DNA from: an uncultured Clostridia bacterium
Lineage (GTDB): Bacteria > Bacillota > Clostridia > Christensenellales > Borkfalkiaceae
Assembly: GCA_947625605.1 (NCBI GenBank)
Contig: CANQOY010000002.1
Span: 60,399 to 124,398, forward strand
Length of the DNA stretch: 64,000 bases
Direction: 5' to 3'
In this document: positions 1 through 64,000 of the stretch, in pieces
Layout: every line of letters begins with the position of its first letter
Position numbering within the stretch: position 1 is the stretch's first letter
Notes under the pieces: generated by a model
Databases searched by the model: none
Seen by the model: the letters and a program-made list of their open reading frames with translations, nothing else
Told to the model about the DNA's origin: nothing
Translations under genes and position numbers: made by a program

Positions 1-1
1 G

Positions 2-1771
2 AACTTCGTCGAAAAGTCCTCCGTCTCCCTCGTGGGATTCGGCAAGACGGCGACGCTCGCGGCAGGCGCAAGCGAGACCGTCGAGATCACCGTCAACGTG
101 AAGGACTTCATCTCCTATGACGACGTGAACGCCAAGACGTATATCCTCGAAGCGGGCGACTACCTGCTCACCGCGGCCCGCAACGCTCACGAGGCGAACA
201 ACAACTTCCTGCAATATGCAAATCAGGATACGGACGGCCTCTTCGGCGCGGGCGACAAGACCTTTGTTGACAAGTACACCTATACCTATGCCGAGAACGG
301 CGGCGTCGATAAGACCACCTACTCCAAGTCGGCGGCGGGCGTGGACATCACCAACCAGTTCGACCACGCGCTCTGGGCAGGACATCAGAACATCACCGAA
401 CGCAGCAAGTATCTCACCCGTCAGGATTGGGAGGGCACCTTCCCCCAGACGCACGGCAACCAAGACGCCCAGAAGAAGTCGAGTTACAGCGAGAAGAACG
501 GCTATGTCTGGCAGGTCGAAGTCGATCAGGCCACCGCAGACCAGCTCAAAAAGCAGGGCGCGGACGCTTCCCTCAACCCCATGACGGAAGAGGAAGCCGC
601 CGCGAAAGCGGGCGAATTCGGCGTAGAGGGCGAACTCCAACTCATCGACGCCCGCGGCAAGGCGTTTGAGGACGTCGATTGGGACGCCTACATCAACCAG
701 ATGACCACGACCGAGATCAGAAACATGATCCGTCAGGCAGGCTATAAGACCTACCGCGCGCAGAGCATCAACAAGCCCGAGGCCATCGACTACGACGGTC
801 CCTCCGGCCTCAACGAGGGCGGCGTCACCCACTCCCCCTACTCCATCACCTATCCCTGCGCGGCGAACATCGCGGCGAGCTGGAACATCGAGAATTCCCG
901 TCTCCACGGCTACTATGTCTCCGAGGACGCGCTCCATGCGAATGAGACGCACTTCGGCAGCCACCAGTACAAGGGGATCATCTCGGGCTGGTACGCACCC
1001 GCAATGAACATCCACCGCACCCCGTTCGCGGGCCGCAACTTCGAGTACTACTCCGAGGACGGCTTCATGTCCGGCGTGATGGCGCTCCAAGCCTCCCGCG
1101 AGACCGCCAATAAGGGCGTCTACTCCTACATCAAGCACTTCGCCCTCAACGACCAAGAGGACCACAGAAGCAGCGTGGCGACCTTCTCCAACGAACAGGC
1201 CATCCGCGAGATCTATCTCAAACCCTTCCAGACCTGTATCGAAGGCCGCGGCACGCAGAAGATCATGGTGCAGACCTACAATGAAGAGACGGGCGAGTAC
1301 GTCAAGAGCGAGGCCGAGATCCCTGCGGTCATGGCCGTCATGACGGCGTTCAACCGCGTCGGCTGCACTTGGGCGGGCGGCAACTACCAGCTCATCACCA
1401 AGGTGCTCCGCGAGGAGTGGGCGTTCAACGGCTCCGTCATCACCGACTACGATAACGGCGGCTACATGGACACCGAGCAGTGCCTCCGTGCGGGCGGCGA
1501 CCTCAAACTCACGAACTTTGCAACGAGCCAAGGGCCCAACATCAACAACAAGGCGACGCAGTACTTCGCACGTCAGGCGATGAAGCACGTCCTGTACACC
1601 ACCGTGAACTCCAACGCGATGAACGGCTATGTGCACGGCGTGGAGGTCTCCGCAACGCCGTTTGCGTACTATTGGCTCATCATCTTCGCAGTCTGGGCGA
1701 TCACGGCAGCGCTCACGGCATGGGGCGTCACGGCGATCGTGCTCCGCTTCCGCCGCCAGAAGAAAGGTTAA
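2..1771 (+). CDS. Glycoside hydrolase family 3 beta-glucosidase-like protein, 5'-truncated by window; Fn3-like domain precedes the GH3 N-terminal-type catalytic domain; C-terminal TM helix
   Basis: Open frame from the window edge; GH3-like segments SGLNEGG, APAMNIHRTPFAGRNFEYYSEDGFMSG, YIKHFALNDQEDHR, VITDYDNGGYMD; C-terminal hydrophobic segment followed by RFRRQKKG. Confidence 0.85.
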   Translation, partial: NFVEKSSVSLVGFGKTATLAAGASETVEITVNVKDFISYDDVNAKTYILEAGDYLLTAARNAHEANNNFLQYANQDTDGLFGAGDKTFVDKYTYTYAENGGVDKTTYSKSAAGVDITNQFDHALWAGHQNITERSKYLTRQDWEGTFPQTHGNQDAQKKSSYSEKNGYVWQVEVDQATADQLKKQGADASLNPMTEEEAAAKAGEFGVEGELQLIDARGKAFEDVDWDAYINQMTTTEIRNMIRQAGYKTYRAQSINKPEAIDYDGPSGLNEGGVTHSPYSITYPCAANIAASWNIENSRLHGYYVSEDALHANETHFGSHQYKGIISGWYAPAMNIHRTPFAGRNFEYYSEDGFMSGVMALQASRETANKGVYSYIKHFALNDQEDHRSSVATFSNEQAIREIYLKPFQTCIEGRGTQKIMVQTYNEETGEYVKSEAEIPAVMAVMTAFNRVGCTWAGGNYQLITKVLREEWAFNGSVITDYDNGGYMDTEQCLRAGGDLKLTNFATSQGPNINNKATQYFARQAMKHVLYTTVNSNAMNGYVHGVEVSATPFAYYWLIIFAVWAITAALTAWGVTAIVLRFRRQKKG

Positions 1772-1897
1772 AGCTCACCCCGGAAAGACATTCATCTTTC
1801 CTCCTTCCTCATCCCGGAATACCTGCCCTTTCGCAGGTATTCCTTTTTTTTGCTCTGCGGGCTTGATTGTGCCAACGTTTTATGGTATCATGCCTGT

Positions 1898-2470
1898 ATG
1901 GATAAGAAACGGTGCAATTTCAGCTTCGGGGCAAGGGAGGCTCGTGTTTCCGAGAAGTCGCTGCTCTACCACGATACGCGGTGGTGCAAGCCCGAACATC
2001 GGGACGGAGAGCTCTTTGCCATGCTCGTGTTGGAGGGAATGCAGGCGGGCGTCAGCTGGAATCTGATCTTGAACAAAGAGGAGAACTTCCGCAGGGCGTT
2101 CGACGGCTTCGACCCGAAAACCGTGGCGGCTTACGACGAGCGGAAGATTAGAGCGCTCATGCAGGACAAAGGCATCATCCGCAACCGCAGAAAGATCGAA
2201 GCGGCGATCGCGAATGCGCGTGCCTTCCTGCAAGTGCAGGAGGAGTTCGGGAGTTTCGACGCCTTCATCTGGAACTTTACGGACGGAAAGACAATCGACC
2301 ATCATTTAACGGACTTGAAGGACATGCCCGCCAAAGACGGGCTCTCGGAAAGGATCAGCGCGGAGCTCAAAAGGCGCGGGTTCCGGTTTGTGGGCCCCAC
2401 CATTGTGTACTCCTATTTGCAGGGGATCGGCGTCATCAACGACCATTGGGAATGCTGCGACTTCCGATAG
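1898..2470 (+). CDS. tag: DNA-3-methyladenine glycosylase I
   Basis: MDKKRCNFSF...YHDTRWCKPEHRDGELFAMLVLEGMQAGVSWNLILNKEENFRRAFDGFD is typical of the Tag family. Confidence 0.92.
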   Translation: MDKKRCNFSFGAREARVSEKSLLYHDTRWCKPEHRDGELFAMLVLEGMQAGVSWNLILNKEENFRRAFDGFDPKTVAAYDERKIRALMQDKGIIRNRRKIEAAIANARAFLQVQEEFGSFDAFIWNFTDGKTIDHHLTDLKDMPAKDGLSERISAELKRRGFRFVGPTIVYSYLQGIGVINDHWECCDFR

Positions 2471-2528
2471 ACGGCTTCGGCACAGTACATGTCCGAAAGT
2501 CTGCCCATAAAAATGTATTTTTTACAAA

Positions 2529-2558
2529 GCCCCCGAGCACATGCCAACGCTCGGGGGC
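2529..2558. terminator. Hairpin GCCCCCGAGC-N10-GCTCGGGGGC between convergent genes
   Basis: Perfect 10-bp arms. Confidence 0.7.
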
Positions 2559-2618
2559 TTCAAAATAACAGAATAGATACGCGCTCGCGAAGAGCAAATG
2601 CGCCCGCGCAAGTGAGGT

Positions 2619-3467
2619 CTATTTGCGGCGTTCGGCGCGGCGCTTCATGAGAGCGCGGATCCAAAACGGCGACGAGACCACGGCGTAGGCGGGGATCAGG
2701 TACACAAATGCGGGCACAATGAGCCACAGCACGGGAAAATGAAAGGGCGCTCCGCCATTGATATGGAAGGCGTCCGTCTTAAAGAAAACGGGCACGAGCG
2801 GATCGAGCAGGCGAGACGCGATCGCAAAATCAGGCCGCACGCCGAACGCAAAGCCGAAGTTGCGGAATGCGGGGTCCAAAAGGTCGGAGAAGTCCGCATC
2901 CACGAGCCCGATCCCTACGACGAACAGCTCGTTGAGGCAGATGAGCGCTTCATGCGCCAAAAACAGAAGCGGGATCGCCCAGAACTTTTTGAGCCGCGGG
3001 CGGTAGACGCCGACGATCGCAGCCGCCATGGGTACGGCAAAGAGGTTGATATGGCAAAAGTAGAACCGGATCGTCTCGAAGGCGAAGGGCGGGGCGCCGA
3101 TCGCTGTGGGATAAAAGATCGCGGCGAGACCGCCGACCACGCCGATGAAGAATGTGTAATCGTGCAGGACGTTCTGTTTGCCGATCAAGTAGATGAACGG
3201 GAAAACGAGCGTCGAGACCGCGCAGATGTTTTCGGGCGTGATATGAACGGCGGACGCGGGGAGACCGTTTCGGTATGTCGGAAAGGCGAGCTTGAAAAAG
3301 TGCAGGGCGAGATTCAAAAACAGGATCGCGGCAAAAACGATGCGCGCCGTATTGCGCCGTCTCTTGTACAGGATCAAGGAGAGCACGACGAGGTACGCCG
3401 CCGCAATCGCGATATACAGGAAATAATATCCGTTTCCCAATCTGATAACGCCCATATTCTTTCTCAT
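2619..3467 (-). CDS. Multi-pass membrane protein, YwaF/TIGR02206-like
   Basis: 282 aa, many hydrophobic segments; ALHFFKLAFPTYRNGLPASAVHITPENICAVSTLVFPF resembles the YwaF family. Confidence 0.6.
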   Translation of the reverse strand: MRKNMGVIRLGNGYYFLYIAIAAAYLVVLSLILYKRRRNTARIVFAAILFLNLALHFFKLAFPTYRNGLPASAVHITPENICAVSTLVFPFIYLIGKQNVLHDYTFFIGVVGGLAAIFYPTAIGAPPFAFETIRFYFCHINLFAVPMAAAIVGVYRPRLKKFWAIPLLFLAHEALICLNELFVVGIGLVDADFSDLLDPAFRNFGFAFGVRPDFAIASRLLDPLVPVFFKTDAFHINGGAPFHFPVLWLIVPAFVYLIPAYAVVSSPFWIRALMKRRAERRK

Positions 3468-3490
3468 TTGCGTTTTTTGAGGTTTGAAGT

Positions 3491-3520
3491 CATCCGCCGC
3501 CGCAGCTGCGGCGGCGGATG
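3491..3520. repeat. 30-bp perfect palindrome CATCCGCCGCCGCAGCTGCGGCGGCGGATG
   Basis: Read directly from sequence; intergenic between two - strand genes. Confidence 0.85.
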
Positions 3521-3562
3521 GAGAAAATCAAGCGGGGCACGGGCGGCCCGAGACGGGCCGCT

Positions 3563-6500
3563 TTAATCTTCTTTGCCGGGGATGACTGTCTCGGAGACCA
3601 TTCTGGCCAAGGCGGCGGCCTCGGCGCTGACGGCCTGTTCGGGCGTGGAGCCGTCCGGCCATTCGATCCCCTTCCCGATCAACGACTCTTTGAGATCTTC
3701 AATGTGGCTCTTCCTGTCGGCGATCAGAGAAGGATCGCGGTACACTTTTTGCACGTGCCACATGATATGCTGCGTGTTCCAGACTGGCGTTCCGTCCTCC
3801 TCCATCGACGTGTACTGGCAGAGAAGGCGGATATAGCGATCGTCGGTGAATAACTTGCTCATATCGCGCATGCCCGTTGTATCTTTTGCGGGAGTGGGCC
3901 CGCCGTCAAGCGTCGAATCGTCGTTGTAGATCCATCCTTCAAACATGCCGCCGAAGTGCATTTCTGTCGATTTGATCATCGAACCGTCCCCTATGGGAAT
4001 GGGGCCGGATTTCTGTTCGGTACCGTATTGAGGGTGCAGAGGCAGTGTATACTGCGTGCCGTCCCACCAAAACTTATTGAAGTCCGTCCCGTTGGCAAGC
4101 CCGACCAAAACGGCGTTGATGAATGCGTTTTCCGTGGCTTCTGGATGGCCGTCGCTACCCGTTCTGAACAAATCTTTCTTTTGCCCGAACCATTCCAACC
4201 GAGAGGTTGCCGCCAATGCGGAATTTTCGATCGTTTGGCCGAGTTTCAGGGCGCCCATATCCATCATATCGGCTTTTGCGCCAAGGTCGGTGGGATTGAC
4301 ATAGTTGAGCGCATCCAGGAACCCTCTCAGATAGAAGGTATTGCAGGGGCCGTAACCCATCGAACAAATGCCCATCATGCACTCGGTCTCAACGACATTT
4401 TCGATGTAGGCATCGGAGTAGCCCTTCCCCTCGATCACCGTATAATTCGGCATGCTGGGGTAGGGACGCACGGCCTCGTAGGAAGCCCAAAGCATGACTG
4501 CCTGCTGCGAGCAGAAGCGCAGAGTCGTATTCTTGATGAAGATCCGGTTTTGATCCTTCCCGTCCGTGCTCTTGAATGAGTAGTTGCTGTATAGTTTCGT
4601 ATAATACTGCAAATCGGAATAGTAGATCCCTTTGAGGCGGATATACTGCCTTACCGTCAAAACATTGACTTTCTCTGTCGGGTTACAGCCCTTGACGGTT
4701 ACGTTGTACAGCGTGCCGAAATCCACCGTCGCGCTGTTGTTGTAGTTTGTGTTCGGTATCGTCTTATGGCGCGCTTCGAGGTTGATCTGATAGCCGTTGC
4801 CGTAGATCAAGGCCTTGCCCAACTTGGTGGAATCCACGCCGCTCGGCGTCGAGGTCTCGTTCAGGAACAAGCCCTTTTCGTTCGCCTCGGCCTTCTTTCG
4901 TTCTGCTTCCGCGCCTTCGCCGTCGAGTTCGCCCGGCCCATAGAGATCCTCATGCAGCACCACCTTCGCGTGCGCGTAGTAGCCCGCGGCGTCAAAGACG
5001 TTGCAGAGATCGTCGCCTTCGAGGACGTTGAAGTTGAAGTGCTCGCTCGTGCCGCCCTTCGCGCCGATGCCCGCCTCCACGCGGAGGAAGCCATAGGCGT
5101 TTGCGGAGGGTGTAAAGAGCCTGCCGCTTCCGTCGTAATCATCCGCATGCCCGGGCACGGCCTGCCACTGCTCCGCCTCTGCGAAGTTTCCGAAGTAGTC
5201 GTTCTGCACGTCGCTCTCCGAAAGGCCGCCGAACTCGCCGAAATAGATGCGGGCAAAGCCCTCTTCGGAATAGATATCCACCCACGGCACGCGCGTCCGG
5301 CCGGAAGCATATCTGCCGTCTGTGTCGACGACCGTATCTCCGCTCGCGGTCTGCAAGACATAGTGTCCGCCGTTCTCCACGATCGTATATTCCGCGCCGC
5401 CGTACGTCACATTCATCCCGCGTTGGGTGATGACGAAGTCCGTCGGCGCATTCTCCTTCCAGCCCGTGAGCGTCCATGTGAGCAGGGAGAGATCTTCGGC
5501 ATGCGTCCCGGTCGCAAGATCGCTCAGGACGACGAGCGGGATCTTGAAGTAGTCCACCTCGGTGCCGCCGTAATCGCTGTGCTTCGCGAACACGCGCACC
5601 TGCTGATACCCCTTGTAGACGTCTCCACCGTTCGTCCTATCCCCGCTGTCGAAGCCCGTGAATTCGATGCTCTCGATGTTGCTCCGCGTCAGGACGAGAG
5701 TGACGGAGTTTTCGCCGCAGACAAAGACGAGCTCTGCGTTTACGAAATAAGGATGCTCCGCGGGAAGGGTCACGTCGATCTTTCTGTTCGCGACATTGAC
5801 AGCTGTGGGCCACTCCCATCCGTTTGCCTCGTCGCGGAGGGAGAAGTATGCCTCCATGAGCTCCTCGGTGAGGCCGCCGAGCATGCGGTCTGCATCCAGC
5901 CCGTCGATACAGAGGGAGAATACCCCGTTCATCGCCTTGGGGAAGGTGAATTCGACCGGAGAAGAGGACGCGTCGACGGAAAATGGCTCGCATGTTTCGA
6001 CATCGCCGCTTACCTGATACTCCAAATAATAGACGAGTTCCTGCTCGGCGAGAGAAGTCCTTACGACATGGAGCGTAAAGGAAGCCTTGCCGCTCGCGAA
6101 CACGATCTCCGAGGCGCCCGAGGGGATCTCAATGCCCTCGATGACGGCGGAATCCCCCGCCGCGGTCAAGCGATCGTATGTGCCGCCCGCCGACCACTGC
6201 ACCGTCTTATCCGTGATCGCCTTGCCGTCCGCACGGCCGATGGTCACATAGAACCCGAGCAAATCGAGGAAGGTGGTATACGTCTCTCCGTCGCTGAGCG
6301 CTTCGTTGCCATACCTGACCTCAATGCGGTCCGCAGGGGCTGCGATGCGGACATGGATGGGGTATTCGACGCCCGCCACGGTGAGCGTGAAGTCCTCCCC
6401 TCCCCCTTCCTCTGCGGTGAGCGTAACGGAGGCGACGTTCTCCGAAACGGTGCCGATCCGATAGCCGAAGTGCGCATTGCGGCTGATCGAGATCTTCTCC

Positions 6501-8770
6501 TCTGTGAGGATGAAATCGGAGGGGGCGGGATCCTGCGCGTCGACCGTGAGCACAATCTCCTCGCCGAGATCGGAAAATTCGATCGTGTTGTTCCTTCCCG
6601 CTTCGAGCCGCGTTCCCTCGCCGTATGTCACGGTAGGTGAAGCCGTCAGTTTGCCGTGCGTCGTGCGGACCGTCGCAGACGCTTCGCAGACGACGCCCGT
6701 CTTTTCCGCACCGTACTCCTTCGCCCGCTCCGCATACCTCACTTCCGCCCCGATCGTTGCGGACGGGCGGTCGGATGCAAATTCGATCGTTCCGTGGTAG
6801 ACAAGCGCCCCATCCTGCTCGATCAGGTTGACTTTCTCGCCGTCCACAAAGAACTCTTTGCCCTCCATGGCATCCGCGGAGACGCCGACGGTCAGCGTAT
6901 AGCCGAGGCGTTCTAACGAGGTCGTGAAGTCGTCTGCGTCCACGGAGATATCGCCCGTCTCGACCGCATGATCGACATAGATCCCGATCGTACAGACGGC
7001 AGAAGCGTTGACCGCCGCCCGCATGGCGCCGCCGGCTACGGGCTCGAAGGAGACCGTGACGGAGGCAAAACCGCCCTTCTTGGGGATGAGATAGTTGCCC
7101 TGCACCTCGACCACGTCCTCGCGGTCGACGGTGACGACCCTCGTCATGCCCTCGGGCGCGGAACCCGTCAACAAGATCCTCTTCATTGCCCCGTTGGTGT
7201 GGAGGTCGAGGGCAAAGCGGGCGTCCTGCGTTTCTCCCGTCACCTCAAACGAGAGATCCTCGTCCTGCGGCTCGGTATAGGTGACGGAGAGCGAAGCCGT
7301 ATGCTGCGCCGCGCCGCTGCCGTCTTTGGCGGTCACGGTGACGACCGCCGTGCCGGGTGCGTCGAAGATGAGCGCGGAGCCGCGGATGTGAGCGTTCCCC
7401 GCAGTGACTTCGAACGAAAGGGTGTTCGTGTGATTTGCGGGCTGTGCCGCAACGCCGACGCCGCCCGCGCCCCCGAGCCCCGTCGCGGAGAGGTTGATGC
7501 TGCTCCTTGTGACGCCGAGTTCGCCGATGGCCTCGCCGCCCGAGACAAAGGAGAGTGCGCGTACGTTGCGCGTGAGGCGGATCTCGCAGCGGTCCTCCTC
7601 GACTTCTTCGAGCGCCCCCGTTCTCTCGTTGTACTTTTTTGCCTTGATCGTGACGGTGACGGGATTACCGAGCGGCCTGTCGTCCGGGACTTCGTTGAGG
7701 ATGAACCGCTCCGCCGTTTCGTCGAAGGAGATGAGGTCGGGATCGGAGACGGTGACGGCAACGATCTGCCTGTAAGAGTGTTCAGGGGTCTTGACAAGCT
7801 CGATCTCATCGAGCGTTTGCCCCGCCCAATCATCGTAATCGAAGGTAAAGGAGGACTTTTCGCCGAAGAGCGGGCCCATGTAGTAGCCGTTCGTGCAGTG
7901 GAAGGTGACGGAAGCCGAGGCGGTATGGTCTCTGCCGTCCCGCGCCGTCGCCGTGATGACGACAGATCCCGCGTTGTGCACAGTGATGCGGCCGTCGCTC
8001 TCTACCGTCGCGACGTTCTCGTCCGAAGAGCCGTAAGTCAAGGTGTAGTCCGCATCCACGGGCATGACGGTGAGTTCGGGAAACTGCGCCGTCTCCTCCG
8101 CCGTCGTGACTTTGGAGACCTCGGCGGAGATGCCGACGAGCGGGACAAAGCAGGAGAAGGTCGCCGAAGCGGAGACCGTGGGGTCGTCTGCGGAGGCCGC
8201 CGTGACGGTCGCCGTGCCGCGGCCCGTGCAGGTAACTTCGCCGTTCGGCGAGACGGAGACCACCGCGGGATCGGAGGTGGTCCACCGGACCATGCTGTTC
8301 GCCTCCGCGGGGAATACTTCATAGAGGAGACGCTGGGTGTCGCCCTTGTACATCTCCGCATTGTAGTCCTTCATCACGATCTTGTGCGCCGTCGTATCGG
8401 TGACGATGACCTTCCTCGTCGCAACCGCCGCCTTGTTCTCCTTGCTCGCCACGGTGATATAGGTCTCCCCGTAGTACACGGCGGTGACGACGCCCTTTTC
8501 ATCCACCCTGACGAGGCTCTCGTCCGCCGCCGCATAGCTCAGATCGCGGTTCTTTGCTTTGAGCGGCAGGATGGTGATATCGGGGCTCAGATCATAGGTG
8601 GGCGGAGCGTCCTCGTCGCTCATCACGAGGACGAGCGCTTGGTCGTCGACGAATTCGACCGTTTCGACATAGATATGCGTGCCCATGCTCACGATCGCGC
8701 CGCTCACGAGAAGGATCGCGAGGAGCAGGATCGGCAAGAGTATGATCGTCGAAGTCATCAGTTTTTTCAT
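3563..8770 (-). CDS. Giant (1735 aa) membrane-anchored Ig-like (BIG2-type) repeat surface protein with a C-terminal beta-helix-like region
   Basis: N-terminal TM MKKLMTSTIILLPILLLAILLVSG; repeated V.V...G.VT....G.A.VT.. Ig-like units. Confidence 0.8.
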   Translation of the reverse strand: MKKLMTSTIILLPILLLAILLVSGAIVSMGTHIYVETVEFVDDQALVLVMSDEDAPPTYDLSPDITILPLKAKNRDLSYAAADESLVRVDEKGVVTAVYYGETYITVASKENKAAVATRKVIVTDTTAHKIVMKDYNAEMYKGDTQRLLYEVFPAEANSMVRWTTSDPAVVSVSPNGEVTCTGRGTATVTAASADDPTVSASATFSCFVPLVGISAEVSKVTTAEETAQFPELTVMPVDADYTLTYGSSDENVATVESDGRITVHNAGSVVITATARDGRDHTASASVTFHCTNGYYMGPLFGEKSSFTFDYDDWAGQTLDEIELVKTPEHSYRQIVAVTVSDPDLISFDETAERFILNEVPDDRPLGNPVTVTIKAKKYNERTGALEEVEEDRCEIRLTRNVRALSFVSGGEAIGELGVTRSSINLSATGLGGAGGVGVAAQPANHTNTLSFEVTAGNAHIRGSALIFDAPGTAVVTVTAKDGSGAAQHTASLSVTYTEPQDEDLSFEVTGETQDARFALDLHTNGAMKRILLTGSAPEGMTRVVTVDREDVVEVQGNYLIPKKGGFASVTVSFEPVAGGAMRAAVNASAVCTIGIYVDHAVETGDISVDADDFTTSLERLGYTLTVGVSADAMEGKEFFVDGEKVNLIEQDGALVYHGTIEFASDRPSATIGAEVRYAERAKEYGAEKTGVVCEASATVRTTHGKLTASPTVTYGEGTRLEAGRNNTIEFSDLGEEIVLTVDAQDPAPSDFILTEEKISISRNAHFGYRIGTVSENVASVTLTAEEGGGEDFTLTVAGVEYPIHVRIAAPADRIEVRYGNEALSDGETYTTFLDLLGFYVTIGRADGKAITDKTVQWSAGGTYDRLTAAGDSAVIEGIEIPSGASEIVFASGKASFTLHVVRTSLAEQELVYYLEYQVSGDVETCEPFSVDASSSPVEFTFPKAMNGVFSLCIDGLDADRMLGGLTEELMEAYFSLRDEANGWEWPTAVNVANRKIDVTLPAEHPYFVNAELVFVCGENSVTLVLTRSNIESIEFTGFDSGDRTNGGDVYKGYQQVRVFAKHSDYGGTEVDYFKIPLVVLSDLATGTHAEDLSLLTWTLTGWKENAPTDFVITQRGMNVTYGGAEYTIVENGGHYVLQTASGDTVVDTDGRYASGRTRVPWVDIYSEEGFARIYFGEFGGLSESDVQNDYFGNFAEAEQWQAVPGHADDYDGSGRLFTPSANAYGFLRVEAGIGAKGGTSEHFNFNVLEGDDLCNVFDAAGYYAHAKVVLHEDLYGPGELDGEGAEAERKKAEANEKGLFLNETSTPSGVDSTKLGKALIYGNGYQINLEARHKTIPNTNYNNSATVDFGTLYNVTVKGCNPTEKVNVLTVRQYIRLKGIYYSDLQYYTKLYSNYSFKSTDGKDQNRIFIKNTTLRFCSQQAVMLWASYEAVRPYPSMPNYTVIEGKGYSDAYIENVVETECMMGICSMGYGPCNTFYLRGFLDALNYVNPTDLGAKADMMDMGALKLGQTIENSALAATSRLEWFGQKKDLFRTGSDGHPEATENAFINAVLVGLANGTDFNKFWWDGTQYTLPLHPQYGTEQKSGPIPIGDGSMIKSTEMHFGGMFEGWIYNDDSTLDGGPTPAKDTTGMRDMSKLFTDDRYIRLLCQYTSMEEDGTPVWNTQHIMWHVQKVYRDPSLIADRKSHIEDLKESLIGKGIEWPDGSTPEQAVSAEAAALARMVSETVIPGKED

Positions 8771-8782
8771 GTGGATACCTCT

Positions 8783-10384
8783 TTATATCTCTATGTTTCT
8801 GTATTTCCGTTCCGCCGTGGCGAAGAATACCGCGGCGTTGATGAGCGCATACACGAAGGCGAAGCCGGCCCCGAGAAGATACGCCCACATCTTTCCGTTT
8901 GCCACCGTCTTGGGAAGAAGCAGGCAGCCCGCGCCGTACAGTGCGGCGATCGTGAACCCGATGAGGAGCATGTAGATGATATTGATCTCCTCCGCCTCCC
9001 CGTTAGCCTTGGGCTTCAAGTTGGGGTTGGCAAGGTTCAGATTGACTCCGTTGAACACGAGCCCGACGACAAACACTCCCTGCGTGATGATGAGGATGAG
9101 GAGTTCCTGACTGTTCAAAAAGCCTAAACAGCCGAGAATGACCGCGCTCACGAGGAGCGCGCCGAGACTGACGCAGATATGAAGGACGGCCTTCACGCCG
9201 AGCTGGCTGCGGTAGGAGACGGGCACGAACTTGGTGATGTAGAAGCGCTTGCCCTCCACGCTCAGGACCTCTCCCGCAAAGGAGCAGATCATGACCATGA
9301 ACATCGAGACGACGAGCATGGATACCCCGAAGTTGATGCCCGCGCCGATCTGCGCCTCCCCGACGATATCGACGAGACGGTTGCAGAAGAACACCATGAC
9401 CGGGGTGGAGATCGCAACGCCAAGATAGAAATAGGAGTATGTTTTGGAGCGCAGCATCTCGCGGAAGGTGTAGCGGAAGATCGCCGGCCCGCTCCCGAGA
9501 TCGTCGAGAGCCGTACGCTTCACCGCCGCCGCGGCGCCGCTTTCAAGTGCCTTGTTCCGCACGTTCGCGGAGACGCCCCTCGCGAGCGCAACGCCCGCTC
9601 CGAGCAACACAGCGCCCGCCCCGATCAGCACGCCGAGGCCCAGCCAAAACTTTTCGAAAAAGATGAGATTTCCCAAATAATAGACGGGATTGTAGACGGT
9701 ATCCAGCGCGGAGAGGAGGCTCTTCCAGATTTCGAGCGTTCCCGTCTCCCAATTCCTGTGGATGAAGAACTGCGCCAACACCGTGAGGATATAGTAGTAC
9801 AGCGCAAAGCAACCCGCAAGAAAGATGACAAAGACCGCGAGCCGCACGACGCCGTGCTTTTCGAGGAGAGACACGAGATACATCACCGGAATGGCGATGA
9901 ATACCGAGAGCGCGAAGGGAATGAGCGGCATGAACAAGATCCCGAGGAACATTCCGAGCACGTACATCGCAGAAAAGCACTCTGCGGCAAAGCCGAATAC
10001 GATCATCACGGGCACGAGGAGCAGCGCCGAGTAGATCCAGAGGTCAATGTAGTTCAGGATGAGTTCGCTCAGGAACATCCGGAAGGGAGAAAGCGGGAAA
10101 CGCGCGGTGATCGCAAGATCCGCGGGACGGTACAGTCTCTTGACCTGCATGCCCGTCGCGGCGACCGTGAGGCCGATCGCGATCACGGTGAGATAGAGCA
10201 CGAAGAGCCGCTTCGGCGTGACGCTGAGTTTGGCTTTCAGGACAAAAGTGAGCACCCACACGAGCGCGAGGATCACGAGGATCGCGCAAAGCGCGGCGAC
10301 GGCGGTCATGACCGCACTCGCCTTGCGGTTATTGCGGTTCAGCCCCCATTTGAGTTTGAGCTGTAAACGGATATAATCATACAT
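8783..10384 (-). CDS. ABC transporter permease (ABC-2-like, multi-TM)
   Basis: Multiple hydrophobic helices; start MYDYIRLQLKLKWGLNRN overlaps the end of the ATPase gene. Confidence 0.75.
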   Translation of the reverse strand: MYDYIRLQLKLKWGLNRNNRKASAVMTAVAALCAILVILALVWVLTFVLKAKLSVTPKRLFVLYLTVIAIGLTVAATGMQVKRLYRPADLAITARFPLSPFRMFLSELILNYIDLWIYSALLLVPVMIVFGFAAECFSAMYVLGMFLGILFMPLIPFALSVFIAIPVMYLVSLLEKHGVVRLAVFVIFLAGCFALYYYILTVLAQFFIHRNWETGTLEIWKSLLSALDTVYNPVYYLGNLIFFEKFWLGLGVLIGAGAVLLGAGVALARGVSANVRNKALESGAAAAVKRTALDDLGSGPAIFRYTFREMLRSKTYSYFYLGVAISTPVMVFFCNRLVDIVGEAQIGAGINFGVSMLVVSMFMVMICSFAGEVLSVEGKRFYITKFVPVSYRSQLGVKAVLHICVSLGALLVSAVILGCLGFLNSQELLILIITQGVFVVGLVFNGVNLNLANPNLKPKANGEAEEINIIYMLLIGFTIAALYGAGCLLLPKTVANGKMWAYLLGAGFAFVYALINAAVFFATAERKYRNIEI

Positions 10385-11384
10385 GGCGCGTGCCCTCTTT
10401 CTTCCCGGCGTGCTTTTTCCCCTTCTTTGCGTCCGTAGCGGACACGGGCTTGTCCCCGCCCGAGACGGTTTCATCCCCCGTGGAGGGCCCTTCTTCCGCA
10501 GATGCCGCGCTCTGCGTAGGCGCCGACGGATACATGGGCGGATACATAACAGGGTACACGGGCGGCGGCGAAGGCATGGCAAAGGGATATGCCGCGCCGT
10601 TCCAAGGAGCGGGATAGCCGCCCTGCGGGAGGGCGTACGGAGCGGGCTGCGGCGCGAACTGCCCGGCCTCCTCCTGCATCCCGTTGAGTTCCATATAGTA
10701 TTTATCGAGGCTGAAATTCTTCTCCACTCTCAGATCGACGATGTCCGCGATCCTGCCCTTCCTGATGAACACGACCTTATCGCACACTTTCCGCACGACG
10801 TCGAGATTGTGCGAGGAGAAGAGCACGGCATGCTTATCGTCGGCATATTCGCGGATATAATTGCAGAGGAGCATCATGGTCTGATGGTCCAGCCCGACCA
10901 TCGGCTCGTCGAGGATCCAAAGACGGGGTCTGTGGACGAGCGCGCCGAGAATGCAGATCTTCTGCCGCATCCCGTGGGAATAGCTCGCGATCTGCGTATC
11001 CAGCGCGTAGCGGATCCCGAAGTGCTCGGCAAGCTCCCCCGCGGCATATTTTTTCTGCTGCTCCGTGGCGCCGTAAAGGCTCCCCATGTAATTGATATAT
11101 TCCCTGCCCGTCAGTTTTTCATAGACGGTGTGGTCGTCCGGAACGTACCCGATCAGCCGCTTTGCCTTCTCGGGCTGTCTGTTGATATCATAGCCGCCGA
11201 CCGTGATCGTCCCCTCGCGGAAGGGCAAAACGCCGATGATGCTCTTGATGATCGTGGACTTGCCCGCGCCGTTGCTGCCGACCAAGCCGACCACCTCGCC
11301 CGCGGAGACGGTAAAGCTCACGTCCTTCGCGGAATAGTTCGGGTTTTTCGCATACTGCTTTGAAAACTTCTTTAATACCAGCAT
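10377..11384 (-). CDS. ABC transporter ATP-binding protein with a Pro/Tyr-rich C-terminal tail
   Basis: Walker A GSNGAGKST, signature-like SYSHGMRQK, Walker B LWILDEP. Confidence 0.92.
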   Translation of the reverse strand: MLVLKKFSKQYAKNPNYSAKDVSFTVSAGEVVGLVGSNGAGKSTIIKSIIGVLPFREGTITVGGYDINRQPEKAKRLIGYVPDDHTVYEKLTGREYINYMGSLYGATEQQKKYAAGELAEHFGIRYALDTQIASYSHGMRQKICILGALVHRPRLWILDEPMVGLDHQTMMLLCNYIREYADDKHAVLFSSHNLDVVRKVCDKVVFIRKGRIADIVDLRVEKNFSLDKYYMELNGMQEEAGQFAPQPAPYALPQGGYPAPWNGAAYPFAMPSPPPVYPVMYPPMYPSAPTQSAASAEEGPSTGDETVSGGDKPVSATDAKKGKKHAGKKEGTRHV

Positions 11385-11711
11385 TTGATCTCCTTGATGC
11401 TTAAAGCATAGATATATTTTCCGCAAAAAACCGTAGTCTATTATGAGCGGAAAATGCAAAGTGATTATAACATAATCGCGCGAAAAAACGCAACTGTCTC
11501 TTCCGTCCCGCCGCTCTCCCCGCCTTCAATGTTGATTGCTTTCGTATTTTGTTTGTATTTTTTGCAATTTCATACTGTTTTTGCATGTTTTTTTATTTTT
11601 TGACAAAAATATAACAAAATTTCACATTTTTTCCATGAGCGAAGACGCGCACGGCATCCGTTCCTTCCCGCCGAAGGCGGGGCGCCCTTCCCCGCACGCA
11701 TGAAACGGGAC

Positions 11712-11737
11712 AAAAAAAGGACGCATTCCGTGCGTCC
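11712..11737 (-). terminator. Rho-independent terminator downstream of SirTM-like gene
   Basis: On - strand GGACGCA-CGGAA-TGCGTCC followed by TTTTTTT. Confidence 0.75.
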
Positions 11738-11844
11738 ATAAAGCATCCTCTTTTTCATTTTAAGGCCTGCATCTCGGACATGCCCCCATCGTCCGCGCTC
11801 ATGTCTGCCATGAAGGCAGCCGTATCCGCGCAAAGCGCTATGTT

Positions 11845-12711
11845 TTAGGACGGGCCCGTACCGCCCGTAAGCCGACGGAGGACGCAGCCGATGTCCTCAT
11901 TCATGCAAATAGACTGCGCCTCGATCTGCGGAGGGCAGAGCGCCTCGCCGTCGTTGATACAGGCGTAGATCGCCTCCCTGTTCTGCGCGGTCAGCCGCCA
12001 GAACGGGTACTTGATGATCGCGGGCGTGTTGTATCCCACGCCGAGTTCGAGGTAGAGAATGTTGCCATGCCTGTGCGCGTTGAGAAACGCCTCGTAGCGC
12101 GCACAAGCCGCGTCCCAGCCCGCGTCCTGCACGAAAGTATTGTCGGCACGCAGGTTCACCGCCATCGGCCTTCCGCACACGGGACAGCGCGGGATGAGTT
12201 CGCTTGGGATCCGCATGTCCCGTTGCTCTGCTACCATGCGGCGGATCGCTTCCTCGTTGTCATACGTCCTGTTATGGCAGGGCACGGAGCACTGGAAGAG
12301 TCCGTAATCCCCCTGCGTGTAAAAGAGCCGCTTTTTCTCGAACCCCGCCTTTTGAAAACAGTGGTCCACGTTGGTGGTGACGACGAAGTAATCTTTCTCC
12401 TCGACGAGCCGAAAAAGCGCCTGATACACGGGCATGGGTGGGTCGCAGAAGCGATTGACGAAGATATATCTCGACCAAAACGCCCAAAATTCCTCGGGCG
12501 TTTTGTACGGATAAAAACCGCCCGCGTACATGTCGCGGAAGCCGTATTTCTCCCCGAAATCGGAGAAATATTTCTCGAAACGCTCGCCCGAATAGGTGAA
12601 GCCCGCCGCCGCGGAGAGCCCCGCGCCCGCGCCGATGACCACCGCTTCGGCGGAGGCGAGCGCCGCGCGCAGTCTATCTGTCTGCACCGAGAAGTCCTGC
12701 ATAAATTTCAT
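11845..12711 (-). CDS. SIR2-family protein of the macrodomain-linked SirTM type
   Basis: VVIGAGAGLSAAAGFTYSG, VVTTNVDHCF, FYTQGDYGLFQC, CPVCG; overlaps a macrodomain gene. Confidence 0.82.
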   Translation of the reverse strand: MKFMQDFSVQTDRLRAALASAEAVVIGAGAGLSAAAGFTYSGERFEKYFSDFGEKYGFRDMYAGGFYPYKTPEEFWAFWSRYIFVNRFCDPPMPVYQALFRLVEEKDYFVVTTNVDHCFQKAGFEKKRLFYTQGDYGLFQCSVPCHNRTYDNEEAIRRMVAEQRDMRIPSELIPRCPVCGRPMAVNLRADNTFVQDAGWDAACARYEAFLNAHRHGNILYLELGVGYNTPAIIKYPFWRLTAQNREAIYACINDGEALCPPQIEAQSICMNEDIGCVLRRLTGGTGPS

Positions 12712-13450
12712 AGTCCCGTTCCTTGAACACATTGAATATGACCTTGATGTTACTCCCCGTTTCCCGCCTGTATTCCCGCACCGTGCGCACGGCGATCTCG
12801 GCGGCGCGCTCGTTGGAAAAGCAAAATTCGCCCGTGGAGATACAGCAAAACGCAAGGCTTTCGAGGTGGTTTTGATCTGCAAGAGCGAGGCAGGAGCGAT
12901 AGCAGCTTTCAAGAAGCCGCTCATGCCCGGCGGTGAGCTCGCCATTCACGATGGGCCCGACGGTGTGCAGAACGTACCTGCACGGCAAGTTGTAGGACTT
13001 GGTGATCTTCGCCCCGCCCGCAGGTTCATCGCAGCCCTGCGCTTCCATAATTTCGGCGCACTCCTGCCGAAGCTGAATGCCCGCAAACGTGTGAATGGCG
13101 TTGTCGATGCAGACATGGTTAGGCCAAAAGCAGCCGACAAGACGCGAATTGGCTGCGTTGACGATCGCGTCGCATTTGAGCGTTGTAATGTCGCCGCGCC
13201 AAAGATAGATGTCGGGCTGAACGGGCGAGAGGTCGGCAAGATCGGTGATGCCTTTCCGCCTGATCTCTTCCGAGAGGTACTCGTCCTGCACGCGCAGAAA
13301 CTCTTCGCGCGCCGCCATGGGCATGCGCACGTTGAGAAGCGCGCGAAGGAGCCGCCTCTGCAAAGTTTCGTCCGCGGGGACGGCCCGCGGTGCGCCCCGC
13401 TCGGCGAGCAGGTATTCGATCAAAAATTCACGTCTCTTCCTCTGATCCAT
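12674..13450 (-). CDS. Zinc-type macrodomain protein, predicted protein-ADP-ribose hydrolase
   Basis: YLWRGDITTLKCDAIVNAANSRLVGCFWPNHVCIDNAIHTFAGIQLRQEC...YVLHTVGP. Confidence 0.88.
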   Translation of the reverse strand: MDQRKRREFLIEYLLAERGAPRAVPADETLQRRLLRALLNVRMPMAAREEFLRVQDEYLSEEIRRKGITDLADLSPVQPDIYLWRGDITTLKCDAIVNAANSRLVGCFWPNHVCIDNAIHTFAGIQLRQECAEIMEAQGCDEPAGGAKITKSYNLPCRYVLHTVGPIVNGELTAGHERLLESCYRSCLALADQNHLESLAFCCISTGEFCFSNERAAEIAVRTVREYRRETGSNIKVIFNVFKERDYEIYAGLLGADR

Positions 13451-13470
13451 AGTCACAGTCAAATTACTGA

Positions 13471-13493
13471 GGGGCATGTCTCGGACATGCCCC
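13471..13493. repeat. Inverted repeat GGGGCATGTC-TCG-GACATGCCCC
   Basis: Perfect 10-bp arms, 3-nt loop; intergenic. Confidence 0.85.
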
Positions 13494-13511
13494 CTCCGTT
13501 TTTGGTGCACG

Positions 13512-13868
13512 TCATCCGATGATGGCGTCCGACGCGGTAAATTCTTCCAGAGAATTTGCCTTTACCTGAATGCAGACATACTTGATCGCGCTCCTTTCGG
13601 ACGCGAAAAATCTGCGCTTGGCGGCGGGAGAGACGCGCAGCCAATCTCCCGCGGCGAGCGGAACGCGCTCTCCGTCGATCTCCGCGGCGCCCTCCCCTTC
13701 GAGAATGCCGTAGATCTCCTCGTTGTTCCTGTGCGCATGCATGAAGGGAACGCTCGCACCCGCGGGGAGCACGTTGATGCTGACTTCCGCGCCCGTGAGA
13801 TGAAGCGCTTCGTGGAGCTCCGTGCGGGCTCCCTCCCCTACGCCGACCTTGCTGTAATTTTCTGCCAT
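13512..13868 (-). CDS. Cupin-domain protein
   Basis: INVLPAGASVPFMHAHRNNEEIYGILEGEGAAEIDGERVPLAAGDWLRVSP cupin motifs. Confidence 0.85.
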   Translation of the reverse strand: MAENYSKVGVGEGARTELHEALHLTGAEVSINVLPAGASVPFMHAHRNNEEIYGILEGEGAAEIDGERVPLAAGDWLRVSPAAKRRFFASERSAIKYVCIQVKANSLEEFTASDAIIG

Positions 13869-13935
13869 GGTTTCTGCCTCCTTTTCGATGGATCTTGCCG
13901 ATATCATAGCACATCTCGGCGGAAATTGCAAATAC

Positions 13936-13970
13936 GTTACTTTTCTATTATCATGTAATAAAAAGGTAAC
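13936..13970. promoter_or_regulatory. Dyad GTTACTTTT...AAAAGGTAAC between divergent cupin and HxlR genes, candidate HxlR operator
   Basis: gttacttttctattatcatgtaataaaaaggtaac; near-symmetric. Confidence 0.6.
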
Positions 13971-14060
13971 TATCAATACTTCCTTTTTTGCCGTTACGTT
14001 ATTTTTTGCTTGCAAAAGTCTTTTTCTTGTGCTATCATGGAGAAAAAGGAGGGCGTCATC

Positions 14061-14399
14061 ATGTTGACCAAGGAAGAACTTCCCGATTGCCCCGTGGCGA
14101 CCACGGTGCAGCTCATCGGCAACAAGTGGAAACTGCTCATTATCCGCAATCTGCTTACCTCGCCGCAAAGATTTACGGAAATGCTGAAAACGATCCCGAT
14201 CAGTCAAAAGGTGCTGACGGATAACCTGCGTGCGCTCGAAAAAGACGGACTTGTAGAGCGCGAAGTGTTTGCCGAAGTGCCGCCGCGCGTGGAATATTCG
14301 CTCTCTCCGCTCGGAATGTCATTAAAACCCATCCTCGACGCGATGAAGGAATGGGGCGCAGAGTACAAGGGCGGTTTGCGGGGAGAAGGCGCAAAGTAA
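14061..14399 (+). CDS. HxlR-family winged-helix transcriptional regulator
   Basis: CPVATTVQLIGNKWKLLIIRNLLTSPQRFTEMLKTIPISQKVLTDNLRALEKDGLVER. Confidence 0.93.
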   Translation: MLTKEELPDCPVATTVQLIGNKWKLLIIRNLLTSPQRFTEMLKTIPISQKVLTDNLRALEKDGLVEREVFAEVPPRVEYSLSPLGMSLKPILDAMKEWGAEYKGGLRGEGAK

Positions 14400-14444
14400 A
14401 GGCGCGCCTTCCAAACACGGTTTTATTTACGGACGAGGAAGAAA

Positions 14445-15233
14445 ATGTTTGTACAGATTTTGATCGCCTATCTGTTGCAGGTCGTTCTGATCTTCGGCTC
14501 CATTCTGCTGTTCGGCTATCTCATCGCCCTCTGCAACAGGCGGTTCTACGCCAACTTCGGCAGCCACAGCAGGACGGTCTGCTATGTCACGGGCTTCATC
14601 GGCACGCCCGTCCACGAGCTCTCCCATGCGCTCTTTTGCCTCATCTTCGGGCACAGGATCCGCGAGATCAAGCTCTTTCAGGTCGGCGCGGCGGACGGGA
14701 CGCTCGGCTATGTCACCCATACCTATAACAGAAAAAATCTCTACCAGCGGATCGGCAATTTCTTTATCGGCGTCGCCCCGATCCTCGTCATTTCCGCGAT
14801 CCTGTTTGCGCTTGCATGGCTCCTGATGCCGTCCATGGTGGGCCAAATGACCGCCTCCATCCGCGGCATGTCCCTCGCCGACGGGGTCGGAGGCGTGCTC
14901 TCCCGCCTGCTGCGCGCGATGGGCGCGTTCTTCTCCTACGCGGTCTCGTGGCAGTGGTGGGTCTTTATCGGGCTCGGCGCGTTTCTTGCGCTGCACATGA
15001 CCCTGAGCGGCGCGGACATCAAGGGCGCGCTCGGCGGACTGGCGTTTGTGCTGATCGTCCTCTTGGCCGCGGATGTGATCATCGGGCTGATCGGAGCGCG
15101 GCCGCTCAACGAGTTTACCTCGTGGCTCATGGGAGCCGCGGGGTACATGATCTGCTTCTTCACCTTGGCGCTGATCATTGACCTGATCGCGCTCGCCGTA
15201 TCCTTTTTATTCAGGGCCGTGCGGAGAAAGTGA
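14445..15233 (+). CDS. Integral membrane protein with HExxH (HELSH) motif, possible M50-like zinc peptidase
   Basis: TGFIGTPVHELSHALFCLIFGHRI; several TM segments. Confidence 0.55.
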   Translation: MFVQILIAYLLQVVLIFGSILLFGYLIALCNRRFYANFGSHSRTVCYVTGFIGTPVHELSHALFCLIFGHRIREIKLFQVGAADGTLGYVTHTYNRKNLYQRIGNFFIGVAPILVISAILFALAWLLMPSMVGQMTASIRGMSLADGVGGVLSRLLRAMGAFFSYAVSWQWWVFIGLGAFLALHMTLSGADIKGALGGLAFVLIVLLAADVIIGLIGARPLNEFTSWLMGAAGYMICFFTLALIIDLIALAVSFLFRAVRRK

Positions 15234-15402
15234 CGCCGCGCGGCCGCTTCCCCTCTTCTGAAAATATTTATCCCGTCCGCGTTTAGAACGCCCGAAAATG
15301 CGGTATAATAATATTGAACAAAGGAAGTGGTAGGAAACGGTGCCGGGCCCGCCCGATCCCCACAGCCTCCCGCGTGATGACAATCATGAAAAGGAGAAGA
15401 AA

Positions 15403-15816
15403 ATGATGAAACACGCATTGCAGACAAGAAATAATTTCGACCTCTTCGACGTCTTTGACGACTTCGTAAGACCCATCTTCTTTGAAGAGAACTACGATCT
15501 CCGCACCAACATCAAGGAGACCGAACACACCTATGAGCTCGACCTCGAACTTCCGGGCTACAAAAAGGAGGAAATCAAGGTCTCCCTCGAAAGCGGATAT
15601 CTCACCGTCTCCGCCGAAAAGCAGCAGAAGGAAGAGGAGGGCAAGAAGTATCTTCGCAGGGAGATCCACGAGAGCATTTCGAGGAGTTACTTCGTGGGGC
15701 AGGACCTCACGCAGGACCAGATCAAGGCGAAGTACGACAACGGGATCCTGAGCTTGGTCATTCCCAAGGAATCCCCCAAACAGCTCCCCGAAAATCACTT
15801 CGTCACCATCGAATAA
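15403..15816 (+). CDS. Hsp20/alpha-crystallin family small heat-shock protein
   Basis: YELDLELPGYKKEEIKVSLESGYLTVSAEK...YDNGILSLVIPKE. Confidence 0.95.
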   Translation: MMKHALQTRNNFDLFDVFDDFVRPIFFEENYDLRTNIKETEHTYELDLELPGYKKEEIKVSLESGYLTVSAEKQQKEEEGKKYLRREIHESISRSYFVGQDLTQDQIKAKYDNGILSLVIPKESPKQLPENHFVTIE

Positions 15817-15825
15817 CAGCTTTGG

Positions 15826-15855
15826 AAGGCGCCCCGTTTCGGGGCGCCTTTTTTT
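15826..15855 (+). terminator. Rho-independent terminator of hsp20
   Basis: AAGGCGCCCC-GTTTC-GGGGCGCCTT followed by T5. Confidence 0.85.
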
Positions 15856-15892
15856 GCGGAAAAGAAAACCGCGCAATCGTCGCGTGGTTCAC

Positions 15893-16241
15893 TTGGCGCA
15901 CCCTTGAGGGTGGAGCGGCGCAATTCTGCTCAACAGTGCGGTGCACTGTGAGCCGCACCGCGGCAGGAGGCGTGGCCTCGCCGACAGTATTGGTGGGGAA
16001 GGCTGCTTCTTGGCGCACCCTTGAGGGGTGGAGCGGCGCAATTCTGCTCAACAGTGCGGTGCACTGTGAGCCGCACCGCGACAGGAGGCGTGGCCTCGCC
16101 GACGGTGTTGCGGCGGTCCCTGCCGCCGCAACCGGGTCGAGGCGAAGCCGAGACTGAGGGGTGTCATTTCGAATTAGAACGCCACCCCTTCCGTCACTCG
16201 CGTTGCTCGTGCCACCCACCCCTCAAGGGGTGGGCAAGGGA
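15893..16241. repeat. Intergenic MITE-like/palindromic repeat element, 5' half duplicated in tandem; related copy at 50142-50394
   Basis: ttggcgcaccc...caattctgctcaacagtgcggtgcactgtgagccgcaccgc starts at 15893 and again at 16010; shared 3' end cgccaccccttccgtcactcgcgttgctcgtgccacccacccctcaa.gggtgggcaag. Confidence 0.88.
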
Positions 16242-16369
16242 AAATTTCATTGCCCAAAAAAGCGCGGATGAGCTTCTTTGATGGTACCATGTCCGCGATA
16301 TATGGGAAGGCGGGCGCATAAGCGCCCGTCCTTTTCATGTGCGATCTCTTGTAGCGTCGGCCGCCGCCT

Positions 16370-17704
16370 TTACGGGGCGTCCGGAAGCGTTTCGAGGAGA
16401 TCGAACGTCACCGTGACGCACGTCCCCTCTCCCCTCTCGGATTGGATCGAGACGGACGCGCCGAACAGCCTGACGATCTCTTTGACGAAACTCAGCCCCA
16501 GCCCGAGACCCGAGCGATCGTTCCGCGTCGTCTCGGCGCGGTAGAACCGGTCGAAGGCGTGCGCAACGGCTTCACGGCTCATGCCCACGCCGTCGTCCCG
16601 AACGGCGAGCACGGCCTTCTGCTCCGCCTTTTTGAGGGAGACGTACACGTTCCCGCCCGGCTTGCCGTACTTTACGGCGTTGTCGACGAGGTTTTGCAAA
16701 ATCCTCTCGTAGAGCGTGACCTCGGCGGAGACGGCGATCCCCTCCTCGATGTCCGTGTGGCAGGTGACGCCCTGTGGGAAGGCATAATCTTCGAGGAACT
16801 CCGCCGTGAGGGAGGAGGCGTCGAGCGGGCTGAGCCGAACGCTGAGGCGGTTCGCGACGCGGGTAAATTCGAGGAGGCTGTCCGTGATCGCTTTGAGCCG
16901 CTTGGACTGCCGATAGATCACTTTCAGGGATTCGTTCTTCTCCGCAACGTCCTGCGTGTCCTCGATGGCGTACTCGCTCTCGGAGAGGATGACGGTGAGC
17001 GGCGTGCGGAGCTCATGCGCCACGTCTGAGGCGAAGCGCTCGTGGTTGCGGAACAGCCCTTCGAGGCTGTCGAGCATGATGTTGTAGTCGTCGGCAAGGC
17101 AGGCGAGGTCGCTGTCCGAGGAGATCTCGGAGAGCCGCCTGCGGATATCCTTGGTCTCGGTGATCTCCTGCACCTCCTTGCGCATCCTGTCGATGGGCTT
17201 CACCGCCTTCCTGACGGAGAAGATGTTGAGGAGGATGCCCGCCGCCGCCAGCACGCCCGCAAAGACGGCAAAGGAGACGGCCGCGATCATCCAGACACTG
17301 TTGGAGGAGGAGACCATGCCGCGCAGGTAGATATCGTCTCTGCCGTCGAGCGAGACGGCAAAGTCATAGACATAGTACCTCTCGCCGCCGACCGTGACGG
17401 TGGAGACCACCCCTTTGCGGATGGGAAGGTCCACGGGCCCGGGGAAGGAGCCGTTTTTCAGGGTGCCGTCGCTCCGATAGACGCTCAGGTAGACGCCGTT
17501 TACGTTGTAGTCGAAGTCGTCGGGAACGATGCCCTGCGCGGACGAGATGACCGCGGCGCGCGAGGAGACGGTGTCGATGAGCGAATTGCGGATGTTCCCG
17601 CTCACCGCGCGGGTGCCCGCCAGCGCGGCGGCGACGACGATGAGCGCCGTCAGGGCGGAGATGATGCACGAGTTGATCAGGATGATCTTTTTCTTGAATT
17701 TCAT
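16370..17704 (-). CDS. Sensor histidine kinase (HAMP-like region, HisKA, HATPase_c)
   Basis: FASDVAHELRTPLTVI H-box; NLVDNAVKYGKPGG, DDGVGMS, GLGLGLSFVKEIV. Confidence 0.95.
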   Translation of the reverse strand: MKFKKKIILINSCIISALTALIVVAAALAGTRAVSGNIRNSLIDTVSSRAAVISSAQGIVPDDFDYNVNGVYLSVYRSDGTLKNGSFPGPVDLPIRKGVVSTVTVGGERYYVYDFAVSLDGRDDIYLRGMVSSSNSVWMIAAVSFAVFAGVLAAAGILLNIFSVRKAVKPIDRMRKEVQEITETKDIRRRLSEISSDSDLACLADDYNIMLDSLEGLFRNHERFASDVAHELRTPLTVILSESEYAIEDTQDVAEKNESLKVIYRQSKRLKAITDSLLEFTRVANRLSVRLSPLDASSLTAEFLEDYAFPQGVTCHTDIEEGIAVSAEVTLYERILQNLVDNAVKYGKPGGNVYVSLKKAEQKAVLAVRDDGVGMSREAVAHAFDRFYRAETTRNDRSGLGLGLSFVKEIVRLFGASVSIQSERGEGTCVTVTFDLLETLPDAP

Positions 17705-18369
17705 TCTCTCACCGTATATCCCACGCCGCGCACGGTGTGGATGAGTTTGACCGCGGCGCCGTCGTCGATCTTCTTGCGAAGATAGCGGATATAGACGTCG
17801 ATCGCGTTGGATTCGAGGTACTCGTCCGCGCCGTACAGGCTGTCGCAGATGCGGTCCCTCGTGAGGACGATGTTCTTGTTCTTCAAGAGGAGCGCGAGAA
17901 GATCGAACTCCTTTGCGGAGAGCGGGATGACCCGCCCGCCCCGCTCGGCGGTACGGCTGCTCAGATCGAGGGTGAGGTCCCCCGCCGTCAGGGTGTTTTC
18001 CCGCCTGCCCGCCGCCCGCCGCGTGACGAGGCGGATGCGCGCGACCAACTCGGGGAATTCGAACGGCTTCACGATGTAGTCGTCCGCACCCATGTCCAGC
18101 CCCTTGACGACGTCTCCGCTGGCGTCGAGCGCGGTGAGGAGGATGACGGGCACGTCGATCTTCTTCGCCCGCACCGCGGAGAGAAATTCCAGCCCGTTCA
18201 TCACGGGCATCATGATATCCGAGATGACCACGTCGAACCCGCCCGTGAGCAGATAGTCGAGCCCCTCCTCGCCGTTACAGGCGCATTCCACGGTGAATCC
18301 GACGGCCGCCAGCCTCTTTTTGAGCACCGATTTGAGGCTTTCATCGTCTTCGAGGACGAGAACTTTCAT
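17701..18369 (-). CDS. OmpR/PhoB-family response regulator
   Basis: MKVLVLEDDESL...DVVISDIMMPVMNGLEF...DDYIVKPFEFPEL...C-terminal wHTH. Confidence 0.96.
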   Translation of the reverse strand: MKVLVLEDDESLKSVLKKRLAAVGFTVECACNGEEGLDYLLTGGFDVVISDIMMPVMNGLEFLSAVRAKKIDVPVILLTALDASGDVVKGLDMGADDYIVKPFEFPELVARIRLVTRRAAGRRENTLTAGDLTLDLSSRTAERGGRVIPLSAKEFDLLALLLKNKNIVLTRDRICDSLYGADEYLESNAIDVYIRYLRKKIDDGAAVKLIHTVRGVGYTVRE

Positions 18370-18506
18370 GGCTTTCGCTCCTTTCTTCCGCCTTGCGGAA
18401 AACCTCTTCCGAGAAGAATTGCCCGACAGAATTCTCTATCGGGCAATTCTCGGTCCTTATTATATCATGTCTTTTGCGTTTTATCAATTCTTTTTCGCGC
18501 GAAGCA

Positions 18507-20477
18507 TCAATCGTAGGAGATATCGTGTTCGAGGATGGTTCCTGTCGCGGCGTCGATCTCGATGGAGTATTCGAGATCTCTCACTTCGATCTCCACTTCA
18601 TAGATGAGGATGCCGTCGTCCTCTTCGAGCTTCACCTTGATCACGCGCGCCTCTTTCTCGGTCAGGCTGAAAAAGTCGAGTGCGATGGAGCGCGCACGCT
18701 CTTCGCCGATGAGCTCCTGTCCGCCGCCGATGAGTTCGCCTTTGAGGTGCACTTCCCCTGTGAGCGCGTCCACATAGTAGTCGTACTCCCTGCCATCAAC
18801 GACGACTTCCACTTCCCAATAGAAGCGCTTGTCTGCACCCGTGCCTTCGTCGTCGAGTTCGGCGTCCTTCACGCGCACGTTCTTGCCGCTCAGCGCGTCT
18901 TTGACGGCCTGGATCGCCTGGTCGCGGGAGATATAGCCGCTTGCCGGGGGATCGGAGGGGCTTTGCGGGGGCAACTCGGCGTCATGCTCGCGGTCGATCT
19001 CCCTTTCGAGGATCTTCCCCGTCTGCGCGTCCACTTCCATGGAGTACTCAACGCCGTCGGCGTACAGTTTGATCTCATAGCAGAGCCTGCCGTCTTCCCT
19101 TTCGAGCTTGATCTTCTTGGCGGAGAGCGCGTCCTCGGTCAGGCCGAAGTCATCGAGGGCGATCGCAAGCGCCTCTTCCTCGGTGATTTCCGTCGTGGGG
19201 GCGGGGTTGACGGGGTTGCCCGTGTAGTCCTCGTTGAGGACGACTTCGCCCGTGATTGCGTCCACGAGGTATTCCAGCTCCCTTCCGCCGACCTTTACCT
19301 CGACTTCGTAGAAGTACCTGACTTCTCCGTTCACGTATTCCCTCTCGACGTCCACTTCGATCAGGAGGGCGTCCGCACCGGCCTTATCGAGCGCGATGGC
19401 GACGGCCTCCTCGCGGGAGATGAAGCGATCGGTCTGGGGCGGCGCGTCGTGGCCGTGCGAGGCCCCGGCGTCGATCTCTACGTCGAGGATGGTTCCGTCC
19501 GACGCGGCGATCTCGAATTCGTACTCGCAGTTCTCGGCAACAAATTCCACCTCATAGAGGAAGATCCCGTGCTCGTAGTCGAGCTTGACCTTGCGGAAGC
19601 TCACCTGTCTGTCTCCCACGCCTTCGGGGAAGGCGAAGTCGAGCGCGATCTGTTTTGCCTGCTCCTCGGTGATGGAAGAAGGGATCTCGGGCTTTGCGAC
19701 GCTCTCGTCGAGCACGCCCTTGGAGAATTTGACGATGGAACCGTTCAGCGCGTCGATCTCGATCGTGTAGCGGAACCCGTCGTAGTCGAAGTTCACCGCG
19801 TAGAGCTTCTTGCCGTGGTCGAGCAGGCTCCGCAGGGTGAAGTTTGCGGTCATGTCCTCGGACACGCCCACCGCGTCGAGCGCGATCGCCTTGGCCCTCT
19901 CTTCCCCGATATAGGAGGAAGCCTCGCCGCCGGAAGCGGAATTCTTCAACTCCGTCTTGCTCTCGATGAGAGAGAAGTCGTCCGCTTTGAGAATGTAGGT
20001 GTACTCCGCGACCGCGTCCTCGATCTCTACCTTAAAGACGGCGGTCCCCATGTAGGTATCCTTGTCGAAGTCGAAGCCGACGATGTCCACCTTGGCGATC
20101 CCGGAGAGCGCAAGCGCCTCTTCGAAGGCCCGTTCGAGATCGGAGAGCGCATCCCCGCTGCTCTCTGCCGCGAGCGACGCCGCTACGGGCGTTTCGCCGA
20201 GGATCGCCGTGCTGCTCCCCACTTGGAAGTCGGATCCGACGTGATATTCGGATACCGCCGTGGAGGTGATCACGGTGACGAGATAGTCATGATCCTCCGC
20301 GACCGCCGTCTGGCTGACCAGATCGCCCGAGGGGTTGACGGCTCGGAATGCTTTGACCACGCTGTTGTCGTAGTCGAGTTGGTTGTTGGGTTGGTTGGGA
20401 TTGCACGCCGTGAAGAGCGAGAGCGAAAGGGCAAGTCCTGCAACCACGCCGATTGTCTTTATCAGGTTCTTTTTCAT
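18507..20477 (-). CDS. Lipoprotein with about seven PepSY-like domains
   Basis: MKKNLIKTIGVVAGLALSLSLFTAC lipobox; repeated (E/R)EEA..IALD...YEVE(V/I)...YxxxxDAxTGxxL units. Confidence 0.9.
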   Translation of the reverse strand: MKKNLIKTIGVVAGLALSLSLFTACNPNQPNNQLDYDNSVVKAFRAVNPSGDLVSQTAVAEDHDYLVTVITSTAVSEYHVGSDFQVGSSTAILGETPVAASLAAESSGDALSDLERAFEEALALSGIAKVDIVGFDFDKDTYMGTAVFKVEIEDAVAEYTYILKADDFSLIESKTELKNSASGGEASSYIGEERAKAIALDAVGVSEDMTANFTLRSLLDHGKKLYAVNFDYDGFRYTIEIDALNGSIVKFSKGVLDESVAKPEIPSSITEEQAKQIALDFAFPEGVGDRQVSFRKVKLDYEHGIFLYEVEFVAENCEYEFEIAASDGTILDVEIDAGASHGHDAPPQTDRFISREEAVAIALDKAGADALLIEVDVEREYVNGEVRYFYEVEVKVGGRELEYLVDAITGEVVLNEDYTGNPVNPAPTTEITEEEALAIALDDFGLTEDALSAKKIKLEREDGRLCYEIKLYADGVEYSMEVDAQTGKILEREIDREHDAELPPQSPSDPPASGYISRDQAIQAVKDALSGKNVRVKDAELDDEGTGADKRFYWEVEVVVDGREYDYYVDALTGEVHLKGELIGGGQELIGEERARSIALDFFSLTEKEARVIKVKLEEDDGILIYEVEIEVRDLEYSIEIDAATGTILEHDISYD

Positions 20478-20586
20478 GTTGATGTCCTCCTTGGTTTCTG
20501 ATGCCATTATATTTGGCGAAAATTAAAGGAACATTAAAGAAAACGCAAAAATCAAAATTTTTTTCGGATTTGGAAAAAATTTTTTT

Positions 20587-20628
20587 CCATGCCGCGGGCC
20601 GCCCGAAATCGGGCGGCCCGCGGCATGG
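20587..20628 (-). terminator. Strong terminator hairpin downstream of galE
   Basis: Perfect 20-bp arms CCATGCCGCGGGCCGCCCGA / TCGGGCGGCCCGCGGCATGG with 2-nt loop. Confidence 0.75.
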
Positions 20629-20700
20629 TCATAGGATAACGTGCGCGCACGCGCCTACAATAGAGGAATTACAGAAAAAAGAATGATAGGGCGCGGCGGC

Positions 20701-21714
20701 CTATTTCCGATAGCCGTTGGGATTTTTCTTTTGCCAATTCCAGAGCGAGGCGCACATTTCGTCCATGCCGAGCTGCGCCTTCCAGCCGAGTTCGCGCTCC
20801 GCCTTCGAGGCGTCGGAATAGCATTCGGCGATATCCCCCTCCCGCCTCGGCTTGATGACGTAGGGGATCGGGTGCCCGCAAGCCCTCTCAAAGGAATGGA
20901 TCACGTCGAGAACGCTGTACCCCTTTCCCGTGCCGAGGTTGTAGGTGTAAACGCCCGCTTTTTCGATTTTATCAATGGCGGCGACATGCCCCTTTGCAAG
21001 ATCGACGACATGGATATAGTCGCGCACGCCCGTCCCGTCGGGTGTGGGATAGTCGTTCCCGAACACGCCGACCTCTTTCAGCTCGCCGATCGCCACCTTC
21101 GCGATATACGGCGTGAGGTTGTTGGGAATGCCCTTCGGGTCCTCGCCGATGAGCCCGCTCTCGTGCGCGCCGACGGGGTTGAAGTAGCGGAGAAGCGCCA
21201 CCGTCCATGCGGGATCGGCAGCGTAGACGTCTTTCAGAATGAGCTCCTGCATGTACTTGCTCGTGCCGTAAGGGTTGGTCGTACCGCCCACCCTGCACGT
21301 CTCGTCGAGCGGCAGCTTTTCGGGCGTGCCGTAGACGGTCGCAGACGACGAGAAAACGATTTTCCTGCACCCATGTCCGCGCATAGCCTCCAAAAGTGCG
21401 AGCGTCCCGCCGATGTTGTTGTCGTAATACTCGATGGGTTTCCGGCAGGATTCCCCCACCGCTTTCAGCCCCGCAAAGTGGATGACCCAATCGATCTTCT
21501 GTTCTTCGAAGACGCGCGAAAGCAGCGCCTTGTCGCGCACGTCGCCCTCGTAGACGGAGATCTTCTTCCCCGTGATGCGTTCCACGCGTTTGAGGCTCTC
21601 GGGCGAGGCGTTGGAATAGTTGTCGATGACGACAACTTCGTATCCGCTCCCGAGAAGCTCCACCAAGGTGTGGGAGCCGATATACCCCGCACCGCCTGTC
21701 ACCAAGATCTTCAT
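20701..21714 (-). CDS. galE: UDP-glucose 4-epimerase
   Basis: MKILVTGGAGYIGSHTLVELL...YGTSKYMQELIL...RYFNPVGAHESG...IPNNLTPYIAKVA. Confidence 0.97.
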   Translation of the reverse strand: MKILVTGGAGYIGSHTLVELLGSGYEVVVIDNYSNASPESLKRVERITGKKISVYEGDVRDKALLSRVFEEQKIDWVIHFAGLKAVGESCRKPIEYYDNNIGGTLALLEAMRGHGCRKIVFSSSATVYGTPEKLPLDETCRVGGTTNPYGTSKYMQELILKDVYAADPAWTVALLRYFNPVGAHESGLIGEDPKGIPNNLTPYIAKVAIGELKEVGVFGNDYPTPDGTGVRDYIHVVDLAKGHVAAIDKIEKAGVYTYNLGTGKGYSVLDVIHSFERACGHPIPYVIKPRREGDIAECYSDASKAERELGWKAQLGMDEMCASLWNWQKKNPNGYRK

Positions 21715-21774
21715 ATTGTTCCTCCCGTTTGGGCCCCGCAGGGCTCCTTGTTTATTTTGTGCGCCGTGCGCGTC

Positions 21775-22929
21775 TCATGCAAGTTCTTCCGCGGCGATCC
21801 CGTCCGCGATCTCCGCAAAGTAGAAAGTGGCCTCGCGCCCCATCCTCTCCCGATAGATCTCGCCGACGTGCGCAGCGAAGTTCTCTGCCTCCGCCCTGCG
21901 GACAAGGCTGACGGTACAGCCGCCGAACCCCGCCCCCGTCATGCGCGAACCGAGACACTCCGGCCGCGCCTGCGCCGCCTCGGCGAGGACGTTTTGCCCC
22001 TCTCCCGCCACCTCATAGTCCTCCCGCAGCGAGAGATGGGAGGCGTTCAAGAGGGCGCCGAATGCCGCAAGATCCCCTCCCTCGATGGCAGCGACTGCCC
22101 GCCGCACCCGCTCGCACTCCGTGACCACATGGCGGGCGCGCCGATAGATGACGGGGGAAAGGAGGGAGCGGCACCCCTCCAATTGCTCCGCCGACGCCTG
22201 CGCGAGGCATCGGATGGGGAGCGCGCCGGAGAGAATGCGCAGCGCTTCGTCCGTCTCCGCCCGCCTCTTTTGGTACGTTCCCGCGGCCGCCAGAGCGTGC
22301 GGCTGATTGCTGTCTGCGAGGACGAGCATGCAGTCTCCGAGATCGAGCGGAATATAGCGGAATCGCAGCGTCGAGCAGTCGAGGAGGATCGCGTTGCCCC
22401 TCTTTCCGTGCGCGGAGACGAATTGATCCATGACGCCGCACCCGACCTTGCAGAACTCGTTTTCTGCGCGGCAGCAGAGGAGGGCAAGCTGCGTCTTATC
22501 TATGGGGTTGCCTCCGGACATGGCTATGGCATAAGCCGTCGCGACCTCGATGGCGGCCGAGGACGAGAGCCCCGCCCCGAAGGGCACGGAACAGTCGTAC
22601 AGCAGGTCGCACCCGACGACGCGGTACCCCGCCTCTTTGAGCATATAGGCCACGCCCGCCTGATAGTTCCACCACTTCATCGCCCGCCCCGCGCCGAGGT
22701 CGCCTAAATCGAGCTCGGCCCGCTCCCCGAGCGTGGTCGCGGCAAGGCGCAGAAGATGCGTTCCGTTCGGGCGCACGGCGACGCGGCACCCGAGCGAGAG
22801 CGCCGCAGGCAGAACCTCTCCCCCGCAGTAATCGACGTGCTCGCCGATGAGATTGACCCGCCCCGCCGCCGAGCAGACCGCCGCGGGAGGCGCGCCGTAG
22901 ATCTTTTCAAACTCTTGCGAAAGTTTCAT
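21775..22929 (-). CDS. galK: Galactokinase
   Basis: GRVNLIGEHVDYCGGEVLPAALS; PFGAGLSSSAAIEVATA; GRAxxGCGVMDQF; GSRMTGAGFGGCTVSL. Confidence 0.95.
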   Translation of the reverse strand: MKLSQEFEKIYGAPPAAVCSAAGRVNLIGEHVDYCGGEVLPAALSLGCRVAVRPNGTHLLRLAATTLGERAELDLGDLGAGRAMKWWNYQAGVAYMLKEAGYRVVGCDLLYDCSVPFGAGLSSSAAIEVATAYAIAMSGGNPIDKTQLALLCCRAENEFCKVGCGVMDQFVSAHGKRGNAILLDCSTLRFRYIPLDLGDCMLVLADSNQPHALAAAGTYQKRRAETDEALRILSGALPIRCLAQASAEQLEGCRSLLSPVIYRRARHVVTECERVRRAVAAIEGGDLAAFGALLNASHLSLREDYEVAGEGQNVLAEAAQARPECLGSRMTGAGFGGCTVSLVRRAEAENFAAHVGEIYRERMGREATFYFAEIADGIAAEELA

Positions 22930-22949
22930 ATCGCTTGGGAAAATCGGGC

Positions 22950-25328
22950 TCAAAGGCGGGACAGCGCCGCGGCGGGAGGCGCTGCCTGAACGGCCGCCTC
23001 GCCCCGCCTCTCGCCGTCCGTCGCTCTCAGCGTAAATCCGCTTTCTCCCGCCCTGACCACGGCCATGGCCTCCCCGTAATAGGTGTCCGTCGTCCTTTCC
23101 ATGTAGCCGCGCGGGTTGAACGGACAGGCATTTCCGAGGGCAAGAAGTTCGCCTCCCTCCACCTCCACGGAGATCTCCCTGTGCTCGATGGGCTTGACGT
23201 TGCCCGCCCGATCCGTAAACCGCAGCCGCACAAAACACACCTCGCCCGCCGCCGCCTGCGGCTTTTCGGGGAGGACGGTGAGCACCGTCTCCTCTCCCGC
23301 CGTTTTCAGGGAGGCGCGCGAAAGCTCCCGTCCGTCGCGGCCGAGGTTGACGGCCGTGATCTCGCCGTCCTCATAGCGGACTTTGAAAACAAATCTGCAA
23401 TTCTTTCCGCGCTTTTTCCTGCCCACGCGCCTTCCGTTCAGCAAGAGTTCGACGGCGGGCGCACGCGAGTAGACCTCCACCCTTGCGGGCTTGCCGCTCA
23501 GGCCGTTCCACGACCATGTGGGAAGCGCGTTGGAAAATTTCCACGCGGACGGGGAATGTTTTTCCCCTGTATGGCTGACGGGCACGACGGCGATCAGAGG
23601 CCTTTCTTCGAGCTCGAACGCGGACATGGTATAGAGTGCTTCGCCCAACGGCTCGCCGATGAGGTTGAGCCTTCCGCTCCCCGCCGCGATCCATCCGAGC
23701 GCACCCGAGGGCGCGGGCGCGTACTCCGCGTATTCCCAGCTCCCCACGCCGACCTCGCCCAAATAGTCCATTCCCGCCCAGACGAAGTCGCCGATGATCG
23801 CGGGATACTTCTTTGCCGATTCCCAAAAGAGATAGGCGTCCGAGCAGAACGTCTCGCTGCCGAGAATGACGCGCCGCGGGTACTTCTTCACGTCGTGCCG
23901 ATACCGCAGAATGCCGTAGTTATAGCCCGCCGCGTCCATCTCCGCAAAGCAGTCGCGCGTCTTGACGTCGCAGCCGTGCAGGCGCGCCATGTTCTTCATG
24001 AACGAAGCCCCCATGGCGGCGGCGAGCGCATTGAAGAACGCGCTCCCCGTCTTTTTCCGCGGCGCTTTGCGGGCCTTTTTATCGCTGTACACGCCGAAGC
24101 CGAGCGCGTGCAGAAAGTTGAAGAAGATGTTCACGCCTGCCGTGACGGGGCGGTCGGGATCGAGCCGCTTGCAGACGGCCTTCATCTCGCCAAACAGGCG
24201 GACGCCCCGCTCCTGCGCCGTCTCGGCCACTTCGTTGCCGAGCGAATACAGGACGACGGAGGGATGGTTGACGTCCTTCTCCACCATGTCCGCGATATCC
24301 CGCTCATACCATTCGGACAGATCGTCCGCGTAATCGTACCTGGTCTTGTGGATGTACCACATATCGCAGTACTCGTCCATGACGAGCATGCCGAGGCGGT
24401 CGCAGGCGTCCAGCAGCGCCTTGGAACAGGGATTGTGCGCCGAGCGGATCGCGTTGTAGCCGTACTGTTTGAGCAGCCTGATCTTGCGCTCCTCGGCCTC
24501 GGGATAGCAGCGTGCGCCGAGGATGCCGTTGTCGTGATGGATGCACGCGCCGCGGAGGATGACGCGCTTCCCGTTCATGGTGAAGCCCTCCTCGGGGGTG
24601 CAGCCCTGCGTGCGGATGCCGAAGTTCCCCTGCCACTCGTCCTCTTCAAAGACGACCCTGCACGCATAGAGCACGGGCGTCTCCACGCTCCAAAGCTCGG
24701 CGCCTTCCACGGTGAGGCGGAGCGTCGTCTCGCCCGAGGAGAATGCCTCTGCCCGCGCGGCCACCCTGCCCGCGCGCAAGAGCTCCACGCGCACCGTGCC
24801 CGCGTGCGTCGTTCTGACGCGGACCTCCACCACGGCGGGGCCGAGGGAGACGGTGCGGATGCGGACGCCGTTCATGAGGATATGTTTCTTTTCCGCCGCA
24901 TAGAGCCAGACGGGACGGTAGATGCCCGCGCCGGAGTACCAGCGGCTGTTGGGCTGGCGGGAATTTTCGGCCACGACGCGGATCTCGTTCTCTTCCCCAA
25001 AATGCAGGAATTCGTTGGCCGAAACATAGAAGTTGGTGTATCCGTACGGGCGGAAGCAGGCCTTCCTGCCGTTGAGAAAGACTTCCGCGTTCCGATAAAC
25101 CCCTTCAAACTCGAACGTGAGTTCTTTTTCCGCATACTCCGCGGGGAGGAAGAACCGCTTGACATACTCGTAATCGTGCCCCTCGAAGTAGCCCGTATTG
25201 GCGCCGCCCACGCTCTCCGCATTCCGCGGTTCAAACATCATGGCGTCGTGCGGCAGCGTCGCCGCACGCCATGCGCCCTCGCCGAGCCTGCGCCATTCCC
25301 ACCCCTCGTTGAAATCCAGCTTCCACAT
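22950..25328 (-). CDS. Glycoside hydrolase family 2 (beta-galactosidase-like)
   Basis: TLPHDAMMF..., RGACIHHDNGILG, NAIRSAHNPCSKALLDACDRLGMLVMDEYCDMW, VVLYSLGNE, GDFVWAGMDYLGE. Confidence 0.93.
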   Translation of the reverse strand: MWKLDFNEGWEWRRLGEGAWRAATLPHDAMMFEPRNAESVGGANTGYFEGHDYEYVKRFFLPAEYAEKELTFEFEGVYRNAEVFLNGRKACFRPYGYTNFYVSANEFLHFGEENEIRVVAENSRQPNSRWYSGAGIYRPVWLYAAEKKHILMNGVRIRTVSLGPAVVEVRVRTTHAGTVRVELLRAGRVAARAEAFSSGETTLRLTVEGAELWSVETPVLYACRVVFEEDEWQGNFGIRTQGCTPEEGFTMNGKRVILRGACIHHDNGILGARCYPEAEERKIRLLKQYGYNAIRSAHNPCSKALLDACDRLGMLVMDEYCDMWYIHKTRYDYADDLSEWYERDIADMVEKDVNHPSVVLYSLGNEVAETAQERGVRLFGEMKAVCKRLDPDRPVTAGVNIFFNFLHALGFGVYSDKKARKAPRKKTGSAFFNALAAAMGASFMKNMARLHGCDVKTRDCFAEMDAAGYNYGILRYRHDVKKYPRRVILGSETFCSDAYLFWESAKKYPAIIGDFVWAGMDYLGEVGVGSWEYAEYAPAPSGALGWIAAGSGRLNLIGEPLGEALYTMSAFELEERPLIAVVPVSHTGEKHSPSAWKFSNALPTWSWNGLSGKPARVEVYSRAPAVELLLNGRRVGRKKRGKNCRFVFKVRYEDGEITAVNLGRDGRELSRASLKTAGEETVLTVLPEKPQAAAGEVCFVRLRFTDRAGNVKPIEHREISVEVEGGELLALGNACPFNPRGYMERTTDTYYGEAMAVVRAGESGFTLRATDGERRGEAAVQAAPPAAALSRL

Positions 25329-25654
25329 GATCCGTTTCCCTCTCTCCCCTATTTTACCGCATCTTCGCGCAAAAATCAAGGGGTCGCGCGAAAGCGGTTT
25401 CCATTTTCTTTTGAGGGGCGAATCCGCCGCCCGCGCGCTTGAAAAATTTATGCCGCGCGGAAGAAATATTTTTTGTCCCCGAACGGTTGACATCCGCACG
25501 CCGTTCGGATAGAATAGAGGTATTCGGGGAACGGGCTGCGCGCGCAAAACGTCCCGCCCGCCACCATGTCTGCGTCGGAGGCCTCATTTTCGAATTTCGC
25601 CCTCCGCGCACCGGACGCGGCCCCCGCACTACAAAGGAACGGAAGGAGACGCAT

Positions 25655-26347
25655 ATGAAACACAACGCAGGCGGGATCGCACTCGACATTTCGAAGAAGA
25701 TCATAGACGGATTTCTCGCGGGCATGCTCATTTCTCTCGGCGGGGCGGTGTACCTCGCTTGCCGCTTCGGGCTGACGGAGAGCCCCGCGGTGCCTTACTA
25801 CGGCCAGTACGTGGGCGCGCTCCTGTTCTCCATGGCGCTGCTGTGCATCTGCATGCGCGGCTACGCCCTCTACACGGGGAAGATCGGCCTCCTCCCCGCG
25901 AGCCATACGAAGGAGGACGTCTCCGTGCTCCTGCTCTGCCTGCTCGGGAATGTCCTCGGGACGGTCGCCTTCGGCTACCTCATCGCGTACCTCTTCCCCC
26001 ACCTGAAAGAGAGCGCCGCCCTGCTCTGCGGAGAGGCGGGCAAGTTGGGGCAGGGCTACCACATGGGGCTGTTGCGGGCCTTCCTGTGCGGGATCCTGGT
26101 CTATCTCGCCATCGACCTCTACCGCAACAACCATTCCGCGCTCGGCATCGTGCTCTGCATCCCCGCCTTCATTCTGAGCGGATACGAACACTCCATTGCG
26201 GACATGTTCTACTTCGCCGCCTCGGGCATCGCCTCCATCGAGGCCTTCCTCTATCTCATGCTCATCGTCCTCGGGAACTCCGCGGGCGCGCTGCTCATCC
26301 CCCTTCTGCAAATGATCCGTCGCCCGGATCCGCCGCAGAAGAGATGA
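25655..26347 (+). CDS. Formate/nitrite transporter (FNT) family protein, short variant
   Basis: FLAGMLISLGGAVYL..., FLCGILVYLAI, LSGYEHSIADMFYF. Confidence 0.75.
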   Translation: MKHNAGGIALDISKKIIDGFLAGMLISLGGAVYLACRFGLTESPAVPYYGQYVGALLFSMALLCICMRGYALYTGKIGLLPASHTKEDVSVLLLCLLGNVLGTVAFGYLIAYLFPHLKESAALLCGEAGKLGQGYHMGLLRAFLCGILVYLAIDLYRNNHSALGIVLCIPAFILSGYEHSIADMFYFAASGIASIEAFLYLMLIVLGNSAGALLIPLLQMIRRPDPPQKR

Positions 26348-26363
26348 CGGCTATTAAGGCAAC

Positions 26364-26398
26364 AAAAAACCTCGCCTTCGGTTTAGGCGAGGTTTTTT
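26364..26398. terminator. Bidirectional terminator between convergent FNT and acpP genes
   Basis: AAAAAACCTCGCC-N-GGCGAGGTTTTTT. Confidence 0.9.
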
Positions 26399-26413
26399 CG
26401 GCCGAACAAAAGC

Positions 26414-26641
26414 TCATTTGCCGAGGCGCTCCATCATTTCGACGATGTCCTGCACCGTCTTGACGTTCTCCACCTCCCCCTCGGGAAGGGTGACGCCGTA
26501 CTCATCCTCAATGGTCATCATGAGTTCGACGACGTCGAGAGAATCCGCGCCGAGATCCTTGACGACTTCGGATTCGGGTGTGATCGTGTCTGCCGCAATA
26601 CCGAGCTGATCGGCAAGCATTTTACAAACTTTCTCGTACAT
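26414..26641 (-). CDS. acpP: Acyl carrier protein
   Basis: DLGADSLDVVELMMTIEDEYGVTLPEGEVENVKTVQDIV phosphopantetheine site DSL. Confidence 0.97.
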   Translation of the reverse strand: MYEKVCKMLADQLGIAADTITPESEVVKDLGADSLDVVELMMTIEDEYGVTLPEGEVENVKTVQDIVEMMERLGK

Positions 26642-26740
26642 GATTATTCCTCCAAAGCTCCGCAAGAGCGGGATCGTTTCCTATTTTACCGCATTTTTTC
26701 ACAGATGTCAATAATTTTTCGGGAAAAACCTCTAAAACGT

Positions 26741-27232
26741 TTACTTTGCGAATAATTCGGCGAGGGCGGCATGCCATTCGCGCTCGCTGTACCGCGGGTT
26801 GGCGGGAGAGGTGGAGGGCATTCTCCGCGCCATCGGCAGCGCCTGCGGAGCGTGCGCGGCCAGCAGATCGTATGCCTTCACGCCGTTGCAGAGAATGCCT
26901 CTGAGGGGGGCATGTCCGAGGATGACGCCGAGATCCACCGCCTGCTCGCCTCGGATGGAGGCGTCTGCCGAGCCCTTGACCTCGCATGAGGCCACCATGT
27001 CCCAAAGAGCGATGTGATTTTCGTGCAGGAAACGCATTTTTTGGGGAACGGTCTCGGGCATGGGTACGGCAAAGAAGGCGGAGAGCATTTTCCAAAATCT
27101 GTTCTGCGGGTTGCCGTAATAAAACCCCTCCGCGCGGCTCATGACGGAGGGAAAGCTCCCCAAGATCAGCACTCTGCTCTCCGCGTCGAACACGGGAGCA
27201 AAGCCCTCCGCCGCCGAGACGACGGCCGTCAC
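26741..27232 (-). CDS. Uracil/hypoxanthine-DNA glycosylase superfamily (Mug-like), GTG start
   Basis: VLILGSFPSVMSRAEGFYYGNPQNRFWKMLSAFF...; STSPANPRYS; GTG overlaps upstream stop. Confidence 0.8.
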   Translation of the reverse strand: MTAVVSAAEGFAPVFDAESRVLILGSFPSVMSRAEGFYYGNPQNRFWKMLSAFFAVPMPETVPQKMRFLHENHIALWDMVASCEVKGSADASIRGEQAVDLGVILGHAPLRGILCNGVKAYDLLAAHAPQALPMARRMPSTSPANPRYSEREWHAALAELFAK

Positions 27233-28464
27233 GGGAAGATCTTCTCCGCGTTTCCGACGGACGCCGCAGCCATGCGCGAGAAGTCGAAATTCTCGGAGAT
27301 GGCGCGCATCACGTCGTCGCGGGTGAGCGCGGAGATCTGCGCCATGTGCCGCTCGAAGTCGTAGACCTCGCCGGAATAGAGCAGCCGCCGCCCGTAGAGG
27401 AGCATCTGCGAGGAGGTGTTTTCCTGCGAAAAGATATTGCCCGAGCGCAGCTGTTCCCTGCCGCGCAGGAACTCCTCCTCCGTGACGCCCTCCCGGCAAA
27501 ACTGCTCCACGACCTCGACGACCGCCCGCGCCGCTTCCGCCGCCTTTTGCGGGTTGACGCCCGCGTACACCCCTACCATGCCCGCCTCCTCATAGTGAGA
27601 AGTGTAGGAATACACGGAATAGGCGAGCCCCAATTCCTCGCGCACGCGCTTGAAGAGACGGGAGCTCATGCCGCCCCCTAAAATGGTATTCATCACCTGC
27701 ACGGCATAGTAGCTGTCGTCCCCCCGCGGGACGGAGGGAAAGGCGATCGCGAAGTGCGCCTGCTCGATGGGCTTCTTCCGAAAGAGGTTCCCCTTCTTCC
27801 AGACGACCTGCTTCTCCCGCTGTACGAACCGCGTGCGCTCCAACCCGCCGAAATATTCTTCGGTGAGCTTTACGGCTTCCTCCGTGCCGATATTGCCCGC
27901 AAAGGAGACGACGATGTTCTCCGTGCAGTAGCGCTCCCGCTTGTAGCGCAGGATATCTTCGCGCGTAAACGCCTTGACATTCTTTTTGGGCCCGAGGATG
28001 TTCCTGCCGTAATTTTCCTTGCCGAACGCGGCGCGGGAGAGAAGATCGAGGCAGAGATCTTCGGGGGTATCCTCATCCATGCCGATCTCTTCGAGCACGA
28101 CGCCCTTCTCGCGCTTCATCTCCTCTTCGGGGAAGTTTGCATTCAGGAAGAGGTCGCAGAGGAGCGCGAAGGCGTCCGCCGCGTGGTCGGAAGTCGCCTT
28201 TGCGTAATAGCAGGTGAGATCCTTGCCCGTGAAGGCGTTGACCTGCGCGCCCAATGCGTCGAAGGCGTCCGAGATCTCAAACGCCGTCCGCGTAGGGGTC
28301 CCCTTGAACTGCATGTGCTCGATGAAGTGGGAGATGCCGTCCTCCGCGTCCGTCTCGAAGGCCGCACCCGTGCCGACGAGCACGCCCATCGTGACGGAGA
28401 GCAGCCCCTCCATATGTTTGACGATGAGGCGCACGCCGTTCCCAAGTTGTCTTGTTTCCACCAT
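27229..28464 (-). CDS. M16-family insulinase-like zinc peptidase
   Basis: GISHFIEHMQFKGT (HxxEH), EKGVVLEEIGM, GGGMSSRLFKRVREELGLAYSVYS. Confidence 0.95.
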   Translation of the reverse strand: MVETRQLGNGVRLIVKHMEGLLSVTMGVLVGTGAAFETDAEDGISHFIEHMQFKGTPTRTAFEISDAFDALGAQVNAFTGKDLTCYYAKATSDHAADAFALLCDLFLNANFPEEEMKREKGVVLEEIGMDEDTPEDLCLDLLSRAAFGKENYGRNILGPKKNVKAFTREDILRYKRERYCTENIVVSFAGNIGTEEAVKLTEEYFGGLERTRFVQREKQVVWKKGNLFRKKPIEQAHFAIAFPSVPRGDDSYYAVQVMNTILGGGMSSRLFKRVREELGLAYSVYSYTSHYEEAGMVGVYAGVNPQKAAEAARAVVEVVEQFCREGVTEEEFLRGREQLRSGNIFSQENTSSQMLLYGRRLLYSGEVYDFERHMAQISALTRDDVMRAISENFDFSRMAAASVGNAEKIFP

Positions 28465-28501
28465 AGGTATTCCTCTCATATGTAAATGTTGTTCCGAAAC
28501 G

Positions 28502-29206
28502 CTAACCGAGGTTCTCCCCCACCGCGATCGCCCGCAGCCCCCGCTCCCGATAGGCTTTGAGAATGGCGGGCAGCGCCTTTAAGGTATGCGCCATGGGGTG
28601 CATCAGGATAAAATCGCCTCCCTCCACGCCCTCGGTGGCGCGGCGGAAAACCAAATTTTCGTCCTCATCCCGCCAATCGATCGTATCTTTGCTCCAAAGG
28701 ATGGTCTTCATGTCCATCGCCTCGGCGGCGCGCACCGTCTCGTCGGAATACGCCCCCGAAGGCGGCGCAAACAGCGTGACGGGGATATGCGTGATGAGGG
28801 AGATGAGTTGGGCGCTCGTGGCGATCTCCCTGACGTTCGTCTCGTAATCGAGCTTGTCGTGGCTCAGGTGAAAGTAGCCGTGGGAGCCGATCTCATGCCC
28901 GCGCGCGGCGATCGCCTTCACGCAGTCCACGTTATCGTCCGCCCAGCTTCCGCCGAGGAAGAAGGTCGCGGTGGCGCCGTATTCTTCGAGCACGTCGAGG
29001 ATGCCGTACACCTCTTCGGTGCCCCAATAGACGTTGAACATGAGGGAGACGCCGTCCTCCGCACTGCCGCGGCGGTAGACCCTGTCCTCCAAACCCACCG
29101 CGGGGCCCGCGACGGGCAGAAGACACACGGCCGCTACGACGACGAGAATGAGCGCGAGCGCTCCGTTTGTGAGCGCGGATACCGCGCGGGATGAAAGTCT
29201 TTTCAA
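28502..29206 (-). CDS. Polysaccharide deacetylase (CE4/NodB-like), membrane-anchored
   Basis: VLEEYGATATFFLGGSWADDN..., GHEIGSHGYFHLSHDKL, APPSGAYSDETV. Confidence 0.9.
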   Translation of the reverse strand: MKRLSSRAVSALTNGALALILVVVAAVCLLPVAGPAVGLEDRVYRRGSAEDGVSLMFNVYWGTEEVYGILDVLEEYGATATFFLGGSWADDNVDCVKAIAARGHEIGSHGYFHLSHDKLDYETNVREIATSAQLISLITHIPVTLFAPPSGAYSDETVRAAEAMDMKTILWSKDTIDWRDEDENLVFRRATEGVEGGDFILMHPMAHTLKALPAILKAYRERGLRAIAVGENLG

Positions 29207-29314
29207 CAGTTTGCCTCAAACAACGGGAGTTTATAGCCTATCCTATTGTCGGAAACCGCATTTTATTCCTCTTTCCCGCGCGCAGAAAAACCCGCGCCTG
29301 CGCCTCCGCACGGA

Positions 29315-31663
29315 TCAGCGCAGCGTTGCGATGGTCACGCCGCTCTCGCCCTCTCCGTATTTCCCGAGGCGGAAACTCTCCACCCGCTTGTGCTTTTTGA
29401 GCAGCGCATGCACGGCGGCGCGGAGCTTGCCCGTCCCCATGCCGTGCACGATGCGCACCTCCGAAAGGTTGGCAAGCACAGCGCTGTCTAAAAATTTTTC
29501 GAGTTCGGACTCCATCTCCGCCGTCGTCATGCCGATGAGGTTGATCTCCGAGCGCACGGCGGCGCGGTCGGAAAGCGTCTGCGTGACGCGGACCTGCGCC
29601 TTTTCCCTCTTTTGGGGAGAGGGCACAAAGAGATCGGAAAACTCCGCCTTTACGCGAAGCGCGCCCGCCTGCACTTCCGCCGTCTGCTTACTGCGGGAGA
29701 GGGAGAGCACCGTCCCCTCCGTCTGCAAGCTGCCGACATACACGCGGTCGCCCTCTTTCAGCGAGGAGATCTCCACGGGAATCGCACGGATCGGAGCCTC
29801 TTCCTCGGACATGGTACCCTTCTGCATTTGATTTTTCCGCGTCCGCGCCGCAATGAGATCGCTCTCGGAGAGGGTCTCTTTGCGGAAGATCTCCTCGATC
29901 TCCGCAAGAAGTTCCTCCGCCCTTGCGGTGCGTTCGGAGACGATCCGCCTCGCCTCGGCCTTGGAGGAGGCGAGAAATTTCTCGCGCTCTCTTGCGAATT
30001 TTTCCTCCTCCCGTTCGAGCGCGCCGAGCCGCTCCCGCCACTCGCGTTTGAGCTCCTCGGCCCGCGCCCTGCTCTCTTCGGCGCGCACACGGCTCTCCTC
30101 GGCCGCCCGCAGCGTCCGCTCGAAGGCCCGCGCCCCCTCCGAAAGATAGCCGCGCGCTTCCTCGACCGTCTCCTCGGGAAGGCCGAGCCGCGTGCAGATC
30201 GCGAGCGCGTTGGAGGAGCCGGGCTCCCCCATTTTCAGGCGGTACAGGGGGCGGAACCCGTCCGCGTCGAACTCCATGCTGCCGTTTTCCATGCCGGGCG
30301 TCTCATAGGCAAACTCTTTGAGCGAGCCGTAGTGCGTCGTCACGATCCCGCGGCACCCCTTCCGCATGAGGGCGGAGAGAACGGCGCGGGCGAGGGCCTG
30401 CCCCTCCTCCGGATCGGTACCGCCGCCGGGCTCATCAATGAGGACGAAGGAATTTTCCCCCGCATGCCGCAGGATCTCGCGGAGACTGACGATGTGCGAG
30501 GAGAACGTGGAGAGATTTTCTTCGATGGATTGGCTGTCGCCCACGTCGCAGAACACGCTGCCGACGCAGAGGCGCGTCCCCTCCGCGGCGGGGACGAAGA
30601 GGCCGCACGCCGCCATGAGGCAGAACAGGCCGCACATTTTCAGGGTGACCGTCTTGCCGCCCGTATTTGCGCCCGAGAGGATGAGGAAGCGGTAGTTCTC
30701 GCCCACGGAAACGGAGACGGGAACGGCCGTCTTTTGGTCGAGCAGGGGATGCCTGCCCTTGACGATATCCACGATCCCCTTGGCATTGAGCGCGGGCATG
30801 GTGGCATGCAACGCGTAGCCGTACTCCGCGCGGGCATAAAATGTATCCGCCTCCGAGACGAGGGCGAGAGAGGTTTCGAGCGCGGCGCGGATCCTGCCGA
30901 TGCGTTTGGAGAGATCGCCTAAAATGCGCTCGACTTCCTCCTTTTCGTCGAGGGTGAGCGAGCGGAGTTCGTTGTTCATTTCGAGGATCTCCTCGGGCTC
31001 GAGGAACACGGTGGACCCGCTCTGGGAACGGTCGTGCACGAAACCGCGGATGCTGCGCTTATACTCCGCCTTGACGGGGATGACGAAGCGGTCGCCGCGC
31101 ACGGTGACGATGCCGTCCTGCAAATACTTCCTGTCGTCGCCCGTCAGATACTGCGAGAGCTTGGCGCGGATGCGCTCGCCGAGCAGGCGGATCTCCCGCC
31201 GCAGGGAAAAGAGCCTCTCGCTTGCGGTGTCCGCCACGTCGTCCTCGCTGACGATCTTCGCGGCGATCTCCGCTTCAAGCCCCCTGTCAAAGACGAGCCG
31301 CTCCGCAAGCCCGCGGAAGAGACGGATGCTCTCATCCGAGAGTGCGGTAACGGAGTCATAGAAAACGCGCACGGAGCGAAGCATCCGCCCGCAGTCCATG
31401 AGTTCCGCACAGGTGAGCGTCGCCCCCTTTTCGGCGCGTTCGAGTTTATCGCCGCACGGAGGGAAGTACTCCACCCGTCCCGCGCCGAGGAAGAACAGAA
31501 GGCGCGTCGCCTCGTCCGTCATGGCGAGGCGCGTCCTCGCCTCCTCGATCTCCTCCGTCGGCTCCAACGCTTCGAGCGCCGCCTTGCTCTCGTCGAGCAC
31601 GGCATACGAGGCCGTGAGCGATAAAATTTTGTCCAGCTCCAAGAGCTCCCTGCTGCTCTTCAT
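29315..31663 (-). CDS. mutS2: Endonuclease MutS2
   Basis: ILSGANTGGKTVTLKMCGL, VLIDEPGGGTDPEEGQALARAVL, C-terminal Smr domain VRIVHGMGTGKLRAAVHALL. Confidence 0.96.
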   Translation of the reverse strand: MKSSRELLELDKILSLTASYAVLDESKAALEALEPTEEIEEARTRLAMTDEATRLLFFLGAGRVEYFPPCGDKLERAEKGATLTCAELMDCGRMLRSVRVFYDSVTALSDESIRLFRGLAERLVFDRGLEAEIAAKIVSEDDVADTASERLFSLRREIRLLGERIRAKLSQYLTGDDRKYLQDGIVTVRGDRFVIPVKAEYKRSIRGFVHDRSQSGSTVFLEPEEILEMNNELRSLTLDEKEEVERILGDLSKRIGRIRAALETSLALVSEADTFYARAEYGYALHATMPALNAKGIVDIVKGRHPLLDQKTAVPVSVSVGENYRFLILSGANTGGKTVTLKMCGLFCLMAACGLFVPAAEGTRLCVGSVFCDVGDSQSIEENLSTFSSHIVSLREILRHAGENSFVLIDEPGGGTDPEEGQALARAVLSALMRKGCRGIVTTHYGSLKEFAYETPGMENGSMEFDADGFRPLYRLKMGEPGSSNALAICTRLGLPEETVEEARGYLSEGARAFERTLRAAEESRVRAEESRARAEELKREWRERLGALEREEEKFAREREKFLASSKAEARRIVSERTARAEELLAEIEEIFRKETLSESDLIAARTRKNQMQKGTMSEEEAPIRAIPVEISSLKEGDRVYVGSLQTEGTVLSLSRSKQTAEVQAGALRVKAEFSDLFVPSPQKREKAQVRVTQTLSDRAAVRSEINLIGMTTAEMESELEKFLDSAVLANLSEVRIVHGMGTGKLRAAVHALLKKHKRVESFRLGKYGEGESGVTIATLR

Positions 31664-33777
31664 AAGATCCCTCTCGAAAAGTGTCCGCCCGTGCTCTCCT
31701 TCGGGCGCGCGCGCTTTGCGCTGTCGTCGTACAGCGCGGAAGGCACGCCCTCCGTCTCACGGAGAAAAGCGCAGTTATAGACCTCGAATCGGCATACCAT
31801 GTCCGAGGTCCGATACCTGCGAAGCAAAAATACACGTCCCGCTTCGTCCGTCATGCGGTAGAGATCTCTCCGATCGCAATCCGCGCATGTGCGCTCAAAG
31901 GGGCAGTAGCAAAGATCCATGAGTTTGATGTCCCCGCCCGCGAGGAAGAAGGCGCCGTCTGCGGCGAGCGCGCCGATCTCAGGGAGGGTGAGCTCTTTCG
32001 AGAGCGCAAAATAGGTTGCGGCCTCCCGCACCCCTGCCACGGCGTAGCGGTTGGTCAGGTTGAACCCCGTGCCCGCAAAGAGTTTGAGGCCGTACTTCCT
32101 CGCGAGCGCAATGCCGTAGTATCCCTCGCAATAGATGCCGTCGAACGAGCCGAACTGCCCCGAAAGCAACGCCTCATCCGCGGCGGTGAAAAAGGGCGGA
32201 AGATAAAGATACGTTTCCCGGCCTCGTGCGCACGGTTCGAGCTTGCGATAGTCCTTTGGCTTGTAGATGAGGATATCCGGGTACCCCATGTCCGAGATCA
32301 CGGCGCGGCGTTCGCCTTTTACGGCTTGGATCGCCGCCGCGGGACGCTCTTTCGGGAACGCTTCATGCACGGGGGAGAAATGCCGCACGAGGGCGGCATA
32401 GAACGCTCTGCGGAGGGCGTTGAGCGCAGACTTGGGCAGAAAGGCCCCCTCCGTCTCCGCCTCTATACGGGGAAGAAAGGGAAGGCCGTCCGTCTTGGAA
32501 AAGCAGGCGGCGAGCTCCTCCGCGGTGAGGGGCGAGCGCTCTGCGGCATCGAGGGGTTCGCCCTCGACGACGACGTCCCCGCACGCCGCCCGCGCGCGTT
32601 CTCCCGCGACAAACCGCAGCGATACGACGATCTCGCGGAGCCGCTTGCCCTGCAATGCGGACGCATTGGATACGGCCGAGGTCGTCAGCCGCACTTCGTC
32701 GCCCTCCCGCAGCCGCATGGGCGAAGAGAGATAGGCGCCGTCGCGGTCCGTCATGGGTACGATCGCCCCGCCGACCTCCTTCCCCTGCCGCAGGATCTTG
32801 CACGCGTCTCCGTTGACAATATGTACTTCTGTGCGGCAAAAGGGCCTACCATGTCTGAACTCGACCCTTCCGATCGCCTCTCCGATATGCCCCTGCACCG
32901 CGCGGGAGAGGAAGCCGCGGCTCTGGCCGAAGCCGAGCCCTTCCGTGTAGTCGCCGCGGTTGTAGGCGCGCCGAAGTTCTTCAAACGCAGCCTCCGCAGG
33001 GGAGCCGTCGAGGAGCGCCCTGTAATATCGGACAGCCGCGCCCACATATTCGGGGCGCCGCATCCTGCCCTCGATCTTGATGGAGGAGACCCCCGCCGCG
33101 AGAAGTTCTCCGAGGCGGCCGCCCAAACACAGATCGGACGTGGAGAGCGCATACGCCTGCGCCTCGTACCCTTTCCGATCGATCGCGTAGCGCTTGCGGC
33201 AGGGCTGCTTGCATCTGCCGCGGTTCCCGCTGTTTCCGCCCGCAAAGGAGGAAAAATAGCATTGGCCGGAAAAGGCCGTACACAGCGCGCCCTGCACAAA
33301 TACTTCCGTCTCGATGACCTTTGAGATGGCACCCATGTCCGCGATCGGCGTCTCACGGGCGAGGACGGCACGGGAGAAGCCGTACTCTCTCGCGACCTCT
33401 GCGCCGCAGAGATTGCAGCAGCCTGCCTGCGTGGAGAGGTGCAGCACGATCTCCGGGCAAAGGCGTTTGAGTTCGCGCCCGAGGAAGAGATCTTGCAGGA
33501 GGATGGCGTCTGCGCCCGCCTCCCATGTGCGCCGCGCCGCAAGAAAGAAGTCCTCCGTTTCCCCATCCTTCACGAGGGTGTTGAGCGCAACGTAAACCTT
33601 TGCTCCGAGGATATGGGCGTACTGCGCCACGCGCGCAAGGGCCTCCGCGTCGAGATTGCTTGCGCCCGCTCGCGCGGAGAACTGTTTCAGCCCCATATAT
33701 ACGGCGTCCGCGCCCGCGTTGAGCGCGACGTATGCCGTCTGTTCGTCCCCCGCAGGGGCAAGGATCTCACACTTCAT
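31660..33777 (-). CDS. Peptidase U32-family protein
   Basis: MKCEILAPAGDEQTAYVALNAGADAVYMGLKQFSARAGA; GALCTAFSGQCYFSSFAGGNSGNRGRCKQPCR; SIKIEGRMRRPEYV. Confidence 0.94.
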   Translation of the reverse strand: MKCEILAPAGDEQTAYVALNAGADAVYMGLKQFSARAGASNLDAEALARVAQYAHILGAKVYVALNTLVKDGETEDFFLAARRTWEAGADAILLQDLFLGRELKRLCPEIVLHLSTQAGCCNLCGAEVAREYGFSRAVLARETPIADMGAISKVIETEVFVQGALCTAFSGQCYFSSFAGGNSGNRGRCKQPCRKRYAIDRKGYEAQAYALSTSDLCLGGRLGELLAAGVSSIKIEGRMRRPEYVGAAVRYYRALLDGSPAEAAFEELRRAYNRGDYTEGLGFGQSRGFLSRAVQGHIGEAIGRVEFRHGRPFCRTEVHIVNGDACKILRQGKEVGGAIVPMTDRDGAYLSSPMRLREGDEVRLTTSAVSNASALQGKRLREIVVSLRFVAGERARAACGDVVVEGEPLDAAERSPLTAEELAACFSKTDGLPFLPRIEAETEGAFLPKSALNALRRAFYAALVRHFSPVHEAFPKERPAAAIQAVKGERRAVISDMGYPDILIYKPKDYRKLEPCARGRETYLYLPPFFTAADEALLSGQFGSFDGIYCEGYYGIALARKYGLKLFAGTGFNLTNRYAVAGVREAATYFALSKELTLPEIGALAADGAFFLAGGDIKLMDLCYCPFERTCADCDRRDLYRMTDEAGRVFLLRRYRTSDMVCRFEVYNCAFLRETEGVPSALYDDSAKRARPKESTGGHFSRGIL

Positions 33778-34583
33778 TGCATTGCATAGTTTTCGATGGC
33801 GAATGCCACGCCGTCCTCCGCGCAGGAGGGCACCACAGTCGCCTCGCGTTTCAGCTGTTCCACCGCGTTGGCGACGGCAAACTTTCCGCCCGCCGCGAGC
33901 AGCATGGGCAAGTCGTTCTCCTGATCCCCGATGGCGGCGATCTCCTCCCGCGGCACGCCGTAATGCGCGGCGAGAAATTCGACGGCCGCGCCCTTCGTCT
34001 GCCCCTTGGGCATGATCTCCACGAGCCACTCGGAGGAAAAGGTGATAAAATACTTCTCCCCGAAGCGCTCTCTGAGGAGCCCGCGCACGGCCGCCTGCTC
34101 CTCGGGCATGCACATCGCGAGCGCCTTGACGACGCGAAGATCCTCGCGTACGATGAGCTCGGATAGGGGCATGTCTGAAACAATGGCCTTGACGCGGCAA
34201 ATTTTCTCATACGCTTCGAGCAGGCCGTTCCTGCGATTGGCGTACATTTCCGAGCCGGCGTAGATGTGGATGTGCATGCCCGCCTCCTCCATGAACCGCA
34301 CGACTTCGAGCGCTTCCGCCCGCGTGAAGGCCTCGTCGCGCAGCAGTTTGCCGCTCGCGATGTCCGCAATCTGCGCGCCCTGAAAGGCGACGACCAACCC
34401 GTCTTCGAGCCCCAGCTCTTTCAGCCGCTGGCGGATGGAGGCGAGCATCCTGCCCGTGCAGACGGCAAATACGCCGCCCGCCCGCCTGTATGCCTCGATG
34501 GCCGCAATGTTGCGGGCAGAGACCGTCCCGTCGTCGCGGACGAGGGTGCCGTCAAAATCCGATAAAAAGATCCGATACTTCAT
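33774..34583 (-). CDS. Cof-type HAD-superfamily phosphatase
   Basis: IFLSDFDGTLVRDDG; IGDQENDLPMLLAAG. Confidence 0.94.
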   Translation of the reverse strand: MKYRIFLSDFDGTLVRDDGTVSARNIAAIEAYRRAGGVFAVCTGRMLASIRQRLKELGLEDGLVVAFQGAQIADIASGKLLRDEAFTRAEALEVVRFMEEAGMHIHIYAGSEMYANRRNGLLEAYEKICRVKAIVSDMPLSELIVREDLRVVKALAMCMPEEQAAVRGLLRERFGEKYFITFSSEWLVEIMPKGQTKGAAVEFLAAHYGVPREEIAAIGDQENDLPMLLAAGGKFAVANAVEQLKREATVVPSCAEDGVAFAIENYAMQ

Positions 34584-36391
34584 AATTCCTCGAAATACTT
34601 CTTGATGCGCGCGGCCAGCTCTCTTCCGATGCCCGCCGCCCCCTGCAACTCCTCCTCGCTCGCCTCCATGATGCGCCCGATGGTACCGAACTTCTCCATG
34701 AGCGCCTGCTTCTTCTGCTTGCCGATCCCCTCGATCTCATCCAAGACCGAGGCGAGGTTGCGCTTGGAGTGGATGTTGCGGAAGTATGTAACCGCAAAGC
34801 GATGCGCTTCGTCGCGGATGCGCTGCAACGTCTTTAAGGCATAGTCTCTGCGGTCGATGCGCACGCTCTCGTCGCTGAAAAGCGTAAAGGCTTCCTCCTC
34901 CTGTTTTGCAAGCGCGATGAGGTCAATGTCGGACATGCCCATCTCCTCGAACGTCTCGCGGACCGCGGAGAGCTGCCCTTTCCCGCCGTCGATGACGATG
35001 AGCTGCGGGCGGGGGAAGCGCGCCTCGTCCTCGGTCCCGAGCTTCGCGAGCCGCCTGCGGAGGACCTCTTGCAGGGAGGCGAAGTCGTTCGCCCCCTCTA
35101 CCGTTTTGATGCGAAAGCGGCGGTACTCGTACTTATCCGCCTCTCCGTCCGTAAAGACGACCATGCTCCCGACCTTGTCCACGCCCGAAATGTCGGAAAT
35201 GTCGTAACATTCCATCCGCTTGGGGTAATGTTTGAGGTGCAGGATCTCCTGCAATTTCTCGCAGGCGCGCACCGTCATGTCGTTTCTGTGCTCGATGGCG
35301 GAGACCGACTTTTCCAGATACTCGGCAGCATTGCGGGCACCCATGTCCAAGAGTTCCCGCTTCACGCCGAATTTCGGACGGGTGATCTCCACGCCCCGCC
35401 CCTCCTTTCCCCTGCAATAGGAGATGAAGAGCGCGTCGTCTATGGGCTCTTCGAGAATGAGCTCGCGGGGGATGGGCTTGCCCGCATAGTACTGCGTGAG
35501 GACGCTCATGAAGGCCTCCGCGCGCTCGCCCGCGCCTGCGTCGAGGGCGAAGTTGAGGCTGCCCTGCATCACCCCCTTGCGGATGACGAGCAGCGAGATC
35601 GCCGCATACAGGCCGTTCGTGTCGTATGCCCAGACGTCCGCGTCCACGTTGCGGGGCATGGAGGTGATCCTGCGGCGGCCGAGTTTGGAGAGCATGCGGA
35701 TCTTGTCCCGATATTCGAGGGCGAGCTCGAACTGCTCCTCCTCGGCAAACTTCCGCATCTTTTCGGTGAGGACGGCCTCCGCCTCCTCGTAATTCCCCCC
35801 GAGGAAGGAGAGCGCCTGCTCCACGCGGACGGCGTATTCCTCCCGCGTGCACATGTGCGCACACGGGGCGAGACAGCGGCCGAGATGATGGTCAAGACAG
35901 GGCTTTTTGGGCTTTTCCCCGATGGCCACGCCGCAGGTGCGCAGCTGATACACCCGCGCGACGACATCCACGATCTCCTTGCAATTGACACCGCCCATGA
36001 AGGGGCCGAAGTATTTGCCGTCGTTTTTTACGCGGCGGGTGACCGAGATGCGCGGAAACTCCTCGCGCGTGTGGACTTTGATGTACGGATAGGTCTTATC
36101 GTCCTTTAACAGGATATTGTACTTCGGTTTGTACTTTTTGATGAGGTTGTTTTCGAGGGCGAGCGCGTCCACCTCGGACGGGGTGACGATATAGGAAAAA
36201 TCGTCGATCATCTCGACCATGGCCCGCACCTTTTCGGGCTTTTCGGTGGAGTGAAAGTACTGCCGCACGCGATTTTTGAGCACGCGCGCCTTGCCCACAT
36301 AGATGACCGTGCCCTCCCTGTCGAGCATGATATACACGCCGGGGGCGTCGGGCAGCAATTTGAGTTTTTCACGCAGCACACTCTCAGCCAT
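34580..36391 (-). CDS. uvrC: Excinuclease ABC subunit C
   Basis: LPDAPGVYIMLDREGTVIYVGKARVLKNRVRQYF; ECYDISDISG; IVIDGGKGQLSAV. Confidence 0.97.
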   Translation of the reverse strand: MAESVLREKLKLLPDAPGVYIMLDREGTVIYVGKARVLKNRVRQYFHSTEKPEKVRAMVEMIDDFSYIVTPSEVDALALENNLIKKYKPKYNILLKDDKTYPYIKVHTREEFPRISVTRRVKNDGKYFGPFMGGVNCKEIVDVVARVYQLRTCGVAIGEKPKKPCLDHHLGRCLAPCAHMCTREEYAVRVEQALSFLGGNYEEAEAVLTEKMRKFAEEEQFELALEYRDKIRMLSKLGRRRITSMPRNVDADVWAYDTNGLYAAISLLVIRKGVMQGSLNFALDAGAGERAEAFMSVLTQYYAGKPIPRELILEEPIDDALFISYCRGKEGRGVEITRPKFGVKRELLDMGARNAAEYLEKSVSAIEHRNDMTVRACEKLQEILHLKHYPKRMECYDISDISGVDKVGSMVVFTDGEADKYEYRRFRIKTVEGANDFASLQEVLRRRLAKLGTEDEARFPRPQLIVIDGGKGQLSAVRETFEEMGMSDIDLIALAKQEEEAFTLFSDESVRIDRRDYALKTLQRIRDEAHRFAVTYFRNIHSKRNLASVLDEIEGIGKQKKQALMEKFGTIGRIMEASEEELQGAAGIGRELAARIKKYFEEL

Positions 36392-36678
36392 AATACCATT
36401 ATACACAACTGCCTGATTTTTTTCAAGGATTTCCGCAAATTTTCACGCCGCAAAACGCTTGCGTGAGGGACAAAATCGTGGAAGGCGACACGGTGGAGCA
36501 AGAGGCATAACGTTTCCGCACAAGAAAATCGGGCGTCTGCGCATGCGCGGACGCCTTTTTTCCCATAAAACCATTTCATTGCCGCAAGCGGCGGAAGGGA
36601 ACTTCTTCGCGTCATCCCGAGAGCGTAACCCGAAAAGATCCCCTTTTACGCAGTCCGTTTTTCATTCGGACGCCTTTT

Positions 36679-37014
36679 TCAATACCCCAAAAATTCCACA
36701 CCCTTCAATAAAACGTCGTTGACGATCTCATTGTAGAGAGAGTAGAAAATGATCTTTCCGTGGCGGTCCGTGCATACCATGCCCGCGTCTTTGAGGAAAC
36801 GCAGCTGATGGGAGACCGTCGTCTGGTTGATTCCGAGCACGCGGGAAATATCCGTCACGCACATTTCCGAGATCGCGAGCGCGGAGAGGATCCGCAGGCG
36901 CGTCCCGTCCGCAAAGATGGAGAAAAAGCGCGTGAGAGAACGGAGCAGTTCCCCGTCGGGCACATAGCCCTCCACCATGCCCTTTGTGCGCCGATCCAAA
37001 AGCAATGTATCCAT
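36679..37014 (-). CDS. ArsR-family metalloregulator-like repressor
   Basis: FSIFADGTRLRILSALAISEMCVTDISRVLGINQTTVSHQLRFLKDAGMVCTDRHGKIIFYSL. Confidence 0.93.
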   Translation of the reverse strand: MDTLLLDRRTKGMVEGYVPDGELLRSLTRFFSIFADGTRLRILSALAISEMCVTDISRVLGINQTTVSHQLRFLKDAGMVCTDRHGKIIFYSLYNEIVNDVLLKGVEFLGY

Positions 37015-37101
37015 AGGCTCCTCCTTTTTGTGAAAGGATAGCATATGCGGCACTGCGCATGCGGCACAAATTCGTCGAAGCGTACGTTTTTTTGTACTTT
37101 C

Positions 37102-39597
37102 TCAGATCCGCGCCTCATAGCCGGCATTCTTCACTGCCTCGATGAGGGCAGACGCGTCGCAGTCCGGCGCCGTCTCGACGACGGCACATCCCTTTTCCAG
37201 ACTGACCTCCGCGTCCTTCACGCCCGCAACGCCCATGAGCGCGTCGCGGACATGCTTGGCGCAGTGCGCGCACATCATGCCTTCGATTTTCAGAGTGAGT
37301 TTCATATCCGTACCTCCTGTTTGATTGATTTCGGTTATTTGATTTTCCGATGGGGAGCCCCCGCGGGGAGCCGCCTTCCTCCTCCCCCGCATGAACCGCG
37401 TGAGGCGCAGGGCGTTCGTCACCACGAACAGCGAAGAGAGACACATGGCCGCGGATGCGATCATGGGGTCGAGCGAGACGTTCGCCCACGCAAACGCGCC
37501 CGCGGCGAGGGGAATGCCGATGCAATTGTAGAAAAATGCCCAGAAGAGGTTCTGGCGGATGATGCGCATCGTCTTGCGCGAGAGGGCGATCGCGTGCGGA
37601 AGAACGCGCAGATCTCCCCGCACGAGGACGACGTCCGCGCTCTCGATCGCGACGTCGGTGCCGTTGCCCATCGCAATGCCCACGTCCGCCTCTTTGAGGG
37701 CGGGCGCGTCGTTGATGCCGTCGCCCACCATGGCCACAAAGCGGTTTGCCCGCCGCGCGGCACGCGATCCCCGCTTGACGGCCTCGTTCTCTTCGCGCGC
37801 GCCGCGCACATATTGCAACTTATCCTCGGGGAGAAGTTCGGCGCACACGCAGCTGTCGTAGGAGGGAATGCCCGCCTCCGCCGCAATGTGCCTTGCCACG
37901 GCCTCGTTGTCGCCCGTGAGCATGACGGGCAGGCAGCCGAGCGCGGTGAGCTCTCCGACGGCCTTGCCGCTCCCCTCTTTCAGGGTGTCCGCAAGCGCGA
38001 ACATGGCGAGCACGCGCTGCCCGTCCGCGAGAAAGAGCACCGTCTTTCCCTCTTCGGAGAGCGCGTTGTAGGTCGCGAGCCGCTCCCCGAACTCGATGTT
38101 TTTCGCCTGCATCATGCGGGCGTTTCCGAGGAAGTAACGCTTGCCGTTGACAACGCCCGTGCCACCCATGCCCGTAATGTACTCCACATTTTCGCCTTCA
38201 TCCCCCCTCTCGCAGAACGCGGCGATACAGCGCGCGAGCGGGTGGGAGAGCTTGCTCTCGATGGCGTAAGCGATGTCTTTCGCGCCCGCGGCGTACTCCT
38301 CGAAAAAGACGACCTTGGGCGCGCCCTCGGTGAGCGTCGCCGTCTTATCGAGGAAGATCTCGTGCACCGTGGCGAGCTTTTGCAGCGATTCCGCATTCTT
38401 GAAGAGCACGCCCAGCCCCGCGCCCCTGCCCGTTGCCGCCATGATCGCGACGGGCGTCGCGAGCCCCAGCGCGCAGGGACAGGAGATGACGAGCACGCTC
38501 ACTCCGTAGTTGATCGCCTTCGCAAAGTCGCGCGTGACCGCGATCCAGACGATGAACGTCGCGAGCGCGATCAGGCAGACGGCGGGCACAAAGACCGCGG
38601 CCACCCGATCTGCGAGCTTCTGGATGGGCGCCTTGCTCGTCCCGGCCTCGCGCACCATGCGGATGATGCCCGAGAGCATGGTATCCTCGCCCACCTTTTC
38701 GGCGCGGATCTTCAAGAAGCCGCCCGTCACGATAGAGGCGCTCATCGCCCTGCTCCCCTGCGCGAGTTCGACGGGAAGGCTCTCGCCCGTGATCGCGGAT
38801 TGGTCGGCAAAGCCATGTCCCTCGACAACGGTGCCGTCTACGGGCACGCTCTCCCCCTGCCGCACGATCACGAGATCCCCCTCCTGCACGAGGTCGAGCG
38901 GCACGGAGACCTCCCGCCCGTCCCGTTCCACCGCGACGTCGGAGGGCGCAAGCTCGACGAGCCGTTCGATCTCCCGCCCTGTGCGCGCCTTGGAGAGGTC
39001 TTCGAGCCACTTCCCGAGACAGACGAGGGTGCAGATGGTGGCCGCCGATTCGAAGAAGAAGTGGGTATGCCCCATGGAGCCCGTATGGCAGAGAATGAGC
39101 GCCGCAATGCTGTAAAGATAGGCCGCGAGGCTCCCCACCGTGATGAGGGTATCCATGTTGGGCACGCGCTTGAACGCCGCGCGGAGCCCGCTCGTGAAAA
39201 ATTCATAGTTGACGGCAAGGATGGCCGTCGTGAGGACGAGCTGCGGGCCGTGATCCCACCATCCGTCCGGCACGGGAAGCCCAATCATCCCGCCCATGGA
39301 GAGATAGAGAAGGGGGACGAGGAGGATCGCGGAGATGAGAAAGCGCGCAAGGAGCGAAAGCTCTCTCCGCTTGCCCTCGGGGCGCTCGCCGAACGCGCCG
39401 ATCCCATAGCCGAGCGACCTGACGGCGGCAAAGATCTCTTCCTCCGAAACTTTCGTCTCGTCGAACTCGACCTCCATCTTTTCGCCCATGAGGGAAACGC
39501 TGCACGAGGCGATCCCGCTCAGCTTCCGCACGGTGCGCTCGATGCCGGACGCACACGCGGCGCACGTCATCTTGGTGACCGAATATACCTTTTTCAT
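37102..39597 (-). CDS. copA: Copper-translocating P1B-type ATPase with N-terminal HMA domain and in-frame C-terminal HMA/CopZ-like domain
   Basis: MTCAACASGIERTV; TGES; CPCAL; DKTATLTEG; GDGINDAPAL; C-terminal MKLTLKIEGMMCAHCAKHVRDAL. Confidence 0.95.
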   Translation of the reverse strand: MKKVYSVTKMTCAACASGIERTVRKLSGIASCSVSLMGEKMEVEFDETKVSEEEIFAAVRSLGYGIGAFGERPEGKRRELSLLARFLISAILLVPLLYLSMGGMIGLPVPDGWWDHGPQLVLTTAILAVNYEFFTSGLRAAFKRVPNMDTLITVGSLAAYLYSIAALILCHTGSMGHTHFFFESAATICTLVCLGKWLEDLSKARTGREIERLVELAPSDVAVERDGREVSVPLDLVQEGDLVIVRQGESVPVDGTVVEGHGFADQSAITGESLPVELAQGSRAMSASIVTGGFLKIRAEKVGEDTMLSGIIRMVREAGTSKAPIQKLADRVAAVFVPAVCLIALATFIVWIAVTRDFAKAINYGVSVLVISCPCALGLATPVAIMAATGRGAGLGVLFKNAESLQKLATVHEIFLDKTATLTEGAPKVVFFEEYAAGAKDIAYAIESKLSHPLARCIAAFCERGDEGENVEYITGMGGTGVVNGKRYFLGNARMMQAKNIEFGERLATYNALSEEGKTVLFLADGQRVLAMFALADTLKEGSGKAVGELTALGCLPVMLTGDNEAVARHIAAEAGIPSYDSCVCAELLPEDKLQYVRGAREENEAVKRGSRAARRANRFVAMVGDGINDAPALKEADVGIAMGNGTDVAIESADVVLVRGDLRVLPHAIALSRKTMRIIRQNLFWAFFYNCIGIPLAAGAFAWANVSLDPMIASAAMCLSSLFVVTNALRLTRFMRGRRKAAPRGGSPSENQITEINQTGGTDMKLTLKIEGMMCAHCAKHVRDALMGVAGVKDAEVSLEKGCAVVETAPDCDASALIEAVKNAGYEARI

Positions 39598-39881
39598 TGA
39601 TACCTCTTGAACAGTGCGACGATCTCGTCCACCGCCTCCGTATTGCCGCTTTGAATGTTCTCCACAAGGCAGCTGTGCACATGGTTCTCGAACACAACGC
39701 AGGCGAGCGACTTGACCGCCTTCTCGACGGCGGCGAGCTGGATGAGGATGTCGTCGCAGTAGCGGTCCTCCGCGACCATCTTCTTCACGCCGTTCAGCTG
39801 CCCCGCAATGCGGTTGATGCGGCTCGTCAGCATTCTTTTTTCCTCTTCCGTCCGCACCTTCTTCCGTTCGCAACACTCCAT
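39594..39881 (-). CDS. csoR: CsoR/RcnR-family copper-sensing repressor
   Basis: RINRIAGQLNGVKKMVAEDRYCDDILIQLAAVEKAV...VFENHVHSCL (C/H/C ligand pattern). Confidence 0.93.
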   Translation of the reverse strand: MECCERKKVRTEEEKRMLTSRINRIAGQLNGVKKMVAEDRYCDDILIQLAAVEKAVKSLACVVFENHVHSCLVENIQSGNTEAVDEIVALFKRYQ

Positions 39882-39895
39882 TTTTTGCCTCCACG

Positions 39896-39945
39896 ATACC
39901 CTTATGGGGTATTTTTATTATATGCCTCCGAATGCGCGCTGTCAA
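39896..39945 (-). promoter_or_regulatory. csoR-copA promoter: TTGACA-17 bp-TATAAT and adjacent operator ATACCCTTATGGGGTAT
   Basis: - strand reads TTGACAgcgcgcattcggaggcaTATAATaaaaATACCCCATAAGGGTAT. Confidence 0.85.
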
Positions 39946-40155
39946 GTATTTTTGCGCAATTTGCAGCGAAATATTTTTAAGATTCGGGCCGCAGGACGAA
40001 AGGAGAGGACTGAAATCTTATTTCGAAAGTTATCTAAATAAACGGTTTTTCGCTGTTTTTTATGCTCAAATCGAGATATTTACATATTTACAGAGATACA
40101 GATGTGCATATTTGCAAAGGCAAAGGCGTGCATGGGAGCGTGTCTTTCGGGCATG

Positions 40156-40192
40156 AAAAAAGACCTCGCCGAAGAGGGGCGAGGTCTTTTTT
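40156..40192. terminator. Terminator AAAAAAGACCTCGCC-N7-GGCGAGGTCTTTTTT
   Basis: Perfect stem with T-run; just downstream of the 40201 gene on the - strand. Confidence 0.9.
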
Positions 40193-40200
40193 CGATCGTA

Positions 40201-40845
40201 TCACTTCTTGCGGAAGTATTCCTTTCCCATCCCGCAGAGGGGACACACCCAATCGTCGGGCAGTTCCTCGAAGGGAATGTCTCCGTCGTACTCGTAGCCG
40301 CAGATGTCGCACACCCAGACCTCCTTCTGCGCATCGGCGGGTTCGCTTGCGGCGGCGAAGGTGGGCGCGTTCACGCTCGTCTTTCCTTTGAGCGCTTCAT
40401 GGTAGTAGGCGTAAGTCATGGGCTTTCCGCTCCGCAAAACGTCGCAGTCCGTCACTTCGCCGAGGAAAACGGTATGCGTCGAAGTCTCCATCTTTCCCAC
40501 GACCTTGCAGGAGAGATAGGCGATGCCGCCTTCGGGGACGGGCAGCTTTCCGCGCACTTCGTACGCGGTCTCCGCGAACTTATCCGTATCGCGCGCGGAC
40601 AGAAAGCCGAATCTCCCGATGAGTTTCGGGTCGGAGTCCTCCGCAAGCACGGTAATGGCGAAGTGGCCGCAATCTTCGATGCACTTGTGCGTATAATTGT
40701 TGCGGCTGATGCTCACGGCCACCGTTGCGGGATCGGACGTGATCTGCATCGCGCTGTTCGCAATGCACCCGACGGGATTTCCCTCATCCCACGACGTGCA
40801 GATGTACACCCCGTAAGAAAGTTTGAACAATGCGGTTTGATTCAT
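40201..40845 (-). CDS. Flavin reductase-like domain fused to C-terminal rubredoxin
   Basis: [39 protein letters not shown]...; [34 protein letters not shown]. Confidence 0.93.
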
Positions 40846-40910
40846 ATGAATGCTCCTTGATATGTACGAAAAAGGCGGACGAAACCGTCCGCCTCAGCTT
40901 GCGTAAAAAG

Positions 40911-41093
40911 TTACTTCTTTTCTTCCCGAACGATGACTTCCGTGCCGTCGTAATAGCCACACTTGCAGACGCGGTGCGCCTGCTTCAACGCATGGCAATG
41001 CGGGCACACGACGAGCGTGGGCTCCGTTGCCTTATAGTTCGCAAAACGCTTGTTGGTCCTGCTCTTCGATTGCTTTCTCTTGGGGACTGCCAT
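40911..41093 (-). CDS. rpmF: Ribosomal protein bL32
   Basis: MAVPKRKQSKSRTNKRFANYK...CPHCHALKQAHRVCKCGYYDG. Confidence 0.97.
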   Translation of the reverse strand: MAVPKRKQSKSRTNKRFANYKATEPTLVVCPHCHALKQAHRVCKCGYYDGTEVIVREEKK

Positions 41094-41116
41094 GTTATTT
41101 TTACCTCACTTCGTTT

Positions 41117-41530
41117 TTATGATTCATCTTGCTGTTTGCACGCTTCGCAGTGGATGGCCGCAGGAAGCGCAAACAGAATGCTCTCGCGCATCAGACCGCC
41201 GAGCTCGACGTGCCCGTTGGAGTAGGAATACTCCCCCTCCTCCTCGTCCGGAACGCCCGGAACGAACACTGCGGAGACCTCGAACCGAACATCTTCCGCC
41301 GCCCGTTCGAGGCACCGGGAACAACTCCCCTCCAAGCGGAAGGAGATCTCGCCCCCGATCCGCACGGCGCCGTCCTCTCCGATCTCATAGCCGAGTTCGG
41401 CATGCACGGGCGACGCAAAGGCGACATAGGGGATCCCGATGAGAGAAGGATCCGCGTCAAAGGAAAAATCCAGCTTCCCCTTCCCCCCATTCTTCACTCT
41501 CGACAGCGCGACGTTGATTCCGGGGATCAT
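41117..41530 (-). CDS. YceD/DUF177 family protein
   Basis: ISFRLEGSCSRCLERAAEDVRFEVSAVFV adjacent to rpmF. Confidence 0.88.
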   Translation of the reverse strand: MIPGINVALSRVKNGGKGKLDFSFDADPSLIGIPYVAFASPVHAELGYEIGEDGAVRIGGEISFRLEGSCSRCLERAAEDVRFEVSAVFVPGVPDEEEGEYSYSNGHVELGGLMRESILFALPAAIHCEACKQQDES

Positions 41531-41606
41531 TGACTTAAAAAGTATAGGATATTTATGCGGCTTTGTCAACCGATTTTCGCGCTATATTTTTAATTTTTGC
41601 GGAAAA

Positions 41607-42800
41607 TCAGAGAAGTGCGGCCGTTTCCCGCGCGATCACGAGCTCTTCATTGGTGGGAATGACGAGCACCTTCACGCGCGAGGACGCCTTGGAGATCTCG
41701 CGGATGGAGCCATCGTTCTTCGCAAAGTTCTTCTCGTCGTCCAGCTCGATGCCGAACGCCTCCATCCCCGCAAGCACGTCTCTCCTCACCGTGGGCGTAT
41801 TTTCGCCGATCCCCGCGGTGAACACGATGGCGTCGAGCCCGCCGAGGGCAGCCATGTACGCGCCGACATATTTTTTACAGGAATACGAGAACATGTCGAG
41901 GGCAAGGCGGGCCCTGTCGTTCCCCGCCTCCTTTGCGGCGATCAGATCGCGGAAGTCGGAGGAGACGCCCGAGACGCCGAACACCCCGCACTTCTTGTTG
42001 AGATAGCTGAGGCCCTCGTCCATGGTCATGCCCTTCTTGTGGCAGAGGAAGTCGATGGCGGCCACGTCGATATCCCCGCTCCGCGTCCCCATGGGAACGC
42101 CCGCGAGCGGGGTGAAGCCCATCGAAGTGTCGATGCACTTCCCGCCCTTCACGGCGGAGATCGAGGAGCCGTTGCCGAGGTGGCAGGTGATGAGCCTCAA
42201 CTCCGAAGCATCCCTCCCGAGATATTTCGCCGCCTCGCCCGCGACGTACTTATGCGAGGTCCCGTGCGCGCCGTAGCGGCGGACTTTGTACTTCTTGTAG
42301 TCCTCGTAATCGATCGCATAGAGATGCGCATAGTCGGGCATGGTGGCATGAAACGAGGTGTCGAACACCAAGGCCATCTTCTTCCCGGGCATGACCTCGC
42401 GGCAGGCATTCACGCCGAGGATCGCCGCGGGATTGTGGAGAGGCGCGAGCTCCGCGATCTCATCCATGAGGACCATGACCGCGTCGTCCACGAGCGTCGT
42501 CTGCTTGAACGCCTCGCCCGAGGCGACGACGCGATGCCCGACCGCGTCGATCTCATCCATGGAGGCGATGACGCCCGCCTCCGGATCCACGAGCTCTTTG
42601 AGCACGAGGGAGATGGCGTCGGTATGGCTGGGCAGCTCCTGCTCGATCTCATACGTTTTCCCGTGCGCCTTGTGGGTGAGCTTGCCGCCGGGAATGCCGA
42701 TGCGCTCGCATCCGCCCTTGGCGATCGCCTCCTCCGTCTCCATATTGATAAGCTGATATTTGAGGGAACTGCTCCCCGCATTGATGACCAAAATTTTCAT
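41607..42800 (-). CDS. ackA: Acetate kinase
   Basis: MKILVINAGSSSLKYQLINM; GHRVVASGEAF; FDTSFHATMPDYA; HGTSHKYV; CHLGNGSSISAV. Confidence 0.98.
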   Translation of the reverse strand: MKILVINAGSSSLKYQLINMETEEAIAKGGCERIGIPGGKLTHKAHGKTYEIEQELPSHTDAISLVLKELVDPEAGVIASMDEIDAVGHRVVASGEAFKQTTLVDDAVMVLMDEIAELAPLHNPAAILGVNACREVMPGKKMALVFDTSFHATMPDYAHLYAIDYEDYKKYKVRRYGAHGTSHKYVAGEAAKYLGRDASELRLITCHLGNGSSISAVKGGKCIDTSMGFTPLAGVPMGTRSGDIDVAAIDFLCHKKGMTMDEGLSYLNKKCGVFGVSGVSSDFRDLIAAKEAGNDRARLALDMFSYSCKKYVGAYMAALGGLDAIVFTAGIGENTPTVRRDVLAGMEAFGIELDDEKNFAKNDGSIREISKASSRVKVLVIPTNEELVIARETAALL

Positions 42801-42833
42801 AATTTACCTCTGATTGAAGATACGATGATGGGC

Positions 42834-43277
42834 CGAACTGTTTCGGTTCGTTGTCTATGATGCCAGACATGGTGGCAGGCGACGCCCCCAAAAGGGGGCA
42901 GGCCTTCACAACCGCGGACTTCGTTTTAGTGGATACGCTCGGCCCCTTGCGGGACCTCGGTATGACATGTTGGCCGTGTCCCAATTCACTGCGTGCAGCC
43001 GAATTCACTTCGGCGGAACGCACTCAATTTGCCGAACCCTTTCGGCTCATTGCCTTTGAGAACAATTCGGTTCGCGGGCGACGCCCCAAAAAGGAGACAG
43101 GCCTTCACCGCTGCGGACTTCGTTTTAGGGGATACACTCGGCCCCTTGCGGGACCTCGGTATGACATGTTGGTCGCATCCCAATTCACTGCCTTAGCCCG
43201 AATTCATTTCGGCGGAACGCACTCAATTTGCCGAACCCTTTCGGCTCATTGTCTTTGAGAACAATTAAGTTCGCGAA
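42834..43277. repeat. Tandem intergenic repeat, two about 199-bp units plus a partial unit, between pta and ackA
   Basis: gcgacgccccc...ggacttcgttttag.ggatac.ctcggccccttgcgggacctcggtatgacatgttgg... starts at 42879 and again at 43078. Confidence 0.9.
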
Positions 43278-43345
43278 CGACGGGGCATTGAGATGCACTA
43301 TCTTAACCCCTCACGGAAATTTGTTTCCAAAACAAATTTCGTGAA

Positions 43346-44401
43346 TCACTCCGCCTGCAACGCCGTAATCGCCACCGCACAGACGATGTCTGCGGAACAG
43401 CACCCGCGCGAGAGGTCGTTGAGGGGCTTGGCAAATCCCTGACAGATGGGCCCGATCGCACGGAATCCGCCCAGGCGCTCGGCGATCTTGTAGCCGATGT
43501 TCCCCGCCTGCAAATCGGGGAAGATGAGAACGTTTGCGTGACCCGCAACCTCGGACATGGGTGCCTTCAATTTCGCCACCTCGGGTACGATCGCGGCGTC
43601 GAACTGCAACTCGCCGTCGAGTTTGAGATCGGGCGCGAGCTCTTTCGCAATGCGCGTGGCCTCCTGTACGTTGGTCACGAGATCGTGCTTCGCGCTCCCC
43701 ATCGTGGAGAAAGAGAGCATGGCGATCCGGGGTTCCAGCCCCGCGATCTCCCTCGCACTCTTGGCCGTTGCGATCGCGCATTCCGCGAGCCCCTCGGGCG
43801 TGTAAGTGGGGTTGAGGCCGCAGTCCGCAAAGATCAGCATGCCGTCCTCGCAGTACTTGTTTCCGCCCGTAGCGACCATGAGGTTGAAGCTGGAAACCGA
43901 CTTCACACCGGGCGCCGTCTTGATGATTTGGAGCCCGGGGCGAAGGGTGTTCGCCGTAGAGTGGCAAGCGCCGGAAACGAGGCCGTCCACATCGCCGCTT
44001 TTGAGCATGAGCGCGCCGAAGAAGGTGGGATCCTTGGCCTGCACATGGGCCTGCTCCTCGGTCATGCCCTTGTTCTTTCTCAGTTCATAGAGGAGCGCGG
44101 CGTATTCCTCCAACTTGGGAGACGCGGCGGGGTCCACGATCTCGATCCCGCTCAGATCGACGTCGGGATTGTCTTTTTTGATCTGTTCGGCGTTGCCGAG
44201 GAGAACGATCTTTGCGACCTTCTCTTCGACGCACATCGCCGCCGCCTCGACGACGCGGCTGTCCTCGCCCTCGCAGAGCACGATCGTCTTTCCGCGCTCC
44301 TGCGCCTTCTTCTTGATCGTCTCGATGACGGTACCGGACTCGTTGATCTTGCGCACGGCGCCCGATACGCTCTTTTTGAGTTCCTTCAAAAATCCTGCCA
44401 T
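43346..44401 (-). CDS. pta: Phosphate acetyltransferase
   Basis: VLCEGEDSRVVEAA; LVSGACHSTANTLRPGLQIIKTAPGV; EVAGHANVLIFPDLQAGNIGYKIAERLGGF. Confidence 0.97.
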   Translation of the reverse strand: MAGFLKELKKSVSGAVRKINESGTVIETIKKKAQERGKTIVLCEGEDSRVVEAAAMCVEEKVAKIVLLGNAEQIKKDNPDVDLSGIEIVDPAASPKLEEYAALLYELRKNKGMTEEQAHVQAKDPTFFGALMLKSGDVDGLVSGACHSTANTLRPGLQIIKTAPGVKSVSSFNLMVATGGNKYCEDGMLIFADCGLNPTYTPEGLAECAIATAKSAREIAGLEPRIAMLSFSTMGSAKHDLVTNVQEATRIAKELAPDLKLDGELQFDAAIVPEVAKLKAPMSEVAGHANVLIFPDLQAGNIGYKIAERLGGFRAIGPICQGFAKPLNDLSRGCCSADIVCAVAITALQAE

Positions 44402-44522
44402 AGAATTCACCTCAAATCCTTTATTTTTTTCCCGCGCCTGTGTTATAATAAGTGCGGGAATTCATGAACGGGCCTATTATACACCTTTTGGAAAAAAATG
44501 TAAAGAACAAGCGGGAGAAAAG

Positions 44523-45707
44523 ATGAAAATTTGTGCCGTAATTTGCGAATATAACCCCTTCCATAACGGGCACCGCTATCAATTTGCCGAGATCAGGCGG
44601 CTGAGCGGGTGCGACCGCATCCTCTGCCTCATGAGCGGGAATTTCACCCAGCGCGGCGAAGCGGCCGTGTTCGGCAAATACACCCGTGCGCGGCATGCCG
44701 TGCTGTGCGGCGCCGACGCCGTGCTCGAACTCCCCGCCGCCTTTGCGGCAGCGCCCGCCGAGCTCTTCGCCGCGGGTGCCGTCCATATCCTCTCCGCCAT
44801 CCCCGCCGTGGAGAAGCTGGCGTTCGGCTGCGAGAGCGGGACGGCGCAGGATTTCCTCAACGCCGCAAGCGCGACGCTCCGGGAGGACAGGCAGTTCCGC
44901 TCCGCCCTCAAAGAGCGCATGAAGGACGGGACTTCCTACGTCAAGGCACGCACCGAACTCCTCCTCTCTCTCAATTCGGATATCGACGAGAGCCTCCTCA
45001 CCTCCCCGAACAACGTGCTGGGGACGGAGTACTGCCGCGCCATCCTCGCGCAGGAAGCGGAGATCGATCCCCTCCCCATCCCCCGCGTCGGGGCGGGATT
45101 TGCGGACACCTCGCTCTTCAAAAATTTCTCTTCGGCGACGGCGCTGCGCTCTCTCTTGGGCGACGATTCGAGAAAGGCAAGAAGAGCGCTCAAACGCAAT
45201 GTGCCCGAATGCGTCCTCAAAGAGATGGAAGAGTGGGAGGAGATCCCGTACGAAAAGGCCGCCCTCTGCGCCCTTCTCCAACGCGGCGAGGAGAGCATCG
45301 CGAAGACGCCGGACTGCGCCGAGGGGCTGGAAAACCGCCTGACGGCAATGGCCCGCACCAATCCGGATTATGCGGACCTGCTCGCCAAGGTCACGTCAAA
45401 GCGGTATACCATGTCTCGGGTCAAGCGCATCATTTTGCAGAATTTTCTCGGGATCGAGCTCAAAGACGTCAAGGGTTTTCTCCAATCCCCGCTCTATCTG
45501 CGCACCCTCGCCGTAAGGAGCGAATGCGCGGAGGAGATCTTCTCCGCACTCGCCGCGGGCGCATTCCCCGCCGTCATCCGCAAGAGCGATTTTGCCAACC
45601 TGAAAAGGGACGCGCTCGAATGCTTCCGCCTCGATATGCGCGCCAACGATCTCTACAACGCCCTCTCGGGGAAGTACACGTCGGACTTCGAAACGCAGTT
45701 CATATAA
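44523..45707 (+). CDS. tmcAL: tRNA(Met) cytidine acetate ligase / nucleotidyltransferase
   Basis: MKICAVICEYNPFHNGHRYQF...LCLMSGNFTQRGEAAVFGKYTRARHAV. Confidence 0.92.
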   Translation: MKICAVICEYNPFHNGHRYQFAEIRRLSGCDRILCLMSGNFTQRGEAAVFGKYTRARHAVLCGADAVLELPAAFAAAPAELFAAGAVHILSAIPAVEKLAFGCESGTAQDFLNAASATLREDRQFRSALKERMKDGTSYVKARTELLLSLNSDIDESLLTSPNNVLGTEYCRAILAQEAEIDPLPIPRVGAGFADTSLFKNFSSATALRSLLGDDSRKARRALKRNVPECVLKEMEEWEEIPYEKAALCALLQRGEESIAKTPDCAEGLENRLTAMARTNPDYADLLAKVTSKRYTMSRVKRIILQNFLGIELKDVKGFLQSPLYLRTLAVRSECAEEIFSALAAGAFPAVIRKSDFANLKRDALECFRLDMRANDLYNALSGKYTSDFETQFI

Positions 45708-45820
45708 ATGAAACAGCCGCTTTTTATCTCGGCTTTGATTGCTTCAATCAATCTCTGCGGTAGGGTTTGGGCGAATATCTGTCTATGTCCGATAAATGCC
45801 GTTTTCATCGTGCTTCTCCA

Positions 45821-45945
45821 ATATGTAGGTATGCCTACATATTATTATAGACCAAACGGCGAAAATAAGCAAACGGTATGTAGGCACACCTTCGTATTTT
45901 GTTAAGGGCAATGGCTTAAAATATTATGTAGGTAAAGCTACATAA
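45821..45945. promoter_or_regulatory. Three TATGTAGG-type sites, two as dyads, upstream of XRE regulator
   Basis: ATATGTAGG-TATG-CCTACATAT (45821-45842), TATGTAGGCACACC (45877-45890), TTATGTAG-GTAAAG-CTACATAA (45924-45945). Confidence 0.7.
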
Positions 45946-45956
45946 GGAGAGCCGTT

Positions 45957-46199
45957 TTGACTGTAAGCGAAGCTGTCGCAAAACGAATAAACAGATTGCT
46001 GATTGAAAAGGGAATGACGCAATATCGGTTGGAGCAGGTATCCGGCATTCAGCACGGTAGTATGCAGTGCATTATGAACGGTCGGAATAAGACGGTAACG
46101 CTCAGTACGGTCATCATGATCGCCCGCGGTTTCGATATGACGCTCTTGGAATTTTTGGACGATCCGGTGTTTACTTCGGAAGATTTGGAAGTCGAGTAA
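45957..46199 (+). CDS. XRE-family helix-turn-helix regulator, TTG start
   Basis: KRINRLLIEKGMTQYRLEQVSGIQHGSMQCIMNGRNKTVTLSTVIMIARGF; SD aggaga upstream. Confidence 0.85.
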   Translation: MTVSEAVAKRINRLLIEKGMTQYRLEQVSGIQHGSMQCIMNGRNKTVTLSTVIMIARGFDMTLLEFLDDPVFTSEDLEVE

Positions 46200-46430
46200 G
46201 AATCATCAATGTCATAAAAAGCCCGGAATCCGTAAGGACTTCGGGCTTTGCCTTTATATTTGATCAAGTGGTCTATGTTCGGCCGGGTAATATAGGAAAA
46301 CGCCGTCCCTTGCGGGGCGGCGTTTTCCTGAGAGAATATGAAAAAAACTTTAAGGATGGTCTTTGTTACGATATCATCATACCTTATCCGCGTGATAACA
46401 GCGTGAAAGGCAGATTAAAGGATGATAAAA

Positions 46431-47945
46431 TCAAACGTATCGCCTTGCGATGGCATATGCGACCCTGATCCCGTCTGCGGCGGCGGAGGTGATGCCTCCC
46501 GCATAGCCGCAGCCCTCGCCGCACGGATAGACGCCCTCCCTGCCGACGGCCTGCAAGTCCTCGCCCCTCACGATGCGAATGGGCGAGCTGGTGCGCGATT
46601 CCACCCCCGTGAGGACGGCGTCGTGCGCCGCAAATCCGCGCAGTCTCCGCTCCATGTCCGGGATCGCAAAACGAAGGCTCTCCGCGAACATGGGTGGCAG
46701 ATAAGCGTCCACAGGCGCAAAGGATGTGCCCCGCGCGTAGGTGGGCAGCACCTCCCCGAAGGCATGGCTCTCCCGCCTCGCGAGGAAGTCTCCCACGAGC
46801 TGCACGGGTGCGCGGTAGCCGCCGCCCGCGGCGAGGAACGCGGCCCGCTCCAACTTCCGCTGAAACGCCACGCCCGCGAGGGGATGATCGCTCGCGAAGT
46901 CCTCCCGCTTGACCTGCACCGCCAGCGCCGCGTTTGCATTCCGCCCGTCCCGCGCAAAATTGCTCATGCCGTTGGTGACGACCCCGCCCTCCTCGGAGGC
47001 CGAGGGAATGACGACGCCGCCGGGGCACATGCAGAAAGAGAACACGGCGCGCGCCGCGGCATGCGAAACGAGCCTGTAATCGGCAGGGGGAAGCGCCGCA
47101 TAGCCTCGGCCGTACTGCGCTTCTCCGATCGCGGATTGAAGATGCTCGATCCTCACGCCCACGGCGAATTCCTTTTGTTCGACGGCAAAGCCCCTTGAAA
47201 GGAGCATTTCGAAGGTATCCCGCGCGCTGTGCCCGACGGCAAGGACGAGCGCGTCTGCGTCCTCCCACTCGCCTGCGATGCACACCTGCGCGAGCTTTCC
47301 GTCTTTGAATTTCACATCCGTGAGCTGCGATCCGAAGCGAATGGCGCCACCATGTCCGAGAATGTACCTGCGGATATTGGCGACGACCTTCTTCAAATTG
47401 TCGCTCCCGACATGCGGCTTTCCGAGATAGCCCACCTCTTCCGGCGCGCCGAAGCGTACAAACGTATCGAGTACTTCGCGGTTCAAGGGGGAGTTGGTCT
47501 GCGTGTTCAGCTTGCCGTCTGAAAACGCGCCCGCGCCGCCCTCGCCGAATTGGACGTTGCTCTGCGGATCGAGGATCCCGTCTCTCTGAAAGGCGAGGAT
47601 ATCGCGCTCGCGTTCATCGACCGCCTTGCCCCGTTCCACGAGAATCGGCCGCACGCCGTGCGCAAGGAGCCTGAGCGCGCAGAACAGCCCCGCGGGCCCT
47701 GCCCCGGCGATGACGACGCGAGGCGCATGTTTTACCTGCTCATATTCGGGCATGGTGGGTGCCTCCGCCCTCTCGGAGCACTCCACAGTGTACACCCATC
47801 TGATATCCGACTTGTCGCGGGCGTCGAGAGATTTCTTCAAGATGCGAAAATTTTTTACGGGAGCGTGCAGCTTTCTCTCGCACATTCTCACGAGTGCCTT
47901 CTCATCTTCGTGCGGCCGCAGAACAAGGTCTTTCAGGGTCAGCAT
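46431..47945 (-). CDS. FAD-dependent oxidoreductase (COG2509-like)
   Basis: RVVIAGAGPAGLFCALRLLAHGVRPILVERGKAVDER; GEGGAGAFSDGKLNT; PCGEGCGYAGGITSAAADG. Confidence 0.9.
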   Translation of the reverse strand: MLTLKDLVLRPHEDEKALVRMCERKLHAPVKNFRILKKSLDARDKSDIRWVYTVECSERAEAPTMPEYEQVKHAPRVVIAGAGPAGLFCALRLLAHGVRPILVERGKAVDERERDILAFQRDGILDPQSNVQFGEGGAGAFSDGKLNTQTNSPLNREVLDTFVRFGAPEEVGYLGKPHVGSDNLKKVVANIRRYILGHGGAIRFGSQLTDVKFKDGKLAQVCIAGEWEDADALVLAVGHSARDTFEMLLSRGFAVEQKEFAVGVRIEHLQSAIGEAQYGRGYAALPPADYRLVSHAAARAVFSFCMCPGGVVIPSASEEGGVVTNGMSNFARDGRNANAALAVQVKREDFASDHPLAGVAFQRKLERAAFLAAGGGYRAPVQLVGDFLARRESHAFGEVLPTYARGTSFAPVDAYLPPMFAESLRFAIPDMERRLRGFAAHDAVLTGVESRTSSPIRIVRGEDLQAVGREGVYPCGEGCGYAGGITSAAADGIRVAYAIARRYV

Positions 47946-49075
47946 GCGAGCGCCCCCTCGGCAGCGAGAAAGGCGGAAGTGAACGCCCATTGCAAGTTGT
48001 AGCCGCCGCACTCGCCGTCCGTATTGAGGATCTCGCCCGCAAAGAACAGACCCTTTCGAAACACACTCTGCAAGTTGCCATCCGTCTCCGCGAGCGGAAT
48101 GCCGCCCTTGGTGACCTGCGCCTCACCGAACCCGTATGTCCCGGACATGGTTAGGGGAAAATGCTTCAAAAGGGTGCAGAGCGCCCCATCGTCCCCCGCT
48201 CTTTTCCACAGCGCGCGGCCCAATCCGTTCGGCACGAGGCAGAGAAGTTTTTCCGCACCCGTCCCCGACCGAAGCGCGCGCATGAGCCGCTCTTCCTCCA
48301 CCCGAGGCAAGAGATCCAGTTCGAGCACGTCCCCCTCTTTCGCGTAGGAAGAGGCGCGGAATACGAGATCGCCCGAGAGCCCTCCCTCCGTAAAGAGGAT
48401 ATCCCCGCCGCCCGCAAAGACTTCCCGCCCGCCGCGGAGCACTTTGAGCGCCCCGTCGACGCGGATGCCTTTGAGTTCGCGCATGGCGGGCTCCGTTTTG
48501 AGGCGGACGAGCGCGGGAGAGAGGGGCGTGACGGTGTGGCCGAATGCGCGCGCCAGAGCGTAGGCCGTCCCGTCCGTGCCGAAGTGCGGCGAGGCCTTGC
48601 CTCCCGCGGCGAGCACGACTGCGTCCGCGCACATCTGTCCCCCATCCCATCTGAGCCGAAACTGCCCGTCGTATGAGAGTTCGCGCACCTGCGCGCCGAG
48701 GCAAATTTGCACATTCAGGCGGGCGAGTTCGCGGCGGAAGAGATCGCATACCGCAGAAGCCTGCCGCCCTGCGGGATAGACGCGCCCGCGCTCGTCGGGC
48801 AAAAAGACGCCACCCATGCTTTCGAGCAGGCACACGGTTTCGCGGTCGGAAAAGCGCGCAAGCGCTCCCGCGACCTTCTCCAAATCGTCGGAAAAATAGT
48901 GCGAGGCGTCCATCGCCGTGTTGGTGACGTTCCCCTGTCCGTTTCCCGTTGCGGCGAGCTTGCGGCCGAGGCGGTCGCCCCGTTCGAGCACGGTGACGCT
49001 CTTGCCCCGCCTTGCGAGCAGAACGGCGCACGCCATTCCCGCCGCGCCTCCTCCGATGATCGCAATCCTTCCCAT
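47939..49075 (-). CDS. NAD(P)/FAD-dependent oxidoreductase, HI0933/BaiN family
   Basis: MGRIAIIGGGAAGMACAVLLARRGKSVTVLERGDRLGRKLAATGNGQGNVTN; GEILNTDGECGGYNLQWAFTSAFLAA. Confidence 0.93.
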   Translation of the reverse strand: MGRIAIIGGGAAGMACAVLLARRGKSVTVLERGDRLGRKLAATGNGQGNVTNTAMDASHYFSDDLEKVAGALARFSDRETVCLLESMGGVFLPDERGRVYPAGRQASAVCDLFRRELARLNVQICLGAQVRELSYDGQFRLRWDGGQMCADAVVLAAGGKASPHFGTDGTAYALARAFGHTVTPLSPALVRLKTEPAMRELKGIRVDGALKVLRGGREVFAGGGDILFTEGGLSGDLVFRASSYAKEGDVLELDLLPRVEEERLMRALRSGTGAEKLLCLVPNGLGRALWKRAGDDGALCTLLKHFPLTMSGTYGFGEAQVTKGGIPLAETDGNLQSVFRKGLFFAGEILNTDGECGGYNLQWAFTSAFLAAEGALAC

Positions 49076-49169
49076 ATTCTTATCATAACGCAACGAAAAA
49101 ATTTTGTCAATAGATTGACAGAACGGTTTTTTCATGTTAGAATAGAAAAAAAAGAAATGGGAGACATCT

Positions 49170-50072
49170 ATGTTGCTGTTCGATCTTGCATCCGTCTCGT
49201 CGGATATCGGGAATTGGTTCAAAGAGAACTATGTGATTGCGGCAATTTTGGCCGCGGTGCTCGTCGTCATCATCGCACTGCTCATCGCCATCATCGTCCT
49301 CTCCGTGAAGGTGAAGAAGAAGGCGAAGCAGCAGGCGAAGGCCGATGCGGAGCAAGCGGAGCCGGAGCGGGAAGAGACCCCCGCTGAACGCGAAGAGGAG
49401 CAGGCAGCCCCTGCGCCCGCCGAAGAGGAACAAGCGGCGCCCGCACCCGAGCCGACCGAAGAGCCCGTACCCATGGCCGAGCCCGAACCTCCCGCAGCAG
49501 AAGAGAAGCCCGTAGAGGAACCCGCAGAGGCCATTGAAGAACCGAAGAACGAAAAGGAGGAAGTACCTATGAAAAAAGAAGAAAAAGCGGGAAAGACCCC
49601 CGCCGCAAAGAAGCCCGCGCCCGCCAAAAAGGACGAGGCTCCCAAGAAGGACAAGGGGCTTGTGTTCAAGCCCGCGCCTGCCGCGCCCGCCGCACCCGCT
49701 GCGCCCGCGAAGGAGGAGAAAGCGAAAGTTTCCGCCGCAAACGGGAAGTGGGTCATTGAAAAGGCGAACGGCAAGTATTGGCTCAGCCTGATCGCGCCCA
49801 ACGGACAGGTCATGCTCGAAAGCCCCGCTCCCGGCTATGCCACTCTGCCCAGCGCGCGTTCCGGCATCAAGACCTATCAGGATAACATCGCCGCCGGCCG
49901 CCTCGAAATCACCGAGCACAAGAACGGCGACTTCCAGGTCCTCGTGCTCAACGCCCGCCACGGCTTGCTCGCCGCAAGCTCGACCTATTCGTCCCGCAAC
50001 CAGGCCGAGAGCGCTTCCGCATCCATCAAGCGCTGGGCCGCGACCGGCGTGACCGAAGAGATCGACGGCTGA
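49170..50072 (+). CDS. Membrane-anchored Ala/Glu/Pro/Lys-rich protein with C-terminal DUF1508/YegP-like domain
   Basis: N-terminal TM AAILAAVLVVIIALLIAIIVL; C-terminal GKWVIEKANGKYWLSLIAPNGQVMLES... Confidence 0.8.
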   Translation: MLLFDLASVSSDIGNWFKENYVIAAILAAVLVVIIALLIAIIVLSVKVKKKAKQQAKADAEQAEPEREETPAEREEEQAAPAPAEEEQAAPAPEPTEEPVPMAEPEPPAAEEKPVEEPAEAIEEPKNEKEEVPMKKEEKAGKTPAAKKPAPAKKDEAPKKDKGLVFKPAPAAPAAPAAPAKEEKAKVSAANGKWVIEKANGKYWLSLIAPNGQVMLESPAPGYATLPSARSGIKTYQDNIAAGRLEITEHKNGDFQVLVLNARHGLLAASSTYSSRNQAESASASIKRWAATGVTEEIDG

Positions 50073-50141
50073 GAGTTGCAACAACGCATCATCCGCCCGC
50101 ACCCTGCGGGCGGATTTTTTTGTCTGAAAGAAAACCACGTT

Positions 50142-50394
50142 GAAGCTGCCCCCTTTGAAGGGGGAGTGGTGCAATTCTGCTCAACAGTGCAGTGCACTGT
50201 GAACTGCACCGCGACAGGAGGCGTGGCCTCGCCGACGGCGTTGCGGCGGTCCCTGCCGCCCAACCGGGTCGAGGCGAAGCCGAGACTGAGGGGGTGTCCA
50301 TCACCGCAATATAAGCGCCACCCCTTCCGTCACTCGCGTTGCTCGTGCCACCCACCCCTCAATGGGTGGGCAAGAGGAAGCTCGTTCCCCCTTT
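50142..50394. repeat. Second copy of the intergenic MITE-like repeat family
   Basis: caattctgctcaacagtgcagtgcactgtgaactgcaccgcgacaggaggcgtggcctcgccgacgg... and shared 3' end with 15893-16241. Confidence 0.88.
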
Positions 50395-50404
50395 CCTCTT
50401 TCAG

Positions 50405-51259
50405 TCAACGCGAACAGAAGGCGACTCCGATGGCATTCGGGCCGACATGGGTGCCGATCGCGCTGCCGATCAGATAGGTGGGAATGCGCTTCGGATCGGC
50501 GATTTGCCCTTTCCACAGGGCCTCGCTGTCGCGCAGGTACTTTTGGAGATACTCATCGGAGAGCCCCGAATACATGAGCCCGTACGGCATGGAGAAGTCG
50601 ATCCCGCCGCATTTCTGCACGAGTTGCATGAGTAAGTTGTTGCTCCGCTTGCTACCGATCGCCTTCCCCGCGAGTTTGACCTCTCCGCCGACGACGGACA
50701 CCACCGGCTTCACGGAGAGCACCTCGCCGGCAAGCGCCGCCGCCCCCGAGATCCTGCCTCCCTTTCGCAGATATTTCAGCGTATCGACGACGGCGAGAAT
50801 TTGGATCTTCTTTTTCTTCTCGTTCAATTCCTCCGCGATCGAGGGCGCGTCCGCTCCGCTTGCGATGAGCCGCAGAGCATATTCGCACAGGATGCGCTCG
50901 CCCGTGGTTGCGCTCAAACTGTCTACAACGAACACTTGCCCCGAAAAGCGTGCGGCGGCCTTCTTCGCACTGTTGTAAGTTCCGGAAAGTTTGGAGGAGA
51001 TCGTGATCGCGATCACCTGCCCGCCGCCCTTTGTCAGCGTTTCGAACGCTTCCTCCCACCGATACTCGTTGATCTGGCTGGTTTTCGGGAGCTCGCTGCT
51101 CTCGATCAGCTTTTCAAAGAACTGCCTGTGCGAAAGGGTCACGCCGTCATAGAATGTCTCCTCGCCGAACCGAATCTCCATCGGGATCATCGAGATCCCC
51201 ATCGCCTGCGCCTCCGCCTCTTCGATATCGGAAGCGCTGTCTACCAAGACCGTGATCAT
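50405..51259 (-). CDS. DegV family fatty-acid-binding protein
   Basis: MITVLVDSASDIEEAEAQAMGISMIPMEIRFGEETFYDG...TSQINEYRWEEAF. Confidence 0.95.
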   Translation of the reverse strand: MITVLVDSASDIEEAEAQAMGISMIPMEIRFGEETFYDGVTLSHRQFFEKLIESSELPKTSQINEYRWEEAFETLTKGGGQVIAITISSKLSGTYNSAKKAAARFSGQVFVVDSLSATTGERILCEYALRLIASGADAPSIAEELNEKKKKIQILAVVDTLKYLRKGGRISGAAALAGEVLSVKPVVSVVGGEVKLAGKAIGSKRSNNLLMQLVQKCGGIDFSMPYGLMYSGLSDEYLQKYLRDSEALWKGQIADPKRIPTYLIGSAIGTHVGPNAIGVAFCSR

Positions 51260-51450
51260 GGTTCCTCCTGCTCCTTGCGGTATTTTCGCGCATCATTATA
51301 CCACAAAATTCAGAAAAGGGAAACAAAATGAACTAATTTTTTCAACCGTGTTTTTTCGGAAAAAAGCGGCGCGGCATGCAAAGAGAAGCACACCGCGCCG
51401 CGCGACGTTCCGCCCATTTTCGGGCAGCCTTTTCCCAACTTGGATTCGGC

Positions 51451-52296
51451 CTATTTGAGGCGGTCCTCGATGAGCCTCGACTGCATGGCCTCCGCAAAGA
51501 TCTCGGCAATGCAATCGGTGTCGGCCTCTTCCACCCTACCCATGTCCGCAAGTGCCGTCAACGACGGGTCGAGCGGGATGCGCGAGACAGCGGGAATCGC
51601 ATACTTTTCCGCGAGCGCGGCCGCCTTGCTCTCCCCGAAGATCTCGTGCCGTTTCCCGCAGTCGGGGCAGGCAAAATAGCTCATGTTCTCCGCCAGACCG
51701 AGGACGGGCACGTCCATCATCCGCGCCATGTTGACGTTTTTCTTGACGATCATCTCCACGAGCGACTGCGGCGTGGTGACGACGACGGCCCCCGAGATGG
51801 GAATGCTCTGAAAGACCGAGAGCGGCACATCGCCCGTGCCGGGAGGCATATCGATGAACATGATGTCCACGTCTCCCCAGACGACGTCCGTCCAGAATTG
51901 CAGAGTCGCGCCCGCGATGAGCGCGCCGCGCCACACGACGGGATCATCCTCGTGTTCGAGCAAGTTGTTCATGGAGATCAGCTTGATCCCAGTGCGGGTG
52001 ACGACGGGCCGAATGTTGCCGTCCGTGCCCGTGGCGAGTTCCCGCACCCCGAACGCACGCGGGATCGAAGGCCCCGTGATATCCGCGTCGAGGATCGCCG
52101 TACGCAGCCCCATCGCCTGCGCGCGCACGGCGAGCAATGAGACGACGAGGGACTTCCCCACGCCGCCCTTGCCGCTCGTGACGGCCACAACGCGGCGGAT
52201 GTGAGACTCGCGGTGCGGAGATTTGATGAAGGACGTCTTGCTGCGCGTCCCGCAGTTCGAACTGCATGTGGAGCAATCGTGCGTGCAATCTGCCAT
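51451..52296 (-). CDS. Mrp/NBP35-family Fe-S carrier P-loop ATPase
   Basis: MADCTHDCSTCSSNCG; VAVTSGKGGVGKSLVVSLL; MFIDMPPGTGDVPLSVFQSIP; SYFACPDCGK. Confidence 0.94.
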   Translation of the reverse strand: MADCTHDCSTCSSNCGTRSKTSFIKSPHRESHIRRVVAVTSGKGGVGKSLVVSLLAVRAQAMGLRTAILDADITGPSIPRAFGVRELATGTDGNIRPVVTRTGIKLISMNNLLEHEDDPVVWRGALIAGATLQFWTDVVWGDVDIMFIDMPPGTGDVPLSVFQSIPISGAVVVTTPQSLVEMIVKKNVNMARMMDVPVLGLAENMSYFACPDCGKRHEIFGESKAAALAEKYAIPAVSRIPLDPSLTALADMGRVEEADTDCIAEIFAEAMQSRLIEDRLK

Positions 52297-52539
52297 GCCG
52301 GTAAAACCTCTTCCCCGATGATGTGCGCAGGGCCGCGGACGGCCCCGCTCCTCTTCTATTTTAACACGAACCGCGGAAAATAACAAATGATTCCGCGGCA
52401 TTTTTCATATTTCCGCACCGAGACCTTGCAAGCGGTGCGCAGGCAGATTGCCCCGTTTGACAAATCCCGCCGAGAATTCTCTTCCGCATACAAAAAATCG
52501 CTTGCAAAATTCCGAAATTTCGGTTATACTATGATTGCT

Positions 52540-52788
52540 GTGATAGGTGGGGAGTCAGCGGTGCCCTGTATCTGCAATCCGCTATAGCAGAGCCGAACGC
52601 TTTTCTCGGTGCGGTTTATGGAAGGCTGCACGCGGTAAGAGGTGTCGATCACAAGGTCTTATGCAACGTCTGCCCGCGAACCGTGTCAGGGTAGGGATAC
52701 AGCAGCACTAAACGGTGTCCGGCGTGTGCCATAAGGGAGCTTTGTGGGAGCCGGCTGCCGCGCTTCCGCTTCGGTAAGCCGCAACAAA
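52540..52788 (+). ncRNA. ffs: Large-type bacterial signal recognition particle RNA
   Basis: Alu-like GGTGGGGAGTCAGCGGTGCCCTGTATCTGCAATCCGCTATAGCAGAG; helix 8 CCGTGTCAGGGTA-GGGA-TACAGCAGCACTAAACGG; long-range pairings gcggttta/taagccgc and cttatg/cataag. Confidence 0.88.
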
Positions 52789-52817
52789 AAAAGCCCTCAC
52801 AGTTTTTTGTATCAAAT

Positions 52818-52842
52818 CGCCCTGCGGCATTTGCCGCAGGGC
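52818..52842 (-). terminator. Hairpin GCCCTGCGGCA...TGCCGCAGGGC downstream of small ORF
   Basis: cgccctgcggcatttgccgcagggcg stem. Confidence 0.65.
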
Positions 52843-52847
52843 GTCTC

Positions 52848-52982
52848 TTACATGACGATGATCTTGCGCTCGGTACCGTCCGCAAAGCGAACCGTGAGCC
52901 CGTTCCCCTCCCGTGTGACGGAGCCGACGACGTCGTCCTCCAATTCCGCAATAAGCAGCGCGAGCAGGTCCTCGATTTTCAT
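52848..52982 (-). CDS. 44-aa small protein MKIEDLLALLIAELEDDVVGSVTREGNGLTVRFADGTERKIIVM
   Basis: SD-like ggaggaag upstream of ATG; divergent from XRE regulator; hairpin downstream; absent from supplied ORF track. Confidence 0.6.
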   Translation of the reverse strand: MKIEDLLALLIAELEDDVVGSVTREGNGLTVRFADGTERKIIVM

Positions 52983-53014
52983 ACGCTTCCTCCTTTGTTT
53001 TCCTTATTATAATG

Positions 53015-53059
53015 TAAGATATATCTTATGTCAAGCATTTTTCGTAAAATATTTCTTAC
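53015..53059. promoter_or_regulatory. Two related dyads between divergent 44-aa gene and XRE gene
   Basis: TAAGATATATCTTA (53015-53028) and GTAAAATATTTCTTAC (53044-53059). Confidence 0.65.
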
Positions 53060-53068
53060 AATATAGGC

Positions 53069-53296
53069 ATGAAAAACAAATTTGCGGAAAGGCTGACGGA
53101 GCTATTGGAGACCAACCGTCTCTCGAAACGGGCGCTCGCGGGGCAGCTCGGCGTTTCGGCGATGAGCGTCTCGGACTGGTCGAAGGGAAATGTGCAGCCC
53201 ACGGCGGAAAACATCTTTCTCGTCGCGGAATTTTTTCATGTCAGCGCGGATTTTCTCCTCGGCCTCGAAGATGAAACGGGCGCAAAAATCTACTGA
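53069..53296 (+). CDS. XRE-family helix-turn-helix regulator
   Basis: MKNKFAERLTELLETNRLSKRALAGQLGVSAMSVSDWSKGNVQPTAENIFLVAEFFHVSADFLLGLED. Confidence 0.93.
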   Translation: MKNKFAERLTELLETNRLSKRALAGQLGVSAMSVSDWSKGNVQPTAENIFLVAEFFHVSADFLLGLEDETGAKIY

Positions 53297-53371
53297 GCCC
53301 GCTTCGGCAGGCAGAAAAACAGACCCGCGGTTCCCCACGGGTCTGTTTTTGATTGGGAAAATTTCCTCGGC

Positions 53372-54454
53372 TTACGCGATGGTAGCGGGCCGTTCGACGA
53401 CGGTCGTCCCAAACGCCGAGAAAGTGATGGACGAGCTCGCAGTCACTTTATAGCCGAGATCGGCGGTGATCTTGGACTCCACCTTGGAGAGTCTGCCGTC
53501 CTTCACATAGTATTTGAGGGAAGCGCTCACGGAGGCGCCGGGGGCAAGGCTGCCGAGCGCCTCGCCGACATACTTGTTGAGGAATGCCTCCTGGATCTTG
53601 AAGCCGTAGCTCGTCTTTTCGAAGTAGCTGTAATCGATATCGGGGAGGCAGAGCGTGGCGAAGCTTTCCATATTGTATACGCCGTATTCCGCGAAGGAGT
53701 TGCTGGAATCTTTCACATAGCTTGCGCCCTTGTCCAGGCTCAGCCATGTGTCGAACGTCGCGCCGTCCTCAAAATATCCGTAGATCGTCATATATGAGAA
53801 CTTGCCGGTCATCATGCTTGCGGTATCGTTGAGGTCGGGCATGGTCATTTCGAGGAGCGCCTTGTCCGTCGCGCACTTGATGACGTAGTCGATGTTCATG
53901 GAGATCCCTTGGGAAGAGCTCTTCGCCGTGTATTTCTGCGTGCAGTTCACATACTTTGCGGAATCGAGCACGTCCGCAAAATAGCTGCGCGTGAGCGCGT
54001 CGCCGTTTTCGGCCTTGGGGACATAGTAACGGAACTCATGGACCACCGCGCCGGACGGGGAGATCTCGATGATGTACACGGTGAATACGAAAGTATCTTC
54101 CTCTTCCGCGGCGAGAGAGGCCGCGCCCGCGACATTCCTCGTGTAAGAGATATCGACGATCTTCGCGGAGACGATGGTATCCCCCTCTTCGAGCGCGTCG
54201 CCCGTATCGAGGCCCGCGATCTCTTCGGAAGAGAGCGTACCGACTTCCTTGACCTCTTTCAGCTGCGCCCTTGCGGCTTCACCCGAGATCTCGTTGTCGA
54301 GGAAGGCCTCGGCCGCTTCCTGCTGCGAAACGTAGCTGTCCTCGGAGATCGCGCCCGCGAACGTATCCACATTGCCGGATCCGCAGGCGGTAAACCCGAT
54401 CGCCATGATCGCAACGAGCAATGCCGCAACGATCAATCTGATTGACTTTTTCAT
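53372..54454 (-). CDS. Secreted lipoprotein of unknown function
   Basis: MKKSIRLIVAALLVAIMAIGFTACGSG lipobox. Confidence 0.85.
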   Translation of the reverse strand: MKKSIRLIVAALLVAIMAIGFTACGSGNVDTFAGAISEDSYVSQQEAAEAFLDNEISGEAARAQLKEVKEVGTLSSEEIAGLDTGDALEEGDTIVSAKIVDISYTRNVAGAASLAAEEEDTFVFTVYIIEISPSGAVVHEFRYYVPKAENGDALTRSYFADVLDSAKYVNCTQKYTAKSSSQGISMNIDYVIKCATDKALLEMTMPDLNDTASMMTGKFSYMTIYGYFEDGATFDTWLSLDKGASYVKDSSNSFAEYGVYNMESFATLCLPDIDYSYFEKTSYGFKIQEAFLNKYVGEALGSLAPGASVSASLKYYVKDGRLSKVESKITADLGYKVTASSSITFSAFGTTVVERPATIA

Positions 54455-54508
54455 ATTTTCTCCTTCTCCTTTTGCGGCGATGCGCCGCACACTTGATTTT
54501 GTAACTTT

Positions 54509-54538
54509 ATTATACCCCCCCCCCTACCGAGATGTCAA
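54509..54538 (-). promoter_or_regulatory. Promoter TTGACA-18 bp-TATAAT with a G10 tract in the spacer
   Basis: - strand TTGACAtctcggtaGGGGGGGGGGTATAAT. Confidence 0.9.
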
Positions 54539-54619
54539 GTTTTTTTCCATATTTTTGATACTGAAAAAGCAAAAGGGCGGCGGGCCCGAGAGCCGAACCC
54601 GCCGCCCGTTTCGAGCGCG

Positions 54620-55006
54620 TCAAAACATGATCGCAATGAAAGCCGCGGCCCCGCCGAGGATCGCGAGGATGAGCGCAAGGGTGACCCATGTCAGCGCTCC
54701 GCGGTCAAGAGAGAGCAGACATGCCCAGTAGATCATCGCTGTGATGAGGGAAATGAGGGCGGCAAATCCGCCGATCGCCACACCCCCGCACACGATGAGC
54801 ACGGTCTCGACGAGCCCCGCATGCCCCAACATGGTGAAGAGGAGCAGGGCGCACCCGCATGCCGCCGCCAGAAGCGCGTACAGGATCGCGATCGGGGCAA
54901 AGCGCTTGGACTTTTTCTTCCGATCCGGGTCCTCTCTGAGCAGGCGCGCGTTCCGTGTGATGCGCATCCATTCGCGGATCAGATTTGCTCTGAAATGAAT
55001 TCTCAT
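54620..55006 (-). CDS. Small integral membrane protein (128 aa)
   Basis: Three hydrophobic segments after basic N-terminus; start overlaps stop of upstream 20-aa ORF (ATGA). Confidence 0.65.
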   Translation of the reverse strand: MRIHFRANLIREWMRITRNARLLREDPDRKKKSKRFAPIAILYALLAAACGCALLLFTMLGHAGLVETVLIVCGGVAIGGFAALISLITAMIYWACLLSLDRGALTWVTLALILAILGGAAAFIAIMF

Positions 55007-55065
55007 GATCTTTCGATGCCGATTCGCCGCAGGAGCATAAACTCTCGCACGTCATCCTCGGACAT
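55003..55065 (-). CDS. Possible 20-aa leader ORF MSEDDVREFMLLRRIGIERS
   Basis: SD aaaggaggg + ATG; stop overlaps downstream ATG. Confidence 0.4.
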   Translation of the reverse strand: MSEDDVREFMLLRRIGIERS

Positions 55066-55082
55066 GGTACCCTCCTTTTTTG

Positions 55083-56345
55083 TCATAAGTCGATTTCAAC
55101 GATGCGCGTATATTCGCGGAGAGGGAACGTGCCGTCGTGCGCCTCTCCGAAGATCGTCCGCGAGAGATCGCCTCCCGTCACGCGGACGACGCCCGCGCGC
55201 ACGAGAAGGTCGGCAAGTTCCGCCCGTTCCCCCGCGCCGCACAAGAGCCCGCACGTCTGCAAATACCCTTTCTGCCCTTTGAGTACGGAGACGATCTCCG
55301 CCCGCGGCAGCCGCTTGATCCACACGTTGCGGAAGAGATAGGAGAGTTCGGGCGCACTGTCCTCTTTGAGCACGGCCGAGACGCCTTCCTCGCGCAGGAT
55401 GAGGGGGAAGCAGCGCTCCAATTCGTCGCAGAGGAGGTTTACGGTGTTGCGCCCGCGCATGGCGGGATCCGTCCGCCCCATCGCCGCGTTCTCCTCCTTG
55501 AAGATCGTAAAAAAACGGCGCGCGAGCGATTCGAGGACACCCATGTCCGCGGTATCGACATAAATTCCTTGGCAGGAGGAGCACAGCACCTGCTCGGTCG
55601 CACAGATATGGCGGGCGAGCGCGCGGAGATCTTCGTCGGAAGCGGAGCGCGTCGCATAGGCGAAAGAGAGCTTGTGCCCCCACGGGATGATCTTTGTGTT
55701 GACGCCGCACATGTCGCGCGCCGCACGCTGGGCGGCGTCCCCGCCCCATACGACGACGCCGTCTGCAAGCCGCGCGAGGCGTTTTAAGGTCTCAAACTCG
55801 GTAGCGGGCACGTCGAAAACGTAGATATAGTCGGCGAGACGGGGTTCCTCGGCAATGAGGTCGGAGAGCAGCCGCACCGAGAGCCCGCCGTCGCCCGAGG
55901 GGAGCTTCAAAATGTTGACGTTGCCCGCGAGCAGGCCCTCCGCCACGCTATACGCGGGAAGCCCGTCTACGTTGCCCGCCGCGATGTGGAAGAGAACGCC
56001 GAGGGGCGCGATGCGGCGCGCCGTGTTCTTCCCGATCGGGGGAAGCGCGTCCCAGTCGGCGCCCAGCTCGATTTCGAGTTTCTTTTTCAGGACGTCGGCA
56101 GAAAATGCCCCTACCATGTCCTGATAGCGGGCGTAGGAAATGCCGAAACTTTCGAGGAGAGGCAGGGCGAGATCGTCGTAAAACCCCTCCCGCGCTCTGC
56201 GCGCGAGGCGGTCGCATGCGGCGATGACCTCGGTGGGCCGCAGGGGTTCGCGGGCCGAGAGCGTCTCGAAAATGTGCCCCTCCAATTCGTCGATGAGGCG
56301 GCTCTGCTCGCCGTTTTCATACAGCTTTCCGCGGTATAAGATCAT
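55083..56345 (-). CDS. Acyl-CoA/acyl-ACP reductase, LuxC family
   Basis: GVLFHIAAGNVDGLPAYSVAEGLLAGNVNILKLPSGDGGLS; WGGDAAQRAARDMCGVNTKIIPWGHKLSFAY; ATEQVLCSSCQGIYVD catalytic Cys region. Confidence 0.85.
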   Translation of the reverse strand: MILYRGKLYENGEQSRLIDELEGHIFETLSAREPLRPTEVIAACDRLARRAREGFYDDLALPLLESFGISYARYQDMVGAFSADVLKKKLEIELGADWDALPPIGKNTARRIAPLGVLFHIAAGNVDGLPAYSVAEGLLAGNVNILKLPSGDGGLSVRLLSDLIAEEPRLADYIYVFDVPATEFETLKRLARLADGVVVWGGDAAQRAARDMCGVNTKIIPWGHKLSFAYATRSASDEDLRALARHICATEQVLCSSCQGIYVDTADMGVLESLARRFFTIFKEENAAMGRTDPAMRGRNTVNLLCDELERCFPLILREEGVSAVLKEDSAPELSYLFRNVWIKRLPRAEIVSVLKGQKGYLQTCGLLCGAGERAELADLLVRAGVVRVTGGDLSRTIFGEAHDGTFPLREYTRIVEIDL

Positions 56346-57457
56346 GGGGTCCCCCCTTTGAGCACCTCTTCCGCGCCCTGCGCACAGGTGACGACGTCTT
56401 TCACGCCCACGCGGCCCAAAATCTCCATCCACGGAGACTTGTTCCCGCACGGGCAGCCCTCCCCATGGAGGATGCCGAGGTCATCGGTCATCACGCTGAG
56501 AAGCGGCATGCTCTGAATGGCAGGCGTCAGGAGATTGACGAGCCCGGGCCTACCCATGTCCAAGGGAGCAAGGGTATCGACGTCGCGAATGAGGACGCGC
56601 GCATACGCGGGAACGTGGAAATGATGGGCGGAACAGTCGGCGTAGAGGATGGGATGCTCGACGGCTCCGAAGAACTCGACGATGTGCCCCTCATCCACGC
56701 CCAGAACCTCATAGGCGAGCTTGTAAAACGCCTCCTTCTCCACGCGCTCGGCATAGAACTGCTTCCAGCCGCCGCCGAGGCAGATCATCGACCCCTTGGG
56801 GAGGGTGACGCGAATGCCCGCCGCCTGCATCTCTTTGAGCAGGAAATAGGTATAGGCGGGGAAGCCCATCGTCCGCACGGGGAGGCGCCCCTTCGCGTAT
56901 TTCACGAGCTTTTCGCGGAGCAGAGTAAGGTCGGGTACGAAGCCGTCCTCGCGACGTTCAAGCGCATAGACGCGGCTGACGGCGGGCGCGAGCAGGGTGA
57001 AGGCGAAGGCGGATTTCGCCGCGCCGAGGCTGTTTTTGCGCGGGCGGTAGCCGAAAATTATGTAACGCGTAGGCTTCATCGACCACAGGTGATGAAATTT
57101 ACAGATCCTGACCGCCATTTTAAGCTCGTGCCAGAGCGTCTTGACGTCAAACCCGACGACAGACTTCGCCCCGCCCGTGCCGCTCGACGTCACCTTGACG
57201 GGAAGCCGCTTTTCGGGGCGCGAAAAAAGTTGATTGCGCTTGAAATAGCGCGTCGGAAGGACGGGAAGGCGCGCAAGGTCCTCCTCCGTTTTGAGATCGT
57301 CCGGAGAGAATCCCGCGGTTTCAAGGATCTCGCGGTAGGGCTTGCAGTGCGCCGCATGGTAGCTGCAATTTTCGCGCATCGCGGCGAGAAAGAGCTCCTT
57401 CGTCCCCACCGTATCATAGGGTTTCTTACAGGAAAATAGCCGTCCGATCGCGGACAT
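56342..57457 (-). CDS. Acyl-protein synthetase, LuxE family
   Basis: LPTRYFKRNQLFSRPEKRLPVKVTSSGTGGAKSVVGFD; GGGWKQFYAERVEKEAFYKL; EFFGAVEHPILYADC; overlaps luxC start by 4 nt. Confidence 0.85.
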   Translation of the reverse strand: MSAIGRLFSCKKPYDTVGTKELFLAAMRENCSYHAAHCKPYREILETAGFSPDDLKTEEDLARLPVLPTRYFKRNQLFSRPEKRLPVKVTSSGTGGAKSVVGFDVKTLWHELKMAVRICKFHHLWSMKPTRYIIFGYRPRKNSLGAAKSAFAFTLLAPAVSRVYALERREDGFVPDLTLLREKLVKYAKGRLPVRTMGFPAYTYFLLKEMQAAGIRVTLPKGSMICLGGGWKQFYAERVEKEAFYKLAYEVLGVDEGHIVEFFGAVEHPILYADCSAHHFHVPAYARVLIRDVDTLAPLDMGRPGLVNLLTPAIQSMPLLSVMTDDLGILHGEGCPCGNKSPWMEILGRVGVKDVVTCAQGAEEVLKGGTP

Positions 57458-57525
57458 GGTACCCTCCTTTTTTGTCAGCACATGCAAACAGCGCCTCCTG
57501 CCGAGACGCTGTTTTCTCAAAAAAC

Positions 57526-58920
57526 TTACTTCATGAAGGCGAGGAACGCACGGTAGTTGCTGTACAGATCGGCCTTGGAGACGACCTCCCACGGCGCGTG
57601 CATGGAGATGACGGGAACGCCGAGGTCAACCGTGTCGATATTGAGGTTGGCGACGTACTTCGCAACCGTGCCGCCGCCGCCCGCGTCCACCTTGCCGAGC
57701 TCGGCGGTCTGCCAGACCACGCCCGCCTCCGCAAACATTCTCCGCACTTCGCCCACAAACTCGGCGTTCGCGTCGTTCGAGCTGCTCTTGCCGCGCGCGC
57801 CCGTGAACTTGCACATGGCGGTGCCGCAGGAGATCATGGCCGAGTTCATCTTCTCGTACACGCCCGCGAAGTTGGGGTCGTAGGCCGCGGTCACATCGGA
57901 GGAGAGGCACTTGGAATGCGCGCGCACCTTGCGGAAATTCGCCCCGCGCGCGAGGCTGATCTCCTCCATGAGGTCCTCGTACACCTTGCATTGGATGCCC
58001 GTCGTGCCCTCGCTGCCGATCTCCTCCTTATCCACGAGCATGGCAAGAACGGTGTGTTCGCTCTCGTGGTCGAGAACGGCCGTAAGGGCGGGGTACGCGC
58101 AGACTCTGTCGTCGTGCCCGTAGGCGCCGATGAGCGCGCGATCGAAGCCGACGTCGCGGGCATGGTATGCGGGAACGGCGCTGAGCTCGGCCGAGAGGAA
58201 GTCCTCTTCGCACATGCCGTACTTTTCTTTGAGGAGGGCAAGGACGTTGAGTTTGACGCTTCCGCTCTCGTCCTCTTCCGCCATGGGAAGGCCGCCGACG
58301 AGCACGTTGAGCTGTTCGCCCTCGACGATCTTATCCGCCTTCCCGGACATCTGCTCGCCGCCGAGATGCGGGAGAAGGTCGTCGATGTAGAACACGGGAT
58401 CGCCGTCCTCTTCGCCCACGCGCACGTCGATCTTTCTGCCGTCTTTGAGGATCACGGCGCCGTGCAGGGCGAGCGGGATCGCCGTCCACTGATACTTCTT
58501 GATCCCGCCGTAGTAGTGCGTTTTGAGGAAGGCCATGCCGCCGTCCTCATAGAGCGGATTTTGCTTGATGTCGATGCGGGGCGCGTCGATATGGGACGCG
58601 ATGATGCGGAAACCGTCCTCTTCGAGATCTCTGCTGCCCACGCGGAACACGACGACGGACTTATTGCGGTTGACGAAGTACTTTTTATCCCCCGCATGAA
58701 GCGCGTCGCCGAAGCGATACTCCGTAAATCCCCGCTCGGCGGCGAGGCGCACGGCGACTTCGCAGGCCTCGCGCTCCGTCTTTGCGGCGTCGAGGAAGGC
58801 CTTGTAGCCCTCCGCATAGGCAAAAATTTGCCTGCGCTCCTCTTCGGATGCGACTTCATAGTAATTCTTCTTCTTGTATAAGAGCTCGTCTTTGAGCCCT
58901 TTCTTGCTCTTTTCGGACAT
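57526..58920 (-). CDS. M18-family aminopeptidase
   Basis: IIASHIDAPRIDIKQNPLYEDGG; LLPHLGGEQM; LVDKEEIGSEGTTG. Confidence 0.94.
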   Translation of the reverse strand: MSEKSKKGLKDELLYKKKNYYEVASEEERRQIFAYAEGYKAFLDAAKTEREACEVAVRLAAERGFTEYRFGDALHAGDKKYFVNRNKSVVVFRVGSRDLEEDGFRIIASHIDAPRIDIKQNPLYEDGGMAFLKTHYYGGIKKYQWTAIPLALHGAVILKDGRKIDVRVGEEDGDPVFYIDDLLPHLGGEQMSGKADKIVEGEQLNVLVGGLPMAEEDESGSVKLNVLALLKEKYGMCEEDFLSAELSAVPAYHARDVGFDRALIGAYGHDDRVCAYPALTAVLDHESEHTVLAMLVDKEEIGSEGTTGIQCKVYEDLMEEISLARGANFRKVRAHSKCLSSDVTAAYDPNFAGVYEKMNSAMISCGTAMCKFTGARGKSSSNDANAEFVGEVRRMFAEAGVVWQTAELGKVDAGGGGTVAKYVANLNIDTVDLGVPVISMHAPWEVVSKADLYSNYRAFLAFMK

Positions 58921-59046
58921 ATCGGCCTCCGTAATTTCTTTTTGATACCGCAATTATAGCACAGCTTTGCGAAATTGGCAATCAATTCCGATCAATTCCT
59001 TGATTTCGCGCTGCGGAATGCGGAGGCCACGGCCCTCGTTTTGCGA

Positions 59047-59976
59047 TCAGGAGGCGGCCGTCTGTTTGGAAAACACGATGCGGTCGCCCTCATCGGTAGC
59101 GCCGACGAGCGTGCCGTTCTCCCCCGCCTCGACGACGAGGACACACTCGCCCTGCGCCTCGCCCTCCTTTTTCAGAAGGACGAGAAATTCGCCGACGGAG
59201 ACGACCTCCACGGGCACCGTTTCGGGCTGAGCGGAGGGCGCCTGCTCGGTATAGGAAGCGTCGCTCCCGAAGGTCAGCGTGTAGGCCGTGCCATCCATGT
59301 CCGCCTTCCATACGCCGTCCGCCTCAATGGCCGCACCGAGGGGCTTCCACTGCTCAAACACCATCTCCGCGGGCGTTCCGCTGCCGAGGTCCATGCGGAA
59401 GGTCAGCTTGTCCTCTGCAAAGACGACGGAGGTCTCCCCGGAAACGTACCCGCCCTCTTCGTTTGCGGGGATACGGACGAACGTGCGCATCGTGACGAGC
59501 TGCGGATCTCCCTCCGCTTCGGAAAAATCGCTCGTGAACCCGAGCACCGCGTCGATCGCCTCCTCGCCGTCCTTCACAATGGTCGCGGTGACCGCCACGG
59601 GATCGTCCCCGCCCCACAGGTCTCCGCTGCTCAATTCGGCGCCGCTCCACGTGCCCTCCAACCCGACGTTCGGCTCCCACTGCGCCGTAAATGTGACGTC
59701 TCTCTCGGGCATGGTATACGTTGTTCCCGCGAGAACGTCTTTCGTGCCGTCGTTCCACGCCTTGAACGTGTAGCCCTCATAGGTGAAAGTCGAGTCCGCT
59801 TTTACGGTAAACGTCTTGCCCGCCTCGTAGTGCTCCGTGACAGGCGCCGTGCCCGAACCGCCGTTTGCCGCATAGGTGACGGCGTACGTTTTCTCGTTGG
59901 TACATGCCGCCGCCGCACCCGCGATCAGGCACAAAAACAGCGCGGCGGCAACGGAACAGAACAATTTTCTCTTCAT
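59047..59976 (-). CDS. Lipoprotein with InlB B-repeat
   Basis: Lipobox LFLCLIAGAAAAC; VTYAANGGSGTAPVTEHYEAGKTFTVKADSTFTYEGYTFKAWNDGTKDVLAGTTYTMPERDVTFTAQW. Confidence 0.85.
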   Translation of the reverse strand: MKRKLFCSVAAALFLCLIAGAAAACTNEKTYAVTYAANGGSGTAPVTEHYEAGKTFTVKADSTFTYEGYTFKAWNDGTKDVLAGTTYTMPERDVTFTAQWEPNVGLEGTWSGAELSSGDLWGGDDPVAVTATIVKDGEEAIDAVLGFTSDFSEAEGDPQLVTMRTFVRIPANEEGGYVSGETSVVFAEDKLTFRMDLGSGTPAEMVFEQWKPLGAAIEADGVWKADMDGTAYTLTFGSDASYTEQAPSAQPETVPVEVVSVGEFLVLLKKEGEAQGECVLVVEAGENGTLVGATDEGDRIVFSKQTAAS

Positions 59977-60084
59977 GGCATCCTCCTTGCGTTAAGGATA
60001 TCCTTTCCCCCGAAAAATAAACTCTCAAAGTGCAAACAAAAAGGAGGGGGAATTGCTTCCCCCTCCCGATCCGCTTTCAGGCGG

Positions 60085-61230
60085 TCACATGAGTTTACGG
60101 TAGAGCGCGGCGATCTCCTCGACGGTGGGATCCTTGGGGTTCCCCGGACGGCATGCGTCCGCCATGGCGCTCTCGGCAAGAAAGGCAACATCCTCCTCCC
60201 TCACGATCTCTTTCAGATCGCGCGGGATCCCGACGTCCTCTGCGAGACGGCGGACGGCGTCGCAGGCGGCCTTTCTGTACTCGGCAGGGGTCATCGTCTC
60301 CGTCCCTTTCACGCCCATGGCCGCGGCAATGTCGCGGTATTTTTCACCCGTCGCGTCCGCGTTGTACTCCATAACCGTGGGGAGAAGGATCGCGTTGGCC
60401 ACGCCGTGCGGGGTATCGTACAGCGCGCCGAGCGCATGCGCCATGGAATGAACGATCCCGAGCCCGACGTTGGAAAAGCCCATGCCCGCAATGTACTGCC
60501 CGAGCGCCATGCCTTCCCTGCCCGCCTTCTCGCCCTTGACTGCCGCGCGCAGCGACCTTGCAATGATCTCGATCGCCTTGATGTGGAACATGTCCGTCAT
60601 CTCCCACGCCGCCTTGGTGATGTAGCCCTCTATGGCATGCGTCAGGGCATCCATGCCCGTAGCTGCGGTGAGAGACGCGGGCATGGTAGCCATTAAATCG
60701 CTGTCTACGATCGCGACGATGGGGATGTCGTGCACGTCCACGCACACGAATTTGCGCCGCTTCTGCACGTCGGTGATGACATAGTTGATGGTGACTTCGG
60801 CCGCGGTACCCGCCGTGGTGGGGACGGCGAGGATGGGAACGGAGGGATGCTTCGTCGGGGCGACCCCTTCCAGCGAGCGCACGTCCGCAAATTCGGGATT
60901 TGCGATGATGATGCCAATCGCCTTTGCCGTGTCGATGGAGGATCCGCCGCCCACGGCGACGATGCAGTCCGCGCCGCTCGCCTTAAACGCCGCAACGCCG
61001 TCCTGCACGTTTTCAATGGTGGGATTGGGCTTGATGCCCGAGAACGTTTCGTAGGGGATCCCCGCGCCCTCCAACACGGCCGCCACCTTCTGCGTGACGC
61101 CGAAGCGGATGAGATCGGGGTCGGTACAGAGAAAAACTTTTCCGAGTGCACGGCGCTTGATCTCGCCCGCGAGCTCTGCGACGCTTCCCGCGCCGTGATA
61201 GCCTGTTTCGTTGAGTACGATTCTTGACAT
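60085..61230 (-). CDS. Iron-containing alcohol dehydrogenase
   Basis: AVGGGSSIDTAKAIGII; VPTTAGTAAEVTINYVI; GMDALTHAIEGYITK; GIVHSMAHALGALYDTPHGVANAILLPTVM. Confidence 0.96.
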   Translation of the reverse strand: MSRIVLNETGYHGAGSVAELAGEIKRRALGKVFLCTDPDLIRFGVTQKVAAVLEGAGIPYETFSGIKPNPTIENVQDGVAAFKASGADCIVAVGGGSSIDTAKAIGIIIANPEFADVRSLEGVAPTKHPSVPILAVPTTAGTAAEVTINYVITDVQKRRKFVCVDVHDIPIVAIVDSDLMATMPASLTAATGMDALTHAIEGYITKAAWEMTDMFHIKAIEIIARSLRAAVKGEKAGREGMALGQYIAGMGFSNVGLGIVHSMAHALGALYDTPHGVANAILLPTVMEYNADATGEKYRDIAAAMGVKGTETMTPAEYRKAACDAVRRLAEDVGIPRDLKEIVREEDVAFLAESAMADACRPGNPKDPTVEEIAALYRKLM

Positions 61231-61416
61231 ATCCTTTTCTCCTTTTGATAGCGTACTACCATGATAGCACAGTCGCGGCGAAATTACAAGATTTCAGGCA
61301 AATTTTCCCAAAATTTTCCCGCATGCCTTCGGGTGCATATGTGCGGAAAGGAAATTGTCCCGTTTTTTACGGACAAGTGCGCCTTCCCACATATGCAGGG
61401 GGTACCATGTCCGCGT

Positions 61417-62091
61417 TCAGGCCCCCAAAATCGAGGCGATCTGCCTATCCGACGCGTGCGGAAGCAGTTTGGAAAGATGCTCCGAGAGGATGCGATAGGA
61501 GACGCTCGGCGCGTTTTCATAGACGGTACGGGAAAACGCTTCCCCGAAGTAGTTCTCCGGCGTCGTGTACTGCGCAAGCCCCCACCCGTACGGCTTCCCC
61601 TTTTTGTCGAGAGGGTACACAAAGTCCTCGATATTGATATACGCCTGCATCTGCAAGTGCGTGAGGGACGCATCGAACAGGGCGCGGCTCTCCTTGGAAA
61701 AGCAGGCCCGCGTTTTGAGCTGTTTGGAGACGAGGGAGGGCTCCCGCCACAGCGCCTGCATGACGGGCACATCGACATGGCGCGCGAGGCCTTCGTCCAT
61801 GCGGGCGTCGTAATCATAGCCGTCGCGGCGGAAGTTGGCAAAGTTCGGGAACAGGCGGCCGGAAATATACATTGCCTTGCCGCGGAAGAACTTTCCGTAG
61901 GCGCAGTGCGTGCTTCGGATCACGGGGCCCTTCCACTCCCACGGGCCCTCTTCGTCCGTAAACCAGAGTTCGGGCGGCGTGCATTCCTCGACGGAAAACC
62001 CCTCGATGCCGCTGCGGAAAAAGGGAAGAAACCCGATCTCCTCCACAAGTTCGGCAAGATCTTCGGCCGAGGTCAATTTTGGTAGTTCCAT
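61417..62091 (-). CDS. AlkZ/YcaQ-related uncharacterised protein
   Basis: LVEEIGFLPFFRSGIEGFSVEECTPPELWFTDEEGPWEWKGPVIRSTHCAYGKFF resembles proteins annotated AlkZ-related; assignment from memory. Confidence 0.5.
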   Translation of the reverse strand: MELPKLTSAEDLAELVEEIGFLPFFRSGIEGFSVEECTPPELWFTDEEGPWEWKGPVIRSTHCAYGKFFRGKAMYISGRLFPNFANFRRDGYDYDARMDEGLARHVDVPVMQALWREPSLVSKQLKTRACFSKESRALFDASLTHLQMQAYINIEDFVYPLDKKGKPYGWGLAQYTTPENYFGEAFSRTVYENAPSVSYRILSEHLSKLLPHASDRQIASILGA

Positions 62092-62119
62092 ATGTCCTCC
62101 TTTGGATATGGGAATGAAA

Positions 62120-62146
62120 AAAACAGCACCCATCGCGGGTGCTGTT
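62120..62146. terminator. Hairpin AACAGCACCC-ATCGC-GGGTGCTGTT
   Basis: Stem with flanking A/T runs. Confidence 0.75.
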
Positions 62147-62183
62147 TGGCTATGAACGGTCAGATGAGTTCCTTTTCTCCATC

Positions 62184-63935
62184 TCAGGTCAATTCATAAT
62201 CATAGACGACCTTCTGAGAATTAGGAGCGTATACCAAACTCTCAAATTCACTCCAATTCTCCTTAGAACCCGTATAGCAAAGCTGCAAAGGCACGTCTCT
62301 GCTACCGCACCCACGGAATATTGTACTCGGAGACCATGATGTGTTGCTTTTGCTGTTCCCAAAAGTCGCCGATTCGATTTTCGTCTGGAACACGGCCTTG
62401 CTCAAATTCTTATTGTTTTGGAAAACATAAATCTGTATCTCCGATAAGCTCTTCGGGAAGACAATTTCACGGATGTCGGCTCCGCTGAACGCGCATTCTT
62501 TGATCGTTGTTATGCCCTCGGGCAGAACAATTTCTTGAAGGCTTGAACAATCCAAAAATGCGTTGATCTCAATGCTCTCCAACCCTGCCTCGGGCAAGGT
62601 CACTTCCGAGAGGCTGCTGCACTCGGCAAAGGCGATTTCCGGAATTTCCTTAATCGTCGCATCGGACATATCGACCGAAACAAGCGACTTCGCTTCATAA
62701 AAGATCGACCCTCCCAACGTGGTCTCTCCCTTGATCGTGACGTCTTCCAACCCTTTGACGGAACGAAAGGCATATGCGCCGTAAGTTGCGTTGCCTTCCA
62801 AGACGAGATGTTCGATGGTTGCGCCCGCAAACGCGCCGGGGCCGACATTGACGCCCTCCTGAATGACAAGCGTGCCGATATGCAGGTTTACGTTCGGGTT
62901 CGTCTTTGCGCTGTCGATGCCACGCAACCATTGGCGAACGGCATAACCATTTTCCTCAACCACTTCCTCCGAGACCGCTTCCTTGACCGTAACTTCTGCG
63001 CCATTGAGCGTCGACGCGATCGTGAGATCGCCGCCTTCCTCGACCAAATCGGGGGAGATGGTCACTTCGTTTTTGCCCTCTTCATTGGTTTCATAATGGC
63101 CTTCCAGCTGATTCTTGCCGCACACCGTGCAGACGCCGTCGGCAAATTGATGGCCGAGCGCTTCCACGCTCTCTACGACATTCATTCCGCAAACGGTGCA
63201 AGTTTTCATGACCAAGCCACGAGTGGTACAGCCCGCCTCGACGATCGTCGTCGGTTCCGCTTCGCCGAACGTGTGCTCGTTCAAGCAACTTGCAAATGTG
63301 AACGATTCTTCCGTACCGTCGGTAAAAGTTACGGTCAGCCGGTTGCCTTTCGTCTCAAAGTTTTGGAAGCCTTTCCCGGCAATGGAGCCGAGCGGGGTCC
63401 ATTCATCGTCTGCGCCGAGCTGCCAGACGGCGAAAGTGGATGTATTCAGATAGAAGTCGCCTTTCAGCGCGTCTTTGAGGGCGGGATCTCCCTCCGGATA
63501 CTCGTTGGGATCGATGTCGCCCGAGAACCAGATAACGCCGTCGCGCCCCGGCTGCCCTTTCAATGTAAGAATGGACGAACCCCAATCGCTCGCGGCTTTC
63601 TTTTGATAGAGTTCGCCGCTCTCGGTATTGAGATAGAAGTCGTTCTGCTGGCCGATCGAGGGAAGCGGGGCTTCCGTGCCGTAATACCAATTCACGTCTA
63701 CTTCCTGCCATTCATCGCCCGATTTGACGAAGCTTGCAAGGCTCGACGTGTTGAGATAATAGTCCCCCTCTTTGCCGAAGTCTTCCTTGGGTGCGGAAGC
63801 GCCATAGTACCAAGTGCTATTCTCCGCCGTCGTTTCGCCCGAATTGCACGCGCAGAACACGCCGAGCGCAAGCGACAGAATGCACGCGCAGAGGATCGTA
63901 AGAAGCATTCCGATCCGTTTTCTTGTTTTGTTCAT
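62184..63935 (-). CDS. BspA-like leucine-rich repeat surface lipoprotein
   Basis: Lipobox SLALGVFCAC; WYYGxxAPxxxxGxxxDFYLNT repeats; LRR_5-like EVTLPEAGLESIEINAFLDCSSLQEIVLPEGITTIKECAFSGADIREIVFP. Confidence 0.88.
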   Translation of the reverse strand: MNKTRKRIGMLLTILCACILSLALGVFCACNSGETTAENSTWYYGASAPKEDFGKEGDYYLNTSSLASFVKSGDEWQEVDVNWYYGTEAPLPSIGQQNDFYLNTESGELYQKKAASDWGSSILTLKGQPGRDGVIWFSGDIDPNEYPEGDPALKDALKGDFYLNTSTFAVWQLGADDEWTPLGSIAGKGFQNFETKGNRLTVTFTDGTEESFTFASCLNEHTFGEAEPTTIVEAGCTTRGLVMKTCTVCGMNVVESVEALGHQFADGVCTVCGKNQLEGHYETNEEGKNEVTISPDLVEEGGDLTIASTLNGAEVTVKEAVSEEVVEENGYAVRQWLRGIDSAKTNPNVNLHIGTLVIQEGVNVGPGAFAGATIEHLVLEGNATYGAYAFRSVKGLEDVTIKGETTLGGSIFYEAKSLVSVDMSDATIKEIPEIAFAECSSLSEVTLPEAGLESIEINAFLDCSSLQEIVLPEGITTIKECAFSGADIREIVFPKSLSEIQIYVFQNNKNLSKAVFQTKIESATFGNSKSNTSWSPSTIFRGCGSRDVPLQLCYTGSKENWSEFESLVYAPNSQKVVYDYELT

Positions 63936-63985
63936 GTCTTCCTCCGAGTAGAGATTTCCACATTGATCATGGATCTTATACTCTC

Positions 63986-64000
63986 ATTTTACCCCCCCCC
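63986..64000 (-). promoter_or_regulatory. G>=9 tract abutting -10-like TAAAAT upstream of LRR lipoprotein, cut by window end
   Basis: - strand GGGGGGGGGTAAAATGAGAG. Confidence 0.65.

Follow-up and report, generated by a model that had tools for sequence, protein, structure and literature searches.

A lineage-wide class of G-tract promoters as candidate slippage switches of lipoprotein genes in uncultured gut Clostridia

Homopolymer switches in known systems and at the focal locus

Among gut commensals, the best-known examples of phase variation involve invertible promoters. In Neisseria, the promoters of porA, fetA and opc carry a homopolymer between -10 and -35, and the spacing sets promoter strength (PMC5320596, PMC2791445); both papers confirm opc and porA as precedents, as which the initial annotation of our locus had named them. 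In Mycoplasma hyorhinis, each lipoprotein gene of the multigene vlp family has its own poly-A promoter (PMC10502178). Within the gut, G10 and G11 tracts of Bifidobacterium breve slip in vivo, with additions and omissions of about 10-12% at one locus in mice; these tracts lie inside genes and act through the reading frame, and G tracts in promoter spacers are mentioned only in passing (PMC9187656).

The locus described here resembles porA, fetA and opc in that a spacer homopolymer precedes a putative surface-protein gene. In contrast to these three named loci, it is a member of a promoter class found in gut Clostridia, whose genomes contain up to about 20 such promoters each. Their hexamers are near-perfect, the position of the tract within the spacer varies freely, and the spacings seen in assemblies avoid 17 bp. 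The vlp arrangement seems to have a counterpart in two related genomes (G060 and G061), where lipoprotein genes each appear to possess their own homopolymer promoter. However, the tracts are poly-G instead of poly-A, and the focal genome has only three different lipoproteins behind promoter tracts and no large family. With the pilus switch of B. breve our system shares G10 and G11 tracts in a Gram-positive gut commensal, and a G11 tract on contig C18 of the focal genome is of the same coding type.

The window analysed is a 64-kb stretch (64,000 nucleotides) from an uncultured Clostridia bacterium, in which the minus strand from 54538 to 54509 reads TTGACA TCTCGGTA GGGGGGGGGG TATAAT (Table 1). 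Re-reading of the letters reproduced the annotated promoter exactly, including both perfect hexamers and the spacer of 18 bp. With a homopolymer of at least 8 between -35 and -10, this spacer is one step off the background optimum of 17 bp, and a search of the window for TTGACN-TANAAT pairs 15-20 bp apart yielded five more, each with a 17-bp spacer. The ATG of the lipoprotein gene is located 54 bp 3' of the -10 hexamer and is preceded by a good ribosome site (AAGGAGAAGGAG). The window has six G/C runs of length 6 and none of 7 or 8, followed by single runs of 9 and 10, which agrees with the earlier count of only two runs of at least 8; under a dinucleotide model, 0.19 runs of at least 10 are expected per window.

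Table 1. Positions of G tracts, promoter elements and associated genes in the window and elsewhere in the focal genome
Feature	Position	Strand	Remarks
-35 hexamer TTGACA	54533..54538	-	Perfect consensus
Spacer, 18 bp (TCTCGGTA + G10)	54532-54515	-	
G10 tract	54515..54524	-	3' portion of the 18-bp spacer, adjoins -10
-10 hexamer TATAAT	54509..54514	-	Perfect consensus
Lipoprotein gene, 360 aa	53372..54454	-	Lipobox region IGFTAC
Second G tract, G9 or more	63992..64000	-	Directly 5' of -10-like TAAAAT (63986-63991)
583-aa lipoprotein, BspA-type leucine-rich repeats (PF13306)	62184..63935	-	3' of second tract
Promoter TTGACAGT-G10-CGAG-TAGAAT	C5:2787-2814		Spacer 16; before 838-aa lipoprotein
G11 tract in coding sequence	G000:C18:17983-17993		Junction of two open frames of one probable surface protein

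The 360-aa product matches no family in Pfam, and its AlphaFold model (pLDDT 83) yielded only weak similarity to LprG/LolB lipoproteins in a fold search against the PDB. Counting the focal genome, 28 of the 103 genus genomes encode a homologue. Upstream of orthologues, TTGACN-spacer-G9-TAYAAT arrangements were found with spacers of 17, 18, 18 and 19 bp and differing flanking letters, one of the spacer-18 promoters preceding a protein 67% identical to the focal one. A further copy (63% identical) lies on a contig that starts within the G tract and continues with TATAAT, and upstream of most of the more distant homologues in the genus genomes the tract is absent.

The second tract of the window is cut because the contig ends at 64000, and nine is therefore a minimum length. 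Relatives with a similar lipoprotein gene carry TTGACAATCAAAAACC-G8/9-TAAAAT at the place corresponding to the TAAAAT ahead of the ATG at 63935; therefore, the annotation was correct in placing both long tracts at lipoprotein promoters. Pattern searches of the 1.43-Mb focal genome detected five G/C tracts of at least 9. Three of them lie at lipoprotein promoters, a fourth marks a surface-protein frameshift and the fifth is located elsewhere. Compared with about 15 expected by chance (dinucleotide model scaled from the window), long G tracts are therefore not over-represented; the few that exist cluster at surface-protein genes, five being a small number. In the C5 promoter, the -35 hexamer and left flank are TTGACA-GT. 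At the G11 tract on C18, one frame stops just 3' of the tract and the other, with a carbohydrate-binding module, continues, which makes it a likely site of translational phase variation. A G9 tract on C20 was rejected as a promoter switch, as it does not lie between hexamers; another promoter-like site follows about 60-100 bp downstream.

Distribution of G-tract promoters and their target genes

The named relatives are metagenome-assembled genomes of uncultured Clostridia, nearly all tagged 'Lapin' (French for rabbit). We searched for TTGACN(0-14)G8N(0-10)TANAAT with the reversed pattern as a control. In the genus, 82 of 103 genomes contain matches, with up to 20 sites per genome and none for the reversed control. 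In the family sample, 103 of 301 genomes had matches, and these covered 10 of 18 genera (one reversed match). The count was 48 of 248 genomes in the order, mainly in four families (no reversed match), and 19 of 399 genomes in the phylum (reversed match in four genomes). These counts indicate that the promoter class characterises certain lineages within this order.

These numbers also bear on a trivial origin. Poly-G artefacts exist in two-colour sequencing, and two tracts are located at contig ends, as would suit an artefact of sequencing or assembly. However, truncated tracts occupy the 5' end of the G strand, the reverse of what read-end poly-G would give, the tract is conserved in orthologues, and all five other promoters of the window keep 17 bp. 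Besides, 82 genomes with forward matches stand against none with reversed ones among the 103. A chance G run between two hexamers is excluded by the reversed-pattern controls in genus, family and order together with the run-length expectation, and chance and artefact taken together can practically be dismissed. As a separate observation, several contigs end in or near G-tract promoters, for instance at window position 64000 and at G058:C146:1, G060:C29:3 and G082:C103:11, which could be due to length mixtures or to repeated sequence.

Using a simple gene picker, we found lipoproteins behind 32 of 58 G-tract promoters, and seven more genes encode a signal or membrane segment. Ordinary 17-bp promoters of same-genus genomes precede a lipoprotein in one of 30 cases (P = 4e-7 for the comparison; P values here overstate independence, because the sequences are related). 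Further targets include exporter ATPases and membrane proteins. Judged by the lipobox, the focal product is probably surface-exposed, and the same would hold for the 32 of 58 targets in relatives.

Spacer lengths and the avoidance of 17 bp

From the family genomes we parsed 274 different G-tract promoters. Their spacers measure 15-20 bp in 257 of the 274, against 38% expected from the pattern, and the counts form two peaks (15 bp, 51; 16 bp, 48; 17 bp, 26; 18 bp, 52; 19 bp, 60; 20 bp, 20). The lengths of the left and right flanks of the tract anticorrelate (Spearman -0.85, 274 promoters), and this trade-off means that total spacing is conserved rather than tract position. With right flanks of 0 to 10 bp, the tract adjoins the -35 hexamer, the -10 hexamer or lies anywhere between, and its modal length is nine (156 of 274).

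Ordinary TTGACA-TATAAT promoters are spaced at 17 bp in 101 of 140 cases (72%, among the matches listed from three genus genomes), which supports the annotated view that loss of one G at the focal promoter would restore the optimum. With the same hexamers, only 15 of 177 G-tract promoters (8%) have this spacing (Fisher 1e-33, a significance inflated by kinship). The dip recurs in other families of the order (16 bp, 33; 17 bp, 13; 18 bp, 18; 19 bp, 17). When tract lengths were permuted among flanks, 43.8 promoters at 17 bp were predicted and 26 observed, with none of 5000 shuffles as low; therefore, tract length itself is biased off 17 bp, beyond the effect of the flanks. After clustering of similar flanks (95 clusters), the peak at 15/16 falls to 12, 17 bp is represented by 8, and the peak at 18/19 remains.

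Avoidance of 17 bp also suits a switch with the opposite on-state, in which A-like G-tract DNA would shift the optimum, 18/19 bp (or 15/16 bp) would be on, the assembled state would be expressed and slippage would turn the gene off. G-tract DNA has altered rise and twist, which could favour other spacers. However, one shifted optimum leaves unexplained that 15/16 and 18/19 are both populated, and we regard this reading as unlikely; being a variant of the switch model, its probability overlaps with that of our preferred explanation.

Tract-length variation and the proposed switch

Seven promoter sets in the relatives have letter-identical flanks and differ only in the number of Gs, four of them within one genome. 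Such differences are the expected trace of slippage, but one-base assembly errors could yield some of them. Assembled tract lengths represent the majority state only and are possibly off by one. In genome G061, there are six same-flank sites, of which three were examined. In G060, 18 of 20 G-tract promoter sites have exactly G8 and a 15-bp spacer; 16 of 17 examined sites precede lipoproteins, nearly all of one large and dispersed family with near-identical promoters, and the seventeenth is cut by a contig end. This uniformity exceeds what frequent slippage suggests; recent duplication could explain it.

The uniformity in G060 and the modal length of nine in 156 of 274 promoters would equally suit a fixed regulatory element, that is a binding site or a DNA-geometry feature of near-constant length in a weak, regulated promoter. 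Promoters that depend on an activator or a repressor typically have spacers off 17 bp. On the other hand, the tract ranges from the -35 side to the -10 side, promoters with the same flanks vary in G number alone, and a promoter element makes no sense at the reading-frame junction on C18, where a long G tract is likewise found. In consequence, we judge a fixed element to be quite improbable.

The same arrangement at hundreds of promoters in related uncultured gut Clostridia makes a slippage-driven on/off switch very probable, through which these bacteria would alter the set of proteins on their surface. We are thus rather confident that the focal G10 acts as a contingency element, that is that the promoter of a putative surface lipoprotein undergoes transcriptional phase variation by slipped-strand mispairing. 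The phase-variable promoter proposed initially is supported by orthologues that keep the architecture and by a genus-wide class with zero reversed controls, and further by same-flank length differences, the lipoprotein targets, the G11 tract on C18 and the avoidance of 17 bp. Replication slippage would add or remove Gs in the tract, and the altered -35/-10 spacing would make a promoter of the sigma-A type, perfect in other respects, stronger or weaker. At the focal site, G10 would give a sub-optimal spacer of 18 bp and G9 one of 17 bp, which is the likely on-state because the other promoters of the organism use it. Assembled G-tract promoters, usually at 15/16 or 18/19 bp, would be one or two slippage steps away from 17 bp, and most assembled copies would be off or low. 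These patterns in assembled sequence suggest that slippage takes place in living populations and that both spacing classes correspond to an off or low state. The selective reason may be heterogeneity towards immunity, phages or adhesion.

The family cut-off for mutS is passed in 99 of the 103 genus genomes. As almost all genus genomes retain an intact gene, slippage would need to be frequent despite mismatch repair, and loss of mismatch repair is excluded as a general cause, even though mutS is split in the focal genome. There, the gene (G000:C7:32879-35405) is disrupted by a frameshift away from long homopolymers; either the organism is a natural mutator or the assembly is wrong at this point.

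Our confidence is evenly balanced for a wider proposal, namely that lineages of this order of gut Clostridia maintain, across the genome, a reserve of lipoprotein promoters that are off by default. Flanks and tract lengths would be co-tuned so that the common G9 misses 17 bp in both directions, and individual surface proteins would be switched on by rare slippage of a single step. A literature search, mostly without subscription papers, returned no study linking Christensenellales or Borkfalkia to phase variation and none on slippage promoters in gut Clostridia. The mechanism would be of a known kind; clade, scale and the avoidance of 17 bp are new as far as this search reached.

If the switch model is true, a slippage promoter switch aimed at lipoproteins is present in the majority of species of one genus of gut Clostridia. 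The choice of surface antigens in these uncultured bacteria would then be partly stochastic, and metagenome consensus genomes would mostly capture one state. Since each switch would consist of one homopolymer only, metagenomic reads that are already available would show its on/off ratio directly.

Follow-up and report, generated by a model that had tools for sequence, protein, structure and literature searches.

Poly-G tracts in the promoter spacers of lipoprotein genes in an uncultured genus of Clostridia as candidate phase-variable switches

A G tract and a lipoprotein gene at the contig end

The window, a stretch of 64,000 nucleotides (positions 60399-124398 of contig C2 in genome G000), ends in a G tract ahead of a leucine-rich repeat (LRR) lipoprotein gene, and a companion promoter with a similar tract precedes a second lipoprotein gene within it. 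The features of the two loci are as follows.

63992-64000, minus strand: G tract of at least nine G, GGGGGGGGG, truncated where the contig stops; putative spacer between the -35 box and the -10 box
63986-63991, minus strand: -10 box TAAAAT adjoining the G tract; box and leader are common to the orthologue L323 and to paralogues
63941-63945, minus strand: Shine-Dalgarno sequence GGAGG, read in the sequence
62184-63935, minus strand: BspA-type LRR lipoprotein of 583 aa, with a lipobox near residue 29 and PF13306 repeats
54509-54538, minus strand: companion G-tract promoter (TTGACA, 8 nt, G10, TATAAT) with an 18-bp spacer
53372-54454, minus strand: lipoprotein gene of 360 aa with a lipobox, behind the companion promoter

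The first-pass annotation had described G9-TAAAAT about 50 nt ahead of the ATG at 63935, and this is borne out on the minus strand (tract at 64000-63992, box at 63991-63986), with 50 nt from box to ATG and a good Shine-Dalgarno sequence in between. The 583-aa product contains BspA-type repeats (LRR_5, PF13306, E 3.6e-32), matched PDB entries 4fs7 and 4gt6, and has an N-terminal module of 188 aa in common with its paralogues. Both the lipobox and the LRR_5 repeats are seen in it, and they suggest that the protein would be exposed at the cell surface. The companion promoter at 54509 is likewise real: TTGACA (54538-54533) is followed by G10 (54524-54515), which adjoins TATAAT (54514-54509), and the box lies 54 nt from the ATG at 54454. 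Its 360-aa lipoprotein showed no match in Pfam or NCBIfam.

Since position 64000 is the last base of contig C2 (124398 bp), the -35 box of the window locus is unreadable in the assembly, and its tract length is truncated and doubtful, so that only "at least nine" can be said. None of the other contig ends of the genome that were checked for the missing box fits. Contig C3, the only one of these to end in TTGAC, overlaps the start of contig C37 and was rejected as the partner.

The best orthologues of the window protein, at 67-71% identity, are found in genomes G098, G052 and G044. The G052 orthologue (L111/L323) has a whole promoter, TTGACA-AAAAATC-G9-TAAAAT, with a spacer of 16 bp, and its leader aligns with that of the window; in G044 the contig likewise stops at the tract (G13), and in G098 it stops within the leader. 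Among 40 homologous upstream regions picked by protein similarity alone, the full promoter is visible in 29, with G8-G10 beside TTGAC in 19 and without it in 10; in four the contig breaks off at the tract or at most 10 nt away (L258, L264, L269 and L287), and seven stop short of the promoter. The TTGACA predicted by the first-pass annotation beyond the tract is therefore present in the G052 orthologue and in the majority of the paralogues that share this leader; at the window locus, itself unread, such a box would be expected by comparison. A homopolymer lies between the two boxes at the companion promoter, at a paralogue on contig C5 and at the G052 orthologue, while the window locus, cut by the contig end, displays the -10 side only.

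Tract-free promoters occur in the same family. Seven G098 paralogues with a 17-bp spacer (L266, L273, L276, L277, L283, L284 and L285) carry a window-type leader with a conserved 5' hairpin, TGCCCCCATGGGGGCA followed by GTTCGTCATGAAATGACGAAC or near variants. In paralogues L272 and L274 (G033 and G044), palindromes resembling CACTATAGTG are repeated across the 17-bp promoter and probably form a repressor site.

Recurrence of G-tract promoters and the genes behind them

Across 691 kb of the window's genome, the number of G/C runs drops about tenfold per base, from 980 of length 5 to 99 of length 6, 6 of length 7 and zero of length 8. Five runs of 9-11 nevertheless occur, and they are all the runs of at least 8 genome-wide. 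The long G tracts are therefore not a product of chance. Two of the five belong to complete TTGACA promoters, one is the truncated tract at the window end, one is coding and one is intergenic without boxes. The first-pass annotation had named long tracts away from promoters as a refutation, and two of the five are of this kind, one of them coding and one unexplained; three of five at promoters is nonetheless far above chance. The suggestion of a further G-tract promoter before a surface lipoprotein was supported, which brings their number in this genome to three or more. The C5 paralogue lies behind the promoter TTGACA-GT-G10-CGAG-TAGAAT; it is a lipoprotein whose identity to the window protein is 53% across the first 188 residues.

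The coding run is a G11 on the minus strand of contig C18 (L039, 17983-17993), where a 569-aa ORF stops just past the tract and its continuation, with a CBM_4_9 match, lies in another frame; it is likely a coding (translational) slippage switch. The same contig has a promoter with a shorter G7 ahead of a 972-aa lipoprotein with InlB-type repeats. The G9/C9 run on contig C20 (L041, 2022-2030) is flanked by a lipoprotein ORF (1022-1963) and by a 999-aa ORF (2176-5175), and no promoter boxes were found around it.

All of the evidence is comparative and comes mostly from metagenome assemblies. Using the pattern TTGACA-N0-12-G7-N0-10-TAnnnT, for which one promoter may yield more than one row, TTGACA-Gn-TAnnnT was found in 86 of 101 genomes of the genus (446 rows), with a maximum of about 25 rows in one genome; the same pattern reversed gave 1 row. 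The equivalent poly-C pattern gave 27 rows in 19 genomes. Poly-G thus exceeds poly-C by more than tenfold (446 against 27 rows), an excess for which slippage alone gives no account. At the level of the order, the pattern was present in 89 of 297 genomes and in 41 of 125 genera. Among the matches listed for GTDB species genomes were Clostridia (including Borkfalkia and Pumilibacter), Saccharibacteria, Acholeplasmatales, Selenomonadaceae, Streptobacillus and others. Pumilibacter muris, for which an isolate exists, has at least 7 promoters of this class.

Some of the genomes with many matches lie far from the window's order. Streptobacillus notomytis (G400, L179) gave at least 30 rows and a Rickettsiales MAG (G406, L158) at least 19. 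In a 'Candidatus Ancillula' MAG (G404; L142 and others), the G-tract promoters number about 27 and are nearly identical to one another, most of them of the form TTGACAAGC-Gn-TGnTATAAT (n = 9 to 15).

The genes behind the promoters were sampled by promoter pattern only (25 first genes), and the same simple lipobox rule was applied to the sample and to the window's genome. Lipoproteins made up 11 of the 25 first genes against 37 of 417 ORFs (p about 1e-5), in agreement with the enrichment anticipated in the first-pass annotation. Named by reading their sequences, they include a BspA-LRR protein (L084) and collagen-like proteins (L080, L104 and L107); other genes in this position encode ABC transporter ATPases and a pseudopilin-like protein. 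G-tract promoters, as putative switches, are thus found in nearly every species of the genus and prefer genes for predicted surface lipoproteins.

Spacer length and the mechanism it suggests

In 130 distinct G-tract promoters of the genus, the spacer is 15 bp in 20, 16 bp in 28, 17 bp in 9, 18 bp in 20, 19 bp in 33 and 20 bp in 9. Among the TTGACA promoters without a tract in the window's genome, 17 bp was found in 46 of 57 (range 15-19 bp). The spacing of the genus G-tract promoters is firmly loose, which fits the expectation if the spacer slips, and 17 bp is not their usual assembled state. The trough at 17 bp is pronounced in the lists sampled from the genus and from the order, with a hint of it in the small poly-C set. 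A clean trough everywhere was rejected: tracts adjoining the -10 box in all 103 genus genomes gave 9, 7 and 21 promoters at 16, 17 and 18 bp, and 17-bp spacers are not rare in distant taxa. These counts leave avoidance of 17 bp tentative only. True avoidance, meaning that the promoters would usually be low, is no more than plausible, as the promoters are partly kin by descent and distant taxa give no clear sign of it. The first-pass annotation had noted a tract abutting the -10 box at both loci; such contact is not required, and the tract sits anywhere within the spacer. This freedom of position fits the expectation if length alone matters. Tract length itself peaks sharply at G9 (77 of 130).

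Close relatives differ in tract length at homologous promoters of the genus, and the spacing is altered with it. Two species, G001 and G056, share one promoter region with 99.75% identity downstream and 97.5% upstream, in which the single indel in about 480 bp is G8 versus G9, changing the spacer from 16 to 17 bp. Two paralogues in G033 with flanks 97% identical have G9 and G8. Tract length was equal in 12 of 18 related homologous pairs.

We propose that the window tract is quite probably the spacer of a phase-variable promoter of the porA type and one of many independent switches. The G tract would form the spacer of a sigma-70-type promoter, and slipped-strand mispairing would add or remove single G's, reversibly within a population. 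The number of G's would shift the -35 and -10 boxes toward or off the 17-bp optimum, and the change in spacing would turn transcription of the LRR lipoprotein up or down, as in phase variation of meningococcal porA. By the same reasoning this genome would hold several such switches and the genus hundreds of them, with many ahead of paralogous surface lipoproteins. The coordinated surface variation suggested in the first-pass annotation finds no support, since slippage is expected to strike each tract on its own; the tracts are independent, and nothing was found that couples them. More speculatively, the genus may hold a large repertoire of independent porA-type promoters on surface lipoproteins that is mostly switched down: the usual tract of about G9 would leave the boxes 1-2 bases off 17 bp and most promoters low, and rare slippage would raise single ones. 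We regard this extension as tentative.

A static element, in which a fixed G-run serves as a regulator-bound or structural spacer without switching, would account for the sharp G9 mode, for the large excess of poly-G over poly-C and for the few promoters that retain G7 nearly unchanged in several species (TTGACAACAAG7...). However, the tract takes any position within the spacer, its length differs between near-identical homologues, spacing spreads over 15-20 bp and a poly-C form occurs with the same layout, all of which make a fixed element unlikely. The terminal poly-G could also stem from sequencing chemistry or the assembler and be absent from the genome, given that it sits exactly at the contig end and that the contigs of homologues stop at G13 and G21, which look inflated. 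Contig ends can thus exaggerate poly-G, and the length at the window locus is therefore not to be used. Yet poly-G was absent from the other contig ends inspected in this genome, and the tract adjoins the -10 box just where those of the orthologue and paralogues lie complete in mid-contig, so that an artefact is quite improbable. Invertible promoters are a common switch for surface genes in gut bacteria, but control by inversion with an incidental G-run is hardly credible here, as the three intact promoters examined, companion or homologous, have no inverted repeats on their flanks (the window locus itself is truncated), and the close repeat pair near the companion promoter resembles the hairpin of a terminator.

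Relation to known slippage-controlled promoters

Promoters under the control of slippage have been described mainly in a small number of host-adapted pathogens. G-tract promoters are routine in one uncultured genus of Clostridia and thinner in other lineages. If phase variation is confirmed, surface make-up would differ cell by cell, and gene content would tell little of what is displayed. We found no paper linking Borkfalkia to phase variation, or slippage to Clostridia and metagenomes. Neisseria already provides examples of the mechanism; what is new, to the extent of our search, is its putative scale in uncultured Clostridia together with spacings around but rarely at 17 bp.

Tracts inside coding genes are the subject of PMC2831843. 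Among promoter tracts, the closest counterpart is porA of Neisseria meningitidis, where, in the part of PMC7864442 that recounts van der Ende 1995, poly-G between the boxes sets the -35/-10 distance around 17 bp. As described there, porA resembles the present case in having poly-G in the spacer of a surface-protein promoter; it differs in belonging to another phylum and in being one gene, compared with as many as about 25 rows in a genome and many lipoprotein paralogues here. In tprL of Treponema pallidum, poly-G is likewise tied to the promoter of a putative surface protein, and its length affects a reporter (PMC7864442). For fetA of Neisseria gonorrhoeae, expression changes with a poly-C tract in the spacer, and the strain studied was listed with just three transcriptional phase-variable genes (PMC5320596); its counterpart here is the rarer poly-C form of the genus, whereas the main form has the opposite strand C-rich. 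In Bifidobacterium breve, also a gut commensal, pili as surface structures are reported to be switched by replication slippage (PMC9187656).
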